NCBI GenBank assembly: GCA_026018925.1
Contig: JAKSZU010000009.1
Span: 68,312,949-68,376,948, forward strand
DNA: 64,000 nucleotides
Reading direction: 5' to 3'
Source: Tupaia tana
Lineage: Eukaryota > Chordata > Mammalia > Scandentia > Tupaiidae
Of this stretch, positions 1-64,000 are shown one piece after another; positions within the stretch are counted from its first letter, which is position 1; every line of letters starts with the position of its first letter. A program made the translations under genes and the position numbers. The notes under the pieces are model-generated. The model made no database searches and was not told the origin of the DNA. It worked only from the letters and a program-made list of their open reading frames with translations.

Positions 1-326
1 AGAGGCCGTAACTCATCCTGTAAGCTAAAGTTTACACATTGGTTTCTCAAAGTGCAGATATCTGCCTCACTTATAAATAAGAACATGACCAACTCCTTGG
101 ATGTCTGAAAACAAATTTTAAAACTTTTGTGATCTTCTTTTATAAATATATCTTGCACTCTTTTTTGTAGATAATGGCATTTCAGTTATTCAAATTTTGA
201 GTGCTATAGACATTCCTAAAGATAACAAACAATGCTGGGTTTTGGAGTTCTATGATTTATAATGTGTATCACAGTACAGTTTCCTCTAGTAAGGAGTGAG
301 TGACTACTAAAGAAGGGAATTTGATC

Positions 327-802
327 TTTTTTTTTTTTTTTTTGGAGAGGTTTTCACTATAGGGTGCGTGCGCTCGCCAGACAGACAGAGAGAGACATAG
401 AGACAGAAAGCGAGAAATCACCCCCCAGGGGGGATGGTCACACTGCAATTCCTTCTCCTCCATTCTGCTCTCGGGATCTTGGGCACGCATGCACACGTGC
501 CCAGCGTGAGTTTTTTTTTTTTTTTTTAATTATTTTTTTTTAATTTATTCATTCATTTATTTCTTAATTTGACCAGAGAGAGACAGAGGGTGAGAGTGAG
601 AGAGAAAGGAAGTGAGAAAGCAAGCCACCAGATTCAGGACTCGAACCCTGGTCGGCCATGTGGGAGTGTCCAGCACCTTAACCACCACGCCACCTGCTGG
701 TCCCTCCCAGCGTGAGTTTTAAGCCACCGGGTCCAGGACACGAACCACAGTCGACTACGTGGGAGTCCAGCGACATAGCCATTACGCTAACTGCTGGTTC
801 CC
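327..802 (-). mobile_element. tRNA-derived SINE (CYN-like), split by a second SINE
   Basis: Reverse-strand SINE. The oligo-T at the left is the A tail, and the head reads ...GTCCAGCGACATAGCCATTACGCTAACTGCTGG at the right. A 12-bp target-site duplication (GGGAATTTGATC) lies at 315-326 and 803-814. The body is interrupted by the short SINE at 511-706. Short open frames over it are SINE sequence, not genes. Confidence 0.88.
511..706 (-). mobile_element. Short tRNA-like SINE (family 2) nested in the SINE at 327-802
   Basis: Head (on the minus strand) is like GGACCAGCAGGTGGCGTGGTGG, followed by a B-box-like GGTTCGAGTCCTG, then a CT-rich body and TGGTCAAATT before a long A-rich tail. It duplicated CCAGCGTGAG of the host SINE (501-510 and 707-716), which proves the order of insertion. 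It shares the CT-rich 3' body style with the main SINE, so the two families may be related. Confidence 0.85.
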
Positions 803-814
803 GGGAATTTGATC

Positions 815-1540
815 ATTTTTGAGGCAGGTCTTACAGCAAGGATGATTTACATCAAATACACAGAATCACAAGCACACATATGTTACTGAATTCACCAGAT
901 TTGTCTACCCATACACTAAAAGCCATACCTCAACACTGGGTTGTGATGAAGAAAAGTACAACGTAATTGACACTCTCAAAAGCAAGGTGAGTGGGTAGCT
1001 AATGGTGAGAAAGTATTTTCTCCACCAGAAGTTCCAAGCATGCATGTTTAAGGGCAAAATTAAAGGTAGAGGGTCTTAGGTGCATGATCAACTCAAACAA
1101 TTGGTTCAAAAGGGTATAAAAATTTTGTGAATTTTCTTGATTGGTGAGTTTTACATCTGGTGTTTTTCCTTCAAGTAGGAGTTTTTGAAATGCTATGGCC
1201 CTGACTCATGGTAGATATTGCTATTTTACCAGTCATAACCATTCCCTAATTCCTACAGCTGAGAAAATGAGAAATTAATTTCTGTAACACACACACACAC
1301 ACACACACACATACATACACACACAAGAAAGGCATAGAAGAAGGAAGGTTACAAGGTCTCTGGGAAGAAGTCATAATGGTCCATTCAAGTATCCCAAACA
1401 AATTTATATCAGGAATTTGGGGAGCACTGCAGGAGAAAAAGGATGATTGCCTATGAATACATTTGAAGGCTATTTCATTTACTGAAAACTAGAATATGCT
1501 TTCAGATAAGTACCCTGACATGAGGTAACTCAGGTCATTA
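815..1540. other. No gene seen; unique DNA with an (AC)n microsatellite
   Basis: AT-rich DNA without a recognised element or long open frame. An (AC)n/(ATAC) run lies at about 1286-1325. Nothing here is conserved in a way I can recognise. Confidence 0.5.
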
Positions 1541-1555
1541 AAATTTTAATGGACC

Positions 1556-1827
1556 ATGGGACCAGCAGTTAGCGTAATGGCTATGTCGCTGGACTCCCAC
1601 GTAGTCGACCGTGGTTCGAGTCCCGGACCCGGCGGCTTAAACTCACGCCGGGCACGTGTGCGTGCGTGCCCAAGATCCCGAGAGGAGAATGGAGGAGAAG
1701 GGATTGCGGCGTGGCCATCCCCCCTGGGGGGTGATTTCCTGCTTTCTATCTCTCTGTCTCTCTCTGTCTGTCTGGCGAGCGCACGCGCCCTATAGCAAAA
1801 ACCTCTCCAAAAAAAAAAAAGAAAAAA
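1556..1827 (+). mobile_element. CYN-like SINE, near-consensus copy
   Basis: Full-length head, B box and tail with oligo-A. The 15-bp TSD AAATTTTAATGGACC lies at 1541-1555 and 1828-1842. It belongs to the subfamily with TTCGAGTC, GCGGCTTAAACTC and GTGGCCATC. High identity to the copy at 53183-53453 suggests a recent insertion. Confidence 0.92.
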
Positions 1828-1953
1828 AAATTTTAATGGACCTCACATTCCAAGCAGTGTAGAAAGATACTTCACTTTCAGTTCAGCTCTTGTTAATTTT
1901 CGGTTTAGGGATTTTTGTTTTCTTTTTTCTCAATAAGAGAGGCAACTGAAGAT

Positions 1954-4900
1954 TTTTGAGGAATCTCCATATTGTTCTCCACAGTGGCTGGACCAGTTTA
2001 CATTTCGACCAGCAGTGTAAGAGAATTCCCCTTTCACCACACCCCCACCAGCACTTGTCATTTTTTGTTTTTTTTTAATCTTAGTCATTCTGACTGGGGT
2101 TACAGTGTTATCTCATTGTGGTTTTGATCTGCATTTCCCTTACAATGAGGGATGTTGAGCATGTTTTCATATATCTTTGGCTTCTCATATGTCATCCTTA
2201 GAGAGTGGTTTTTCAATTTATTCTCCCATCTTTTAGTAAGGTTGATCATCTATTTTCAGGACAGCTGCTTGAACTCCTTGTATATTCTGGATATCAGTCC
2301 CTTATCTGACCCATAGTTTACAAAAAGATTTTCCCATTCTGAGGGCTGTCTATTCACACTAATTACTGTGTCTTTTGCCATGCAAAAAATTCTTAGTCTG
2401 ATATAATCCCACTTGTCTATTTTGGGGAATATTGACTGTGCTGTGGAGGTCTTATTTAAGAAGTCATTGCCTACCCCAATGTCTCCTAAAGTTTCCCCAG
2501 TGTTTTCCAGGAACAGTTTGAGGTCTTAGGTTTAGATCTTTGATCCACCTTGTGTTGATTTTTGTTAATGGTGAGAGGTAGCGGTTCAGATTCATCTTTC
2601 TGCAAGTGGAAATCCAGTTTTTCCAGCACCATTTGCTGAAGAGTTTTTTTTTTTTTTTCTTTCTTCCCCACTGGATTGACTGGTACCCTTTGTCAAAAAT
2701 CAGTTGACTGTATGTTTGGGAATTTATTTCTGGGGACTCTATTCTGTTCCATTAGTCCACATGTCTGTTTCTGTGCCAGTACCATGCTGTATTGATTACT
2801 ACAGCTTTGTAGTATACTTTTTGGTCAAGAAGTGAGATGTCGCCCACTCCACTCTTCTTGTGTAGAATTGCTTTGGCAATATGGGGTCTTTTATGATTCC
2901 AGACAAATTTTATGATTGTCTTTTCTAGATCTATGAAGATTGTGTCTGGTACTTTGGGATTGCATTAAATATGTAGATTAATTTGGGTAGAATTCCATTT
3001 TGATGACATCAATTCTTCCAATCCAGGAACATGGAATGTTCTTCCACTTTTTTGTGTCATTTTCAATTTCTTTTTTTAACTTCTCGTAGTTTTCCTTGTG
3101 GAGGTCTTTGGCTTTTTTGGTTAGATTTATTCCTAGGTATTTTATATATTTTGTGGCTATGGTAAATGGAATTATTTTTACAGTTCTATCTCAGTCTGCC
3201 TGCTGTTCATATATAGAAATGCTATAGATTTCTTTATGTTGATTTTGTATCCTGCAACTTTATTATATTCATGTATTACTTCCAGAAATTTTTTTCATGG
3301 ATACTATTGGGTCTTCTATGTATACAATCATGTGATCTGCAAGTAGAGAGAGTTTCACCTCTTCTTTTTTTTATTTGAATGCCTTTTATTTTTTCCTCTT
3401 TTCTGATTGCGTTGGTGAGGACTTCCAGTACTGTATTGAAAAGGAGTGGAAAAAGTGGGCATCCTTATCTTGTACAAGTTTTTAGTGGAAAAGCTTTCAG
3501 CTTTTCTCCATTCAGGATAATGTTTGCTATGGGTTTTTATAAATAGCTTTTATTGTGTTTAGAAATGACCCTTCTATGTCAATGTTGCTGAGAGTCTTGA
3601 TCATGAAGAGATATTGTATCTTATAAATGCTTTTTTGTGCATCAATTGATATGATCATATGGTTTTTATCTTTCTTTATGTTAATATGGTGGATTACATT
3701 TATGCTTTTGTGTATGTTGAACAAACCTAGCATTCTTGACATAAAGCCTACTTGATCAGGATGTATAATTTTTTTATAAGTTGTTGGATATGATTTGCTA
3801 GTATCATATTGAGAATATTTGCATCTATATTAATCAGAGATCTTGGTCTATAGTTTTCCTTCCTTGTCCTGTCCTTATCTGTTTTAAGGATGAGGGTGAT
3901 AGAGGCTTCATAGAATCAGTTAGGGAGATATTCACCCTTTTGGATCTTTAGAAATAACAAGCAGAATGTGGGTTAAATATCCTTTAAAAGTTTTGTAGAA
4001 TTCAGAGGTGATGCCATTAGGGCCAGGGCTTTTTTTTTGTTGTTGTTGAGAGGTTATTTATTTCTGGTTCAATCTCCTGGCTTGTTATGGGCCTATTCAG
4101 ACTATTTCCTCCTGGCTCAATCTTGGTAGATTATATCTGTCCAGGAATTTGTCCATCTCATCCAGATTTTCTTGTTTCTTGGCATATACTTGTTCATATT
4201 ATCCTTTAATGATGTTTTGTATTTCTACTATGTCTGTTGTTATAATGCCTGCTTCATTGCAGATTTTATTTACTTGGTTCCTTTCTCTCTTCTTCTTAAT
4301 AAGTTTCACTAGTGTTGTACAAATTTTGTTTATCTATTCAGAGAACCAGCTTTTGCTTTCACTTGTTTTCTGTATAGTTAGTTTATTTTCTATTTCATTT
4401 ATTTCTGTTCGTATCTTTATTATTTCCTTTCTCCTGCATTTTTTGGATTTTTTTACTGTTGCTTTTCCACATCTCTGAGGCATGATGTTAGGTGATCCAT
4501 TTGCTTTCTTTCTGTCTTCCTCTTATGTGCACTAATTGCTATAAACTTCCCTCTTATGAGTGCTTTTGCAGGGTCCCGAAGATTATGGAAACTCATGTCC
4601 TCCTTGTCATTGGCATCCATGAATCTTTTGATTTCAGTCTTTATTTCTTCAGTAGGTGTGAAGTCCTTCAGGAGTAGGTTATTTTGTTTCCATATATTGA
4701 CAGGATTTCTCTTGAAATTAAACTAAAATTTAATTCCATTATGCTTGGAGAAGATGCCGGATATAGTTTCTATGCCTTTGAATCTGTAGAGGCTTGCCTT
4801 GTGCCCTGTCATGTGGTCAATCTTCAAGAAGTTTCCATGTGGGGGTGAGAAAAAAGTGTATCTCATGGTTTTTAGGCAGAAAGTTCTGTAGATGTCTCTT

Positions 4901-5590
4901 AAGTCTATTAGATTTATAGTATCATGTAGATCCTTTATCTCTTTACCTATTTTTTGTCTAGATGATCTGTCCAGATGGGATAGTAGGGTGTTGAGGTCTC
5001 CAACAATTATTGTGTTGCAGTCTACCTCTACTTTTAGATCTAGCAGTCTTTCCTTCACATATTTAGGTGCTCCTGTGTTAGGTGCGTAGATATTTATAAG
5101 CGTTATATCTTCTTGATTGATTATACTACAATATAGTGCCCTTCTTTGTCTCTTTGAGCAGTTTTTGTTTTAAAGCTTATTTTGTCAGAAACTAGTGTCA
5201 TGATTCTTGCTCTTTTTTGGTTTCCATTTGCATGGAAAACCTTTTCCCAACCCTTCACTTTTAGTCTATATATGTCTTTATACATGAGGTGGGTTTCCTG
5301 TAGGCAACAGATAGATGGTTTCTGGGTTTTTACCCATTCAGCCAGTCTGTGACTCTTGATTGGACAATTTAATCCATTAACATTCAAAGTTATTATCAAT
5401 ATTTCTGGACTTGTCCCAATGTGTAAGTTGGCCATTGTCTTGATTGCCTTTTATTCCTTATTTCTGGCTGCTCATTCTTTAGTTTTCCTGGAACAGGACT
5501 CTCTTTGTGGTTTCTTGAAGAGCGAGTCTGGTGTTGAAAAATTCTTTCAGATTTTGTTTGTCTGAGAATATTTAATATTTTTTTCAAGAA
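1954..5590 (-). mobile_element. L1 fragment, inverted 5' part of a twin-primed insertion
   Basis: On the minus strand this holds the end of ORF1 (about 5587-5440), the ORF2 start (Met near 5435, endonuclease domain beginning MANLHIGTSPEILIITLNVN), the reverse-transcriptase region and most of the C-terminal region, ending at the ORF2 segment that reads GGAGATTCCTC. Frames are broken many times. The RT active-site motif, FADD in active L1, reads LADH here (3332-3343), so the enzyme would be dead. It joins directly to the plus-strand L1 3' part at 5592-6178, with only about 75 bases of L1 missing at the switch. That is the signature of 5' inversion during target-primed reverse transcription. A 16-bp direct repeat at 1938-1953 and 6328-6343 probably marks the insertion limits. 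Confidence 0.9.
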
Positions 5591-5591
5591 T

Positions 5592-6178
5592 TCTTAATCA
5601 GAAAAGTGCTTGCACATCAATGTTTATTGTGGCATTATTCATAATTGTTAAGACATGGAACCAACCCTAATGGCCATGAACAGATGAATGGATTGAAAAA
5701 CTGTGGCACATATACTCTATGAAATACTACGCACCCCAAAAAAAAACAAAAACAAAAACAAAAACAATAAGACCTTGGTTTTTGACAGAAAGTAGATTAA
5801 TATGGAAGATTTACTGCTGAGTGAAACAAGCCAGGCTATGAAGGAGAGACATTGTATGACTCCACTTAATATATACTGTGTGGTTGCTCTCTATGACCAA
5901 AACTGAATGACAAAAGGATACAGAAACACAAGAAATGGTTGTGAATACCAAATATAGTGTGGGAAGAAGGTGGGTGAAGGAGTAGAGTCTGAGGAAGGAC
6001 ATTAAGGAGAAAAATAGAGAGGCAGAGCATTAATGGGACAAAGAAATGGGTTATTTTCTGTTGAAGATAACTTTATAGTATTATCAACTGGACTGAGGAG
6101 AAATATACACATATTGGAATATTCACTTTGTAAGCTAAATAACATGATTGAATGAATAAAAGATCTTGAAATAAAAAA
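5592..6178 (+). mobile_element. L1 3' end (ORF2 C-terminus and 3'UTR), forward part of the same insertion
   Basis: Begins in the last part of ORF2 (AAGTGCTTGCACATCAATG), passes through the conserved C-terminal codons (ACTCTATGAAATACTAC) and an internal (AAAAAC)n run at about 5739-5768, then the 3'UTR (GTGTGGGAAGAAGG, CAACTGGACTGAGGAG), and ends in a short A tail at 6170-6180. It completes the inverted segment on its left. The tail is followed not by the target duplication but by about 147 bases of other DNA. Confidence 0.9.
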
Positions 6179-6489
6179 AATTACCAAATTGGAGTCTCCC
6201 CCATATTAGGCCTTAATACATGTTTTGGAGAAACCCTGAACTTACAGACAGTTGAATTTTTTTGTTCTGGAAGAGATAATTTGGAAATGAAAGTGTCAGT
6301 TAAAGAATCAGTTGGGCGGGGGAGGGAAGAGGCAACTGAAGATCCAGCCCTTTAGAGGCCTTTTCTTAGTTTCACACACACAATCACAAAATTTGAAACT
6401 AAAAATCTTTCCCTCTCTTGATACATCTTTCATATGGTTAAAATGTTTTATATCTTCTTTACCTTACCTCAAGTCATATTGATGCAAGA

Positions 6490-7260
6490 ACATGGGGGTG
6501 CGGGAGTGATCAGGCCCAGCACCTACAATAGGACACAGGCTCTTGTCTCATGCTCAGGAAGAATTAAAAACATGGACACGGGGACCAGCAGTTAGCGTAA
6601 TGGCTATGTCACTGGACTCCCACATAGTCGACAGTGGTTCGCGTCCCAGACCCGGTGGCTTAAAACTCATGCTGGGCGCTTGTGTGTGCGTGCCTAAGTT
6701 CCCGAGAGGAGAATGGAGGAGAAGGGATTGCGGCGTGACCATCCCCCCTGGGGGGTGATTTCTCGCTTTCTGTCTCTATGTCTCTCTCTGTCTGGTGAGT
6801 GCACATGCCCTATAGCAAAAAACTCTCAAAAAAAAAAAAAAAACGGACACGTACAGTGGTAATAAGCAAATGATAGTTTATTTAAAGAGGTAGAAGGAAG
6901 ATCAGAGCTCCCAGGAAGAAGGGAAGTATACCAAAATGGGTTGCTACCGTGTGGTGGTTTGGGTTCCTGGTTTTTCTTAGTTGGGAGGGTCCTGCCCATC
7001 AGGAAGTTGTTTTGCCCCATTCCAGTCACTGTGATAATGCTTTTATGTTATGTGTGTGTCCTGGATTTTGTCTGTCCAGCTTTTTGATCTTTTCCTAATT
7101 AAGTCCCATTATCAGGGGCCATGAATTCTTTAAAATTCTTTCCCTGTCTAAGGGCCAAGGAAATGGTGACTTAGAGAAGATAGGACTTGTCAGGAGCCAG
7201 ACAGCACAGCAGTTTTCTTGGAGGGCCCACTGCTCTATCTACATGTAAATGAGGTGTAAC
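6490..7260 (-). mobile_element. ERV LTR-like fragment (uncertain class), interrupted by a SINE
   Basis: Shares scattered blocks with 9060-9670: CTTGTCTCATGCTCAGGAAG versus CTTGTCTTATGCTCAGGAAG, a GGACAC block, and CCAAAATGGGTTGC. This layout (primer-region-like blocks, a TTTATT-rich region, a GGGTTGC block) recalls reversed class I ERV LTRs. No coding region is attached, and family assignment would need a repeat library. Confidence 0.35.
6581..6843 (+). mobile_element. CYN-like SINE within the LTR-like fragment
   Basis: Complete head-to-tail copy with a short TSD (GGACACG at 6574-6580 and 6845-6851). It carries the TTCGCGTC and GTGACCATC variants of the second subfamily and GTCTCTATGTCTC in the body. 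Confidence 0.88.
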
Positions 7261-7264
7261 TCTT

Positions 7265-7965
7265 GTCTCAATATTACTTTATGATATACAAAAATGCCCA
7301 CATTAAATACCATGAAGAGCTAGAATATGGTATCTAAAACTTAACAAAATTTAATATATAGTAATATTTTTCTTATGTTTCATGCTTAATTTCTTCTCTT
7401 TAGAAAACTCATTGATATTCTGAATCAAAACTACATTGACATTCTGAACTGAAAGCAATTTCATTATTTGCCATTATCAGACTTTGTCTTTAACCCAAGG
7501 GGAAAATTAGAAAGGAAAGCAATAAAATGATGTGAACTTCAAGTGACAAGTGAAGATGAGAAATTAAAGATATAATTAAATCATGCTTTTTGGCATTTAT
7601 ATACCATTTGCGTAATTGCTATGTATAAAAGCAATATAATAATACACAGAACTCTGGCTACCTGACTATATATTCTAGTAGGAAATTCAACATAAGGCAC
7701 AACCAGCCAAAGTTAATTCACCTTACAACCAAGACCCTGAGGACACAATGATATCAGGGCTTTAAGGTATTTTGTATTCACATGACACATTTGAGGACTT
7801 CAGAAGGAAGACACTTCAAGTGAACTCTTTGTGATTCTCTCCTTAGTCTCCAGAAATTCTTCCCTAAGCCCTTTTGTATGTTCTTGCTTGTAGAGAATAC
7901 TTGATCACCTGCCCCTTCCAATTCTTTTGCTCCATCCTCTCAGAGAAAAGTAGAAACCTTAGCAC
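7265..7965. other. No gene seen; unannotated AT-rich DNA
   Basis: No element, RNA gene or long frame recognised. The sequence lacks A-rich tails or target duplications that would betray a young insertion. Confidence 0.45.
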
Positions 7966-7969
7966 AGCT

Positions 7970-8236
7970 GGGACCAGTCTCTGGAATGGTGGTAAAGGCA
8001 AATCGATCCCACATGGCCAACTGCAACTGTTCTAGTTCCATACTCAGCAGCTTGAGGAACATGCCAGGTGTGTGTTTCCATGCATGCTCAAAATCCTGAA
8101 AGGAGGGAGAGTTGGAGAAGAAGTGATTACAGCATGACCATCCCCCATGAGGAGTGCTTTCTCCTTTTGCTCCCTTTCTCTGTGTCTCTCTCCTGCAAGT
8201 GTACATACTCTATAGCAAAACTAAAAAATAGAAAAA
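7970..8236 (+). mobile_element. Diverged CYN-like SINE
   Basis: An old copy. The head (GGGACCAGTCTCTGGAATGG), the middle (CATGCTCAAAATCCTGAAAG, GACCATCCCCCATGAGG) and the tail (CTCTATAGCAAAACTA) are all recognisable but heavily substituted. The GGTTCGA B box is lost. Its divergence shows that the family has been active for a long time. Confidence 0.72.
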
Positions 8237-8631
8237 TTTCCACAGCTATTGACTGTTCTGCTTTTGGGCAAATTCAAGTGCAATTGGCTTTGCATAGAAG
8301 AAAACATCGGAGTAAGGAGTAAGGGCAGGAAGGGCCAGCTGGAAACAAAACCAGGAAGCTGCTAAAGTTTTGTTTCTATCTACCCACTTTCCTTTACTAA
8401 TTTTCTTTGTATTGTTTAGTGTTGAAACTGAGCAGGGGACCTCTAATGTATTTTCTAAGGTTCTTGAAATATAAGGTCCATTTACATTGTAAGGGCTCAG
8501 AGTAAGTGGTAAGTCTTCAGACTTTGGTTATAATAATGAAGCCACATTGACCATATATAAGGGCCATTGGACCTCTAAAACTCTCACTTAAAGGAAAAGC
8601 AAGGTTTTCATTTCAATATGTAAGATATTTT

Positions 8632-8985
8632 GTAGGATGGAAACTGCTGGCTGTGAGCTCAAGCACCCCAGGCTGAATGGCTCCATTAATCTGAACAGAA
8701 ATTTGATTATCTAAGACCTCACCAATCAAGGATGCCCACAAGATGATCATGTCCTCTTGAACCAATCACCAAACTGATCTTGCACCTGGGACTTCTGCCC
8801 CTAATTTTGCCCTTAAAATCACATCTGGGGAACATCTCAGGGAGGCGGGGTCTTTTCAGCATGAGCTGCCTGGTCTCCTTGCTTTGCGCTTTGCAATAAA
8901 ACTGTATTTTCCTTCATTACACCATGTGCCCATGGTTTGGTTGTATAGCGCTTGGGCAAATGAACCTGATTTGAGTTCAGTAACA
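8632..8985 (+). mobile_element. Probable solo ERV LTR
   Basis: Starts TGTAGGATGG and ends CAGTAACA. Contains CCAATCA boxes, a GC-rich patch, and TTGCTTTGCGCTTTGCAATAAAACTG, a polyadenylation signal followed by a TTTCCTTCATTAC stretch typical of class I ERV R/U5. No internal retroviral sequence lies next to it, so it is read as a solo LTR. I could not find a clean flanking duplication. Confidence 0.5.
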
Positions 8986-9059
8986 TTGTCTCTGCTAATT
9001 AAACTACATTAGTTTTCCTTTAGTATTTCCTGGATTATCTCTTTTCCATAGAAACTAGT

Positions 9060-9670
9060 GATGCAGTGATCGGGACCATACTTGCAGTGAAACATGTGTT
9101 CTTGTCTTATGCTCAGGAAGAATTAGTGTCAAGGACACAGAGTAGGTATAGCAAAAGGGGAATTTATTAGCAAAGTGGGGAATTTATTAACGAAGAGGGA
9201 AATATATTAATAAAGCATGGAGTTTATTAAAGGAGAAGGAAGGGAAAAAAGAGTTCCCAAGAAGGGAGGGGTCCCAAAAAATGGGTTGCCAAGAAGAACT
9301 GTGGCAAGGGGTTTTTATTTGGGTCAGGAAAGACTTTGGACTTAAGTTCTAGATGGGACTTCTGCATGCATTCCCCTCCTGGCAGCAGGGGCACATGCTG
9401 TATGGGTTTAATTATTTTCCTAATTTTGAAGTGGATACCAAGGTCAGGATATTCTTTATCTTGAAGTTTTGGGTCATAAAAACTATTATCTTATCTTCTT
9501 CCTGGAATGTGTTAGGGCCTGGAAAAAGTCCGTTTTAGGTCTTGGTCATGCTGCCTAGGTCAATCACTGAGCCATCACTGCCTCTACCTCAAAATTTAGA
9601 CATTTTGTGACTCCATCTTGGGCCCATACCCTAACTATATTTTTAGGGTCCCTGTCTCCTACCTCACTAG
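9060..9670 (-). mobile_element. ERV LTR-like fragment related to 6490-7260
   Basis: Shares several blocks with the fragment at 6.5-7.26 kb. It contains a small tandem array at about 9147-9235 of units resembling GGGGAATTTATTAGCAAAGT (four degenerate units). The array is absent from the other copy, so it expanded after they separated. Confidence 0.38.
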
Positions 9671-9905
9671 GATGCCTGGCAACTATGTGGTAACCCAATG
9701 CCCCATTCTCGTGAACAGAATATCTACGTTTACCTTGGTGGCAATACTTCTAAACTTTCTAGAATACATTTTGTCTCAAATTTTCTTCTTAACCCTGTCT
9801 TTGAAATTTATTTATCTGATGAAAATTGACTACTATTTATAATACTAGACCTTCTAACAATATACTGTCCTAAATAATTATTCTAACCTAAAGAGTTTAC
9901 GTTTC

Positions 9906-10345
9906 TAGTCATCTGATTGAGGCAGGAGAAAGCTAGCAAATATAAGCAGTAAGGGGGCTGAAGCATCTATTTGTGAGGCTAGATTTAAAAACAACAACAA
10001 CTGAACAAGGCACAAAATTCTCAGCCTAAGGCAATGTAGCCAGGAGATTAGTAGGGGATATCTAGCTGAGTAAACCACATTTGATAATAGCCAATGAGAT
10101 AAATCAGTGGTCCCAGCCACATTTGATAGAGTCAATGAGATGAGAACAATTATCAGGCCCAGGCAATGATCAATTCATGCAACCTAGATTAAAAAATTAT
10201 AAACCTTACAGAATATAACTTCCAGGGCCTTTTGAGCCACTCTTTCTCTGTCCACTCAGGCCTGCTCCTACTGCTCAAGAGTTTACTTTCATTACTACTT
10301 AATAAACTACCTTTTCCTTTCACTATGGGTGTGTAATTATTATTA
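9906..10345 (+). mobile_element. Probable ERV class I LTR
   Basis: Holds AGCCAATGAGAT boxes, a TATA-like AAAAATTATAAACC, then CTGCTCAAGAGTTTACTTTC and a polyadenylation signal ACTTAATAAACTACC followed by TTTCCTTTCACTATGGGTGTGT. That is the order expected of U3-R-U5 in class I LTRs. The right end runs into an AT-rich expansion (10350-10390). No retroviral genes are attached. Confidence 0.5.
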
Positions 10346-10489
10346 TTAATGATATATTTATTAATTATTAAATTATATTTCTATTTTAAAAACCACACAC
10401 CCACGAACTTGATACCATTTCTAGTCAATATTATTGAATATATAATTATAGATATGATCATTAACCACAGTAACTGATATTATTAAACT

Positions 10490-10590
10490 TTTACTATAAA
10501 TTTGGTATTTGCTATCTCATTTAATGTTCACAATAACCCTTTAAAGTAGGATTTATCATTTTCTCCACTAAAAGCATAATAACATTACTG
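10490..10590 (-). mobile_element. MIR SINE, first half
   Basis: TTTGCTATCTCATTTAATGTTCACAATAACCCTTTAAAGTAGG followed by ATTATC-like text fits the 3' half of a reversed MIR. The rest of the element appears at about 11260-11390, separated by later insertions. Confidence 0.5.
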
Positions 10591-10609
10591 TAGAAAAAAC
10601 AGAAGCCAT

Positions 10610-10888
10610 CAGGACCAGCAGTTGGTGTAATGGCTATGTCGCTGACTCGCATGTAGTTGACCGCGGCTTGAGTACCAGACCCAGTGGCTTAAACTCATGC
10701 TGGGTACGTGCACTTGCGTGCTCAAGATCCTGAGAGGAGAATGGAAGACAAGGAATTGTGGCATGGCCATCCCCCCCAGGGCGGAGGGGGGGTGATTTCT
10801 TGCTTTCTGTCTCTCTGTCTGTCTGTCTGGTGAGCACACACACCCTATAGCAAAAACCTCTCCAAAAATACAAGAAAGAAAGAAAAGA
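10610..10888 (+). mobile_element. CYN-like SINE inside a MIR
   Basis: Moderately diverged copy (GGACCAGCAGTTGGTGTAATGG). The TSD AAAACAGAAGCCA / AAAACCAGAAGCCA lies at 10596-10608 and 10889-10902. The pyrimidine-rich CCATCCCCCC block is expanded by a small duplication near 10770-10793. Confidence 0.87.
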
Positions 10889-10902
10889 AAAACCAGAAGC
10901 CA

Positions 10903-11250
10903 GAAGTGAAACAGCACTGGGAGAAATAGGAGAACTTCATAACCTTTATTATGCTGGCAGCTACAGAGGAGATAGTGCACTAATCTCTGGCCCTGTTCAC
11001 TGGATTTACATTCTTTTTATAGGGACAGTTGAGAAAGGGGACTGGGGTGGGCTCAACTGAGCAAGCTTTGAGCAAGAGCTGGCTGCTATACAGAAGCAAG
11101 GCATAGGAGCTGCTTGTTTAGATAAAGGGAAGGGTTTCTAGCAGCTCTGGGGAAAGGGCCTCCTGCTCAGGGCTGGAGCGTGCCTCCTGTTTGTGACTGA
11201 TAGCTACAAGTCTGGTGGCCACCCAGAAAGTGGTTTTTACAATTTCTCCC
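10903..11250 (-). mobile_element. Unclassified insertion between the MIR halves, possibly an LTR
   Basis: GC-richer than its surroundings, with a reversed CTTTTTATAGGGAC (TATA-like) block. It lies between the two halves of the MIR, so it must be an insertion. It has no poly(A) tail. An ERV LTR is plausible but unproven. Confidence 0.3.
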
Positions 11251-11259
11251 TCAACATAG

Positions 11260-11390
11260 AGGTTCAAAGAAATTAAATAATTTTTCTTATATCACATAAG
11301 TGATAGGCAGATAAATGTGATTTGAACCAAGGTCAGTATAATGCCAGAGTTTCATGTATAACCCTATGCTATACTGTTTCTAAGCTTGTA
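11260..11390 (-). mobile_element. MIR SINE, second half
   Basis: GAGGTTCAAAGAAATTAAATAA, then ATCACATAAGTGATAGGCAGA and GATTTGAACCAAGGTCAG, match the core of a reversed MIR (GAGGTTAAGTAACTTGCCC...GTCACACAGCTAGTAAG...GATTCGAACCC). Confidence 0.55.
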
Positions 11391-12435
11391 ATTGATACCA
11401 ATTCCTTAAATACATATGACACAAATGCAAGCTCATTTTCTTAAGTCATATAACTATGTGAAGAACAATAAACACATTTTTCATATGTACTTAAGCTATA
11501 CATATGGCTCTTTCCTCTGATGATATCCCTACAAACACAAAAATATTGACAAAATGTCGATAAGAAGAGGTAGATTCATAGCTATTAAAAAATTTTACCT
11601 AGAACATTTGAAGTCATATATTCTTCTTCATTTCTTTAAGAATACAATTATTGGAGATTTGTGTAAAAACTGATAAACTGAAAGTCATAAGCTGATGTCA
11701 CATAGACTGAGTCTGACATTAATATATAATATTTCTTTGACCTACATAATATTTTTAAACATTTTGAATCAGTTCCTAAAGAGGATGCATTGTTAATTTA
11801 AACTCATTTGCCTTGAATGGGAAATATTTGATCTTTAGGCACTGCTCAGCTTACACCAGAAAAGATGAAAATGTCTTTTCCTCAACTTTTCAATCTCTCC
11901 TGCAGTGAAGGTGCAATCACATGACCCAGGACCTGGCAATCAAATATATCCACTCCATATCCACCTTATTTAATCTAATACACTGTCAGTTAAAAGGCAC
12001 ACCAGTACCATTAAGAAAAAAAAAAAAAAAGAAAAAAAAAGCTTCCAATTAAACTGTGCTATGAAGTGTGTGTCTTAAAATTAAGGTAAATATTCTGAGA
12101 AACAGATTTAGAAGCTTCAAGTCTGACAAGTTGGAAGCAGTGGCAAGAGTTATATCATTCTAGAGGCAACTGTTCCAGTTACATAGCCAATATCTAGTAT
12201 CAGTGATGTTAGTTGTGGAACTTACAGTGTGTAGGACCAGTGATATGAACAAAAGATGTCTGTAAGGTGATAGTTCTGCTACCTAATTTTGGGTGTTATA
12301 CTTTGACACCTAATCTTCAAGACAGGTTCTCCAGACTTTCTGGATATCTTGTAACTTATCCAATTTTATTTTTTTGTGATTAAATATATGTAACGAATTT
12401 TACCATTTCAATAATTTTATTACTATCTATTTATA
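11391..12435. other. No gene seen; AT-rich unique DNA
   Basis: No element recognised with confidence. An A-rich run sits at 12016-12040. Possibly decayed repeats beyond recognition by eye. Confidence 0.45.
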
Positions 12436-12439
12436 AAAT

Positions 12440-13439
12440 TTTCTCATTATTCCAAACAGAAACTCATTGTGAATCAAGCAACAATTTCTCTTTTCTACCA
12501 AGCTGTGGTAACCTATAATCTATATTCTGTTTCTCTGAACTTACCTGTTCTACATATTTCCTTTTTTTTTTTTTTTTTTTTTGGAGAGGTTTTTGATATA
12601 GGGCGCGTGCACTTGCCAAACAGACAGAGAGAGACAGAGAGACAAAAAACGAGAAATCACCCCCCAGGGGGGATGGCCATGCTGCAATCCCTTCTCCTCC
12701 ATTCTCCTCTCGGGATCTTGGGCACGCACGCACATGTGCCCGGCATGAATTTTAAGCCACCGGGTCCGGGACGCGAACCATGGTCGACTACGTGGGAGTC
12801 CAGCGACATAGCCATTACGTTAACTGCTGGTCCCTGTTCTACATATTTCATATAAGTGGAATCAATGATATACTATTTGTTCTTTAGTCTCTGACTTAAT
12901 TCATTAAGCATAATGTTTTCAAGGCTCGGTGATATTGCACCATGCATCAGAACTGTATCCTTTTTATCCTATTATATGGACAATCACATTTTCACATCTT
13001 TCATCTATTGATGAACACATCATGAGATGTTTCTATGTTTTGGCTATTGTGAAAAATGATACTATGAACATTTTGTATACTTATCTGTTCAATGCCCTCT
13101 TTTCAAATTTTGGGGTATATACTGAGAAGTGGAATTTCTGGGTCATATGACAATCCTATGTATAACATTTTTGAGGAATTGTAGAACTCTTTTGCACAGC
13201 AGTCTTAGCATATTACATTGCAAGCATCAATTTATAAGGATTACAATTTTTCCACATCCTGTAAAGCACATGTTATTTTCAATTTGTTTGCTTATAGTCA
13301 TTCTAGTAAATATGGAATGATATGTTATGTAATTATATAGTATATTGATTTATATTTCCTTGATGATTAATGTTGAACATCTTTTCATGTACTTACTTTT
13401 TATTTGGATATCTTCTTTGAAGAAAAGTTCATTCAAACC
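12440..13439 (-). mobile_element. Old L1 3' end, host of a nested stack
   Basis: Reversed L1 ORF2 C-terminal/3'UTR text of an ancient subfamily: TTGGGGTATATACTGAGAAGTGG, GGGTCATATGACAATCC, TATTTCCTTGATGATTAATG, TTGGATATCTTCTTTGAAG. The same element resumes at 13863-13880 and 20195-21340, after an LTR and a younger L1. Diverged well beyond coding ability. Confidence 0.78.
12561..12832 (-). mobile_element. CYN-like SINE in the old L1
   Basis: Near-consensus reverse copy. The 17-bp perfect TSD CCTGTTCTACATATTTC lies at 12544-12560 and 12833-12849. Its open frames are the same SINE peptides seen at every copy. Confidence 0.92.
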
Positions 13440-13862
13440 TGTTTTATTCTGTTCTTTTGCTACAGGAGAATACCAAAGACTCGTTATTTTAGAAAGAATG
13501 AAGGTTTAATTGAGTTCATAAAACCATGATGTTCAAGGTCAAGGGGCCACATCTGATGGGGTTTTTTTGTTATAGGGAATTCCTGTAGAATCCCAAGGTA
13601 GTACAGGGCATCATACGGCAAAATGGCAAGAAGATGTGTGTCTATGTGTCTGTGAGGGCTTTGATCTCTCTCTTCTCATAAAACCACTAGGATTCAATAA
13701 CAGGGACCATACTTTGATGACCTTATCTAATCCTAATCACTTACTAAAAGTTCTATGTCTTAATACCATAGTCAAAATAAGTTTTTACCCTCTTAGTTCT
13801 GTTGCAACAGCAAATAAGATTCGCACATGTGAACTTTTGGGTGACACATTCAAACCATAGAA
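13440..13862 (-). mobile_element. MaLR LTR (MLT1-like)
   Basis: The left end TGTTTTATTCTGTTCTTTTGCTACA and right end GTGACACATTCAAACCATAG match the reversed ends of MLT1-type LTRs (TGCTATGGTTTGAATGTGTC... at the true start), with AGGTCATCAAAG-like interior text. It lies inside the old L1 (sequence on both sides is contiguous L1), so it inserted after that L1. No gag or pol sequence is attached. Confidence 0.6.
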
Positions 13863-16800
13863 AAAAATTTTTGAACCATTTTTATTTAATTTTTTATTAT
13901 TTTTAATGTATTTGCATTATTACAATTTTATTGTTTTTATTTTTAATTTTTTATTATTTTTTTAAAATTATTATTAAATTGTTATACATCGTCTAGATTG
14001 TGAAGAGACTTTACCCAGCATGATATACACCTCAGTACAGCCCAGTTGAGGCTATTATACACAACTTTGTCAACAGATATGAAAAACTTATCTGTGTCTC
14101 TCAAGTGTCTTACAATTTCATTTCCTCCCCAAATTTCCTTTCCTATGTTCTTCTCCTCCCACACTCTCTTTCCACTTTGTCTCTAGTGTCTATTATAAGT
14201 TTTAATGCTTTTATGTTCTCTAGTCTTTCAGTATCTACCATAGAGTATGGACAGGCAATATACCTTAAGTAGAGACATACAATATCTGTCTTTCATAGCC
14301 TGACTTGCTGCACTCAACAACAAATCTTCCATATTCGTCCACTTTCTGTTAAATTCCAGGGCCTTGTTATTTTTTTATGACTGAATAGTATTCCATGGAG
14401 TATATACGCCATAATTTTTCAATCCATTCTTCTATTTGTGGACATTTGGGTTGGTTCCATGTCTTAGCAATCGTGAATAATGCTGCAATGAAAATAGTTG
14501 TGCAAGCGCTTTTCCAACTGAGTGCTCTCCTGACCTTTGGGTAGATACCCAGGAGTGGAATTACTGGATCATATAGTAGTTCTATTTGAAGGTCTTTGAG
14601 GAACATCCATATTGTTCTCCACAGTGGCTGGACCAATCTACATTCCCACCAACAGTGTAGGGGTGTCCCCCTTTCATCACATCCTCTCTAGCACTTATCA
14701 TTATTGCTTTTTTTTTTTTTTTTAATCTTTGCCTTTCTGACTGGGGTTAGATAAATCTCATTGTGGCGTTGATCTGCATCTCCCTTACCATGAGGGATGT
14801 TGAGCATTTTTTCATATGCTTTTTGGTCATTTGTATGTCTTTCTTAGAGAGTTGTTTCTTCAGCTCATTTTTCCATCTTTTGATTGAATTAATCATTTTC
14901 TTCTGGTTAAGCTGCTTGAATTCCCTGCGTATTCTGATTATCAGTCCTTTTTCTGAGGCACAGTTAGCAAAAGTTCTCTCTCATTCTGAAGACTGTAGAT
15001 TCACACTAATTACAGTGTCTTTTGCTGTGCAGAAACTCCTTAATCTGCTGTAATTCCACCTGTCTATTTTGGGGAATATTGCCTGTGCCTTGGGGATCTT
15101 GTTTAAGAAGTCTTTGCCTACCCCAATATCTCTCAGAGTTTCCCCAGTGTTTTCCACCAGTAGTTTTATAATTTGTGGTCTTAGGTTTAAATCTTTGACC
15201 CACTTTGAATTGATTTTTGTTAATGGTGACAGATAGGGGTTCAGATTCATTTTTCTGCAGGTGGATACCCAGTTTCTCCAGCATCATTTGTTAAAAAGTT
15301 TTCCTTTTTCCCACTGGATTGACTGGTACCCTTTGTCAAAGATCAGTTGGCTGTATGTCCTGGGGTTTATTCTCTACTCTGTTCTATTGGTCTTCATGTC
15401 TGTTTTTGTGCCAATACCATGCTGTTTTGATTATCACAGCTTTATAATATATTTTGGAGTCAGATGCCTCCTACTCCAGACTTCTTGTGCAGAATAGCTT
15501 TATCAAAATGGAATCTTTTATGGTTCCAGACAAATTGTATGATTGTCTTCTCTAGACCTGTAAAGAATGTCTCTTGTAATTTTATAGGGATTGCATTAGA
15601 CATGTAGGTTAATTTGGATAGGACTGCCATTTTTATTATATTGATTCTGCCAATCCAGGAACATGAGATGTCCTTCCACAATTTAGTGTCCTTTTCAATT
15701 TTTTTTTTAAGGTTTTCATAGTTTTCCTTGTAGAGGTCTTCAACTTCCTTGGTTAGTTTTATTCCTAAGTATCTTATGCTTCTTGTGGCTAGGGTAGATG
15801 GAATTACTTTCTTAAGTTCTGTCTTTGTCTGCTTGTTGTTTGTATATAGAAATGCTATAAATTTTTGTAACTTAATTTTATATCCTGCCACTTTACTGTA
15901 TGCATTTATTACTTCAAGAAGTTTTTTCATGGATACTATTAGATCTTCTATGTATACAATAATGTCAGCTGCAAACAGAGATAATTTCAGCTCTTCTTTT
16001 CCTATTGCAATAACTTTTATTTACATTTTTTGTCTAATCACATTGGCTAGTACTTTCAGTACTCTATTGAATAGGAGTGGAGAAAGTGTGCAACTTTGTC
16101 TTGTACCTGTTTTTAGCAGCTTTTCCACATTCAGTATAATGTTAGCTGTAGGTTTCCCATAAATGGCTTTTATTATGCTGAGAAACAGTCCTTCTATGCC
16201 AATTTAACTGAGTCTTGATCATAAGCCATGTTGTATTTTGTCCAATGCTTTTTCCACATTGATTGAAATGATCATATGTTTTTTATCTTTCTTTCTGTTA
16301 ATATGGTGCACTACGTTTATGGCTTTGTGTATGTTGAACCACCCTTGCATCCCTGGAATAAAGCCTACCTGGTTGTGATGAAGAACCTTTTTTATATGCT
16401 TTTGAATACGGTTACCAAGTATCTTATTGAGGATTTTTGCATCTATATTCATCAGGGATATAAGTCTGCAGTTTTCCTTTTTTGAAGTATCTTTATCCGT
16501 TTTGGGAATGAGGGTTGTGGAGGCTTCATAGAATGAATTTAGGAGGGTTCCTTCCTTTTGGATATCTAGAAATAGTGTGAGTAGAATGAGGGTTACCTCT
16601 TCTTTAAAAGTTTTGTAAAATTCAGCAGTGAAGCCATTGGGGCCTGGACTTTTCTTTGTTGGGGGGTTATTTATTACTGATTCAATATCACTGCTTGTTG
16701 TAGGTCTATTCAGGCTTTCTATATCTTCCTGAGTCAATCTTGGTAGATTATGTGTTTCCAGGAATTTGTCCATCTCATCCAGGTTTTCTTCTTCATTGGC

Positions 16801-18164
16801 ATAGTTGTTCATAGTATCCTCTAATGATGTTCTGTATTTCTGTTATGTCTATTGTAATGTTGCCTGATTCATTGTGAATTTGACTTATCTGGTTCCTTTC
16901 TCTCTTTTTCTTAATGAACCTGGCTAATGGTGTGTCAAACTTGTTAATCTTTTCAAAGAACCAGCTTTTGCTTTCATTTATGTTCTGTGTAGTTTGCTTA
17001 TTTTCTATTTCACATATTTCTGCTTGAATCTATATTATTTCTTTTTTTTTTCTGGCATTTTTTGTTGTTTCTTTTTATCCAATTCTTTGAAGCATGATAT
17101 TAGGTTGTCCTTTTGCCACCTTTCCATCTTTTTCTTGTATGCACTAATTGCTATGAACTTCCTTCTTTTGACTGCTTTTGCAGTATCCCATAGATTATTG
17201 AAATTTGTGTATTCATTATCATTAATTTCCATGAATTTTTTGATTTTCATCTTAATCTCTGCAGTAGTCATGGAGTCATTCAGAAGTAGGTTATTTAGTT
17301 TCCATGTATTTGTATATTTTTGAGGGCTTTTCCTGAGATTAATATCAAGTTTAATTCCATCTTGGTCAGAGAAGATGCTGAATATAGTTTCTGTGTCTTT
17401 GAATCTGTAAAGGCTGGTTTTTGTGCCCTATTGTGTGATCAGTCTTTGAGAAAGTACCATGTGGGACTGAGAAAAATGTATATTTTGTGGGTTTTTTTGG
17501 GTGGAAATTCTATATATGTCCATCAAGTACATCTGATTTATGGCGTCATTTAGGTCCTGAATCTTCTTGCTTATTTTTTGTCTCCTTGACCTGTCTAAAG
17601 GAAATAATGGGTTTTTGAGATCTCCAATAATTATAATGTTACAGTCTATCTCTCCTTTTAGATCTAGCAGTCTTTCCTTTATATTTGGGTGCTCCTGAGT
17701 TTGTATATATAATTGTTATATTTTCTTGGTGAATTAGCCCTTTTACTACTATTTAATGCCCTTCTTTGGCTTTTTTACGGTTTTTGTCTTAAAGTCTATT
17801 TTGTCCAAGATCAGTATAGCAGTTTCTGCTCTTTTTTTGGTTTCCATTTGCATGGAAGGCTTTTTCCAGCCCTTCACTTTTAATCTGCGTATGTCTTTAT
17901 CCATGAGATGGGTTTCTTGTAGGCTGTAGATGGAGTGTTTCTGATTTTTAATCCATTCAGCCAGTCTGTGTCTCTTGATCGAAGAATTTAATCCATTGAC
18001 TTTCAATGTTATTATCGCTATTTCCAGACTTTTCCCTACCATTAAGTTGGCCATATTCCTGGTTGTTTTTTGTTCTTTTATTGCTTTCTGTCTCTCTTTA
18101 GTTTCCTTGGTGTAGTACTTCTTTCAGAATTTCTTGAAGAGCTGGTCTGGAGTTGGCAAATTCT

Positions 18165-18417
18165 TTTTTTTTTTTGGAGAGGTTTTTGCTATAGGGCGCG
18201 TGTGCTTGCCAGACAGACAGAGAGACAGAAAGCGAGAAATCACCCCCTGGGGGGGATGGCCACACCGCAATCCCTTCTCCTCCATTCTCCTCTCTGGATC
18301 TTGGGCATGCACGCACATGCACCCGGCGTGAGTTTTAAGCCACCGGGTCCGGGACTCGAACTGTGGTCCACTATGTGGGAGTCCAGCGACATAGTCATTA
18401 CACTAACTGCTGGTCCC
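18165..18417 (-). mobile_element. CYN-like SINE in the 3' end of L1 ORF1
   Basis: Perfect 18-bp TSD CTGGAGTTGGCAAATTCT at 18147-18164 and 18418-18435, which is L1 ORF1 sequence. The copy is slightly short: one GTCTCTCT repeat of the body is missing. Frames crossing it are chimeras of L1 and SINE. Confidence 0.93.
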
Positions 18418-19799
18418 CTGGAGTTGGCAAATTCTATCAGATTTTGTTTATCTGAGAATGTTTTTATTTTCTTTTCCCATATTAAGGATAATCTTGCCAG
18501 GTATAGTATTCTTGGTTGCAATTATTTTTCATTTAACACTTTGAATATATTTCCCCATTCTTTCCTTACTTGCACTGTATCCTATGAGAGGTCCAGTGTT
18601 AGTCTGATGGGATAGCCTTTGTAAGTGATTCAATGTTTCTCTCTTGCCAATCTTAGTATCTTGTCTGTGTCTGTCATTTTGCTCAATCTAGCTATAATGA
18701 GCCATTGAGAGAATCGTCTTGGATTGATTCTACTTGGGATTCTTTGTATTTCTTGGGTCTGGATGTTTGAGTGCCTCTCTAGACTTGGAAAGTTTTCTTC
18801 CAGGAATTTATGGAATAGATTATTAATGCCCTTATTAGTTTCTTTAGCTTCTTGGATACAAATTATTCATATATTTGGGTGTTTCATGGTATTTACTATT
18901 TCTCGTATATTATCCTCAGTTTTCTTGGCTGTTTTCTCAGTATTTTTTATAGTTTTTTCTATGTGATTGATTTTGTCTTCTACATCTGAAATTCAATCTT
19001 TTGCATGGTCTAACCTGCTTTTGATACTTTTGAGGGAGGTTTTAATTTCCTGTATTATAGCCTTCATGCCTATCAGTTCTATTTGATTCTTTTTTATGGT
19101 GTCCAATTTTTCTTTCATATTGTGGAAGGACTTCCTCATCTCTTGGAGCTCAATGTCTCTTTTCTCTTGCATTTCATAGAATTTTGTTACCATGAATATT
19201 CTAAATTCTTTTTCTGACATTTCTGTAATATGCTCTAAATTTTCCCTACTTGGAGAAAGGTTACATTGTTCCTTTGGTGGAGATATACTACTTAATTCTC
19301 TCATCCTTGAGACTTTTCTTTGATTTTTAGTCATTTGGCAATGTTTTCACTTCTGGTCAGTTTGTTGGAGAGAAATTCTGTGACTGTGAACTCATGTTTC
19401 CCCCACTGTGAAATAATTTGGTGCTGTTTTCTTCCTTCTACTAAGTCCTAAAATGTGGGAATCTCACGGGGAGTTTTGCAATCAGATTTATGAAGGGGAA
19501 TTTCACTATTTTGCAACCATTACAGTGGTGTACAAAGAAGTCTCTAAAACTCACAATGCTCAGATGTTTAACTACTATGCACTTAATCGTCTCTAGGCAG
19601 AGGGTAAGGGGTCAGAAGTAAAACAGGAAATTAGGTTAAAGAAAAAGAAAGTAGGAAATAGAAATAGGGAGAGAAGACACAAAAAAGAAGGAAAGTACTA
19701 GAAGAAAAAGAACAATAAAAGAAAAAAAAATCACTTTGCAAAAAGTGAAATTGGGATGAAAATTGAAAAATGTGCTTGCACGCCACAAGAAGGCCCTAA

Positions 19800-20195
19800 A
19801 CGGGCAAAGGTGGAGATGACTAGCAGCTTTCTGTCTCAGATGCGAAAAAAATACAGAGATTAACAAGAGAAAAGCCCAAGCAGGGCAGAGAGCTATTTTT
19901 TCAAAAAGAGGAAAAAAAGTTCGAATGGACAGCAGAGAGCAAGAAGGAGCAAAACAGCCTTGTTACCTGGCTAGCACTGAGTCTGGGAGGGGGACACTGG
20001 CTGGGGGAGATGTCACAGCCATGAAGTTGGACTCAGCCCCAAAACTAGCAAAGGTGGAGATGACTAGTAGCTTTCTCTCCTGGCTAGCACTGGGTCTGGG
20101 AGGGGGATATTGGCTGGGAGAGACTTCACAGCCATGAAGTTGAACACAGTGGCCCAAAACAGACAAAGGTGGAGATGACTAGCAGCTTTCTTTTT
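19800..20195 (-). repeat. L1 5'UTR repeat blocks (monomer type 1)
   Basis: The block CAAAGGTGGAGATGACTAG recurs at 19805, 20049 and 20164. The 115-bp spacing between the last two includes a second copy of CTGGCTAGCACTG(A/G)GTCTGG. In mouse L1 such 5' monomers act as promoters; the same role here is inference. Confidence 0.65.
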
Positions 20196-20198
20196 AGC

Positions 20199-21340
20199 CA
20201 TTTTTTAATTAGTTTGCCTTTTTTTTTGGCTGAGTTGTAGGAGTTTTTAAATATAATATAGATATTGAGCATTTATCAGATATTTTATTTGTAAATATTT
20301 TATTTTGTGGCTTAACTTTTTAGTCTTTCTAGCCTTTTTTTTTTTTTTTTGAGAGAAATTTTTACTATAGGGCATGTGCACTCACTGGAGAGACACAGAG
20401 ACAGAAAGTGAGAAATCACCCCACAGGGGAGATGACCACACCACAATTCCGTCTCCTCCCTTCTCCGCCTGGGATACTGGCCATGCATGCACAGACATCT
20501 GGCATGAGTTTGAAGCCATTGGTCCAGGACCCTAACCATGGTCAACCATGTGGGAGTCCAGTGATGTAACTGCCATGCTGTCTGCTTGTCCCAACTTTTT
20601 ACTCTTTCTGATATTTATATTCAATGTGTAAAAGTTTTAAATTTTGATAAGGTCTAATGTACAAGGAAACTTCAAATAGTTTGTGAAAAAATGGAATTAA
20701 AGTATGTGTTTATTTTGAAGCAAAACTATTTTTGAAATCTATATATTATTTTTTATAACAAACATTTTTCATGAGCTTTTGAAGCCCCCTTGTATATTTT
20801 TTATGCTTTTGGTTTCATATTTAATAAATTTCTGTTGATTCAAAGGTCATAACAATTTGCCCTCAAAAGTTTATCACTTTAGCTCTTAAATTTGAATTTT
20901 GATGCATTTGGAGTTAATTTTAGTATATCATCTAAGTGCCTAAGTTTATTCTTTAGAAACACTGTTTTTCCAGAAAAAAATTAATCAAAGTGAGTGTTTT
21001 TTCCCCACTACATGCTCTTGATACTTTTGCCCCAAATCAATAAGCCATAGAAGAAATGATTGATTTTCAGATTCTCAATTTTATTCCATGGGTCTGTATT
21101 ACTGTTCTTATACCAGTGCCAAATATTTCTGTAGTTTTGTAGTAAGTTTTGAAATATGGAAGAGTGAGTCTTCCAACTTTGTTACACTTATTCAAGATTA
21201 ATTTGACTATACCTTGTCTCTTGAATTTCCATGTGAATTCTAAGATCAGTGCAGTATTTAATATTAGGTACCAACTTGAGCAGACAACAGTACCCAAATA
21301 TTTGGTCAATGTTTCTAGATATTTCTATTAAAGTATTTTA
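20199..21340 (-). mobile_element. Old L1, continuation of the element at 12440-13439
   Basis: Reversed ORF2 text: TGAGTTGTAGGAGTTTTTAA, TGAGCATTTATCAGATATTT, GATTCTCAATTTTATTCCATGGGTCTG, TTTTGTAGTAAGTTTTGAAATATGG. The junction with 13.86 kb reconstructs the L1 phrase CCCATTTTTTAATTAG, so the younger L1 and the LTR lie within it. A SINE interrupts it at 20331-20592. Confidence 0.75.
20331..20592 (-). mobile_element. Diverged CYN-like SINE in old L1
   Basis: TSD AACTTTTTAGTCTTTCT / AACTTTTTACTCTTTCT at 20314-20330 and 20593-20609. Diverged head (CAGTGATGTAACTGCCATGC) and tail (ACTATAGGGCATGTGC reversed). Confidence 0.82.
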
Positions 21341-21975
21341 AAGATAAGCTTAACATTTAAATCAGTAGACTTTGAGTGTGTGGTCCTCATTCAAGTAGTT
21401 GAAAATCTTAGTTAAAAAAAAAATTTTACCTCCTCCTCTTAAGAAGGAATCCACCAGCAGACGGTCCTTGGACTCAAGCTGCAACATCGACTTTTCCCAG
21501 GGTCTCTAGCCACCTGGCTTACCCTGCAGATTTTTGACTTGCCAGCCTTCAAACTTGCATTAAGCAGTTCTCTAAAAGTCTCTTTCAATAGATATGCAAA
21601 CAGAAAGACAGACTTGCTATTTGTTCTGTTTCTCTGGAGCGCTTATATCAATCAGTTTGTCCATTTTGTTAAAAAAAGTCATTGAAATTTTTATTAATTT
21701 TTCTTTAACCTGTTTTTATTTTACATACTTAAGATGCACAATGCAATATTTTGAGATATATATGCATACTTAAATAAATAGTACAGTTAAATAATTGACA
21801 TATCTATTGCCTTCCATAGTTATCTTCTATTTTTGATAAATCCACCTAAAATCTTCTCCTTTAGCAAATTTTTAATATATAAAACAATATTGTTAACTAT
21901 GGACCTATTTTTGTACATTATATTTCAATGTCATTCAATTCTGAACATAAATGCCATTTTGTATGATTTTACTCC
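21341..21975. other. No gene seen; old repeat remnants
   Basis: 21420-21660 contains CCACCAGCAGACGG...CTGTTTCTCTGGAGCGC, reminiscent of an ancient mammalian LTR or MER end. 21700-21960 (CTTAAGATGCACAATGCAAT, TTAACTATGGACC) recalls an old L1 3'UTR. Both are too diverged for a firm call. Confidence 0.35.
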
Positions 21976-22568
21976 TTTAAAATTCATTGAGACTTATCCT
22001 GTGGCATGACATACAGTATGCCCAGAGGATATTTTATGCATACTGGCGAAGAATGCATTTTCTACTGTTTTGAGTAGGGTGTTTTAAAAATGTTTGCGAG
22101 GTCCATCTGATTTATACTATGCTTCAAGTCCTCTAATTTCTTACTGATCTCTTGTCTTTCTATTCATTATTTAAAGCAAGGTATCAGTCTCTGACTGATA
22201 TTTTAGAACCGTCTATTATTTTCTTTCAAGTCTGACAACTTTTGTTTCAGATATTTTTGGCAATCTATTTTTAGGCACATATATGTTTACAATTAAAATT
22301 ACTTTCTCAAGGATTAAAACTTTCATTAATATATAATTTCCTTTTCTCTTGAAATATATATAGTGGATTAAAATTTCTTTCATTTACTATTTGCATAATA
22401 TATCATTTTATGTTACTTTCAACCTCTTCTTGTCATTGTAATTAAAGTGACAAGTGTTCTTGTAGATAGCACACAAATGAATCATGGTTTTTTTTTTCCA
22501 TTATACCAATTTCTTCCCTTTAATTAGAGAGTTTAATCCATTTCTTTTAAATAAAAATGATTAAGGAG

Positions 22569-22832
22569 GGGACCAGCAGTTAGCATAATGGCTATGTCGC
22601 TGGACTCCCACGTAGTCGACTGCGGTTCACGTCCCAGACCCGGTGGCTTAAAACTCACGCCGGGCGCGTGTGCGTGCGTGCCCAAGATCCCGAGAGGAGA
22701 ATGGAGGAGAAGGGATTGTGGCGTGGCCATCCCCCCTGGGGGGTGATTTCTCGCTTTCTGTCTCTCTGTCTCTCTCTGTCTGTTTGGTGAGCTCACGCGC
22801 CCTATAGCAAAAACCTCTCCAAAAAAACAAAT
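22569..22832 (+). mobile_element. CYN-like SINE in old L1
   Basis: Perfect 20-bp TSD at 22549-22568 and 22833-22852 (AAATAAAAATGATTAAGGAG), the longest SINE duplication in the window. Diagnostic positions mix both SINE subfamilies (TTCACGTC with GTGGCCATC). Confidence 0.94.
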
Positions 22833-23104
22833 AAATAAAAATGATTAAGGAGCTACTTACTTTTGCCACTCTGCTATTTTATTTTTGTATATTTTATGTT
22901 TTTGCTCCTCAATTCCTTCAGTGCTGTTTTGTAGTAGATTTTTTAAAATTATATTATGATATTTTGTTTCTTTTCTTCTTTCCTTGTCTATATAATTTTT
23001 GTTACTTTCTTGACAATTACATTGAGGATTACAATGAACACATTAAAGTTATAACAACTTAGTATGAATAATACTAGTTTGTTTTCAGTAATATTCTCAG
23101 TTTT

Positions 23105-23235
23105 CATAGAAATTGGCTTTAGAATCCTTTGTGGATACTAAAATTTCTTGATATTCGATTTTTTTATATAAAATGGCGTAGTATAAATTTGGACCTCCAT
23201 ATCCATGGGGTCCACATTTATAGCTCTAGAGAGCT
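23105..23235 (+). mobile_element. Tigger-like DNA transposon fragment
   Basis: CTTTGTGGATACTAAAATTTCTTGAT, then TTTTATATAAAATGGCGTAGTATAAATTTGG, matches the interior of the nonautonomous Tigger-type element also seen at 47735-48630. CATATCCATGGGGTCC resembles its terminal part, so the fragment is rearranged. Confidence 0.42.
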
Positions 23236-23639
23236 CACTGTACACAAATACTTTGCTCTATGCACACATAACTCTCTCCATTTATATTATCAAATATTAT
23301 TTCTTTCGTTGTGTGCCCATCAACATAGATTTATAATTTTAATACATATGTCTTTAAATAATAACAGCGAAAAAGTCTTACGAACCCTTAATGAACCAAA
23401 AGTGCAATAATACTGGCTTTTATATTGACCTGTTTAGCTACCTTTCCCTGTGTTCTTTACTTCATTATATGGTCTCAAGTTACTGCTTTGTGTCTTTTCT
23501 TTTCATCCTGAAATACTCCCTTTATCAGTTCTTATAAGACAGGTTTAATAGTTACAAACTCCCTTGTCTTTTGTGCATCTGGGAATGTCTTAAGTTTTTT
23601 CTTTATTCTTTTTAAATTATTTATTTATTTATTTATTAA

Positions 23640-23705
23640 CGGCCCCCCAGGCAGAAATTTTTTTTTTTTTCCCCCAACAGAGAACTTTACATTTTTTGGT
23701 CTGTT
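23640..23705 (-). mobile_element. Short fragment matching the 3' tail of composite copy B
   Basis: CAACAGAGAACTTTACATTTTTTGG is nearly identical to CAACAGAGAACTCTACATTTTTTTGG at 26993-27018. Probably a stray L1 3'UTR piece of the type that supplied the composite tail. Confidence 0.4.
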
Positions 23706-24048
23706 AAGTATTTCTTGAAGCATAGTTTTTCTAGATATTAAATTCTTGGAAAGCAGATTTTTTTCCTTCTTCTTAGTGCTCTCAATATGTCATCCTACTA
23801 CTTTCTCTTTTGGTTTCTGATGAGAAATCAACTCATGATATTGTTGACATTTCATTGTATATGATAATATTTTTTTCTTGCTGCTGCTGTCAAGATGTTC
23901 TCTTAGTGTTTGTTTTTTTTGACAACATAACTATAACGTGTTTCATTGTGGTTCTTGTCATATTTATCCTGTTTGGAGTTAGGTCAATTTTTTTTAAATT
24001 AAGAATTGTTTATTTCTGGACTTTTCCCACATAATACTTTTTTGTATT

Positions 24049-24335
24049 TAAATTTATTTATTTACATTCATTTACTATACATCATTATAGCACACAAAAT
24101 GAGATTTTCCATCCAGAATATACTGTATATTGGCTCAATCAAGCACATCAACATATGTGTTATCATCAACAAATAATTTCCATTTCTTGTTTCCTGTATG
24201 TTTTGCTTTTTTCCCATCCTTGATTCCCTATCTCTCACCCTCTGCCATCTCCCACCCTCCTCCCACACTGTCTCTGGTATCCATGGTTACTTTCTATGCC
24301 TTTCCCCCCCACATTTTATTGGTTCACTAAAGATC
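24049..24335 (-). mobile_element. L1 3'UTR fragment
   Basis: Reversed 3'UTR: TTTACTATACATCATTATAGCACACAAAATGAG, GAATATACTGTATATTGG, CCCACACTGTCTCTGGTATCC. Comparable to the L1 tails at 62.05 and 63.2 kb. Confidence 0.7.
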
Positions 24336-24349
24336 TTAATTAATCTAAA

Positions 24350-24493
24350 TATTTTGAATAGCAATCACAGCTGATATATACATATCCATGAACACAAATC
24401 TGACTTTAGGCATAAACCTCAGTGAGTACTGTAGACACCAGAGATAGTGTGAGAAGAGGGTGGGAATGGGCAGAGGGTCAGAAATAGGGGTAA

Positions 24494-24537
<44 letters not shown>

Positions 24538-24790
24538 TGTATATATGTGTATATATATGCATATATGTATATACATATTCTATACGTATATATAATATAC
24601 ATTATATATGTAAATTTACATATATAATGTATATTATATATGTAAATATATTTATATATACACACATATACATATATATATGAAATTAGAAATGGAAAAT
24701 TATTGACGATAACATGCATGATTAAGCCACTATGCAGTATATTCTGGATGGGAAATCACATTTTGTATGCTGTGACAATGCTTCAGGAAT
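24350..24790 (+). mobile_element. L1 3'UTR fragment expanded by an AT microsatellite
   Basis: CTGTAGACACCAGAGATAGTGTGAGAAGAGGGTGGG begins an L1 3'UTR. It is interrupted by about 190 bases of (TATA/TGTA) repeats at 24492-24682 and then resumes with ATGGAAAATTATTGACGATAACATGC and TGATTAAGCC. It faces away from the fragment at 24049-24335, so the pair may be the two arms of one inverted L1. Confidence 0.6.
24492..24682. repeat. AT-rich microsatellite (TATATG/TATA variants)
   Basis: Nearly pure alternation of A and T with sparse G and C. Includes a nested near-palindrome around ACATTATATATGTAAATTTACATATATAATGT at 24599-24632. The tyrosine-rich open frame across it is an artefact of the repeat. 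Confidence 0.85.
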
Positions 24791-24799
24791 GAATGTAAA

Positions 24800-25236
24800 T
24801 TACTCAATTTAAAAAAAATGTTTTGAAAAAAACACAAAAATGGCTTTTCTTGAAAGTAAAAAAATGCATTAAAAATACCTGTTTATAGTTAGGTCAATTT
24901 CTTGGATGCGTAGATTTATATATTTTATAAAATTTGCAAAAATTGTAGAAGACATTAATTCTTTGAACATTCTTTTCTTAAAAAGAAAGTTTTATTTCCA
25001 GTTAATTTTCTCTTTTGATGAAGTATAGTACACTCATTTTTTCTTCTGCTGCTAGTGCTTTTGGCATCATATTTAATAAATTATTGCAAATTTAAAAATT
25101 ACAGATTTTCCCCCAAGAGTTATTGTTCTCAATCTTAAATTTGGGAATTTCATGCATTTTGAGTTAATTTTTATATCTAGTGTAAGGTCAGGAGTCTGTC
25201 TTTACTTCAACCCAATATATTTTAAAAAGCTGGTTA
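24800..25236 (-). mobile_element. Old L1 remnant
   Basis: Reversed ORF2-like text: GTGCTTTTGGCATCATATTTAATAAATTATTGC, GTTATTGTTCTCAATCTTAAATTTGG, CATTTTGAGTTAATTTTTATATCTAGTGTAAGG. Heavily diverged. Confidence 0.5.
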
Positions 25237-25405
25237 CAAAATTGTGGTCTTGGGACCAACAACATTAGCATTTCCTGTAAACTTGTTACAAATGCAGATT
25301 TTCAGGCTCTACAGCTATTGAATCAGACACTTTGGATGTGGGGCTCAATGATTTGTATTTAAGAAGCCCTTTAGGTGATTTTTATGCCTAAAAGATGTTT
25401 GAAAG
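25237..25405 (-). mobile_element. MER5-like nonautonomous hAT element
   Basis: GTGGTCTTGGGACCAACAACATTAGCATTTCCTGTAAACTTGTTACAAATGCAGATTTTCAGGC and the following TTGAATCAGACACTTTGG match a reversed MER5A. It is an ancient, inactive MITE shared by many placental mammals. Confidence 0.65.
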
Positions 25406-26606
25406 CCATACAAATGCAGAAATGCAATTTGTTTACTTTGGCTCATTGATTTTCTATAAGCAGGAAAAAACATATTATTTCAAATTAGATTGCTGTTGTT
25501 CTATATTCATTTAAGCATAACCCACATTCCAAACAGTTAGGAGTTAAGTCATAGACCAGAAATTGCAATGTGAACAACAGTACATTTCACTTAAAATGTG
25601 GATGTTAAGAAAGTTCCTAGCTAAACAGAGAGTAGAGTATCAATTTAAAGTCAGGTATACTTCTACCCTTTTTACTAAGAAAAGTAGGAAGCAAAAGAAG
25701 TTGTACTACAAAAGTTTCTGATGCAATATGTTAAAAATAAGATGCTTCCATATATTAATGAATATCGTTCACCAACAGCTTTTGACTTATACATTCTTTT
25801 GGCAATATTTATAGCATGCATTACTTTTTAGCAGGTATAGAAAAGTGACATTTTTATCTACAAAAAGTCTACCTCACATCCATAGCCTTTATAATTGGCA
25901 TATAGTAGAACAGAAAATGATTAGCCTATAGCAGAATATAATTGATGGCTCATTTTCAGTAATAATATATTTCTGACATATATGACCTCATAATTAATCT
26001 TGATGTTATCGGTTCTAAATATTTTTAAATGTCAGCAGATTAAATGTTACACTAACTAGAGTTACATAGAATTTAAATGAGTAAAAGCTCTTTTATTTAT
26101 TTATTTATTTTTTGGTGATGACTTGCTATCCAAAAAAAAAGAACTCTATTCCAGAGAATAAAAACTTAGCATGTAAAACTAACTACTGACCCTTCTGCAT
26201 TCTTATATAATTTTTATATACAATAGAACACAGGAGAAAATTATTTATTGTCCCCAATTTAGGAAAAGACATGACATCTGTCATTTAATAGATCGTAGAT
26301 TTTAATGATGGCAAATTTTATTGGTCTATTGCATACATTTTTAGTTTTAATAAAATAGAAAGGTAGAACACTGTATGTCACTATAAGACTAAGAGTTCAA
26401 GAATAATAAAAGCAAATTTTGTAAAACACATTTCTTAGAATAAATATATTTTATTGGCTATAAGGAAAAATGTATAAAATTTACAATCAAGAATTCAGCA
26501 CATATTATTCATTATATGTTATTGTTTCTTTCCCAACATGTGATTTCTCACATTCCTATTTTCTTCTAGTAACTATTCAGTTTTCTGAATTAAGGAGAAT
26601 GTAGCT
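25406..26606. other. No gene seen; AT-rich unique DNA
   Basis: No element recognised with confidence apart from a short (TTTA)n at about 26094-26113. No frame longer than about 60 codons stands out. Confidence 0.45.
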
Positions 26607-26944
26607 AATTATCTGAGCTTTTTTTTTTCTTTATTTTTATTATCATCATAATCTTCTTTATATTACATTGGAGTACATATAACTTTACAGTGTATTACAT
26701 TGCTTTCTCAAAAGAGAATGCCATGCACGTCAGTCAATACAGAGACATTAATCTCCCCGCTTCAACATTCAATATCTTTTCTATGTTTTTCCCAATCATT
26801 ATTATTATTATTATTCTAATTATTTTTTAAAACAGTCAATCACTATTTCTCATTTTGCTTGTGAGATTTTTTTTGTCTTTTATTTTACTTTCTCAGATTA
26901 ATTAAATTCACATTTTACATAAAGTCCCCATTATGATGTATACA

Positions 26945-26946
<2 letters not shown>

Positions 26947-26988
<42 letters not shown>
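26947..26988. repeat. (AT)n microsatellite in the tail of copy B
   Basis: About 18 perfect AT units between the second and third L1 3'UTR-like modules. Probably grown from an internal A-rich tail. Confidence 0.9.
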
Positions 26989-26990
<2 letters not shown>

Positions 26991-27881
26991 TTCAACAGAG
27001 AACTCTACATTTTTTTGGTGTTAAATGATTCTTCCCTTTGCCCCTCATGCCCACTCTCTACCACCCACTCCCTACCACCCACTCCCCTCCCTTACAGCCT
27101 CTGGTATCTATATTTATCCTTTCCGCTATCATATCATCAGATCTTTCTCCCTCTGCCAGAGTGCTGATATATCTTTTTTTCATTGCACATCTTTACAGTG
27201 TACAGCATGGTTTTTCCCAGCATGAGTACAGTGCACATTAGTCAAGACAATGATATTACCATATACATTCTCATCAACAGACCACTTTTCATTTTTGTGT
27301 CTATTAAGTGTGATGTTTGTTCCCTGAATCCCTCCCTTCCGCCCTCTATCACTCATTCCCATTACCTCTCCCATACCATCTCTAGTATCTGCAGTTGCCA
27401 TCCCTGCTATTATACCTTCCAGTTCTTTCACTTTTTTTTTTTCGATTATCAGCTCATAAAGTTTTTTACAATAGGGAACATAGATTCTATTCAGGGTTGG
27501 GTTAAGGGTGGGTCTCGTGCAGTTCCACAATTGTAGGTGAGTCTCCATGGTATACAGTTTCAGGAAAGCGGTTCTGGTAAGCAGAGATGGTTATCAGTTG
27601 ATGCGGCACAGCATCCATCTTGTGATTACCGGGAATGGTGTTGTAGGGATCTGCAGCGCGAGTCATCCTCGGGTATCTGGCTTCCTTAAGAATGGTAGAA
27701 TAGTTCTTGTTTTTCCCTGAGGTAATGCAGGGCTGGTAACCATCATCTTCTCACTGTCCATAGGCAGAGAAAATCCTCCTATACAATATATTTCTCAATT
27801 GGTTTAAGACAGCTAAAGTTTCTTTCTGTTGCTTATAGTTGCAAGTTCTTAATCCTTGTTTTCGGCTTCAGTTTGCTGCCC

Positions 27882-28140
27882 ACAACCGGCGGCCACACGC
27901 AGGCGCAGGCCCGGCGGCCACGCGCAGGCCCGGGAGCCACGCGCAGGCCCAGCGGCCACGCGCAGGCCCGGTGGCCACACTCAGGCCTGGCGGCCTCGCG
28001 CGGGCCCGGCGGCCACGCGCAGACCCAGAGGCCTCGCACGGGCACAGGCCTGTTGACCATGCGCAGGTCCGGCGGCCACATGCAGGCCCGGCGGCCACGC
28101 GCAGGCCCGGCGGCCACGCGCAGGCCTGGCGGCCACACGC
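27882..28140 (-). repeat. GC-rich VNTR, 19-bp unit
   Basis: Minus-strand unit GCGTGGCCGCCGGGCCTGC, about 13 copies with substitutions and a few indels. CpG-dense, against an AT-rich background. Unit length differs from copy A (about 25 bp), though both share the GCGTG-GGCCG-GGG-CTGC skeleton. Confidence 0.88.
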
Positions 28141-28380
28141 CAGCTCTGAGCGCGCGAATGTGCCCAGGGCCCAGCGCCACCTCCTGCTCGCCCGCCCAGC
28201 CAGAGAAAGGCAGGACGGCAACCTCGGCTGGTCCGCGCCGCCGGCCCGCGTCGGTGCCGAGCGCGGGACACACCCAGTGCCGGAGAGGCAGCGGAGGCTG
28301 GGCGGTCCGGACTGTGGCACGCGGAGCAGAGGAGAGCGCTGGGCCCCGCACCCCACAGGCGCCCGCCCGATTATCTGAAC

Positions 28381-28900
28381 ACTTTTAAATAAAATATTTT
28401 TTCTTAAGAAATTTTAAATAAAAAAATTAGTGACTGAGGAGTTCAAGGAAATACTTACATTCTCTATTTTGGAGGGTAGACATGTTCTTTCAAAGATAAT
28501 CTAGATATTTTAACACTTATAAAAAAAAACTTTACAAGTATTAAACCCATGGAAAACTTTGAGACTTTCATTAGCACAATTTCTGGTCCATTTTTTCTCT
28601 TCTGAATGAAATAATAAATCTTTACAAAGTTTCCCAAAATAACATCATGACAAAGACATCATTACAGATATGAAATTAATCACTACTTTTCTTATATTTT
28701 TAAGGCACTATTCCTTTATGGATTTATTTTTCAAGTTCCTGATATAATTAAATGACAGATTAAGAGTGGGCTACTTATTCAGACCAAACAGGGTTATTTA
28801 TTTAATAAATGAGTATAGCCTTCCATTTCTAGCTATGCTAATGTAACTGAGAGAAGGTTTACTCTTCCTCCTTAACCAATTAGGCAATAGGATATTATAC
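28381..28900. other. No gene seen; AT-rich flank
   Basis: Unique-looking sequence between copy B and the L1 at 29 kb. No element recognised. Confidence 0.45.
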
Positions 28901-28904
28901 ATTA

Positions 28905-31612
28905 AACAATGATGATCAAATATTGAGCAACAGAAAGCACAAAATAGTAATCTCTAAAAAAAGAGAAACAAATGAGATGAGCCCTATTATTGTCTCAAAT
29001 TTCTATGTGGAGAGCATCCTCAATGTGCAAAGCTGGGAGAAGAAACTCAAATGAAAACCAATGGTATGTCTTCATTAAGGAGGCAAAGTTCAGAGTTCAG
29101 AGAGGCAAGCATGACTCATATTGTTCACAAAATACTTAAGAGGAACATGCATAAAGAAAATTCTGCTAATCTGTATAGGACTTTCTGAGAGTCTGTATGA
29201 GTGCTCAAGGCAAGCAACAACCACAGCATTGTGTCATCATTATGAACAACAACAAAAAAAAAGAAAAAAAAAGAAATTACAGACATGTCAGAAAAAGAAT
29301 TCAGAATATTTATCAACTAAACTTAGTGAGATGCAAGAGACAAGAGACAACCAATGTTAAGATATTAGAAAATCATTTTATGACTTAAAGGAAAAACTCC
29401 ATAAAAAGCTAGATATCCTAAAAAAGAATCAAATAGAATTTCTGGAGTTAAAGAATAAAATCCAGGAAATCAAAACCTCTCTGGAAAGTATTAATGACAG
29501 ATTTGATCATGCAGAAGAATCTCTGACCTTGAAGACAAAGTTTCCTACTCTGTCTAGACAAATGAGAAGAATGTAAAAATATGCATTAAAAATAAGAACA
29601 ACATACGGAAATTCTAGACACTATTAAACAGCCAAATATTCACATTGTGGATACTTCAGAAGATGAAATGATGGATAAAGGCTTAGAAAATGCTTTTAAT
29701 AATATATTAGTTGAAAATTTTCCAATCTTAGAGATGCATATAGAAATCTAAATTCAATATATAAAACCACTATGTAGGTTTAACATCAGAAGATCCTCTC
29801 TAAGGCACATAATAGCCAAACTAATAAAAATTCAAGACAAAGACAATATTCTAAAAATGACAAGACAAAAATGCCAGGTTACTTACAAGGGTTATCCCAT
29901 TAGATTAATGGTAGACTTTTCAACCAAAACAATGCAGGCAAATAAAATAAAATAAAATAAAGATTGACCTCATAACAGGCCATAAAATAAATCTATATAA
30001 ATTTATAAGTATAAAAACTATACCCACTCTCTTTTCTGAATACAATGTAATTAAACTTGAAATCAATCCCTGAAAAAGTCCTCAAAAATACATAAAAACA
30101 TAGAAACTAAATAATGTACTCATGAATGACTTTCAACTATTGAAGAAATTAAGACTGAAATCAAAAGATTTATTGGGACCAGCAGTTACATAATAGCTAT
30201 GTCACTGGACTCCCATGTAGTCAACTACGGTTTGAGTCCTGGACCCAGTGGCTTAAACTCACACTGGGCATATGTGCGTACATGCCCAAGATCCCGAGAC
30301 GAGAAAGGAGGAGAAGGGATTGTGGCATGGCTATCCCCCTGGGGGGTGATTTCTCACTTTCTGTCTTTCTGTCTCTCTCTGTCTTTCTGGCAAGCACACG
30401 CACCCTATAGCAAAAACCTCTCAAAAAAAAAATAAATAAATAAAGATTTATTGAAAGTAAAGACAATGAACACACTGCTTTACATAAACTTTAGGATATA
30501 GTGAAAGCAGTTAAAGAGGTAAGCTTATTGCCATTAGTACACAGAAGAAAAAAATGGAAAGGTGACGAATAAAGAACTTAACATCATATTTTAAAGAACT
30601 GGAAAAAAAACAGCAATAACAACAACAAGAAACCAGAAAATAAGAAAAGAAAAGAAATAGTAAAGAGTAGAGCTGAAATAAATGAAATAAAAAATAAGAG
30701 AACTGTAGGAAAAAAATCAATGAAGTAAAAAAGCTAGATTTTTGAGAAAATGAATAAAATAGATAAGCCATTAGCTAGATTAATCAAGAAAAACAGAAAA
30801 AAGAACCAGATGCATAAAATCAGTAATGAAACTGGCAATATTACAACTGGTATATTTGAAATACAAAAAAAATTGAGATTACTATGAGCAACTATATACT
30901 AACAAACAAGAAAACTTAGATGAGATCGAAAAACTTTTGGACAAGTGCAAGTCATGTAAGTTGAATCTGGATGAAACAGAAAGCCTGAATAGGCCAATAA
31001 CAAGTGAAGAGATTGAAGTAACAATAAATAGCCTGCTAAAAAAGAAAAACCCAGGTCCAAATGGCTATACTTTTGAGTTCTACAAAACATTCAAAGAAGA
31101 GCTAATCCCAATTTTTCTCAAACTATTCCTAAAGATTCAAAAGGAAGGAGTCCTCCCAAACTCATTATATGAAGTTTCTATTATCTCGATATCAAAATCA
31201 GACAAAGATATAACAAAAAAGGAAACTACAGACCAAATATTCCTGATAAATACTAATACAGAATTTTCAACAACAAACTAGCAAACCAAATCCAATAATA
31301 TATGAAGAAAACCATATATTGTGAACAAGTAGGTTTTATCTCAGCAATGCAAGAAGGGTCCAACATACATAAAACTATAAAGGTAATATACTACATTAAC
31401 AGAAAGAAGGATTAAAATTGTAAAATCATGTCTATAGATGCAGAAAATGAATTTTGTAAAATACAACATCCCATCATAATCAAGACTTTCAGCAAAATTG
31501 GGTTAGAAGGGGTATTCCTCAACATAATAAATTCTCCATATGACAGATCTAGTGTGAACATCATACTGAATGGGCAAAACTAAAACCCAGCCCATTAAAA
31601 ACTGGAACAAGA
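28905..31612 (+). mobile_element. Older L1, left half (ORF1 and middle of ORF2)
   Basis: ORF1 N-terminal text begins near 29287 (ATGTCAGAAAAAGAATTCAGAATATT) and continues to about 29940 (AACAATGCAGGCAAATAAAAT). It then jumps past about 1 kb of L1 straight to the ORF2 endonuclease end (GACCTCATAACAGGCCATAAAATAAATC), so ORF1's C-terminus and the ORF2 start are deleted. ORF2 continues to 31612, where a younger L1 interrupts it. Stops are frequent. DNA upstream of 29280 is probably its 5'UTR, but this is less certain. Confidence 0.8.
30176..30441 (+). mobile_element. CYN-like SINE in L1 ORF2
   Basis: 12-bp TSD AAAGATTTATTG at 30164-30175 and 30442-30453. Some substitutions in the head (CAGCAGTTACATAATAGC). 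Confidence 0.9.
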
Positions 31613-31629
31613 ACTACCATCCGAAACCC

Positions 31630-32440
31630 CCTGTCCAGTCAGGTAACCTGAGGCAGGGCTGAACCTCAGCCCCAGTTTCAGCTCCCAACATCAGAGCCTC
31701 TCACGCCACACCCAGCAAGGTCAGCTCTCAGCTCTCAAGCAGAGTTCATCTCCATCTGCAGCCTCCTGCTCAGTCAGAGAACCTGAGGCAGGGCTGCACC
31801 TCAGACCCAGCCCTAGCCTCAGTCCCAGCCCCAGCTCCTAACCTCAGATTATCCTCCTCCTCTCAGCTACAAAAGTTAGGGCAACTCTCAGCTCTCAAAC
31901 AGAGTTCATTTCCATCTGCAGTCCCCCTGCCCTGTCAGGGAACCTGAGGCACGGGTAAAACTCAGTTCCAGCCCCAAGTCCAGTCCCAATTCCCAGCCTC
32001 AGAGCTCCTCCTCCCAACCAAAAAAGTCAGGGCAGCTGCCAAGCAGAGTTCATTACCTTTCGTAGCCTCCTGCCCAGTCAGGGAATCTGAGGTAGGGCTG
32101 AACATGAGACTGAGCCCCAGCCCCAGCTACCAACCTCAGAGCCCCCACCTCCCCTCAGCCAGAAAGGTCAGGACAGCTCTTAGCTCTCAAGCAGAGTCTA
32201 ACTTCATCTGTAGCTTCTTGCCCAGTCAGGGAATCTGAGACAGGGCTAAACCTCAACCACAGCCTCAGCCCCATCCTCAGCCCCAGCTTCCAAACTCAGA
32301 GCCCCCACGTTCCTCTCAGCCAGAAAGCTAGGTCTTTTTTTCTTCTTTCTTTGTCTAATTCTTTACTTCTCTTTCTTGCATAGGTCAAGGCAGCTCTCAG
32401 CTCTCAAGCAGAGTCTATCTCAATCTGTAGCCACCTGCTG
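31630..32440 (+). repeat. L1 5'UTR monomer array (type 2)
   Basis: The landmark CAGTCAGGGAACCTGAGGCAGGG and its variants recur at 31636, 31771, 31932, 32075 and 32223 (spacing 135-161 bp), each followed by AGCCCCAGC-rich text and CAGCTCTCAGCTCTCAAGCAGAG. GC-rich relative to its surroundings. A promoter role is inferred from rodent L1 monomers. Confidence 0.82.
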
Positions 32441-32833
32441 ACTTTTCCTCTTTCATTTTCTTTTTTCTTCCCTCTTACATTGTCATTTTCTGCTCATTCT
32501 ACACCTCCCAGACGCACTAGACAGGTCTAGAATTATAGTTTTCAAACATTTTTCATCATGAGGCTCTCAGGAATCCTCCCCCAGCACTGATTCAGCAAAA
32601 AGTGAGAAACTGCTCTTCAGAAACCTGAATAGAACTCTCCCCCCATGGGAACCACATTGCTAATCACAGTAGAAGACAAACTTTGGCACAGAAGCAATTC
32701 ACAGTAAAAGGGAAGCAAACTAACTACTAGTTGTAGAAACATTTTTCAAAGAGTTATCCAAATGTCTAGAAATCAAAGAAAAGCCTCAAGTATGAAAAAT
32801 CAGGAAATATGTCTCCATTAAAAGAGCCCAATA

Positions 32834-33102
32834 GGGACCAGCAGTTAGTGTAATGGCTATGTCGCTGGACTCCCATGTAGTCGACCGTGGTTAGAGTTTC
32901 GGACCCGGCAGCTTAAAGTCACGTCGGGCACGTGTACGTGTGTGCCCAAGATCCCAAGAGGAGAATGGAGGAGAAGGGATTGAGGTGTGGCCATCCCCCC
33001 TGGGGGGTGATTTCTTGCTTTCTGTCTCTCTGTCTCTCTCTGTCTTTCTGGCAAGCGCACATGCCCTATAGAAAAAACCTCTAAAAAAAAAAAGAAAGAA
33101 AG
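32834..33102 (+). mobile_element. CYN-like SINE in L1 ORF1
   Basis: Complete copy placed about 70 bases after the ORF1 start codon. The TSD is weak (GCCCAATA / AACACAATA), perhaps because of the A/G-rich tail. It alone would destroy ORF1. Confidence 0.88.
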
Positions 33103-33434
33103 AACACAATAACTCTTCTTCATCTCTTGGGAAAAAAAAAAAAAAGAAGTTACCAAAATGTCAGAGAAAGAATTCAGAATATTCAATATTCATGGTGACA
33201 AAACTCTATGAGGTGGAACAGAAAAGAGACAACAAACTCCAGGAGATGAGAAAGTCCTTCCATGATTTGAAAGAAGAAATGTACACCATAATAAAAAAAA
33301 AATCACATGAAACTGTTACAGATGAAGGCTGCAATACAGGAAGTCAAAACCTTTCTAGAAAGTATTAAAAGCTGATTAGACCATGCTAAAGATTGAATCT
33401 TGGACATAGAAGAAAAAACCTCTATCCTAGGGAA

Positions 33435-33465
<31 letters not shown>

Positions 33466-34179
33466 CAAAAACCAAAAGGACAGAGAAAATAACAACAAAA
33501 AAAAGAGGATAATATATGAGAAATACTAGATTCCATTAGAAGTCCAAACATCAAAATAGTTGGTATCCCAAAAGATGAAGAAACTAATAAAAGCATTAAA
33601 AATCTATTCCATGAAATCCTGGAAGAAAACTTTCCAAGTCTAGAGAAGCACTCAAACATCCAGATCTAAGAAATACAAAGGAGCCCAAATAGAATCAACC
33701 CAAGAAGATCTTCTCCACCACATAGTATAGCTAGACTGACCAAAATCACAGATAAAGACAAGATACTAAAACTGGCAAAAGAGATGCATCAAGTGACTTA
33801 CAAAGGTTATTTCATTGGACTAACATCAAAGCTTTCAAAGGAAACAATGCAAGCAAGAATAGAAAGATAAATTGAAAGTGTTAAGAGAGAAACAACTTCG
33901 ACCAAGATTATTATACCTGGCAAGATTATCCTTCATGTGGGAAAAAAAGATAAAAATGTCAGACAAAATCAGAAAAAAAATTTACCAACACCAGACCAGC
34001 TCTTCAAGAAATTCTAAAGAGTCCTTTACTAGGCAAAGGACAGACAAAAATAAGAGAATAACAAACAACCAAGAAATTGGCAAACTTAATGGTAGAAACA
34101 AGTCCAGAAATAAAGATAATAACATTGTATGTTAATGGATTAAATTCTCCAATCAAGAGACACATATTGGTTGAATGGA

Positions 34180-34233
34180 TAAAAAAAAAGAAAAAAGAAA
34201 AAGAAAAGAAAAGAAAAGAAAAAGAAAAAGAAA
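34180..34233 (+). repeat. A/G-rich microsatellite (AAAAG)n in L1 ORF2
   Basis: Expansion inside the endonuclease coding region, after the codons for HRLxEWIKK. It displaces the segment that normally follows. Confidence 0.85.
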
Positions 34234-37200
34234 CCTTCTGTCTGTTCCCTACAATAATACATCTCACGTGTATAGACACACATAGACTAAAAGTGAAGGG
34301 CTGGAAAAAAGAATTCCATGCAAATGGGAACCAAAAAGAGCTGGAGACGTGATACTAATTTCAGACAAAACAGCTTTTAAAACAAAATCTGTAAGAGGAG
34401 ACAAAGAAGGGCATTATATAGTAATAAAAAAGCTAATTCATCAAGAAGATAAAATGCTTATAAATATTTATGCACCCAACTCAGGAGTACCCAAATATGT
34501 AATGGAAAGACGGTTAGATCTTAAAGGAGAGAAGACTGCAACACACTAATTTTTGGGGATCTCAACACTCCACTATCTCCTTTGGACAGATCATCTAGAC
34601 AAAAAATAAACACAGAGATACAGGCTCTAAATGATACCAAAAATCAAATGGACTTCACAGATATGTATAGAACCTTTCACCAAATAAACCATGAAATATA
34701 CTTTTTTTCTAACCCCCACATGGAGTCTTTCTGAGGATTGACCACATGATAGGGTGCAAAACAAACTTTTTACAGATTCAAAGGCATAGAAACTATATCC
34801 AGCATCTTTTCAACCATGATGGATTAACTTGATATCAATTTCAGGAAAAATTATCAAAAATACACAAATACATGGGAACTAAATAACCTACCCCTGAATG
34901 ACCTCACAACTACTGAAGAACTTAAGACTGAAAGCAAAAGATTCAATTGTAACCAATCATAATGAGTACATGAGTTTCCATAATCTATGGCACACGGTAA
35001 AAGAAGTCATAAAAGGGAAGTTCATAGCAATTAGTGTGCATAAGAAAAAGATGAAAAATTGGCAAATGGACAATTTAACATCATGCCTCAGAGACTGGAA
35101 AAGCAACAACAAAAAAGTCCAAAAAACTACAGGAGAAAAGAAATAATAAATATTCAAGCAGAAGTGAATCAAATAGAAAATGAACTATTCAGAAAATAAA
35201 TGAAAGCAAAAGCTGGTTCTTTAAAAAGATAAAATCAACACACCCCTAGTTAGACTAATTAAGAAGAGAGAAAGGAGCCAGATAAATCAAATTCACAGTG
35301 AAGCTGGCAATATAACAACAGACATAATAGAAATATAAAACATCATTTTAAGGATCCTATGAGTGACTATACGCCAACAAAGATAAAAACCTAGATGAGA
35401 CAGACAAATTCCTGAACATGTATAATCTACTAAGATTGAGTCAGGAGAACAAACAATGAGATTGAATCAATAATTAAAAAGCTCCTCAAAAAGAAAAACT
35501 TTGGTCCTGATGGCTTCATCTCTGAATTTTACAAAACATTTAAAGAAGAGTTAACTCCCATTCTACTTAAGTTATTTCTAAAGATCCAAAAGGATAGAAC
35601 TCTTCCAGATTCATTCTATAAAGCCTCCATTACCCTTATTCTTAAAACAGACAAGGACACAACAAGGAAGGAATACTACAGATCAATATCTCTGATAAAC
35701 ATAGATGCAAAAGTTCCCAACAAGAGACTAGCAAATCATGTCCAACAACATATAAAAAAGATTATACATCACGACTAAGTAGGCTTTATTCCAGGGATGC
35801 AAGGGTGGTTCACCATACCCAAAATCATAAACATAATACACTATATTAACAGAAAGATAAAAACCATATGATCATATCAATTGATACAGAAAAAGCACTT
35901 GATCCCTTCGTGATCAAGACTCTCAGCAAAATTGGCATAGAAGGGTCATTCCTTAACATAATAAAAGCTATCTATGAAAAATCCATAGCGAACATCATCC
36001 TGAATGGAAAAAAGCTTAAAGATTTTCTGCTAAAAATTGGTACAAGGATGCCGACTTTCTCCACTCTTTTTCAATACAGTGTTGGAAGACCTCGTCAATA
36101 CAATAAGAAAAGAGAATAAAATAAAAGGCATTCAAATAGGAAAAGGGGTGAAATTATATCTGTTTTTAGTTGACATGATTGTACATGTAGAAGACCCCAT
36201 GGTATCCAAGAAAAAATCCCTAGTAGTAATACATGAATACAGTACAATTGCAGGATACAAAATCAACATACAAAAATCTATAGCATTTCTATATACAAAC
36301 TGCAAGCTTACTGAGATAGAACTGAAGAAAATAATTCCACTTACCATAGCCAGAAGAAGTAAAAGATACCTAGGAATAAATCTAAAGAAAGAAGTCAAAG
36401 ACCTTGACAAAGAAAACTATGAGAAGCTAAAAAAAAAGAAATTGAAAAAGTGAAAGGACATCCCTTGTTCCTGGGTCAGAATTAATATAATCTAAATGGC
36501 AATTCTACCCAAATAAATCTACATATTTAAATACAATCCCTATCAAAATACCAGAGACATTCTTCACAGATCTAGAAAACACAATCATAGAATCTGTTTG
36601 GAATCATACAAGATCTCGTATTGCCAAAGCCATCCTGAGCAAGAAGAAAGGAGTAGAAGGCATCACGCTCCCTGACCCCAAAATATATTACAAAGGTGTG
36701 ATATTGTGTGTATTGGAACAAAAACAGACATTTGGACCAATTGAACTGAATAGATACCCCATAAATAAAACCCCAAACCAGTCAACTGATTTTTGTCAAA
36801 GTGTACCAGTCATTCCAGTGGGGAAAGGAAAACCTCTTCAGCTAATGGTGCTGGAAATACTGGGTATCCAACCGCAGAAAGATGAATCTGAACCCCTATC
36901 TCTCACCATTGACAAAAATCAACTCAAAGTGGATCAAAGATCTAAACCTAAGACCTCAAACTATAAAACTACAGGTGGAAAACATTGGTGAAACTCTGGG
37001 AGACATTGGGGTAGGCAAAAACGTCTTAAATAAGACCCCCAAAGTGCAGTCAATAATCCCAAAAACAGACAAATGGTGTTACATCAGATTAAGGTTTTTG
37101 CACAGCAAAAGACACAGTAATTAGTGTGAATTGACAACTTTCAGAATAAGAGAATATTTTTGTAAACTATGCTTCAGATAAGGTACTGATAACCAGAATA

Positions 37201-38229
37201 CCATGGAATTCAAGTGGCTTACCCCGCCCAAAAAATGATCAACCCAATTAAAATAAGCTAAAATGAGCTGAAAAAAAAAAAAAAACTCTCTAAGGAAGAC
37301 ATATGAACAACCTAAAGGCATATAAAAATTTGTTCAGCTTCCCTCATTATAAGGGAGACACAGATCAAAACCACAATGAGATACTACCTAACCCCAGTCA
37401 GAATGACTAAGATTTAAAAAAAAAAAAAAAAAAAAAAAAGGATAAGTGCTGGTGGAGATATGGTGAAAGGGGAATTCTCCTACACTGCTGGTGGGAATGT
37501 AAATTGGTCCAGTCACTGTGGAGGACAATATGGAGATTCCTCAAATATCTACAAATAGAATTACCATATGATCCTGCAGTCTCACTCCTGGGTATTTACC
37601 CAAAGAACAGGAAAATGCTTAGCTGGAAAAGTGCTTTGCTCATTTATGTTTATTGCGGCATTATGCACAAATGCTAAGACATGAAATCAACCCTAATGTC
37701 CATGAACAGAAGAATGGATTGAAAATATGTGGCACATATACTCTATGAAATACTACTCAACCATAAAACAAAACAAACAAACAAAAAACAAAGCCCTGGC
37801 TTTTGATAGAAAATGAAAGAATATTGAAAATTTACTGTGAAGTGGAGCAAGCCAGGCTATGAAAGAGAGTCATTGTATGTCTCCACTAAATATACACCTA
37901 CTGTCTGTACTCTGTGTTTGAAACTGAAAGATTAGAGGATATAGAAACATGGAAAATAGTTATAGATACTGGACACAGTGTGGGAAGAGGGTTAAAGATG
38001 GAGGAGAGTCTGAGGAAAGACAATAAGGACAAAAATAGAGCAGCAAGACATTTATGGGACACAGAAATGAATTATTATTTGTTGATGATAACATGTATAG
38101 TATCCCCAACTGGACTGATGAGAAATGTATTCATGTTGGAAAATTCACTTTACAAGCTAAGTGATTGAATGTATAAAAGAAATTAAAATAAAATATATTA
38201 AAAATAAATAAATAAATGAATAAATAAAT

Positions 38230-40610
38230 AAAAATTGGAGCAAGACAAGGTAGCCCACTGTCTTTACTCCTTTTTAATGTAGTGCTGGAAGTCCTAGCCA
38301 ATGCAATCATACAAGAAATCAAAATGAAATATATTTAGATAGGAAAAGAAGAAGTTAAACTTTCACTGTTTGCACTTGATAGGATTACATACCTATAACA
38401 TTCAAAGGAATGCAGGAAAAAGTTCTAGAAGTGATAAATTAACTCATTAAAGTTGCAGGATATAAAGTCAATATAAACAAATCCATAGCATCTTCATACA
38501 TCAATAACGAACAGACTGAGACAGAATTGAAAAAAACAATCCCATCAATCCCATTTACAATAGCTACAAAACAAATAAGATACCCAAGAATAAATCTAAC
38601 CAAAGCAGTGAAAGACCTTTACAAGGAAAACTATTAAAAATTGAAAGAATAAACTGATTATGATATTAAAAAATGGAAAGAGACTCTGTGCTCTTGGAAG
38701 AATCAATATAGTCAAAATGTCAGTCCTACACAAATTAATTTACATATTCAACACAATTCTGATACAATTACCTGAGATCTTCTCCACAGAGATAGAGAAA
38801 AAAATTAAAAATTTGCCTGGAAAAAAATTACCTCATATTGCCAAGGCAATACTGTATCAAAAAAAAAAAAAAAATACTTGGAGGCACCTCACACTAACCA
38901 ACTTTAAAGTATATTACAAAGCAGTGATACTTAAAACACCATGGTACTGGTATGTACACACACACACACATACACACACACACATAGATACATAGGCTAA
39001 TGAAACAGAATAGAGAATCCAGAGATGAACCCCCAAATCACATAGCAACTGTTATTTGGTAAAGGTTATAAGACAATGAGGGTAGAAAAAAAAGTCTCTT
39101 TAGCAAATAGTGTTGAAAGAACTGAAGGGAACCAGCAGTTAGCATCATAGCTATGTCGCTGGACTCCCACATAGTCGACTGCAGTTCACGTCCCGGACCC
39201 GGTGGCTTAAAACTCACGCCAGGCGCGTGTGCGTGCGTGCCCAAGATCCCGAGAGGAGAATGGAGGAGAAGGGATTGTGGCGTGACCATCCCCTCTGGGG
39301 GGGTGATTTCTCGCTTTCTGTCTCTATGTCTCTCTCTGTCTGGCAAGCGCATGCGCCCTATAGCGAAAACCTCTGAAAAAAAAAAAAGAAAGAAAAGAAA
39401 GAACTGAATATCCATCTGTAGAAAAATGAACCTGGACCCCTATCTCTCACCATTAACAAGAATTGACTTAAAACCAATAAAATATTTAAAGATAAATTCT
39501 CTAAATACAAAAATATCAGTAGAAAATATAGGGAAAACTTTTGAAGACATTGGAGCAAACAGATTTCAATTAGACCCTAAAGCATAGGCAATGATCTCTA
39601 AAATAGACAAGTGGGATTACACTAAGCTAAAAAGCTTCTTCACCATGAAAGAAACTATAATGAGAGTAAAAAGACAACCTTCAGAATGAGAGAAAATATT
39701 TGCAAAATATTTCTCAGATAAGGAATTGCTATCTAGAATATATAGGGAACTCAAATGGCTCACCCATCGAGGAATAATTCAATTAAAAAATGAGCAAATG
39801 AATAGACAACTCTCCAAGGAATACTTATTAATGGCCAGGAGCCATATGAATAAATGTTCAGTCTCTGGTCATAAGAAAAATGCAAATTAAAACTACAATG
39901 AAATATCACTGACTAGGACCAAAATAATAAAGAATCACAGATGTTGGCAAAGCTCTGATAAAAATGGAACTCTCTTACACTATTGGTGGGTATGTAAATT
40001 AGTCCAATCAGTATGAAAAGAAATATAAAGGTTTTTAAAAACTTTCAATTAGAACTTCCATATGACCAGCTATCCCACTTCTTGCAATCTACCTGAAGGA
40101 TAAGAAAACACTCAATTGGAAAGACATCTGTACATTCATGTTTATTGCAGCATTATTTATAACTGCTAAAATATGGAACCACCCTAAGTGTTCAAAAACT
40201 GATGATAGGACTGAAAAACTGTGGCAATTTATACTATGAAATATTACACAGCTATAATAAATAATGAAGTCTTATCATTTGACTCAAAATTGACAAATAT
40301 GAAAGATTCAATGTTGCACAAAGAAAGCCAGACTTTGAAATGTATACATTGTATATCCCCACTCAATTTGTACTGAGTGTCTGCACTTTATGGAAGAAGT
40401 TGAAAGATCTGAAGATGTAATGGTGTAGAAAATGGGTGTGAAAGTAGAGAGTGACTGGTGGGTGGATGGAAAGCATGAGAAAAAAGAAGTTAGACAGTTA
40501 TATCTACTTGAAAGTGGTATTAAACTAATCTGCAAATTATTACATGAATGCTTTATCAAATTATGAAAGTTCAAATGCAAATAATTTTTGAAGACTATGA
40601 TAAATTTCTG
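38230..40610 (+). mobile_element. Older L1, right half (RT, C-terminus, 3'UTR)
   Basis: Continues the L1 of 28905-31612: GGAGCAAGACAAGGTAGCCC, then the RT motif read as FALD instead of FADD (38369-38380), CTTTAAAGTATATTACAAAGCAGTG, the C-terminal ORF2 text and a decayed 3'UTR ending near 40610. An (AC)n run at 38950-38990 and a SINE interrupt it. More diverged than the L1 that split it, as the nesting predicts. Confidence 0.85.
39127..39396 (+). mobile_element. CYN-like SINE in L1 ORF2
   Basis: 12-bp TSD GAAAGAACTGAA at 39115-39126 and 39397-39408. GGGAACCAGCAG head with GTGACCATC and GTCTCTATGTCTC: the second subfamily. Confidence 0.92.
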
Positions 40611-41098
40611 TTTACAAGAAAAATCAATCATGACTTTTTTTGGTATTGTCTGGAAATATCTCACTCCGGTGTGTATATGTTAATTTATTTGTCATCAAAA
40701 GAACGCATTGCCTAAAAGAAAGGACTGACTAGTGTGAAAATGTTTACAGTCTTTTTTTAGATTGTAGTTTATTATTAGTTTGTGTCTGTAAGCTATTGTT
40801 ATAAATATCACCTGCATTTTTAGTACACACAACTTTTTACTTTGAAGCTTGTTTCTGTGAATTTACACCTACATTTTGTTTTTGCAATGTTTTCTGAAAG
40901 AAGTGAAGAAAATTTCTGTTGGAAAAGAAAAAGAGATAGGAGGACAAATTGCTGGAGTTTCCAAAGGACTGAAATTACTTTGTATTCCCTTCCACCAGAA
41001 TGGGGAAAGTCTCCTCTTGATTTCTGGTAACCTCCTCAAGAAGAATATTAACTTAGATATAGATTATGGGCTGCTCTGAACCTGTCCCAGCTAAACTT
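40611..41098. other. No known element; small open frame of unknown meaning
   Basis: Unique-looking DNA left of composite copy A. A plus-strand frame at 40876-41079 (67 codons) has a balanced composition (KKISVGKEKEIGGQIAG...) but no family I recognise. It could be a decayed exon or chance. Confidence 0.3.
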
Positions 41099-41113
41099 AA
41101 AAACACAAACCTC

Positions 41114-41600
41114 GAAAGCCTGCTCAATGGCTCCTGACATCTAGACATGCTGGGAGAAAGGAAGATGTCCCACTCCTAACTGGGCCTCCAGCATACAAAA
41201 CCCACGTGAACAGCCCTTCTTCAAGAGAAAGCCTGCTCAATGGCTCCTGACATCTAGACATGCTGGGAGAAAGGAAGATGTCCCACTCCTAACTGGGCCT
41301 CCAGCATACAAAACCCACGTGGTAGGAAAACCCCTTTCATATCTCCTGTCTCTGAATCAATCTTTGTCTCTCTCTACCTCTCACTCTCTCTCTCTCTCTC
41401 TTTCTCTCTGTCTGTCTGTCTGTCTTTTTTTTTTAATTTTTGCTTTTTAGAATTTTTTAAGGTGAGGCTTCTTACAGGGACCTTTGGCCCCTCCCTCCTA
41501 GGCCTTTGTTTTGTTAATAATCCCCTCTGCTCCTCCCAGAACAGCCCTTCTTCAAGAGAAAGCCTGCTCAATGGCTCCTGAGATCTAGACATTTTTGTGC
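41114..41600 (+). repeat. 5' monomers of composite copy A (type 3)
   Basis: Unit beginning AACAGCCCTTCTTCAAGAGAAAGCC and ending AAAACCCACGTG. GAAAGCCTGCTC recurs at 41114, 41227 (113-bp period, near-identical units) and 41558 (partial). The first unit starts within the monomer, as expected of transcription from a monomer promoter or of 5' truncation. A CT-rich run (41366-41426) separates the second and third. Confidence 0.85.
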
Positions 41601-41823
41601 CGCGCGGTTTTCTAATTTTTGATTTTTATTGAAATTTTTTTAATATTAATTTTTCTTTTTTAGATTTATTCCAAAGCTCTTCTCTTTTTTTTTCTCTGTT
41701 TCTTGTCTGTTTTTTTTGTTGTTGTTGTTGGTATTGTTTCCCTCTCTCTGCTTCCTTTTCTGCACACTTCCCAACCCTCATATTAAACTTCAAAAGTTTG
41801 GGAAGAAACCAACCATCCACCAG

Positions 41824-42310
41824 ATGACTAGAAATCGCTGCAGGACCACAAGAAATATGGAGAACCAGGAAAATGCCCCTCCTCCAATTGAAACGGATAG
41901 CTCCTCTTCATCCACACACAGTTCAAGGGAATTCATGGAAATGTCCGATAAACAATTCAGATCATTCATAATGGCAAAGCTAACAGAGATCGAAGAGAAG
42001 AGAGACAAGGAACTGCTGAAGGGGAAGGAGAAAGGAGTTGAAGAGTTCTAGGAGGTGAGGAAATTCATGCAAGATCTAAAAGAGGAGTTTCACACTTTAC
42101 AAAAGAATCAGATGGAGCTGTTAGAGATGAAGGATATAATACAAGAAGTCAAAATCTCCCTTGAAAGTATTAAAAACAGACTAGATCATTCAGAAAATGG
42201 AATCTCTAATGTAGAAGAGAAAATGGCTGGCCTAGAAAGGTCCACCATAAAGACTGAGAAAATGGCCCAAAACTTTGAGAATAATATGGAAGAAGTACTA
42301 GATACAATTA
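41824..42310 (+). pseudogene. L1 ORF1 N-terminal part carried by the composite element
   Basis: ATG at 41824 opens MTRNRCRTTRNMENQEN, then the acidic/serine-rich stretch and the coiled coil (EMSDKQFRSFIMAKLTEIEE, ... VKISLESIKNRLDHSENGI). One in-frame TAG (42049-42051) interrupts it; the related copies have a CAG-like codon at this place, so a single transition explains it. The frame then stays open to the VNTR junction at about 42310. The RNA-recognition and C-terminal domains are absent, replaced by the VNTR. It is much better preserved than ORF1 in the other L1 copies here, which suggests a fairly recent origin. Confidence 0.82.
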
Positions 42311-45073
42311 AACGTCCAGGGGCGGCAGGCGGGGGCTCCGCTCTGCGTGCCGGCGTGTGGGGGTGGGGAGGCGGGCGCGGGGGCTCCAATCCACATGCTG
42401 GGGTGCGGGGTCAGGGCGCGGGGGCTCCGCTCCACGTGCCCTGTCTGGAGGTCTGGCCCGACGGGCTCTGCCCCACGTGCTGTGGCCGGGGCTCTGTCCT
42501 GTGTGCCATGGCCGGGGTCTGCCCCGCGTGCCGTGGCCGGGGTCTGCCCCGCGTGCCTCGGCCGGGGTCTGTCCCGTGTGCCGTGGCCGGGGCTCTGCCC
42601 CGTGTGCCGTGGCCAGGGCTCTGACCCCGCGTGCCTTGGCCGGGGTCTGTCCCGCGTGCCGTGGCCGGGGCTCTTACCCTGCGTGCCGTGGCCGGGGTCT
42701 GCCCCACGTGCCGTGGCTGGGGCCCTGTCCCGCGCGCCGTGGCCGGGGTCTGCCCCGCGTGCCGTGGCCGGGACTCTGCCCCGCGTGCCGTGGCCGGGGT
42801 CTGCCCCGTGTGCCGTGGCCGGGGCTCTGCTCCGCATGCCCTATCCAGAGGTCCGGCCCGACCGGGGCTCTGCCCCGTGTGCCGTGGCCGGGGTCTGCTC
42901 CCGCGTGCCATGGCCGGGTTCTGCCCCGCGTGCCGTGGCCGGGACTCTGCCCCGCGTGCCGTGGCCGGGGCCCTGTTCCATGTGCCGTGGCCCGGGTCTG
43001 CCCCCTCGTGCCGTGGCCAGGTTCTGCCCTGCGTGCCGTGGCCGGGACTCTACCCCGCATGCCGTGGCCGGGGCCTGCCCCGCGTGCCGTGGCTGGGGCC
43101 CTGTCCCGCGTGCCGTGGCCGGGGTCTGCACCCTGTGCCATGGCAGTGGTCCTGTCCCCACGTGCCGTGGCCGGGGTCTGCCCCGTGTGCCGTGGCCGGG
43201 GTCTGCCCCCGCGTGCCGTGGCCGGGGCTCTGCCCCGCGTGCCGTGGCCGGGGCCCTGTCCCGCGTGCCGTGACCGGGGTTCTGCCCCGCGTGTCGTGGC
43301 CGGGGCCCTGTCCCACGTGCCGTGGCCAGGGTCTGCCCCGCGTGCTGTGGCCGGGGCTCTGCTCCGCATGCCCTATCCGGAGGTCCGGCCTGACCAGGGC
43401 TCTGCCCCCGCGTGCCGTGGCCGGGCTCTGCCCCACGTGCCGTGGCTGGGCTCTGCCGCGCGTGCCGTGGCCGGGGCCTGCCCCCGCGTGCCGTGGCCGT
43501 GGTCTGCCCCGCGTGCCGTGGCCGGGGCCTGCCCCCGCGTGCCGTGGCCGGGGCCCTGTCCCGCATGTCATGGCCGGGGCCTTGTCCCACGTGCCGTGGC
43601 CAGGGTCTGCCCCGCGTGCCGTGGCCGGGTTCTGCCCCGCGTGCCGTGGCCGGGACTCTGCCCCGCGTGCCGTGGCCGGGGCCCTGTTCCATGTGCCGTG
43701 GCCCGGGTCTGCCCCCTCGTGCCGTGGCCAGGTTCTGCCCTGCGTGCCGTGGCCGGGGACTCTACCCCGCATGCCGTGGCCGGGGCCTGCCCCGCGTGCC
43801 GTGGCTGGGGCCCTGTCCCGCGTGCCGTGGCCGGGGTCTGCACCCTGTGCCATGGCAGTGGTCCTGTCCCCCACGTGCCGTGGCCGGGGTCTGCCCCGTG
43901 TGCCGTGGCCGGGGTCTGCCCCCGCGTGCCGTGGCCGGGGCTCTGCCCCGCGTGCCGTGGCCGGGGCCCTGTCCCCGCGTGCCGTGACCGGGGTTCTGCC
44001 CCGCGTGCCGTGGCCGGGGCCCTGCCCCGCGTGCCGTGGCCGGGGCCCTGTCCCGCGTGTCATGGCCGGGGCCCTGTCCCACGTGCCGTGGCCAGGGTCT
44101 GCCCCGCGTGCTGTGGCCGGGGCTCTGCTCCGCATGCCCTATCCGGAGGTCCGGCCTGACCAGGGCTCTGCCCCCGCGTGCCGTGGCCGGGCTCTGCCCC
44201 ACGTGCCGTGGCTGGGCTCTGCCGCGCGTGCCGTGGCCGGGGCCTGCCCCCGCGTGCCGTGGCCGTGGTCTGCCCCGCGTGCCGTGGCCGGGGCCTGCCC
44301 CCGCGTGCCGTGGCCGGGGCCCTGTCCCGCATGTCATGGCCGGGGCCTTGTCCCACGTGCCGTGGCCAGGGTCTGCCCCGCGTGCCGTGGCCGGGGCTCT
44401 GCTCCGCATGCCCTATCCGGATGTCCGGCCTGACCGGGGCTCTGCCCCGCGTGCCGTGGCCAGGCTCTGCCCCCGCGTGCCGTGGCCAGGCTCTGCCGCG
44501 CGTACCATGGTCGGGTTCTGCCCCCACGTGCCTTGGCCAGGGTCTGCCCCCGCGTGCCGTGGCCGGGGTTCTGCCCCACGTGCCGTGGCCGGGGTCAACC
44601 CCGCGTGCCATGGCCGGGGTCTGCCCCGCGTGCCGTGGCCGGGACTCTGCCCCGCGTGCCGTGGCCGGGGTTCTGCCCCGCGTGCCGTTGTCGGGACTCT
44701 GCCCCGCGTGCCGTGGCCGGGACTCTGCCCTGCGTGCCGTGGCCGGGGTCTGCCCCCGCGTGCCGTGGCCTGGGTCTGCCCCGCGTGCCGTGGCCGGGGT
44801 CTGCCCCCGCGTGCCGTGGCCGGGTTCTGCCCCCGCGTGCCGTGGCTGGGACTCTGCCCCCGCGTGCCGTGGCCGTGGCCTGCCCCGCGTGCCGTGGCCT
44901 GCCCCGTGTGCCGTGGCCGGGGCTCTGCCCCCGCGTGCCGTGGCCAGGCCCTGCCCCCTCGTGCCGTGGCCGCGGCTCTGCCCCGCGTGCCGTGGCCGGG
45001 GTCTGCCCCGCGTGCCGTGACCGGGGCTCTGCCCCCGCGGGCGGTGGCCGGGATCTGCCCCGCGTGCCGCAAC
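42311..45073 (+). repeat. GC-rich VNTR, ~25-bp unit, about 100 copies, with higher-order duplication
   Basis: Typical unit GCGTGCCGTGGCCGGGGTCTGCCCC with 24-27 bp variants. A distinct spacer, GCTCCGCATGCCCTATCCGG, occurs at 42829, 43361, 44127 and 44401, with a diverged version at 42429. The block around CCCTGTTCCATGTGCCGTGG (42971 and 43682) and CACCCTGTGCCATGGCAGTG (43129 and 43841) repeats at 711-712 bp, so large blocks were duplicated. CpG is abundant. No sensible protein: open frames exist on both strands because the units lack stops. Confidence 0.95.
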
Positions 45074-45453
45074 CGCTGATGGCCGTCTCTGCTTTCCTGA
45101 GCCGCGTTCCTGAAACTGTGTTCCATGGAGATTCACCTACATTTGCGGGGCTGCACGAGACCCACCCTTGGTCTAGCCCTGAGTGCAGTCTACGTTTCCT
45201 ATTGTTGGGAACTTTATGATCTGATAATTGGAAAAAAAAATCATGTTTATCATAAAAAATAATTAGAATAATAATAATAATGATTGGGAAACATAGGAAA
45301 GATATTGAATGTTGAAGCGGGGAGATTAATGTCTCTGTACTGACTGACATGCATGACATTCCCTTTTGAAAAAAGCAATGTAATACACTGTAAAGTTATA
45401 CGTAATTCAATGTAATAAAAAAAATAGATAATAAAAAGCTAAAAAAAAAAAAA
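45074..45453 (+). other. 3' module of composite copy A
   Basis: 45074-45236 aligns to the minus strand of copy B around 27620-27450 (CTGATGGCCGTCTCTGC versus CTGATAACCATCTCTGC; TTCCTGAAACTGT; CTGCACGAGACCCACCC). Then 45265-45430 aligns to the last L1 3'UTR-like module of copy B. About 0.6 kb present in B is missing between them. The origin of the first block is unknown to me. The poly(A) runs 45441-45453, upstream of the TSD. Confidence 0.8.
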
Positions 45454-45468
45454 AAAAACACAAACCTC

Positions 45469-47180
45469 AAAATGATTAAACTGATTACAATTAATGTAAC
45501 TACACCACTGAACCGAGCAAAACAGGATTTAAAGGGAATACTACCAAATCCAGCACTCAACACTGTGAAATTCATAACATCCAGGATTCAAAAAAAATTA
45601 ACCAGACATGCAAAGAAACAAACATATATGATCCATTTCCAGGAGAAAATTCAATCGAGAAACAGGCTGAAAGGTGAAATATGATTAAATTAACTGATAG
45701 AGATGTTATAAGAGATAATACAAATATATATATTTTTTATTTTCAAGGAAAAAAGTGGCAAACTTTAACACAAAGAACAGAATAGTGGATATAAAAAAAA
45801 AAACAAATGAAACTTCTAAATGTTAACTATAAAAAACTAAAATGAAAATACACCCAATGCAAGGAAACGATATTATTGACTTAAAAACAAATTTAAAAAA
45901 GATTAATGAACTTCAAGACATAGCAATAGTAACTATGCAAGATGAAAAACAGAGCAAAGAACAACAAAAAAATGTATCAAGTTTTAAGACCCTGCGGGAT
46001 GACATAACTGTCTTATTTAGAACACTTTAGAGAACTTTGTAAGTGACAAGCAAAATTAAGAAATGAATTTAGCAAAATCATGGGAAAAACAGCACATCTA
46101 CAAAAACCAGTTGTATTTCTAAATACTGTTAAAGAAGAACTAAAAAATAAAATGAACAAATGAGCATAAAAGCATCAAAAATTAAAATACACAAAAATAA
46201 TTTAAACAAAATATATACAAGTACTTATACAACAAAAACTAAAAACAAATTAATGTTTAGTTTTTAAGGTAATAAAGAAGACATAGAAAATGGAGATATA
46301 TTCCATACTCATTGACTAAAATACTCAATTTTGTTAAATGTAACTTATCCCTAAGTTGATATCCTAGATATTTAACATGATAGCAACTAAATTTCAATAG
46401 CCTTCTTTAGAGAAAGAGATAGCAGCTTAAATTTATATAAAAATGAAAATGACTTAGAATAACTAAAACAATTTCATTTTTAAAAATCAGATAATTTATA
46501 CTATCTATTATCAAAATACACTGTACAGCTACAATAATCAAGACAGTGTCATATTGGCATAAACATAGATGGAGAACAACAGAACAGATTAGGCAGTCTA
46601 GAAATAAATTCTTACATAGGTGGGCAATCCAGTCTTATCAAAATGTCACAATTCAGGAACTAGCAGTTGGCATAGAGGCTATGTCGCTGGAATCCCATGT
46701 AGTCATTCGCGATTCAAGTCCGGAATCTGGTGGCTTAAACTCACGCTGGGTGCGTGTGCATGCATGCCCAAGATCCAGAGAGGAGAATGGAGAAGAAATT
46801 GTGGCATGGCCATGCCCCCTGGGGGATGATTTCTCACTTTCTGTTTGTCTTTCTCTGTCTTTCTGGTGAGCGCACGAGCCCTATAGCAAAAAAACCACTC
46901 CAAAAATAAATTTTAAAAAGTCACAATTTATTGGGAAAGAAAAATATTTTCAGCACATCATTCTGAAATATTAGATATCCATTTGAAAAACAATGAACCT
47001 CAACACTTCATATCAAAACCAAAAATTAAGTGGAAATGTACTATAGACCTAAATTTAAAAACTAAAATTATAAAATATATAGAGAAAACATAGTAGAAAA
47101 TCTTTGTGACCTTAGACTAGTCAAAGATTTCTTAGATAACTCGCAAAAGCACAATCTATAAGAAAGAATGATAAGTTTGG
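45469..47180 (+). mobile_element. Old L1 remnant (ORF1 region to late ORF2)
   Basis: Early part is A-rich with L1-like phrases. From 46500, ORF2 text is clear: CACTGTACAGCTACAATAATCAAGACAGTGTC, GGCATAAACATAGATGGAG, AAGTGGAAATGTACTATAGACC. Very diverged. It is the older sequence to the right of composite copy A. Confidence 0.65.
46654..46919 (+). mobile_element. CYN-like SINE in old L1
   Basis: TSD GTCACAATT at 46645-46653 and 46920-46928. Diverged (GGAACTAGCAGTTGGCATAG, TTCAAGTCCGG). Confidence 0.86.
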
Positions 47181-47186
47181 AGCCTA

Positions 47187-47630
47187 CCCCAAAGATCAGT
47201 ATTTAAGTGCTCCCACTGTGCATTGGGAGTAGGATCCTACATGACCACCTATGGTTGGAATCCTGGCCCCAGTGGCATGAAATAGACTCAGAGCTCATGT
47301 GCACGTGGGCCCAAAATCCTTTTTTTTAGAATCATTTAATTTTATTTATAATTATTTTATAATTATTATTTTTAAATTTGACCAGAGAGAGAGATGGAAA
47401 GTGAGAAAGTAAGCCTTCAGATCCAGAACTCAAACCGTGGTTGGCCATGTAAGAGTCCAGCGCCGTAACTACCATGCCACTCACTGGCCCAAAATATTGA
47501 TGGACAAAGAAATGGGAGAAAATCAAATTGTGCCATGACCATGCCTCATTAGAGGGTGCATTCTTTGTCTGTCTGTCTCTCTCTGATGAGTGCATGCACC
47601 CTCTGGCAATTAAATAAAAACTATAAAAAA
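47187..47630 (+). mobile_element. Old CYN-related SINE split by a short SINE
   Basis: Left half: ...GATCCTACATGACCACCTATGGTTGGAATCCTGGCCCCAGTGGC. Right half: ...CCATGACCATGCCTCATTAGAGG...GAGTGCATGCACCCTCTGGC plus A tail. Split by the family-2 SINE at 47319-47492, which duplicated GCCCAAAAT. Confidence 0.6.
47319..47492 (-). mobile_element. Short SINE (family 2)
   Basis: Reversed copy: T-rich tail, TTTGACCAGAGAGAGAGATGG, GAAAGTGAGAAAGTAAGCC, then the head ...CCGTAACTACCATGCCACTCACTGG. TSD GCCCAAAAT(CC/AT) at about 47310-47318 and 47489-47497. Confidence 0.78.
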
Positions 47631-47734
47631 ATAAAGAATTTAAGTTTCACTTCCTCAGAATTAATAAAGTTTATTCTTTAAAATAATACTAAGAAAATAT
47701 CAATAAAAAGGCAAACCACAGACCAAAGGAAATA

Positions 47735-48630
47735 TAGCCATCCCTTGGTATCCTTATCAGTAGTTCTCAACCTTTTTGGCACCAGGAACCAGTTTAATTG
47801 ACTACAGTTTTTCCATGGACCTAGGGTGGGGTGTGGTTTGAGGATGAGTCAAAGGTGTGGTTTGAGGATGAGTCAAGCACATTACATTTATTGTGCACTT
47901 TATTTTTTATTATTATTACATTCTAATATATAATGAAATAAGTGCGCAACTCACCATAACTCAGTATTTGAAGGCACTCCCCAGCAGTAGCATCACTTTC
48001 TCAGCACTGCCTCAGATCATCAGGTGTTAGAGTCTCATGATTGCACAACCTAGACTTCTCACAAGTGCAGTTCACAACAGGATTTTCACTCTTAAGAGAA
48101 TCTAATGCCACTGCTAATCTGACAGGAGACAGGGAACTCATGTGGCAATGTGAGCCGTGGGGAACAGCTGTAAATACAGATGACGTTTTGATCACTTGCT
48201 CAGCTCTCGCCTCCTGTTGTCTGCCCTGTTCCTAACAGACAGACTGGACTGGTACTGGCCCATGGTCTTAGGAGTTAGGATCACTGTCCTAGGAAACAGG
48301 TTTCAGAACTCCTAGCAATCCACAGATAATCAAGTCTCTTAAATAACATGGTGTAGAATTTGCATATAAGCAACAACCTCCCACATACATTAAATTATCT
48401 TGATTACTTATCATAGTTAATACAATGTAAGTTATATGTAAATATTTATTGCATTGTACCACTTAGGGGAAAATGACAAAAAAATTTGCACATGTTCACT
48501 ACAGATATAACCATCATAGCTGTAACTATACATAATACAAGTCAGCAAACCTTAGCATTTTTGATCTCTGAATGGCTGAATCTGCAGATGAACAACCTGT
48601 GGATATGGAGTGCCAAATGTACTTGCAAAA
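47735..48630 (+). mobile_element. Tigger-type nonautonomous DNA transposon, split
   Basis: The left end TAGCCATCCCTTGGTATCC and right end GGATATGGAGTGCCAAATGTA are inverted-terminal-repeat-like. The interior (TTAAATAACATGGTGTAGAATTTGC, ATACAATGTAAGTTATATGTAAATA, ATGTTCACTACAGATATAACC) matches a widespread Tigger-derived MITE. A hAT-like element lies near its left end. Confidence 0.6.
47758..48290 (+). mobile_element. hAT-like MITE inside the Tigger element
   Basis: Begins CAGTAGTTCTCAACCTTTTTGGCACCAGGAACC and ends GACTGGTACTGGCCCATGG...GGATCACTG, the classic CAG...CTG hAT ends. The interior CTCAGATCATCAGGTGTTAGAGTCTCATGATTGC fits a known mammalian repeat whose name I do not recall with certainty. 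A 23-24 bp tandem duplication (GTGTGGTTTGAGGATGAGTC) lies at 47831-47877. Confidence 0.6.
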
Positions 48631-48860
48631 CATGTATTTGATAAGGGGTTTGGATCTGAATGTGTAACAAAGTTTTAAAATTTTTCAATCTGTGATTAGT
48701 TTCATCTTTTCTTTTTAACATATGTAAACAAAGAAAACTTGTGTTCATCACCTCATTTTTCTGGGATAAAAGTTCCTATAAATTACTTTTAGCATGCTTT
48801 ATCTTAAATAAAATGTTTAAATCCTTCTTGTAATACATATATAGAAATTATGCATATTTT

Positions 48861-49107
48861 GGGACCAGCAGTTGGTGATGTCACTGGACTCCCATGTAGT
48901 TGAGCGCAGTTCAAGTCCTGGACCAGTTGGCTTGAACTCACGCCGGGCATGTGTGCGTGTGTGCCCAAGATCCCGAGAGGAGAATGGAGGAGAAGGGATT
49001 GTGGCATGGCCGTCCTCCCTGGGGAGTGATTTCTTGCTTTCTGTTTCTCTGTCTCTCTCTGTCTTTCTGGTGACTACATACATCCTATAGCAAAAACCTC
49101 TCAAAAA
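48861..49107 (+). mobile_element. CYN-like SINE
   Basis: TSD AGAAATTATGCATATTTT / AGAAATTATGCATGTTTT at 48843-48860 and 49108-49125. The head has lost TAATGGC (CAGTTGGTGATGTCACTGG). Confidence 0.9.
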
Positions 49108-49194
49108 AGAAATTATGCATGTTTTTCAGTGATTTACAACACATTATTTCATTATTTTCATTATGAAACTAATGTATGGACATATGTTCTTTGT

Positions 49195-49752
49195 AATTTT
49201 TTAAGAGGTTTTTCCCTTAGAGCACGTGGGATTGCTGGAGGGAGAAAGAGAGAGAGACAGAGAGAGACAGAGGCAGTGAGATGGAAAGTGAGAAATTCCT
49301 CCCCATGGGACCAGCAGATGGTATCATGGTTTTGTGACTGGACTCTCATGTAGTCAGCAGCAGCTCGAGTCCTGGACCTGACAGCTTAAACTCACACAGA
49401 GCAAGTGTGTATGTGTGCTCAAGATCCTTAGAGAGGAACGGAGGAGAAGGGATTGCGGTGTGGCCATCCCTTCTGGGGGATAATTTCTCGCTTTCTGTCT
49501 CTGTCTTTCTGGCCAGTGGACACACTGTAAAGCAAAAAACTCTCTCTAAAAAAAAAGAAGAAAAAAGAAATCACCTCCCTCCCCAGAGGAATGGCCACAC
49601 CAAAATCCCCTCCTCCATTCTACTTCAAGGATCTTGAGCATGCATGCATATATACTTAGTGTGATTTTCAATCCACTGGGTCTGGAACTCTAACCACAGT
49701 CAACCATGTGGGAGTCCTGTGACATAACCACTACACCATCTGCTAGCCCCTG
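49195..49752 (-). mobile_element. Old CYN-like SINE containing another SINE
   Basis: Left part AAGAGGTTTTTCCCTTAGAGCACG...GAAAGTGAGAAATTCCTCCCC; right part TCCCCAGAGGAATGGCCACACC...ACCATCTGCTAGCCCC. The younger copy at 49306-49567 splits it at the CCCC block. Confidence 0.8.
49306..49567 (+). mobile_element. CYN-like SINE nested in an older one
   Basis: Head GGGACCAGCAGATGGTATCATGG, tail CTGTAAAGCAAAAAACTCTCTCT with A/G-rich tail. The duplication is of the host's GAAAT(T/CA)CCTCCC text. Itself moderately diverged. Confidence 0.8.
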
Positions 49753-49754
49753 TA

Positions 49755-50468
49755 AAATTTTTTAACAACACATATTTATCAGAAGCAAATCAGACAATCT
49801 CCCTTAACACAATATCATTCTCATTTCTATGGAAAACCACTGTCAATATTTTGGTGAGCATTCTTACTAAGTATATGTTTCTTTCTATGTATATTTAATA
49901 AATATTAGGGTTTTTTCATATAATAGAAAACCTCAAGAAATAGTGACCTCAACATGATAGGAGTTTATTTCTCTGTCCTGTAAGTTAAATCCAGAGTATA
50001 TTGTACAGAGCATTTATGATAGCTGCACAATGACAAGGAATATGGAATCTTTTTGCTCCATCTCCCAATCATGTTATTTCCATTCTCAGTGTCATCTTAA
50101 TGTTCCATGATGACTGATGGTACTGTAGTCATTATGTGTTCAGTGGAAGTTAAAGAAAAAATGAGTGGAAAAGAAAACAAAGGGGCTTCCCTAATTATCT
50201 ATTTTCCTTTTAAGAAGGCTTCTGATTGCTCCTTCCAAAGATTCTCCTCAGATATATATTTTTTAATCAGGATTTCATCTCATGGTCACATCTTAGCTTC
50301 AAGCGGAGCAGGGAAAATGTCTTTGAGTTGGATAGATTGCCACTGTTAATGTTATGGGGGTTCTGTGAGCAAGAAGAAGAAATAAATGGATATTAGATAG
50401 TCAAAGAGAAGTATCTATTCACACACGCAAAAGAAAATACACACAGGTATAGTTTTGATAAAAAGAAT
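49755..50468. other. No gene seen; possible ancient repeat
   Basis: 49930-50400 (AGGAGTTTATTTCTCTGTCCTG...GGGTTCTGTGAGCAAG) has the feel of an ancient mammalian MER repeat, but I cannot name it. The 80-codon frame at 50107-50349 is not recognised. Confidence 0.35.
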
Positions 50469-50910
50469 CACACTAAAGGTTGAACATCCCTAATTCCAAC
50501 ATCAACATCTTAAATGCTCCAAAATCTGAAACTTTTTCCGTGTTGATATGATGTCATAAGTGAAAAAAACTCCATAGCTGGCATTTTGTGTTAGGTCACT
50601 GACAAATCACTACACTACAAAATTATTGTATAGGTCTGGCCCCATAGCAGTGATTAAAGGGAGCTGGATTAAAGGGAGGAGATTACAACAAAGACCCATT
50701 GAGGGGCTCTTTCTCCCTTATTCTCTCTGTTTCTCTCTGGTAAGCACATGTGTCACCTGGCAAAAAAAAAAAAAAAAAAAAAAAAAAATTATATTTAGGT
50801 TATTTGTGTAAGGTATGTAGGAAACACAAATAAATTTCTTAGACTTGGGTCCAAAATATTTCATTGCATATATATACACACACACACATATGCAGATATT
50901 GGTCCGATAC
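50469..50910 (+). mobile_element. MER2/Tigger-like element, left part
   Basis: AGGTTGAACATCCCTAATTCC and AATGCTCCAAAATCTGAAAC are the start, and ACAAATAAATTTCTTAGACTTGGGTCC the interior. It is interrupted by a SINE-like insertion (50625-50790) and ends where the RPL27A pseudogene begins. Its right end is at 51690-51835 in opposite orientation because of an inversion. Confidence 0.58.
50625..50790 (+). mobile_element. Short SINE with a long A tail
   Basis: GGTCTGGCCCCATAGCAGTGATTAAAGGG... CTTTCTCCCTTATTCTCTCTGTTTCTCTCTGGTAAGCAC then a 28-base A run (50762-50789). The head does not closely match either main family; the CT-rich body does. ATTAAAGGGAG(C/G)(T/A)GGATTA suggests a small internal duplication. 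Confidence 0.55.
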
Positions 50911-50947
50911 CTCACAAGACTTTATGGAGGCCTCCCTCTTCTGTCTT

Positions 50948-51178
50948 AGTCAGAAAGACAGAAAGACCGAGAAAGACCCGGAAACTTCAAAACCACATGA
51001 GCCACAGCCACGGTTGAATCAGCAAGCTCCAGAAACATCCTAGAAGTCAGGGTAATTCTGTTGACATACAACACCACAGGATCAACTTTGACCAATATCA
51101 CCCAGGTTACTCTGAAAAAGCTGATATGAGGCATACCACTTAAAAAGGAACCAGAGCTTCTGCCCAACTGCCAACCTT
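50948..51178 (+). pseudogene. RPL27A: RPL27A processed pseudogene, 5' half
   Basis: Ribosomal protein L27a (uL15) belongs to the large ribosomal subunit; this is a dead retrocopy of its mRNA. The plus strand holds the N-terminal half without introns: RKTRKL, then MSHSHG (SHGHG in the functional protein), HHRINFDQYHPGY near the middle and the codons matching NQSFCPTVNL at the end, cut off after GCCAACCTT. There are in-frame stops, and the start codon is not preserved. The other half lies inverted at 51826-52089. It sits inside a MER2-like element. Identification comes from the protein and mRNA known to me, and is strong because both halves match over their whole length. Confidence 0.88.
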
Positions 51179-52088
51179 AAAATGAACATATCCTTTAATT
51201 TGACAATTCAATTCATATAAAAATTGCATGTGTGCATAAATACACACATGTATACGTATATATATGTAAACACTGAATTCACTGAAGCATTGTCTGAGGA
51301 CACAGAAGAACAATCTAAATATACATCAGAAATGACTGTTTAAATAAATTTGTGTTTGATCCATGTACTAGTACATTATAGATAAACAAGTAAAAATAAA
51401 AAAGATGATGTAAATAAGTTTGTGGTAATATGAACTATGTGCTAGTATATATAAAAACAGATTTCAGAAACATTGTGGAAAGATGGTATGTATTAATTTT
51501 GGTGCAAAAATTTTGAAACTCATGTGTAGTTTTTTCATAATATGGATTTTACATAAATTTTTGAAGATATATATATATTTTTTTCATCATAGTTTCCTGG
51601 ATCATAATTAGCTATTTATGTGTAGATGAGGAAAAAATATCTAAGAACATTTCACCAAATAAGAAATGTAACTTGGAATGCAATATGGACACAGGTTGAG
51701 TATCCATTATCTAAAATTCTTGGATTCAGAAGTGTTCCAATTTTTCTTAGATCCAGAAGTGCTCCCAATTTTCTTTTCCTTTTTTTAAATTTTAGAATAT
51801 CCGTACACACACACACACACACATATCATTTGTTAGCATTTAATGAAACTCTCTCCATGTGGCTTCAAGCCACCAGGACACAAGTACCCACCACACCTTT
51901 ATCCTTAACTCTTCTCCTGAAGAATTTGGCCTTCATGATGACAGACTGCTTCAGGAGCTTTCCCTTCTCCAGAACTTTGTAGTAGCCCAGTTGCACTTCA
52001 TCAATGATGGAAGCTATTCCAGTCTTGTTTTTGGCAGCATTTACCTGTGTCTGCTCACTAACCAATGTCCACAATTTATCAAGGTTGG
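51179..52088. other. Inverted genomic segment
   Basis: This ~910-bp segment carries the 3' half of the RPL27A pseudogene and the right end of the MER2-like element, both in the wrong orientation relative to their left halves. Turning it over restores both. The breakpoints carry a perfect 24-bp inverted duplication (51179-51202 and 52089-52112) and a 9-bp one (GCCAACCTT at 51170-51178, and reversed at 52081-52089), as expected of staggered breaks that were filled in. Confidence 0.82.
51690..51835 (-). mobile_element. MER2/Tigger-like element, right end (inverted)
   Basis: ACAGGTTGAGTATCCATTATCTAAAATTCTTGG then AGAAGTG and TTTAGAATATCCGTACACAC. Reversed, this is the right terminal part of the element whose left part is at 50469-50910. 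Confidence 0.55.
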
Positions 52089-52089
52089 C
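51826..52089 (-). pseudogene. RPL27A: RPL27A processed pseudogene, 3' half (inverted)
   Basis: Minus-strand codons [19 protein letters not shown], then [19 protein letters not shown] and the C-terminus GTCVLVA followed by a stop. Next comes the known 3'UTR start (GCTTGAAGCCACATGGAGAG...AGTTTCATTAAATGCTAAC). A small deletion sits before GTCVLVA. Its upstream end, GCCAACCTT, is exactly where the plus-strand half stops at 51178. Confidence 0.92.
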
Positions 52090-52299
52090 AAATTAAAGGA
52101 TATGTTCATTTTAAATTTTGATAGATATTGCAAAATTGCTCTGTAAAGCAGTTGTGCAATTTAAATTCTCATTAAAATTACATGAGTGCCTATTCCCTTA
52201 TTCTATCAACAACAGACTGATTGTCTTTAAATGTTTCTTTTGCTTTTTGCCAGTAACATATATGAAAATTTATATTTTGTTATTGGTTTAAATGTTTTT

Positions 52300-52545
52300 A
52301 AAAATAGTGCATCTATTTATTTCTTCATGAATGAGAGAGACAGAGATAGTGAAAGAGAAAGAGAGTACACCCTACTCAGGATCTTGAACTATGATCCACT
52401 CCCAGGCTTCACCCAGCCCCAAGTCATAGGCAAACACATGCCTGGCATACTGAAGGATGTGTCCAGTCTTGAACCAGGAACCTTCCCATGGGTGATTGTC
52501 TCACAGAGTGTCATGTTTTACCACTGTGCCATTATCAAGCCATAA
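52300..52545 (-). mobile_element. Old tRNA-like SINE
   Basis: Reversed: ATTTATTTCTTCATGAATGAGAGAGACAGAG (tail side), CTTGAACCAGGAACCTTCCCATGGG (B-box region), CCACTGTGCCATTATCAAGCC (head). Different body from the main SINE. Confidence 0.45.
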
Positions 52546-53160
52546 TTTTGTTAGTGTTTTAATATGTATTATGAGTCACTTTAAGCATAATTCCTGGTAA
52601 TCATAAGCTCTTTTTATTACTTTTTCTTTGTTCTGCTGAATAACCTAGTTATTTTCTACAATGTCAAGTATATTTCTAAAGATATTTCAAAGAAAATAAA
52701 TGTAGATTAAGACTCTGGTAAACTACCTCTTCTTGCAAATTCAGCTGTGAACAAACCAAATCCAGAGGGATATAAGTTCACTGGATATCTTAAATTCAGA
52801 AGTCAACTCTGATGTCCCATTCTACCTTCATAGCACCATCTTCCATTCACTTTGCTCAGTGGTAACCCCCAAATGGTTTGATCTGGGCAATGCTATGTTT
52901 TGAGAATCAAGTAGCTAGAACTGCAGAAGTACTGAAGACTCTTTAGGTGACAAAAGGATAAGTAGAACATGAATCCTCTTACTACTGATCTAAACCAGAG
53001 GTCAAAATTTCAAATATCCACAGAGGCCACAAAAATATTAAACTGTCATGGTGGGAATGGGGAAAATTAGAGACTGCAAGTAAGCCACTATGAAAGTCTA
53101 ACTAATTCTTACCTTTAAAGATTAGGAATCCACATTGCCAGATCTTTGTATTTTTTTAGG
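52546..53160. other. No gene seen; AT-rich unique DNA
   Basis: No recognised element or RNA gene. Confidence 0.45.
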
Positions 53161-53182
53161 AGAATTCAGAATTATAGTTTTT

Positions 53183-53453
53183 TTTTTTTTTTTTCTTTTT
53201 TTGGAGAGGTTTTTGCTATAGGGCGCGTGCGCTCGCCAGACAGACAGAGAGAGACAGAGAGACAGAAAGCAGGAAATCACCCCCCAGGGGGGACGGCCAC
53301 GCCGCAATCCCTTCTCCTCCATTCTCCTCTCGGGATCTTGGGCACGCACGCACACGCGCCCGGCGTGAGTTTAAGCCGCCGGGTCCGGGACTCGAACCGC
53401 GGTCGACCACGTGGGAGTCCAGCGACATAGCCATTACGCTAACTGCTGGTCCC
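53183..53453 (-). mobile_element. CYN-like SINE, best-preserved copy
   Basis: Reverse copy nearest the apparent consensus, with many intact CpGs (CGTGCGCTCGCC, GCCGCCGGGTCCGGGACTCG). The A box is TAGCGTAATGG and the B box GGTTCGAGTCC, the internal RNA polymerase III promoter of a tRNA-derived SINE. The TSD CAGAATTATAGTTTTT begins at 53167 and 53454. Unmutated CpGs indicate a young insertion. It defines the subfamily with TTCGAGTC / GTGGCCATC / GTCTCTCTGTCTC. The alternative subfamily has GGGAACC, TTCGCGTC, GTGACCATC and GTCTCTATGTCTC. Confidence 0.95.
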
Positions 53454-53464
53454 CAGAATTATAG

Positions 53465-53695
53465 TTTTTTAAGTTTATCTATTTCTCCCATGAGAGGGAG
53501 AAAGAGAGGCATTGCCAAAAGAGCTTTCATGCCATAATTCACCTCCAACTTTATTCAGCCAGAATTACAGGCATATACACATAGTCAAGGTGTACAGGGA
53601 AACCTTGAGACATGAACCAAAACTTTTCCATATAGTTTCAGCATCATGAAGCATTGCATTACCATGGCACCACTGTGGCTGGCCCAGAAATGAAG
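53465..53695 (-). mobile_element. Old tRNA-like SINE
   Basis: TTTATCTATTTCTCCCATGAGAGGGAG (tail side), AGCCAGAATTACAGGC, GCATTACCATGGCACCACTGTGGCTGGCCC (head side). Similar plan to 52300-52545. Confidence 0.42.
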
Positions 53696-53714
53696 GTTTT
53701 TATATAACATATCA

Positions 53715-53962
53715 TTTTTGCGGGGAGGGGGTTGCCATAGGGCACATTCACTGGCTGGGGAAAGACACAGAGAGACAGAGACAGGGAAAGTGAGAAATCA
53801 CCCTCCAGGGGGATGGCCACAACACAATCCCTTCTCCTTCATTCTTCTCTTGAAAATTTGAACACAGGCACCATGTACCGGATGTGATTTTCAAGCCACC
53901 AGTCTAATTCTTGAATCGTGGTCAGCCATTAACTAAACAAATACATTCACAGGCCAGATATT
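53715..53962 (-). mobile_element. Diverged CYN-like SINE
   Basis: GCCATAGGGCACATTCACTGG, GAAAGTGAGAAATCACCCTCCAGGGGGATGG and CAAGCCACCAGTCTAATTCTTG are retained. The head is degraded after GTGGTCAGCC. Confidence 0.7.
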
Positions 53963-54049
53963 ACCCATAGGATATGACTTTTCAACCTCTAGACAATCTT
54001 TGGTGTTTAGTTTAAACCACTTTACCTGGAAATTTAGTAATTGTGTGTT

Positions 54050-54300
54050 TATGATAATAATAATAACTCATTGAAAAAATAACACCTTCACCATTTGTCA
54101 GGCTCTGTGCTAAATATGTAACATAAGTCATCTTATTTAGTCTTTCTAAAAAAATCTACGAGATATGCTTTATTATTGCTATCTCTGTTTTATAAATGAG
54201 TAAACTAAAGATTAGAAAGGTTGAGCAACGTGTTCATAATGGAATAGTATTTATAGTCCTGGGTGTCTGAAATTAAAAGTTTACACTTTCAACCACGTAC
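54050..54300 (-). mobile_element. MIR SINE
   Basis: GTCAGGCTCTGTGCTAAATATG, TTATTATTGCTATCTCTGTTTTATAAATGAGTAAACTAAAGATTAGAAAGGTTGAGCAACG fits a reversed MIR core and end. Ancient. Confidence 0.62.
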
Positions 54301-54445
54301 TATTAATTAAGTTTTACAGAATCATTTAATTTATGTGCCATATGATGGCCCTGCTCTTTGAACTTGTATTAAATCACATAATGTCTAAAGACATGGAAGA
54401 AATTAAATAGAGGAGGTAAAATACAAAAGCAAAATGAACATTTTT

Positions 54446-54695
54446 AAAAGTTTACTATATGGTATGTGTGCTTGTCAGAGACAGAAAGAGAGCAAGAGAG
54501 AAATTGAGAAAGCAATCCTCTGGGGGTGATAACCATGCCATAATTCCTTCTCTTTCAGTCTCCTCTCAGGATTTTGGGTTTGCACAGTGCCCAGTGTGTT
54601 TTTCATATCTCTGGGTTCAAGACTCAAACCATGTGATTGGCGATGAGGGATCCAGCCACCTTAACCACCATACCACTATTCACCTCCAAATAACC
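54446..54695 (-). mobile_element. Old CYN-related SINE
   Basis: TACTATATGGTATGTGTGCTTGTCAG, GAGAAAGCAATCCTCTGGGGGTGATAACCATGCC, CCACCTTAACCACCATACC. It mixes features of both SINE families. Confidence 0.55.
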
Positions 54696-54764
54696 ATATT
54701 TAAAACAATAATAATTTAAATATAATTTTTATATATTTTATCTTTTTGGAGTAAGTGTGCAAAA

Positions 54765-54875
54765 TTCAGAGGACTGCTTTGAGAAGTTAAAGAAATAATG
54801 AATATAAAACTCTAGCACCATGCCTGGATCATAGTAACTGCTCAATAAATATGTATCATTGTGTATCATTTTTAT
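54765..54875 (+). mobile_element. MIR/L2-like 3' end
   Basis: AGCACCATGCCTGGATCATAGTAACTGCTCAATAAATATGTATC resembles the MIR end (GTGCCTGGCACATAGTAGGTGCTCAATAAATG). Confidence 0.5.
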
Positions 54876-55974
54876 AATAAATTCATATTTTTTGCTATTG
54901 GGTTGCCAGAAAAATCAAGACATATTTTTGCAACAGATGGCACTAGTTCATTTTTGGAAGTACTACAGTCATTTACATCTATGTTATTTTTATGTTATTT
55001 GACAGCTGACAGTTCTACCTTCTTGCTAAAAAAAAATAATAAGTGAGTTGAGTTTTGGAGAATTTACGAGTTGAAGATGGAAGGCCAAATTGTGCATTCT
55101 TGCCATATTTCCCTGTTTTACTTCAGTAAAGGAAAGAATGCATATTGAGCTTGTGAGAAGTTGCATATAATTCTCTACAAGGATGTCAGTGCCAACGATA
55201 GTCCACAAAATTCCATGCTGGTGATTTTCCTTGGTCAGGGAGGCCCACCAAGGTTGATGATGATAAAATTAAAGCATTGATCAAGTTGAACCCACATTAC
55301 ACTACATGAGATATTACAGGAATATTGAGCATCCATCAGTCAAACATTTACAACCACCCAAAGAAGTGAAGATATGTAAGAAACTCAATATTTGGGTTTC
55401 TCATGAACTCAAAGAAGTTTATTTGTCAGGGCATATAAACATCTGTGATAAGCTCATTAAACATGAGGAAAATGATCCTTTTTTGAAGCTACTGATAACT
55501 GGTGATGAAAAACAGATTGTTTACAACACTGTGCTGCTTAAATGGTCTTGATCCCAACATGACGATTCACCTTAAATGACATCAAAAGCAGACATTCATC
55601 AAAGGAAGATTATATTCTCAGTGTGGTGATATCTTACAGGTGCCATGTGCTTTGAGCTCCTATGAAGGAACCAAATAATCCATTTGAATGTGTACTGTTG
55701 GCAATTGGACAGTTTGAACAAATATATCATTCAAAAACCTCCAGATCCCACTGATGGTAAAGGAGTTTTGTTTCATCATGACAACATGAGACCATACACA
55801 AGTTTAATCACTAGTCAAAAATAACTGGAGCTTGGTTGGGATATGTTGCCACACCCACCATACTCACCTGACCTTGTGCCATTAGAGTTCCACTTGTATC
55901 ACTCTCTTCAAATTTCTTTGAGTAATATAATGGTCAATTCAGATGAGTCTGGCCCTTTGCTACCATTAACCCCA

Positions 55975-56210
55975 GAAACTGCATGTGGAGCAGGGAACAG
56001 CAGCATCCAGTGAGACCAACTGAGGCAGGAGAACACTTAAGACCTCCCACTGCCTTTCAATTGCCCCAGGTACATTCTGAATTAGCTCTTTCCACATCTC
56101 TTTCTTGATATTACTCCCGGAGCCTACATTGTGGAACAGGGAACAGCAGCAATCAGTGAGGCAGGAAGACTGTCTCAGGCCTCTAGCTGCCATGTACTCA
56201 TCCAGAATAT
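55975..56210 (+). repeat. L1 5'UTR repeats (monomer type 4)
   Basis: CAGGGAACAGCAGCATCCAGTGAG at 55991 and CAGGGAACAGCAGCAATCAGTGAGG at 56137 (146-bp period), each preceded by GCATGTGGAG- or ACATTGTGGAA-like text. Unlike the three other monomer types in the window. Confidence 0.65.
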
Positions 56211-56691
56211 TTTGAGACTTTATAGTTTTCTGAACAATGCCATGTGACTCCTACTCCCTCCACCAGTTGAAACTCTACAGCTCAGCTCCAGGTGCACCTG
56301 GTCACAAGAGTCTGGGAAAGGAATCAACACTTAAAGGTAGCTATATACACACTTTTCTGACTGGAAGACAAGACCTTGTACCAAGAACATATCTGAGAAG
56401 TAGAGCTCTTCATACCACAAACACTATAGAATCAACACCAGAAAAGTAGGAAGAAATGTATAATCTATAAAATGACTAGAAACCAGCGCAGGGGCACAAG
56501 AAATATGGAAAAACAAGGAAACGCTTCTCCCTCAATTGAGCAGAGCATTTCTTTTTCAACCATAGACAGCACAAAGAATTCACAGAAATGTCAGGAAAAA
56601 AATTTAGAATATTCATGGTGACAGAGACAAGGAAGTCTTTCAAGGATTTGAAGGAAGACTTTACTCCATTAAAAAATAACCAATTATGGAA

Positions 56692-56870
56692 CAAGTAGGT
56701 GGCATGGTGGTTAAGGTGCTGGAATTCCCACATGGCTGACCTTGGTTTGAGTTCAAGACCTAGCAGCTTGTTTTTGAACTCTCCCTCTCTCACTCTTTCT
56801 ATCGTTCTCTGGCAAAACTCATGTGAAAAAAAAAATAGTAATAAATAAATAATTAAAAAAACAATCAGAA
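56692..56870 (+). mobile_element. Short SINE (family 2) in L1 ORF1
   Basis: Head GGTGGCATGGTGGTTAAGGTGCTGG, B box GGTTTGAGTTC, body CTCTCCCTCTCTCACTCTTTC, tail of A with AATAAAT repeats. The host text AACCAATTA / AACAATCAG flanks it. Confidence 0.8.
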
Positions 56871-58165
56871 CTTCTAGAGATGAAGACAGTAATGCAGAAA
56901 TCAAGACCTCCTTTGAACGTACTAATAGCAGACTGGACCACACAGAAGACAATCTCTGAGCTGGAAGATAAAATCTTTGACTTAGATAAAACCACCAAAA
57001 ATAATGAAAAAAATTTTTTTTAAATAAGGGCAACATGTGGGAAATACTAGACACTGTCAAAGGCCCAAATATCTTAATAATAATATTCCAGAAGGTGAAG
57101 ATTCAGACAAGGGCATAGAAGTTCTAATCCATAAAATACGTACAGAAAACTTCTCAAAACTAGAGAAGCATTTAGCATCCAGAGCCAAGCATTCAGACAT
57201 CCAGACCCAAACACAGCAGATCTATTCCATGAAATGTTTGCAGAAAGCTTCCCAAACTTAGAGAAGCGTTTGGACATCCAGACCCCAAATAGAATCAACA
57301 TAAGAAGATTCTGTCCATGGCACATCATAGCCACAATGGTAAAAAGTCACAGAGAAATATTGTAAAAATGGGAAGAGAGAAATTATAAGTCACTTACAAA
57401 GGTTACTCTATTAGGCTAACATTAGACCTCTCAACCAAAACAATGGAGGCAAGAAAAAAATGGGGAAATATATTTAAAATACTAAAAGAAAAACAATTTC
57501 AACCAAAAATATTATAACTGGCCAGATTATCCTTCATATAGAAAGAACAAATAAAACCATTCACAGATAAACAGAAACTGAAAGAATTCACCAATACTAG
57601 ATCAGATCTTCAAGAAGTACTGAAGGGAGTACTACATCAGGAAAACTAAAGAAAGATAGACAGAAATAAGAGAACAAAAAACGGCCAAGTAAACAGCTAA
57701 CAAAATGGCAAGGACAAGTCTTCAAATATCAATAATAGTTTTGAATGTTAATAGATTAAATTCTCTAAACGAAAAACACAGGCTGACTGAATGGATTAAA
57801 AAAAATAGAAACTTCCTATTTGCTGCTTACAAGAAATGTGCCTCATAGATAGAGACTTTTATAGACTAAAAGTGAAGAGCTGGAAAAAGATATTCCATGC
57901 AAATGGAAATAAAAAAAGACTGGAGTCGTGATACTGATATCAGATAAAATAGGGTTTAAGACAATTCAGATGAGGCCATAAGTCAATATTGTCTTCCATT
58001 TTTCACCAATAAAGAGAAACCCATCTATGAACAAGGAATTATGAAACTCATTGAAAGATGGCGAAAGGTTATTGAACAAAACAGGCAGTATATCATCACT
58101 TGATCTTCACTCTATATGTTCGAAAAAACAGAAAAAAAGTCATGACTTTACCGACAACCCAATTT

Positions 58166-58434
58166 TTTTTTTTTTTTTTTTGAGAGGTTTTTCGCTATAG
58201 GGCGCGTGCGCTCGCCAGACAGACAGAGAGAGACATAGAGACAGAAAGCGAGAAATCACCCCCCAGGGGGGATGGTCACGCCGCAATCCCTTCTCCTCCA
58301 TTCTCCTCTCGGGATCTTGGGCACGCATGCACACGCGCCCGGCGTGAGTTGTAAGCCACCGGGTCCGAGACGCGAACCGCGGTCGACTACGTGGGAGTCC
58401 AGCGACATAGCCATTACGCTAACTGCTGGTTCCC
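58166..58434 (-). mobile_element. CYN-like SINE in the mariner right end
   Basis: TSD AACCCAATTT at 58156-58165 and 58435-58444, which is the mariner terminal repeat plus flank. Few CpG losses; second subfamily (GGGAACC, GACGCGAACC reversed). Young. Confidence 0.93.
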
Positions 58435-58444
58435 AACCCAATTT

Positions 58445-59195
58445 ATTTGTACATTTTTTGAGAGAATAGTTCCATAATTTTCTCTGTAGGGAAAATACTT
58501 TGTTTATTAAATACACAATAAGATGTCTAAGATACAAACAAATTATAAATGTTAGCTCTTTTATTTATACATAAACTTTGGTATAATCAGTGAAAAAACA
58601 AAAGCTGTCTCTAAATATTGTTAAATATTTGTGCTATCTAAAAAATGAGAATCATACACTTTAACACTAGATGGTTTTTCTTCTTATTCTCTGTTACCTA
58701 AATTTAACAAGGCCTATGACAATTGTTGCAGAATTCATTGGGATTTGCAGAAAGACAAGGAAAGATTCAATTGTGGGTTGAATCCCAAACTTCTTAACCT
58801 AAAGGCAGCATGTTTCATCGGCTCATATAGATAAGATTAATTTTCTTATAAAATATTTTTATTTTGCCCAAACTAATTCAAAACTTGTCCAGAGCCATGT
58901 ATTTACTATAGTTGATGAAAAATATTTTTCCCATTGATTTCACTAACAATGTCACAACATTTGGGATTTTGGTTCTTTTGTAGGTTACCTCAACAATCAA
59001 GTGGCCTTTTTCATCTTTCTAAAAACCACATTGTCAAAGTGGAAATTTATGTTTCCTTTCATTGCATCATTTTTTCTGAAAAAATGTTACCATAAAATGA
59101 TTTATATTTAATAAAATGCAACTATAAGCTTTTAAAACATTTTACAACCAGACAAAAAGATTAAGTATTTTTATATTTAGAAACACAAAATTCTT
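58445..59195. other. No gene seen; AT-rich unique DNA
   Basis: No recognised element or RNA gene. Confidence 0.45.
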
Positions 59196-59199
59196 TCTT

Positions 59200-59384
59200 T
59201 CTTTTTTTTAATTTTATTTATTGTCATTATTTCACTTTATTTTTTGATGTTGACCAGAAGGAGACAGAGAGAGAGAAGGAAAGTGAGAAAGCAAGCTGCC
59301 AGGTCCAGGACTCAAACCATAGTTGGTTATGTGGGAGTCCAGTCACCCCAACCACCACACCACCTGCTGACCCCCCAAATTCTT
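59200..59384 (-). mobile_element. Short SINE (family 2)
   Basis: GACCAGAAGGAGACAGAGAG, GAAAGTGAGAAAGCAAGCTGCC, CCACACCACCTGCTGACCCC. TSD AAATTCTTTCTTT on both sides (59187 and 59385 regions). Confidence 0.82.
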
Positions 59385-59404
59385 TCTTTTAAGAATTATT
59401 TATT

Positions 59405-59632
59405 TGGGACCAGCAGATAGCATAATGTTTACATTGTTGGACACTCACGTAGTCAACTGTGGTTCGAGTTTCGAATCTGGCAGCTTAAAACTCATGCTGG
59501 GCTCGTGTCTATACATACTCAAAGTCCCAAGAAGAGACAGAGTGACCATCCCCTCGGAGAGTGATTTCTCACTTTCTGTCTCTCTGTCTTGCCAGCAAGT
59601 TCATGTACCCTATAGCAAAAATCTCCCTCTAA
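59405..59632 (+). mobile_element. CYN-like SINE, shortened body
   Basis: GGGACCAGCAGATAGCATAATG head, GGTTCGAGTTTCG B box; the GAGGAGAATGGAGGAGAAGGG block is deleted; CCCTATAGCAAAAATCTCC tail. Confidence 0.82.
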
Positions 59633-59647
59633 AAAAATATTTCTAAT

Positions 59648-59783
59648 TTAAGTTATTATTATTATTTCTTCATTTGACCAGAAAGAAGGAAAGTGAGAAA
59701 GCAAGGTGCCAGTTCTGGGACTCAAACTACAGTTTGCCATGGGAGGATCCAGTGTCTTAACCACCACACCATCTGCGAGCCCC
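59648..59783 (-). mobile_element. Short SINE (family 2), truncated
   Basis: TTTGACCAGAAAGAAGG, GAAAGTGAGAAAGCAAGGTGCC, CCACCACACCATCTGCGAGCC. The (GAGA) stretch is reduced. Confidence 0.75.
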
Positions 59784-59914
59784 AAAAGACCAACTTCTAA
59801 ATATTAGTGGTAAACTTTCTCTGGAAATGAATTTTATATAATCCCTTGTATCCCACATTAAAACAATAATCTTTATCGTTCACAGAGAAATATGTCATAA
59901 GTAGGTAGTCTCAA

Positions 59915-60120
59915 AGCCAGACTGTGACTTAGTAGTAAAATGCAGCACACTGCAAGGCAGAACCAAATGGGAAGATCACTGGTTCAAATCTAGAGGCCTT
60001 CTTCAGTAGGCCAGGAACACATGCGCCTTTGATTGAGGAACAGTGAAGCTGGGAGCCGATCTTAGCATTAAGACATTGTGGGGATTCTGTGTGGAATAAA
60101 AAGCAAACAAACAAAAAAAC
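59915..60120 (+). mobile_element. Possible tRNA-like SINE of another family
   Basis: CAGACTGTGACTTAGTAGTAAAATGC could be an A-box head and ACTGGTTCAAATCTAG a B box. It ends in (CAAA)n. Only one copy is seen in the window. Confidence 0.35.
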
Positions 60121-60303
60121 AATAACTTTAAAAAAGAAATCTTCCAAGATCTTTGCTTTGCTCTTTTATGACTCATTCCCATTATTAAGATAACAATGAA
60201 AAATACTTAATTCATGGCAAGTAAGGAAAGTTGTCACTGCCTTGGTACAGTTTTTAGAACTTCAATAACAATTTTTGTTGTTGCTAAAGAAGGTTAATAC
60301 CTA

Positions 60304-60579
60304 GGGAACCAGCAGTTAGTGTAATGGCTATGTCGCTGGACTCCCATGTAGTCGACCGCAGTTCGCGTCTCGGACCCGGTGACTTACAACTCACGCCGGG
60401 CGCGTGTGCATGCGTGCCCAAGATCCCGAGAGGAGAATGGAGGAGAAGGGATTGCGGCGTGACCATCCCCCCTGGGGGGTGATTTCTCGCTTTCTGTCTC
60501 TATGTCTCTCTCTGTCTGTCTGGCGAGCGCACGTGCCCTATAGCGAAAAACCTCTCCAAAAAAAAAAAAAAAAAAAAAG
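60304..60579 (+). mobile_element. CYN-like SINE
   Basis: Long TSD AAGAAGGTTAATACCT (from 60287 and 60581). Second subfamily, with GTGACTTACAACTC as private changes shared in part with the copy at 58166-58434 (GTAAGCC reversed). Long A tail. Confidence 0.93.
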
Positions 60580-60669
60580 AAAGAAGGTTAATACCTAAGG
60601 CGACATGAAACGTAATTCTTCATGGGAAAATATAACTCCTATGGAACTCAGTTACAGTTATGATTCCAG

Positions 60670-61094
60670 TCAATGATCATTTATCTATAGATTCATTTAT
60701 TAATCAATCATTTTATGCTAAACGTTGTGTTAAATGCTGAATGCACAGAGACTAATATGACACTTTGCTTCTAAAAATGTCACAGTCTAATATGGAGACA
60801 GACATAAAAATATAAACTCAAAAGTGTCATATATAGGGAACCAGCAGTTAGCGTAATGGCTATGTCACTGGACTCCCACGTAGTCGACCGCGGTTCACGT
60901 CCCGGATCCGGTGGCTTAAAACTCACGCCGGGCACGTGTGCGTGCGTGCCCAAGATCCTGAGAGGAGAATGGAGGAGAAGGGATTGCGGCGTGACCTTAC
61001 CCCCTGGGGGGTGATTTCTCGCTTTCTGTCTCTCTGTCTCTCTCTGTCTGTCTGGCGAGCGCACGCGCCCTATAGCAAAAATCTCTCCAAAAAA

Positions 61095-61127
<33 letters not shown>

Positions 61128-61420
61128 CATACGTAAAAAGATAGAAGAAAGGAATATGGTGCTGTAGATACATTAGGGAGGGGATCAGTAAAAGCTCCAA
61201 AGAGATTAAACTTGAAGAGTGTTTGGAAAGTTTAAAGTTTCCTTTCATATTCAAGGAAGTCATGAGAAGTACATACAGAGGCATGAGGAAGAGAAGCTAT
61301 TTTTCTGCCCTCAAACTTAAGAGTTTTGAATGGCTGGAGCTTTAGGTACAATGAGAAAATCAAGGCCTCATCTTAGAGGATACCACATATCATATGAAGT
61401 TTGATATTTATGCTATGGAC
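60670..61420 (+). mobile_element. Ancient repeat remnant (L2-like?)
   Basis: TGCTAAACGTTGTGTTAAATGCTGAATGCACAG, TCACAGTCTAATATGGAGACAGACATAAAAATATAAAC and, after the SINE, GGTGCTGTAGATACATTAGGG recall an ancient mammalian repeat whose exact family I cannot fix. Split by the SINE at 60836-61112. Confidence 0.35.
60836..61112 (+). mobile_element. CYN-like SINE
   Basis: Full-length, few CpG losses; GGGAACC head and TTCACGTC. The A tail runs into (TA)n at 61113-61128, which obscures the TSD. Confidence 0.92.
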
Positions 61421-61479
61421 AATATGTTTTAAACAAAGGATAAATTTGTGTTCTAAGAAAAGAAAACAGATTTAGAGGT

Positions 61480-61735
61480 GAAAGAGGGGAAGAATGTAAG
61501 GAAGGAAATTAGGGAGAAAAAATAGGTAAGACACTTGTGGGACACAGAAGTAGTTTACTACCTGTTGATGATAACGTGGATAGTATTCTCAACTGGACTA
61601 TTCTGAGGTGCATTTCATGTTGGGTAAATTCTCTTTACAGCCTGAATGAAGTACAGTGATGACTGCATTAAAAAATAAATAAATAAAATAATAATAATAA
61701 AAATAATAAAATAAAAATAATAGTTCTAAACCAAA
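61480..61735 (+). mobile_element. L1 3'UTR fragment
   Basis: GTAAGACACTTGTGGGACACAGAAG, CTGTTGATGATAACGTGG, CTCAACTGGACTATTC and TTACAGCCTGAATG, then (AAAT)n/(AAT)n tail. A 5'-truncated insertion. Confidence 0.8.
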
Positions 61736-62034
61736 AAAAATGCTTAATTTAAACATCTAAAAATTGTAATTAAAGCAAAACATTTCTTTGTGGAAAAAAA
61801 TTAAAACAGATTTAATGGCAACACAATCAACATTGTTATCCTAGAAAAATTATTTTGTCTTTCTATTCTCAGTTTTCTTAGAAGTAAAATGAAAAATAAA
61901 AAAAAATTGAAAGTAACCATTATTTCAGGTTCATCCATTTTGTCTTAAATGACAGGAATTCGTCCTATTTTATGGATTAATAATATTTTATTATGCATTT
62001 ATATTATATTTTTCTTACCTACTTTTTTCAGAGT

Positions 62035-63115
62035 TTATTTATTTATTTTATGCATTAAATTACTGTATATTATTATAGCTTATAAAATGAATTTTCCCAC
62101 CTGAAATACACTGCATTTCAGTCCCATTAAAGATAATATCATAAACATTTATCATCAATAGATAATTTTTCATTTTTGTGTTCCTTAAATGTTTTGGTTC
62201 TTTCTTTCTGTTTTTTTTTTGTTGTTGTTGTTGAGAGAGATTTTCGCTATAGGGCTCGTGTGCTTGCCAGACAGACAGAGAGAGACATAGAGACAGAAAG
62301 CGAGAAATCACCCCCCAGGGGGGATGGTCATGCCGCAATCCCTTCTCCTCCATTCTCCTCTCAGGATCTTGGGCACGCACGCACTCGTGCGCGGCGTGAG
62401 TTTTAAGCCACCGGGTCCGGGACACGAACCGCGGTCGACTACGTGAGAGTCCAGCGACATAGCCATTACTCTAACTGCTGGTTCCCTGGTTCTTTCTTTT
62501 TTTCCTTGATTCCTTTTTCACCCTCCCCTATTTCACACCCTCTTCTCACACTGTTTCTAGTATCTGCAATTGTTTTCGTTGCTTTTATATCTTTCAATCT
62601 TTCATATTCTACTATAGAGTACAGTATATGTGGACATATACTGTGTGTGGACATGCAATGTCTCTCTTTCATAGTCTAGCTTGCTTTGCTTAGCAGTAAA
62701 TTTCCTACATTCATCCACTTTCTATCAAGAGCCACAGTCTTGTTTTTCATGGCTGAGTAGTCTTCCATAGTGTATATATGCCAGACTTTTAAATCCATTT
62801 ATCTATTCCTGGATGTTTTGTTGGTTCCATTTTCCTTACATATTCATTGTGATTTGGACACTCAGATTGATTCCATATTTTAATTATTGACAATAGTGCT
62901 GCGATGAATATAGGAGTGCAGATATTCCTTGGGTATATTGATTTTATATCTTTTGGATACGTACCCAGTAGTAGGATTACTGAGTCATACTGTAGTTCTA
63001 TTTGTAGTTTCTAAGGAAGCTCCAAACTGTTTTCTGCATTGAATGTACTAATTTACATTCCTGTCAACAGTGCCCGAGGGTTCCTGTTTCTCTACAGCCT
63101 TCCCATCTCACAAAG
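62035..63115 (-). mobile_element. L1 3' end (older), with a SINE inside
   Basis: Reversed 3'UTR (AAATTACTGTATATTATTATAGC, CTTCTCACACTGTTTCTAGTATC, TTTCATAGTCTAGCTTGCTTTGC) and then ORF2 C-terminus (TTCCATAGTGTATATATGCC, GTACCCAGTAGTAGGATTACTG). After 62830 an older L1 type (TTGGGTATATTGATTTTATATC) continues, so two fragments may be joined. Confidence 0.72.
62208..62486 (-). mobile_element. CYN-like SINE in an L1 3'UTR
   Basis: TSD TGGTTCTTTCTTT at 62195-62207 and 62487-62499. A (TTG)n run at 62220-62232 lies in the tail. Otherwise near consensus. Confidence 0.92.
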
Positions 63116-63179
63116 ATGTAAAACTATTATATATAAATTAAAAGTTACTATTATTTTTAGAATTATTTTTAAATAAGCT

Positions 63180-64000
63180 AATCATTTTTTTACTTTTTTT
63201 AAATTTTTTTTTCATTTCATTTTCTTCTATATACATTCAATCACATTATTATTTGTTCTACAAAATGGATCTTTCAGTAGGTGAATATTTCTCCCTAGTA
63301 CTGTTGATAAAACTACAAAATATCTTCAACAGATAATACCACACCTCTTTGTGCCATTAATGTTTTGCCTCCCTGTCCCTCCCACAAATGTCCTTCCTCA
63401 GACCCTCCTCTTTCACACACACTATATCTGGTATTTACATCTATATACTGTGTTTCTATATCCTTTAGTCAATTAGTTTCAGTCATAGAGTGCACTCGGT
63501 ATATATTAAGTGGGGACATACAATGCCTCTCCTTCATAGCCTGGCTTGTTTCACTCAGCAGTAAGTCTTCCATATTCATCAACTTCCTGTCAAAAGCCAG
63601 GGTTTGTTGTTTTTTATGGATGAATAATATTCCATTGAGTATATGTGCCACAGTTTTTCTAACCATTCATCAGTTTGTGGGCATTTGGGTTGTTTCCATA
63701 ACTTAGCAATTGTGAATAGTGCCACAATAAACATCAATGTGCAAACACTTTTCCGATTAAGTATTCTTCTGTCCTTTGGGTATATACCAAGGAGTGGGAT
63801 TGCAGGGTCATATGGTAGTTCTATTTGTAGATATTTGAGGAATCTCCAAATTGTTCTCCATAGTGGTTGGACCAATTTACATTCCCACCAGCAGTGTAAG
63901 AGAGTTCCCTTTTCATCACATCCTTGCCAGCACTTATCATTTTTTGTTTTTTAATCTTAGACATTCTGACTGGGGTTAGGTGATATCTCATTGTTGTTTT
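63180..64000 (-). mobile_element. L1 3' part, continues beyond the window
   Basis: Reversed 3'UTR (63200-63600: CTTTCACACACACTATATCTGG, AGTGGGGACATACAATGCC) and ORF2 C-terminus: minus-strand frame 63875-63579, [20 protein letters not shown] through [20 protein letters not shown] to [10 protein letters not shown]. This last stretch is open for about 98 codons. The rest of ORF2 lies off the window, so activity cannot be judged. Confidence 0.88.

Follow-up and report, generated by a model that had tools for sequence, protein, structure and literature searches.

Layout of the composite element

The window, a 64,000-nucleotide stretch of Tupaia tana DNA, contains at positions 41114-45453 a complete retroelement that is one copy of a family (family A). 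The element ends in poly(A) and is bracketed by a perfect 15-bp duplication, exactly where a preliminary description made from the DNA letters had placed it, and its 5′ insertion site, aaactt/AAAAAC, is of the TT|AAAA type named in that description and expected from the L1 endonuclease consensus (Table 1). The two monomer units at its 5′ end are 100% identical to each other by TRF. The GC-rich VNTR, first put at about 2.7 kb, extends over about 2.75 kb and includes a 26-bp array of approximately 100 units at 42463-45069 (TRF), with a GC content of 79-80% in the VNTR core. The 3′ part had been read as a short unassigned module followed by an L1 3′UTR-like end. The short module is recovered at 45070-45249 as a separate unit common to a second, apparently older composite family (family B), and the L1 3′UTR assignment holds only for ~45250-45440. 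No ORF2-like frame lies between the two duplications, in agreement with the earlier reading, and Rfam and tRNA scans across the whole window returned 0 hits.

Table 1. Features of the family A and family B copies in the window
Feature	Position	Strand	Basis
5′ target site duplication, AAAAACACAAACCTC	41099-41113	.	perfect repeat of 45454-45468
Promoter-type monomers, 113-bp unit x1.8	41114-41321	+	TRF; 85-94% matches in HAL1-like L043-L048
Remaining 5′UTR	41322-41823	+	41322-41803 matched full-length, 80-86%, in HAL1-like L045, L046, L047
CT-rich tract, inside 5′UTR	~41367-41425	+	
Partial monomer remnant, inside 5′UTR	~41540-41592	+	
ORF1 N-terminal part, 165 codons, ending at the VNTR junction (42318/42319)	41824-42318	+	HAL1-like ORF1 matches
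TAG stop, ORF1 codon 76	42049-42051	+	12/12 rows = 11 distinct copies
GC-rich VNTR, mainly 25-26-bp units, ~2.75 kb	42319-45069 (end approximate)	+	TRF; conserved edges
Tail module 1, ~180 bp	45070-45249	+	80% identical to 27433-27609 of family B
Tail module 2, 3′ end of an L1 3′UTR	45250-45440	+	88% to L042:7807-7999
Poly(A) tract; A-run extends into duplication	45441-45453	+	
3′ target site duplication, AAAAACACAAACCTC	45454-45468	.	
Family B copy	26617-28369	-	module 1 recurrence in window; genome matches
Family B GC-rich head	28369-28141	-	
Family B 19-bp VNTR	28140-27886	-	
Family B ~276-bp middle	27885-27610	-	
Family B tail module 1	27609-27433	-	80% identical to 45070-45249
Family B longer stretch, at least partly L1-type 3′UTR	27432-26617	-	

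Copies across the genome

We searched the window's own assembly (2.95 Gb, 1,198 contigs) with short patterns and used reversed patterns as controls. A 26-base pattern across the ORF1/VNTR junction with at most 2 mismatches gave 597 matches on many contigs and 0 for the reversed control, and a 131-base junction-spanning probe matched at 99-100% identity in all 40 scored places (window included; 40 of 1,033 first-look candidates). The tail is likewise present at many loci, with 1,591 matches to a 40-base pattern from module 1 at up to 3 mismatches (control 0). The junction count is 38% of the tail count, under mismatch limits that differ between the patterns, as expected if many copies are 5′-truncated. 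Twenty further tail loci were fetched from the best-scoring 40 of 1,922 candidates, a selection biased to young copies. Monomers were reached in four of these loci (L011, L012, L018 with two copies, and L019), and 16 of the 20 had no head joined to the VNTR.

Insertion hallmarks recur from copy to copy. Exact duplications of at least 11 bp, each copy having its own, lie near the element ends in 16 of 21 copies (window included), compared with 2 of 420 pairs in a control that mixed the ends of different copies. None of this length was found for L009, L023, L024, L026 and L027 (5/21), although in L026 an 8-bp duplication adjoins the element end; the duplications of L025 and L028 lie 24 and 23 bases away from the approximate 5′ end. 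The 20 other tail copies all terminate in A-runs, which differ in length. For 4 of 16 copies (L012, L013, L017 and L022) an alignment of the joined flanks to unoccupied paralogous repeats spans the join, with at least 40 bases required on either side, a limit that L013 only just exceeds. L018 was dropped as an empty-site case, its 5′ flank falling outside the matched repeat. The earlier suggestion of a family with a common ORF1-VNTR junction, differing target duplications and no ORF2 is thus borne out by the 597 junction matches and the duplications. Divergence from the majority sequence averages 0.72% over a 512-bp ORF1 segment (range 0-2.15%, 12 best-scoring copies) and is 0.26% over the tail in the 25 best-scoring copies, with zero in 10.

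The VNTR varies in length between copies and is conserved at its edges. Lengths of 633-2,547 bp were obtained for 23 other copies when 34 junction places were paired with 38 tail places among the matches listed (perfect ones first), compared with ~2,750 bp in the window copy; 11 junction places had no tail partner, which may reflect short match lists. At fixed offsets from the edges, identity to the window copy is 87-99% over the 300 bp that follow the junction (10 of 10 rows) and 89-99% over the 100 bp that precede the tail (23 of 23 rows). Deeper in the array, identity is 57-97% on the 5′ side and 33-92% on the 3′ side, lowest in truncated copies, and length differences alone can depress such fixed-offset values. 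One copy, L019, is without ORF1, and its 5′UTR joins the array at a short homology (~CTC) with no GT donor, so that splicing is a poorer explanation than deletion or template switching.

Sources of the modules and coding capacity

Relatives of the head were sought with a 41-base pattern running from the composite ORF1 into normal ORF1, which gave 2,309 genomic matches at up to 3 mismatches (control 0). The first six listed (L043-L048), which lie on contig C111 and have 0 mismatches, continue into normal ORF1 and carry monomers related to those of the head (85-94%, 6/6). ORF1 identity to the head is 92-95% in L044-L048 (in L047 over 423 bp only) and 88% in L043, and the head 5′UTR piece is matched full-length in three of the six, at 80-86%. 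One 3′ region is common to all six beyond ORF1, and the ~950 bp past ORF1 contain no match to the ORF2 of the L1s L041 or L042. Together, L044 and L050 span one complete element of this kind, which has a 17-bp duplication and poly(A) and lacks ORF2, and the 331-aa ORF1 frame of L044 has both L1 ORF1 domains (PF02994 and PF17490) and matches solved L1 ORF1p. A pattern joining the ORF1 end to the 3′ region of this family gave 3,454 genomic matches (control 0). As judged from these similarities, the L043-L048 type is a half-L1 (HAL1-like), ORF1-only family to which the head is related. The six loci read did not yield the immediate source of the head, since identity to them is only 80-86% in the 5′UTR and 88-95% in ORF1. 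The open-framed L1s L041 and L042 were rejected as a source, their ORF1 pieces being only 61-71% identical and their monomers not matching. The L1 5′UTR monomers and ORF1 N-terminus of the preliminary description are therefore both present, but closer to the HAL1-like family than to L041 or L042.

The tail points to two other sources. Over its last ~190 bp the composite matches the 3′ end of L042 at 88% identity. L042 is an L1 whose ORF2 frame is long and open (1,343 aa stop to stop) and whose monomers are 158 bp; L041 is an L1 with a 1,290-aa stop-to-stop ORF2 frame and 129-bp monomers. More than 40 of 150 scored places with L1 reverse transcriptase lie in stop-free frames of one of these two lengths. 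The sharing of 3′ ends between the composite and L042 may reflect descent alone. Tail module 1 recurs in the family B copy on the opposite strand of the window, which is flanked by a 9-bp candidate duplication, TCAGATAAT, at 28370-28378 and 26608-26616. A 36-base pattern from family B gave 1,637 genomic matches (control 0), and the best match to a family B query was 82-92% at all 39 scored places besides the window copy (from 2,964 candidates). At this level of identity among its copies family B looks older than family A, which seems to have taken over the family B tail with the L1 3′UTR shortened. An 82-aa open stretch in family B gave nothing informative in Pfam or PDB.

Comparisons bearing on a possible common origin of the 26-bp VNTR unit and the 19-bp array or GC-rich head of family B gave mixed scores. 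For the 26-bp unit against the family B 19-bp unit, shuffles reached the observed score in 115 of 500 trials, and in six comparisons of the VNTR unit with the 19-bp array or the GC-rich head of family B, shuffles reached or exceeded it in 20, 42, 29, 376, 123 and 378 of 400. Array A against array B scored 74.5, compared with 56.5 reversed and 44 reverse-complemented.

The composite ORF1 is interrupted by the same TAG at codon 76 in 12 of 12 rows, which represent 11 distinct copies (L029 is the window copy itself, and L011 is not among the rows). HAL1-like L044-L048, in which the frame spans this codon, have CAG (Gln) at the position. The most that the composite ORF1 offers in the copies checked is a 75-aa start, and a Pfam search with it found 0 families and no RNA-binding domain left. 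Given a stop codon common to all 11 distinct copies, the composite is probably noncoding and, from its insertion hallmarks, probably moved in trans by L1. A functional 75-aa N-terminal peptide that still recruits L1 ORF1p, making the family more than a purely noncoding parasite, seems unlikely: none of the 11 distinct copies checked has a break in this frame, and substitutions in it are few, but in copies this young an intact frame is no sign of selection, the RNA-binding domains are absent, and most of the coiled coil in ORF1p lies past the position of the stop.

It is highly probable that the element is a young, high-copy, non-autonomous composite retrotransposon insertion, moved by L1 and of modular origin. 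The window VNTR is longer than the 23 others measured (2.75 kb against 0.63-2.55 kb), as local VNTR expansion in a single L1 or HAL1 copy might produce, but such a one-off rearrangement is ruled out by 597 junction matches on many contigs and is further opposed by target duplications that differ between copies and by the shared stop codon, so that we give it practically no weight. Spread by segmental duplication or recombination rather than retrotransposition is also very improbable, even with two composite copies within 9.5 kb at L018: target duplications differ, 3′ A-runs and 5′ truncations are present, the window copy's flanks have no match in the 20 fetched loci (plus strand), and 4 of 16 copies have paralogous empty sites. 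Under the preferred reading of L1-mediated retrotransposition, RNA polymerase II transcription would start in the HAL1-type monomers, and the polyadenylated RNA, L1-like at its 3′ end, would be taken in trans by L1 ORF2p, perhaps from the L1 lineage whose 3′UTR the composite carries; target-primed reverse transcription would then insert the copy at A-rich targets. Family A would have arisen when a HAL1-like head, which already had the stop codon or soon gained it, joined a GC-rich array that preceded the older composite family's tail, made up of module 1 and L1 3′UTR.

Comparison with SVA, HAL1 and L1 elements

According to PMC4432496, SVA, LAVA, PVA and FVA are VNTR composites confined to hominoid primates that have a common CT-repeat/Alu-like 5′ region, a central VNTR and differing 3′ ends, and SVA and LAVA have conserved unit arrays at both VNTR ends. 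The composite is similarly non-autonomous, with L1-type insertion (target duplication, poly(A), 5′ truncation). Its central GC-rich VNTR varies in length, has conserved edge units and lies between unrelated ends, an SVA/LAVA-like architecture that the preliminary description had recognized. In both groups several families have one part in common and differ elsewhere, but the shared part is the 3′ part in families A and B and the 5′ part plus VNTR in the hominoid families. The 5′ part of the composite is half-L1 rather than CT-hexamer/Alu-like, and its 3′ terminus is L1 3′UTR. At the place of the SINE-R, LA, PTGR2 or FRAM 3′ part in the hominoid families, the final ~190 bp match the 3′UTR of a resident L1. 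No CT-hexamer/Alu-like 5′ region was found, as judged from HAL1-like matches that cover 41114-42318 and leave no space for one, and the CT-rich tract belongs to the HAL1-like-matched 5′UTR. With its half-L1 5′ end and constant 3′ end, the composite is, by analogy, an element that works like SVA and LAVA and is not a member of that group.

HAL1 is defined as an L1 derivative coding for ORF1p only (PMC5753468, which cites Bao and Jurka 2010). The relative of the head is such an ORF1-only derivative, whereas the composite retains just the N-terminal half of ORF1, interrupted by a stop codon, and continues into other sequence. L044 codes for ORF1p without ORF2, and the composite, with a stop at codon 76 and no Pfam domain, falls outside HAL1. 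The composite resembles the L1s L041 and L042 in target site type and poly(A) and shares a 3′ end with L042, but it lacks ORF2, and its 113-bp monomers have no match in the 129-bp and 158-bp monomers of those L1s. To our knowledge, monomers are absent from hominoid L1s.

In the titles and abstract openings covered, largely of open-access papers, we recognized no VNTR composite outside hominoids, nor such a precedent in searches aimed at half-L1 or monomer reports. On balance we favor independent VNTR composites in this non-hominoid mammal, with at least two in succession, in which the older family B was followed by a young family A where a half-L1 head and a new 26-bp VNTR took the place of the former head and array. 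RNAs exploiting L1 would then have converged on a GC-rich VNTR as a solution, and family A would be a parasite made from a parasite, the half-L1, and dependent on a third element, L1. Since such composites are described as hominoid-specific in PMC4432496, the role of the VNTR would so far have been examined in a single lineage. An unrelated second origin, with a head and tail of another kind, would make the roles of the array, the 5′ region and the L1-like 3′ end comparative questions, and would also demonstrate module exchange among half-L1, L1 and composite elements where more than one L1 lineage retains long open ORF2 frames.

Apart from these elements, the window also holds a high-copy short repeat, which we take not to be an Alu.

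Composite copies and their variants

A second composite family in the window, family B, carries a 19-bp VNTR and looks older, judged from its sequence divergence, than the young composite family A, which joins a half-L1 head to a GC-rich VNTR; a 36-base family B pattern returned 1,637 matches in a pattern search of the Tupaia tana genome. Family A copies also occur clustered and in variant form. Locus L018 (C111:83375700-83385200) is an insertion cluster that holds two family A composites and one ORF1 copy inside 9.5 kb, the ORF1 copy sharing 90% identity with the family A head and being interrupted by a short repeat.

Coordinates of a family B copy and a family A variant
Feature	Location	Strand	Remarks
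Family B composite copy, 19-bp VNTR	window 26617-28369	-	tail module 1 (~180 bp) and L1-type 3' end in common with young family A
Family A composite variant without ORF1	L019:6186-8890 (oriented)		5'UTR-VNTR join at short homology

Half-L1 elements and a short interspersed repeat

A half-L1 (ORF1-only) family with 113-bp monomers is represented by loci L043-L048, with L044 read together with L050. The ORF1 frame of L044 spans 331 aa, and the ORF1-end pattern of the family gave 3,454 matches in the genome. Many copies of a short interspersed repeat, ~270 bp long and A-rich at one end, also lie in the window (for example 58163-58434); ARAGORN and Rfam scans of the 64-kb window returned no matches.

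Resident L1 lineages

The genome harbours no fewer than two coexisting L1 lineages whose ORF2 is a long open frame (L041, L042); their 5' monomers differ (129 bp, 10 units; 158 bp, 3.2 units). Over ~150 kb, C315:148885-302471 holds four reverse transcriptase domains of L1, and the open frames around them measure 1,191-1,290 aa. L1-type reverse transcriptase domains also occur in unusually long open frames at C531:215849751, C309:202862567 and C309:210645176 (2,962, 2,641 and 1,952 aa), exceeding the usual ORF2.
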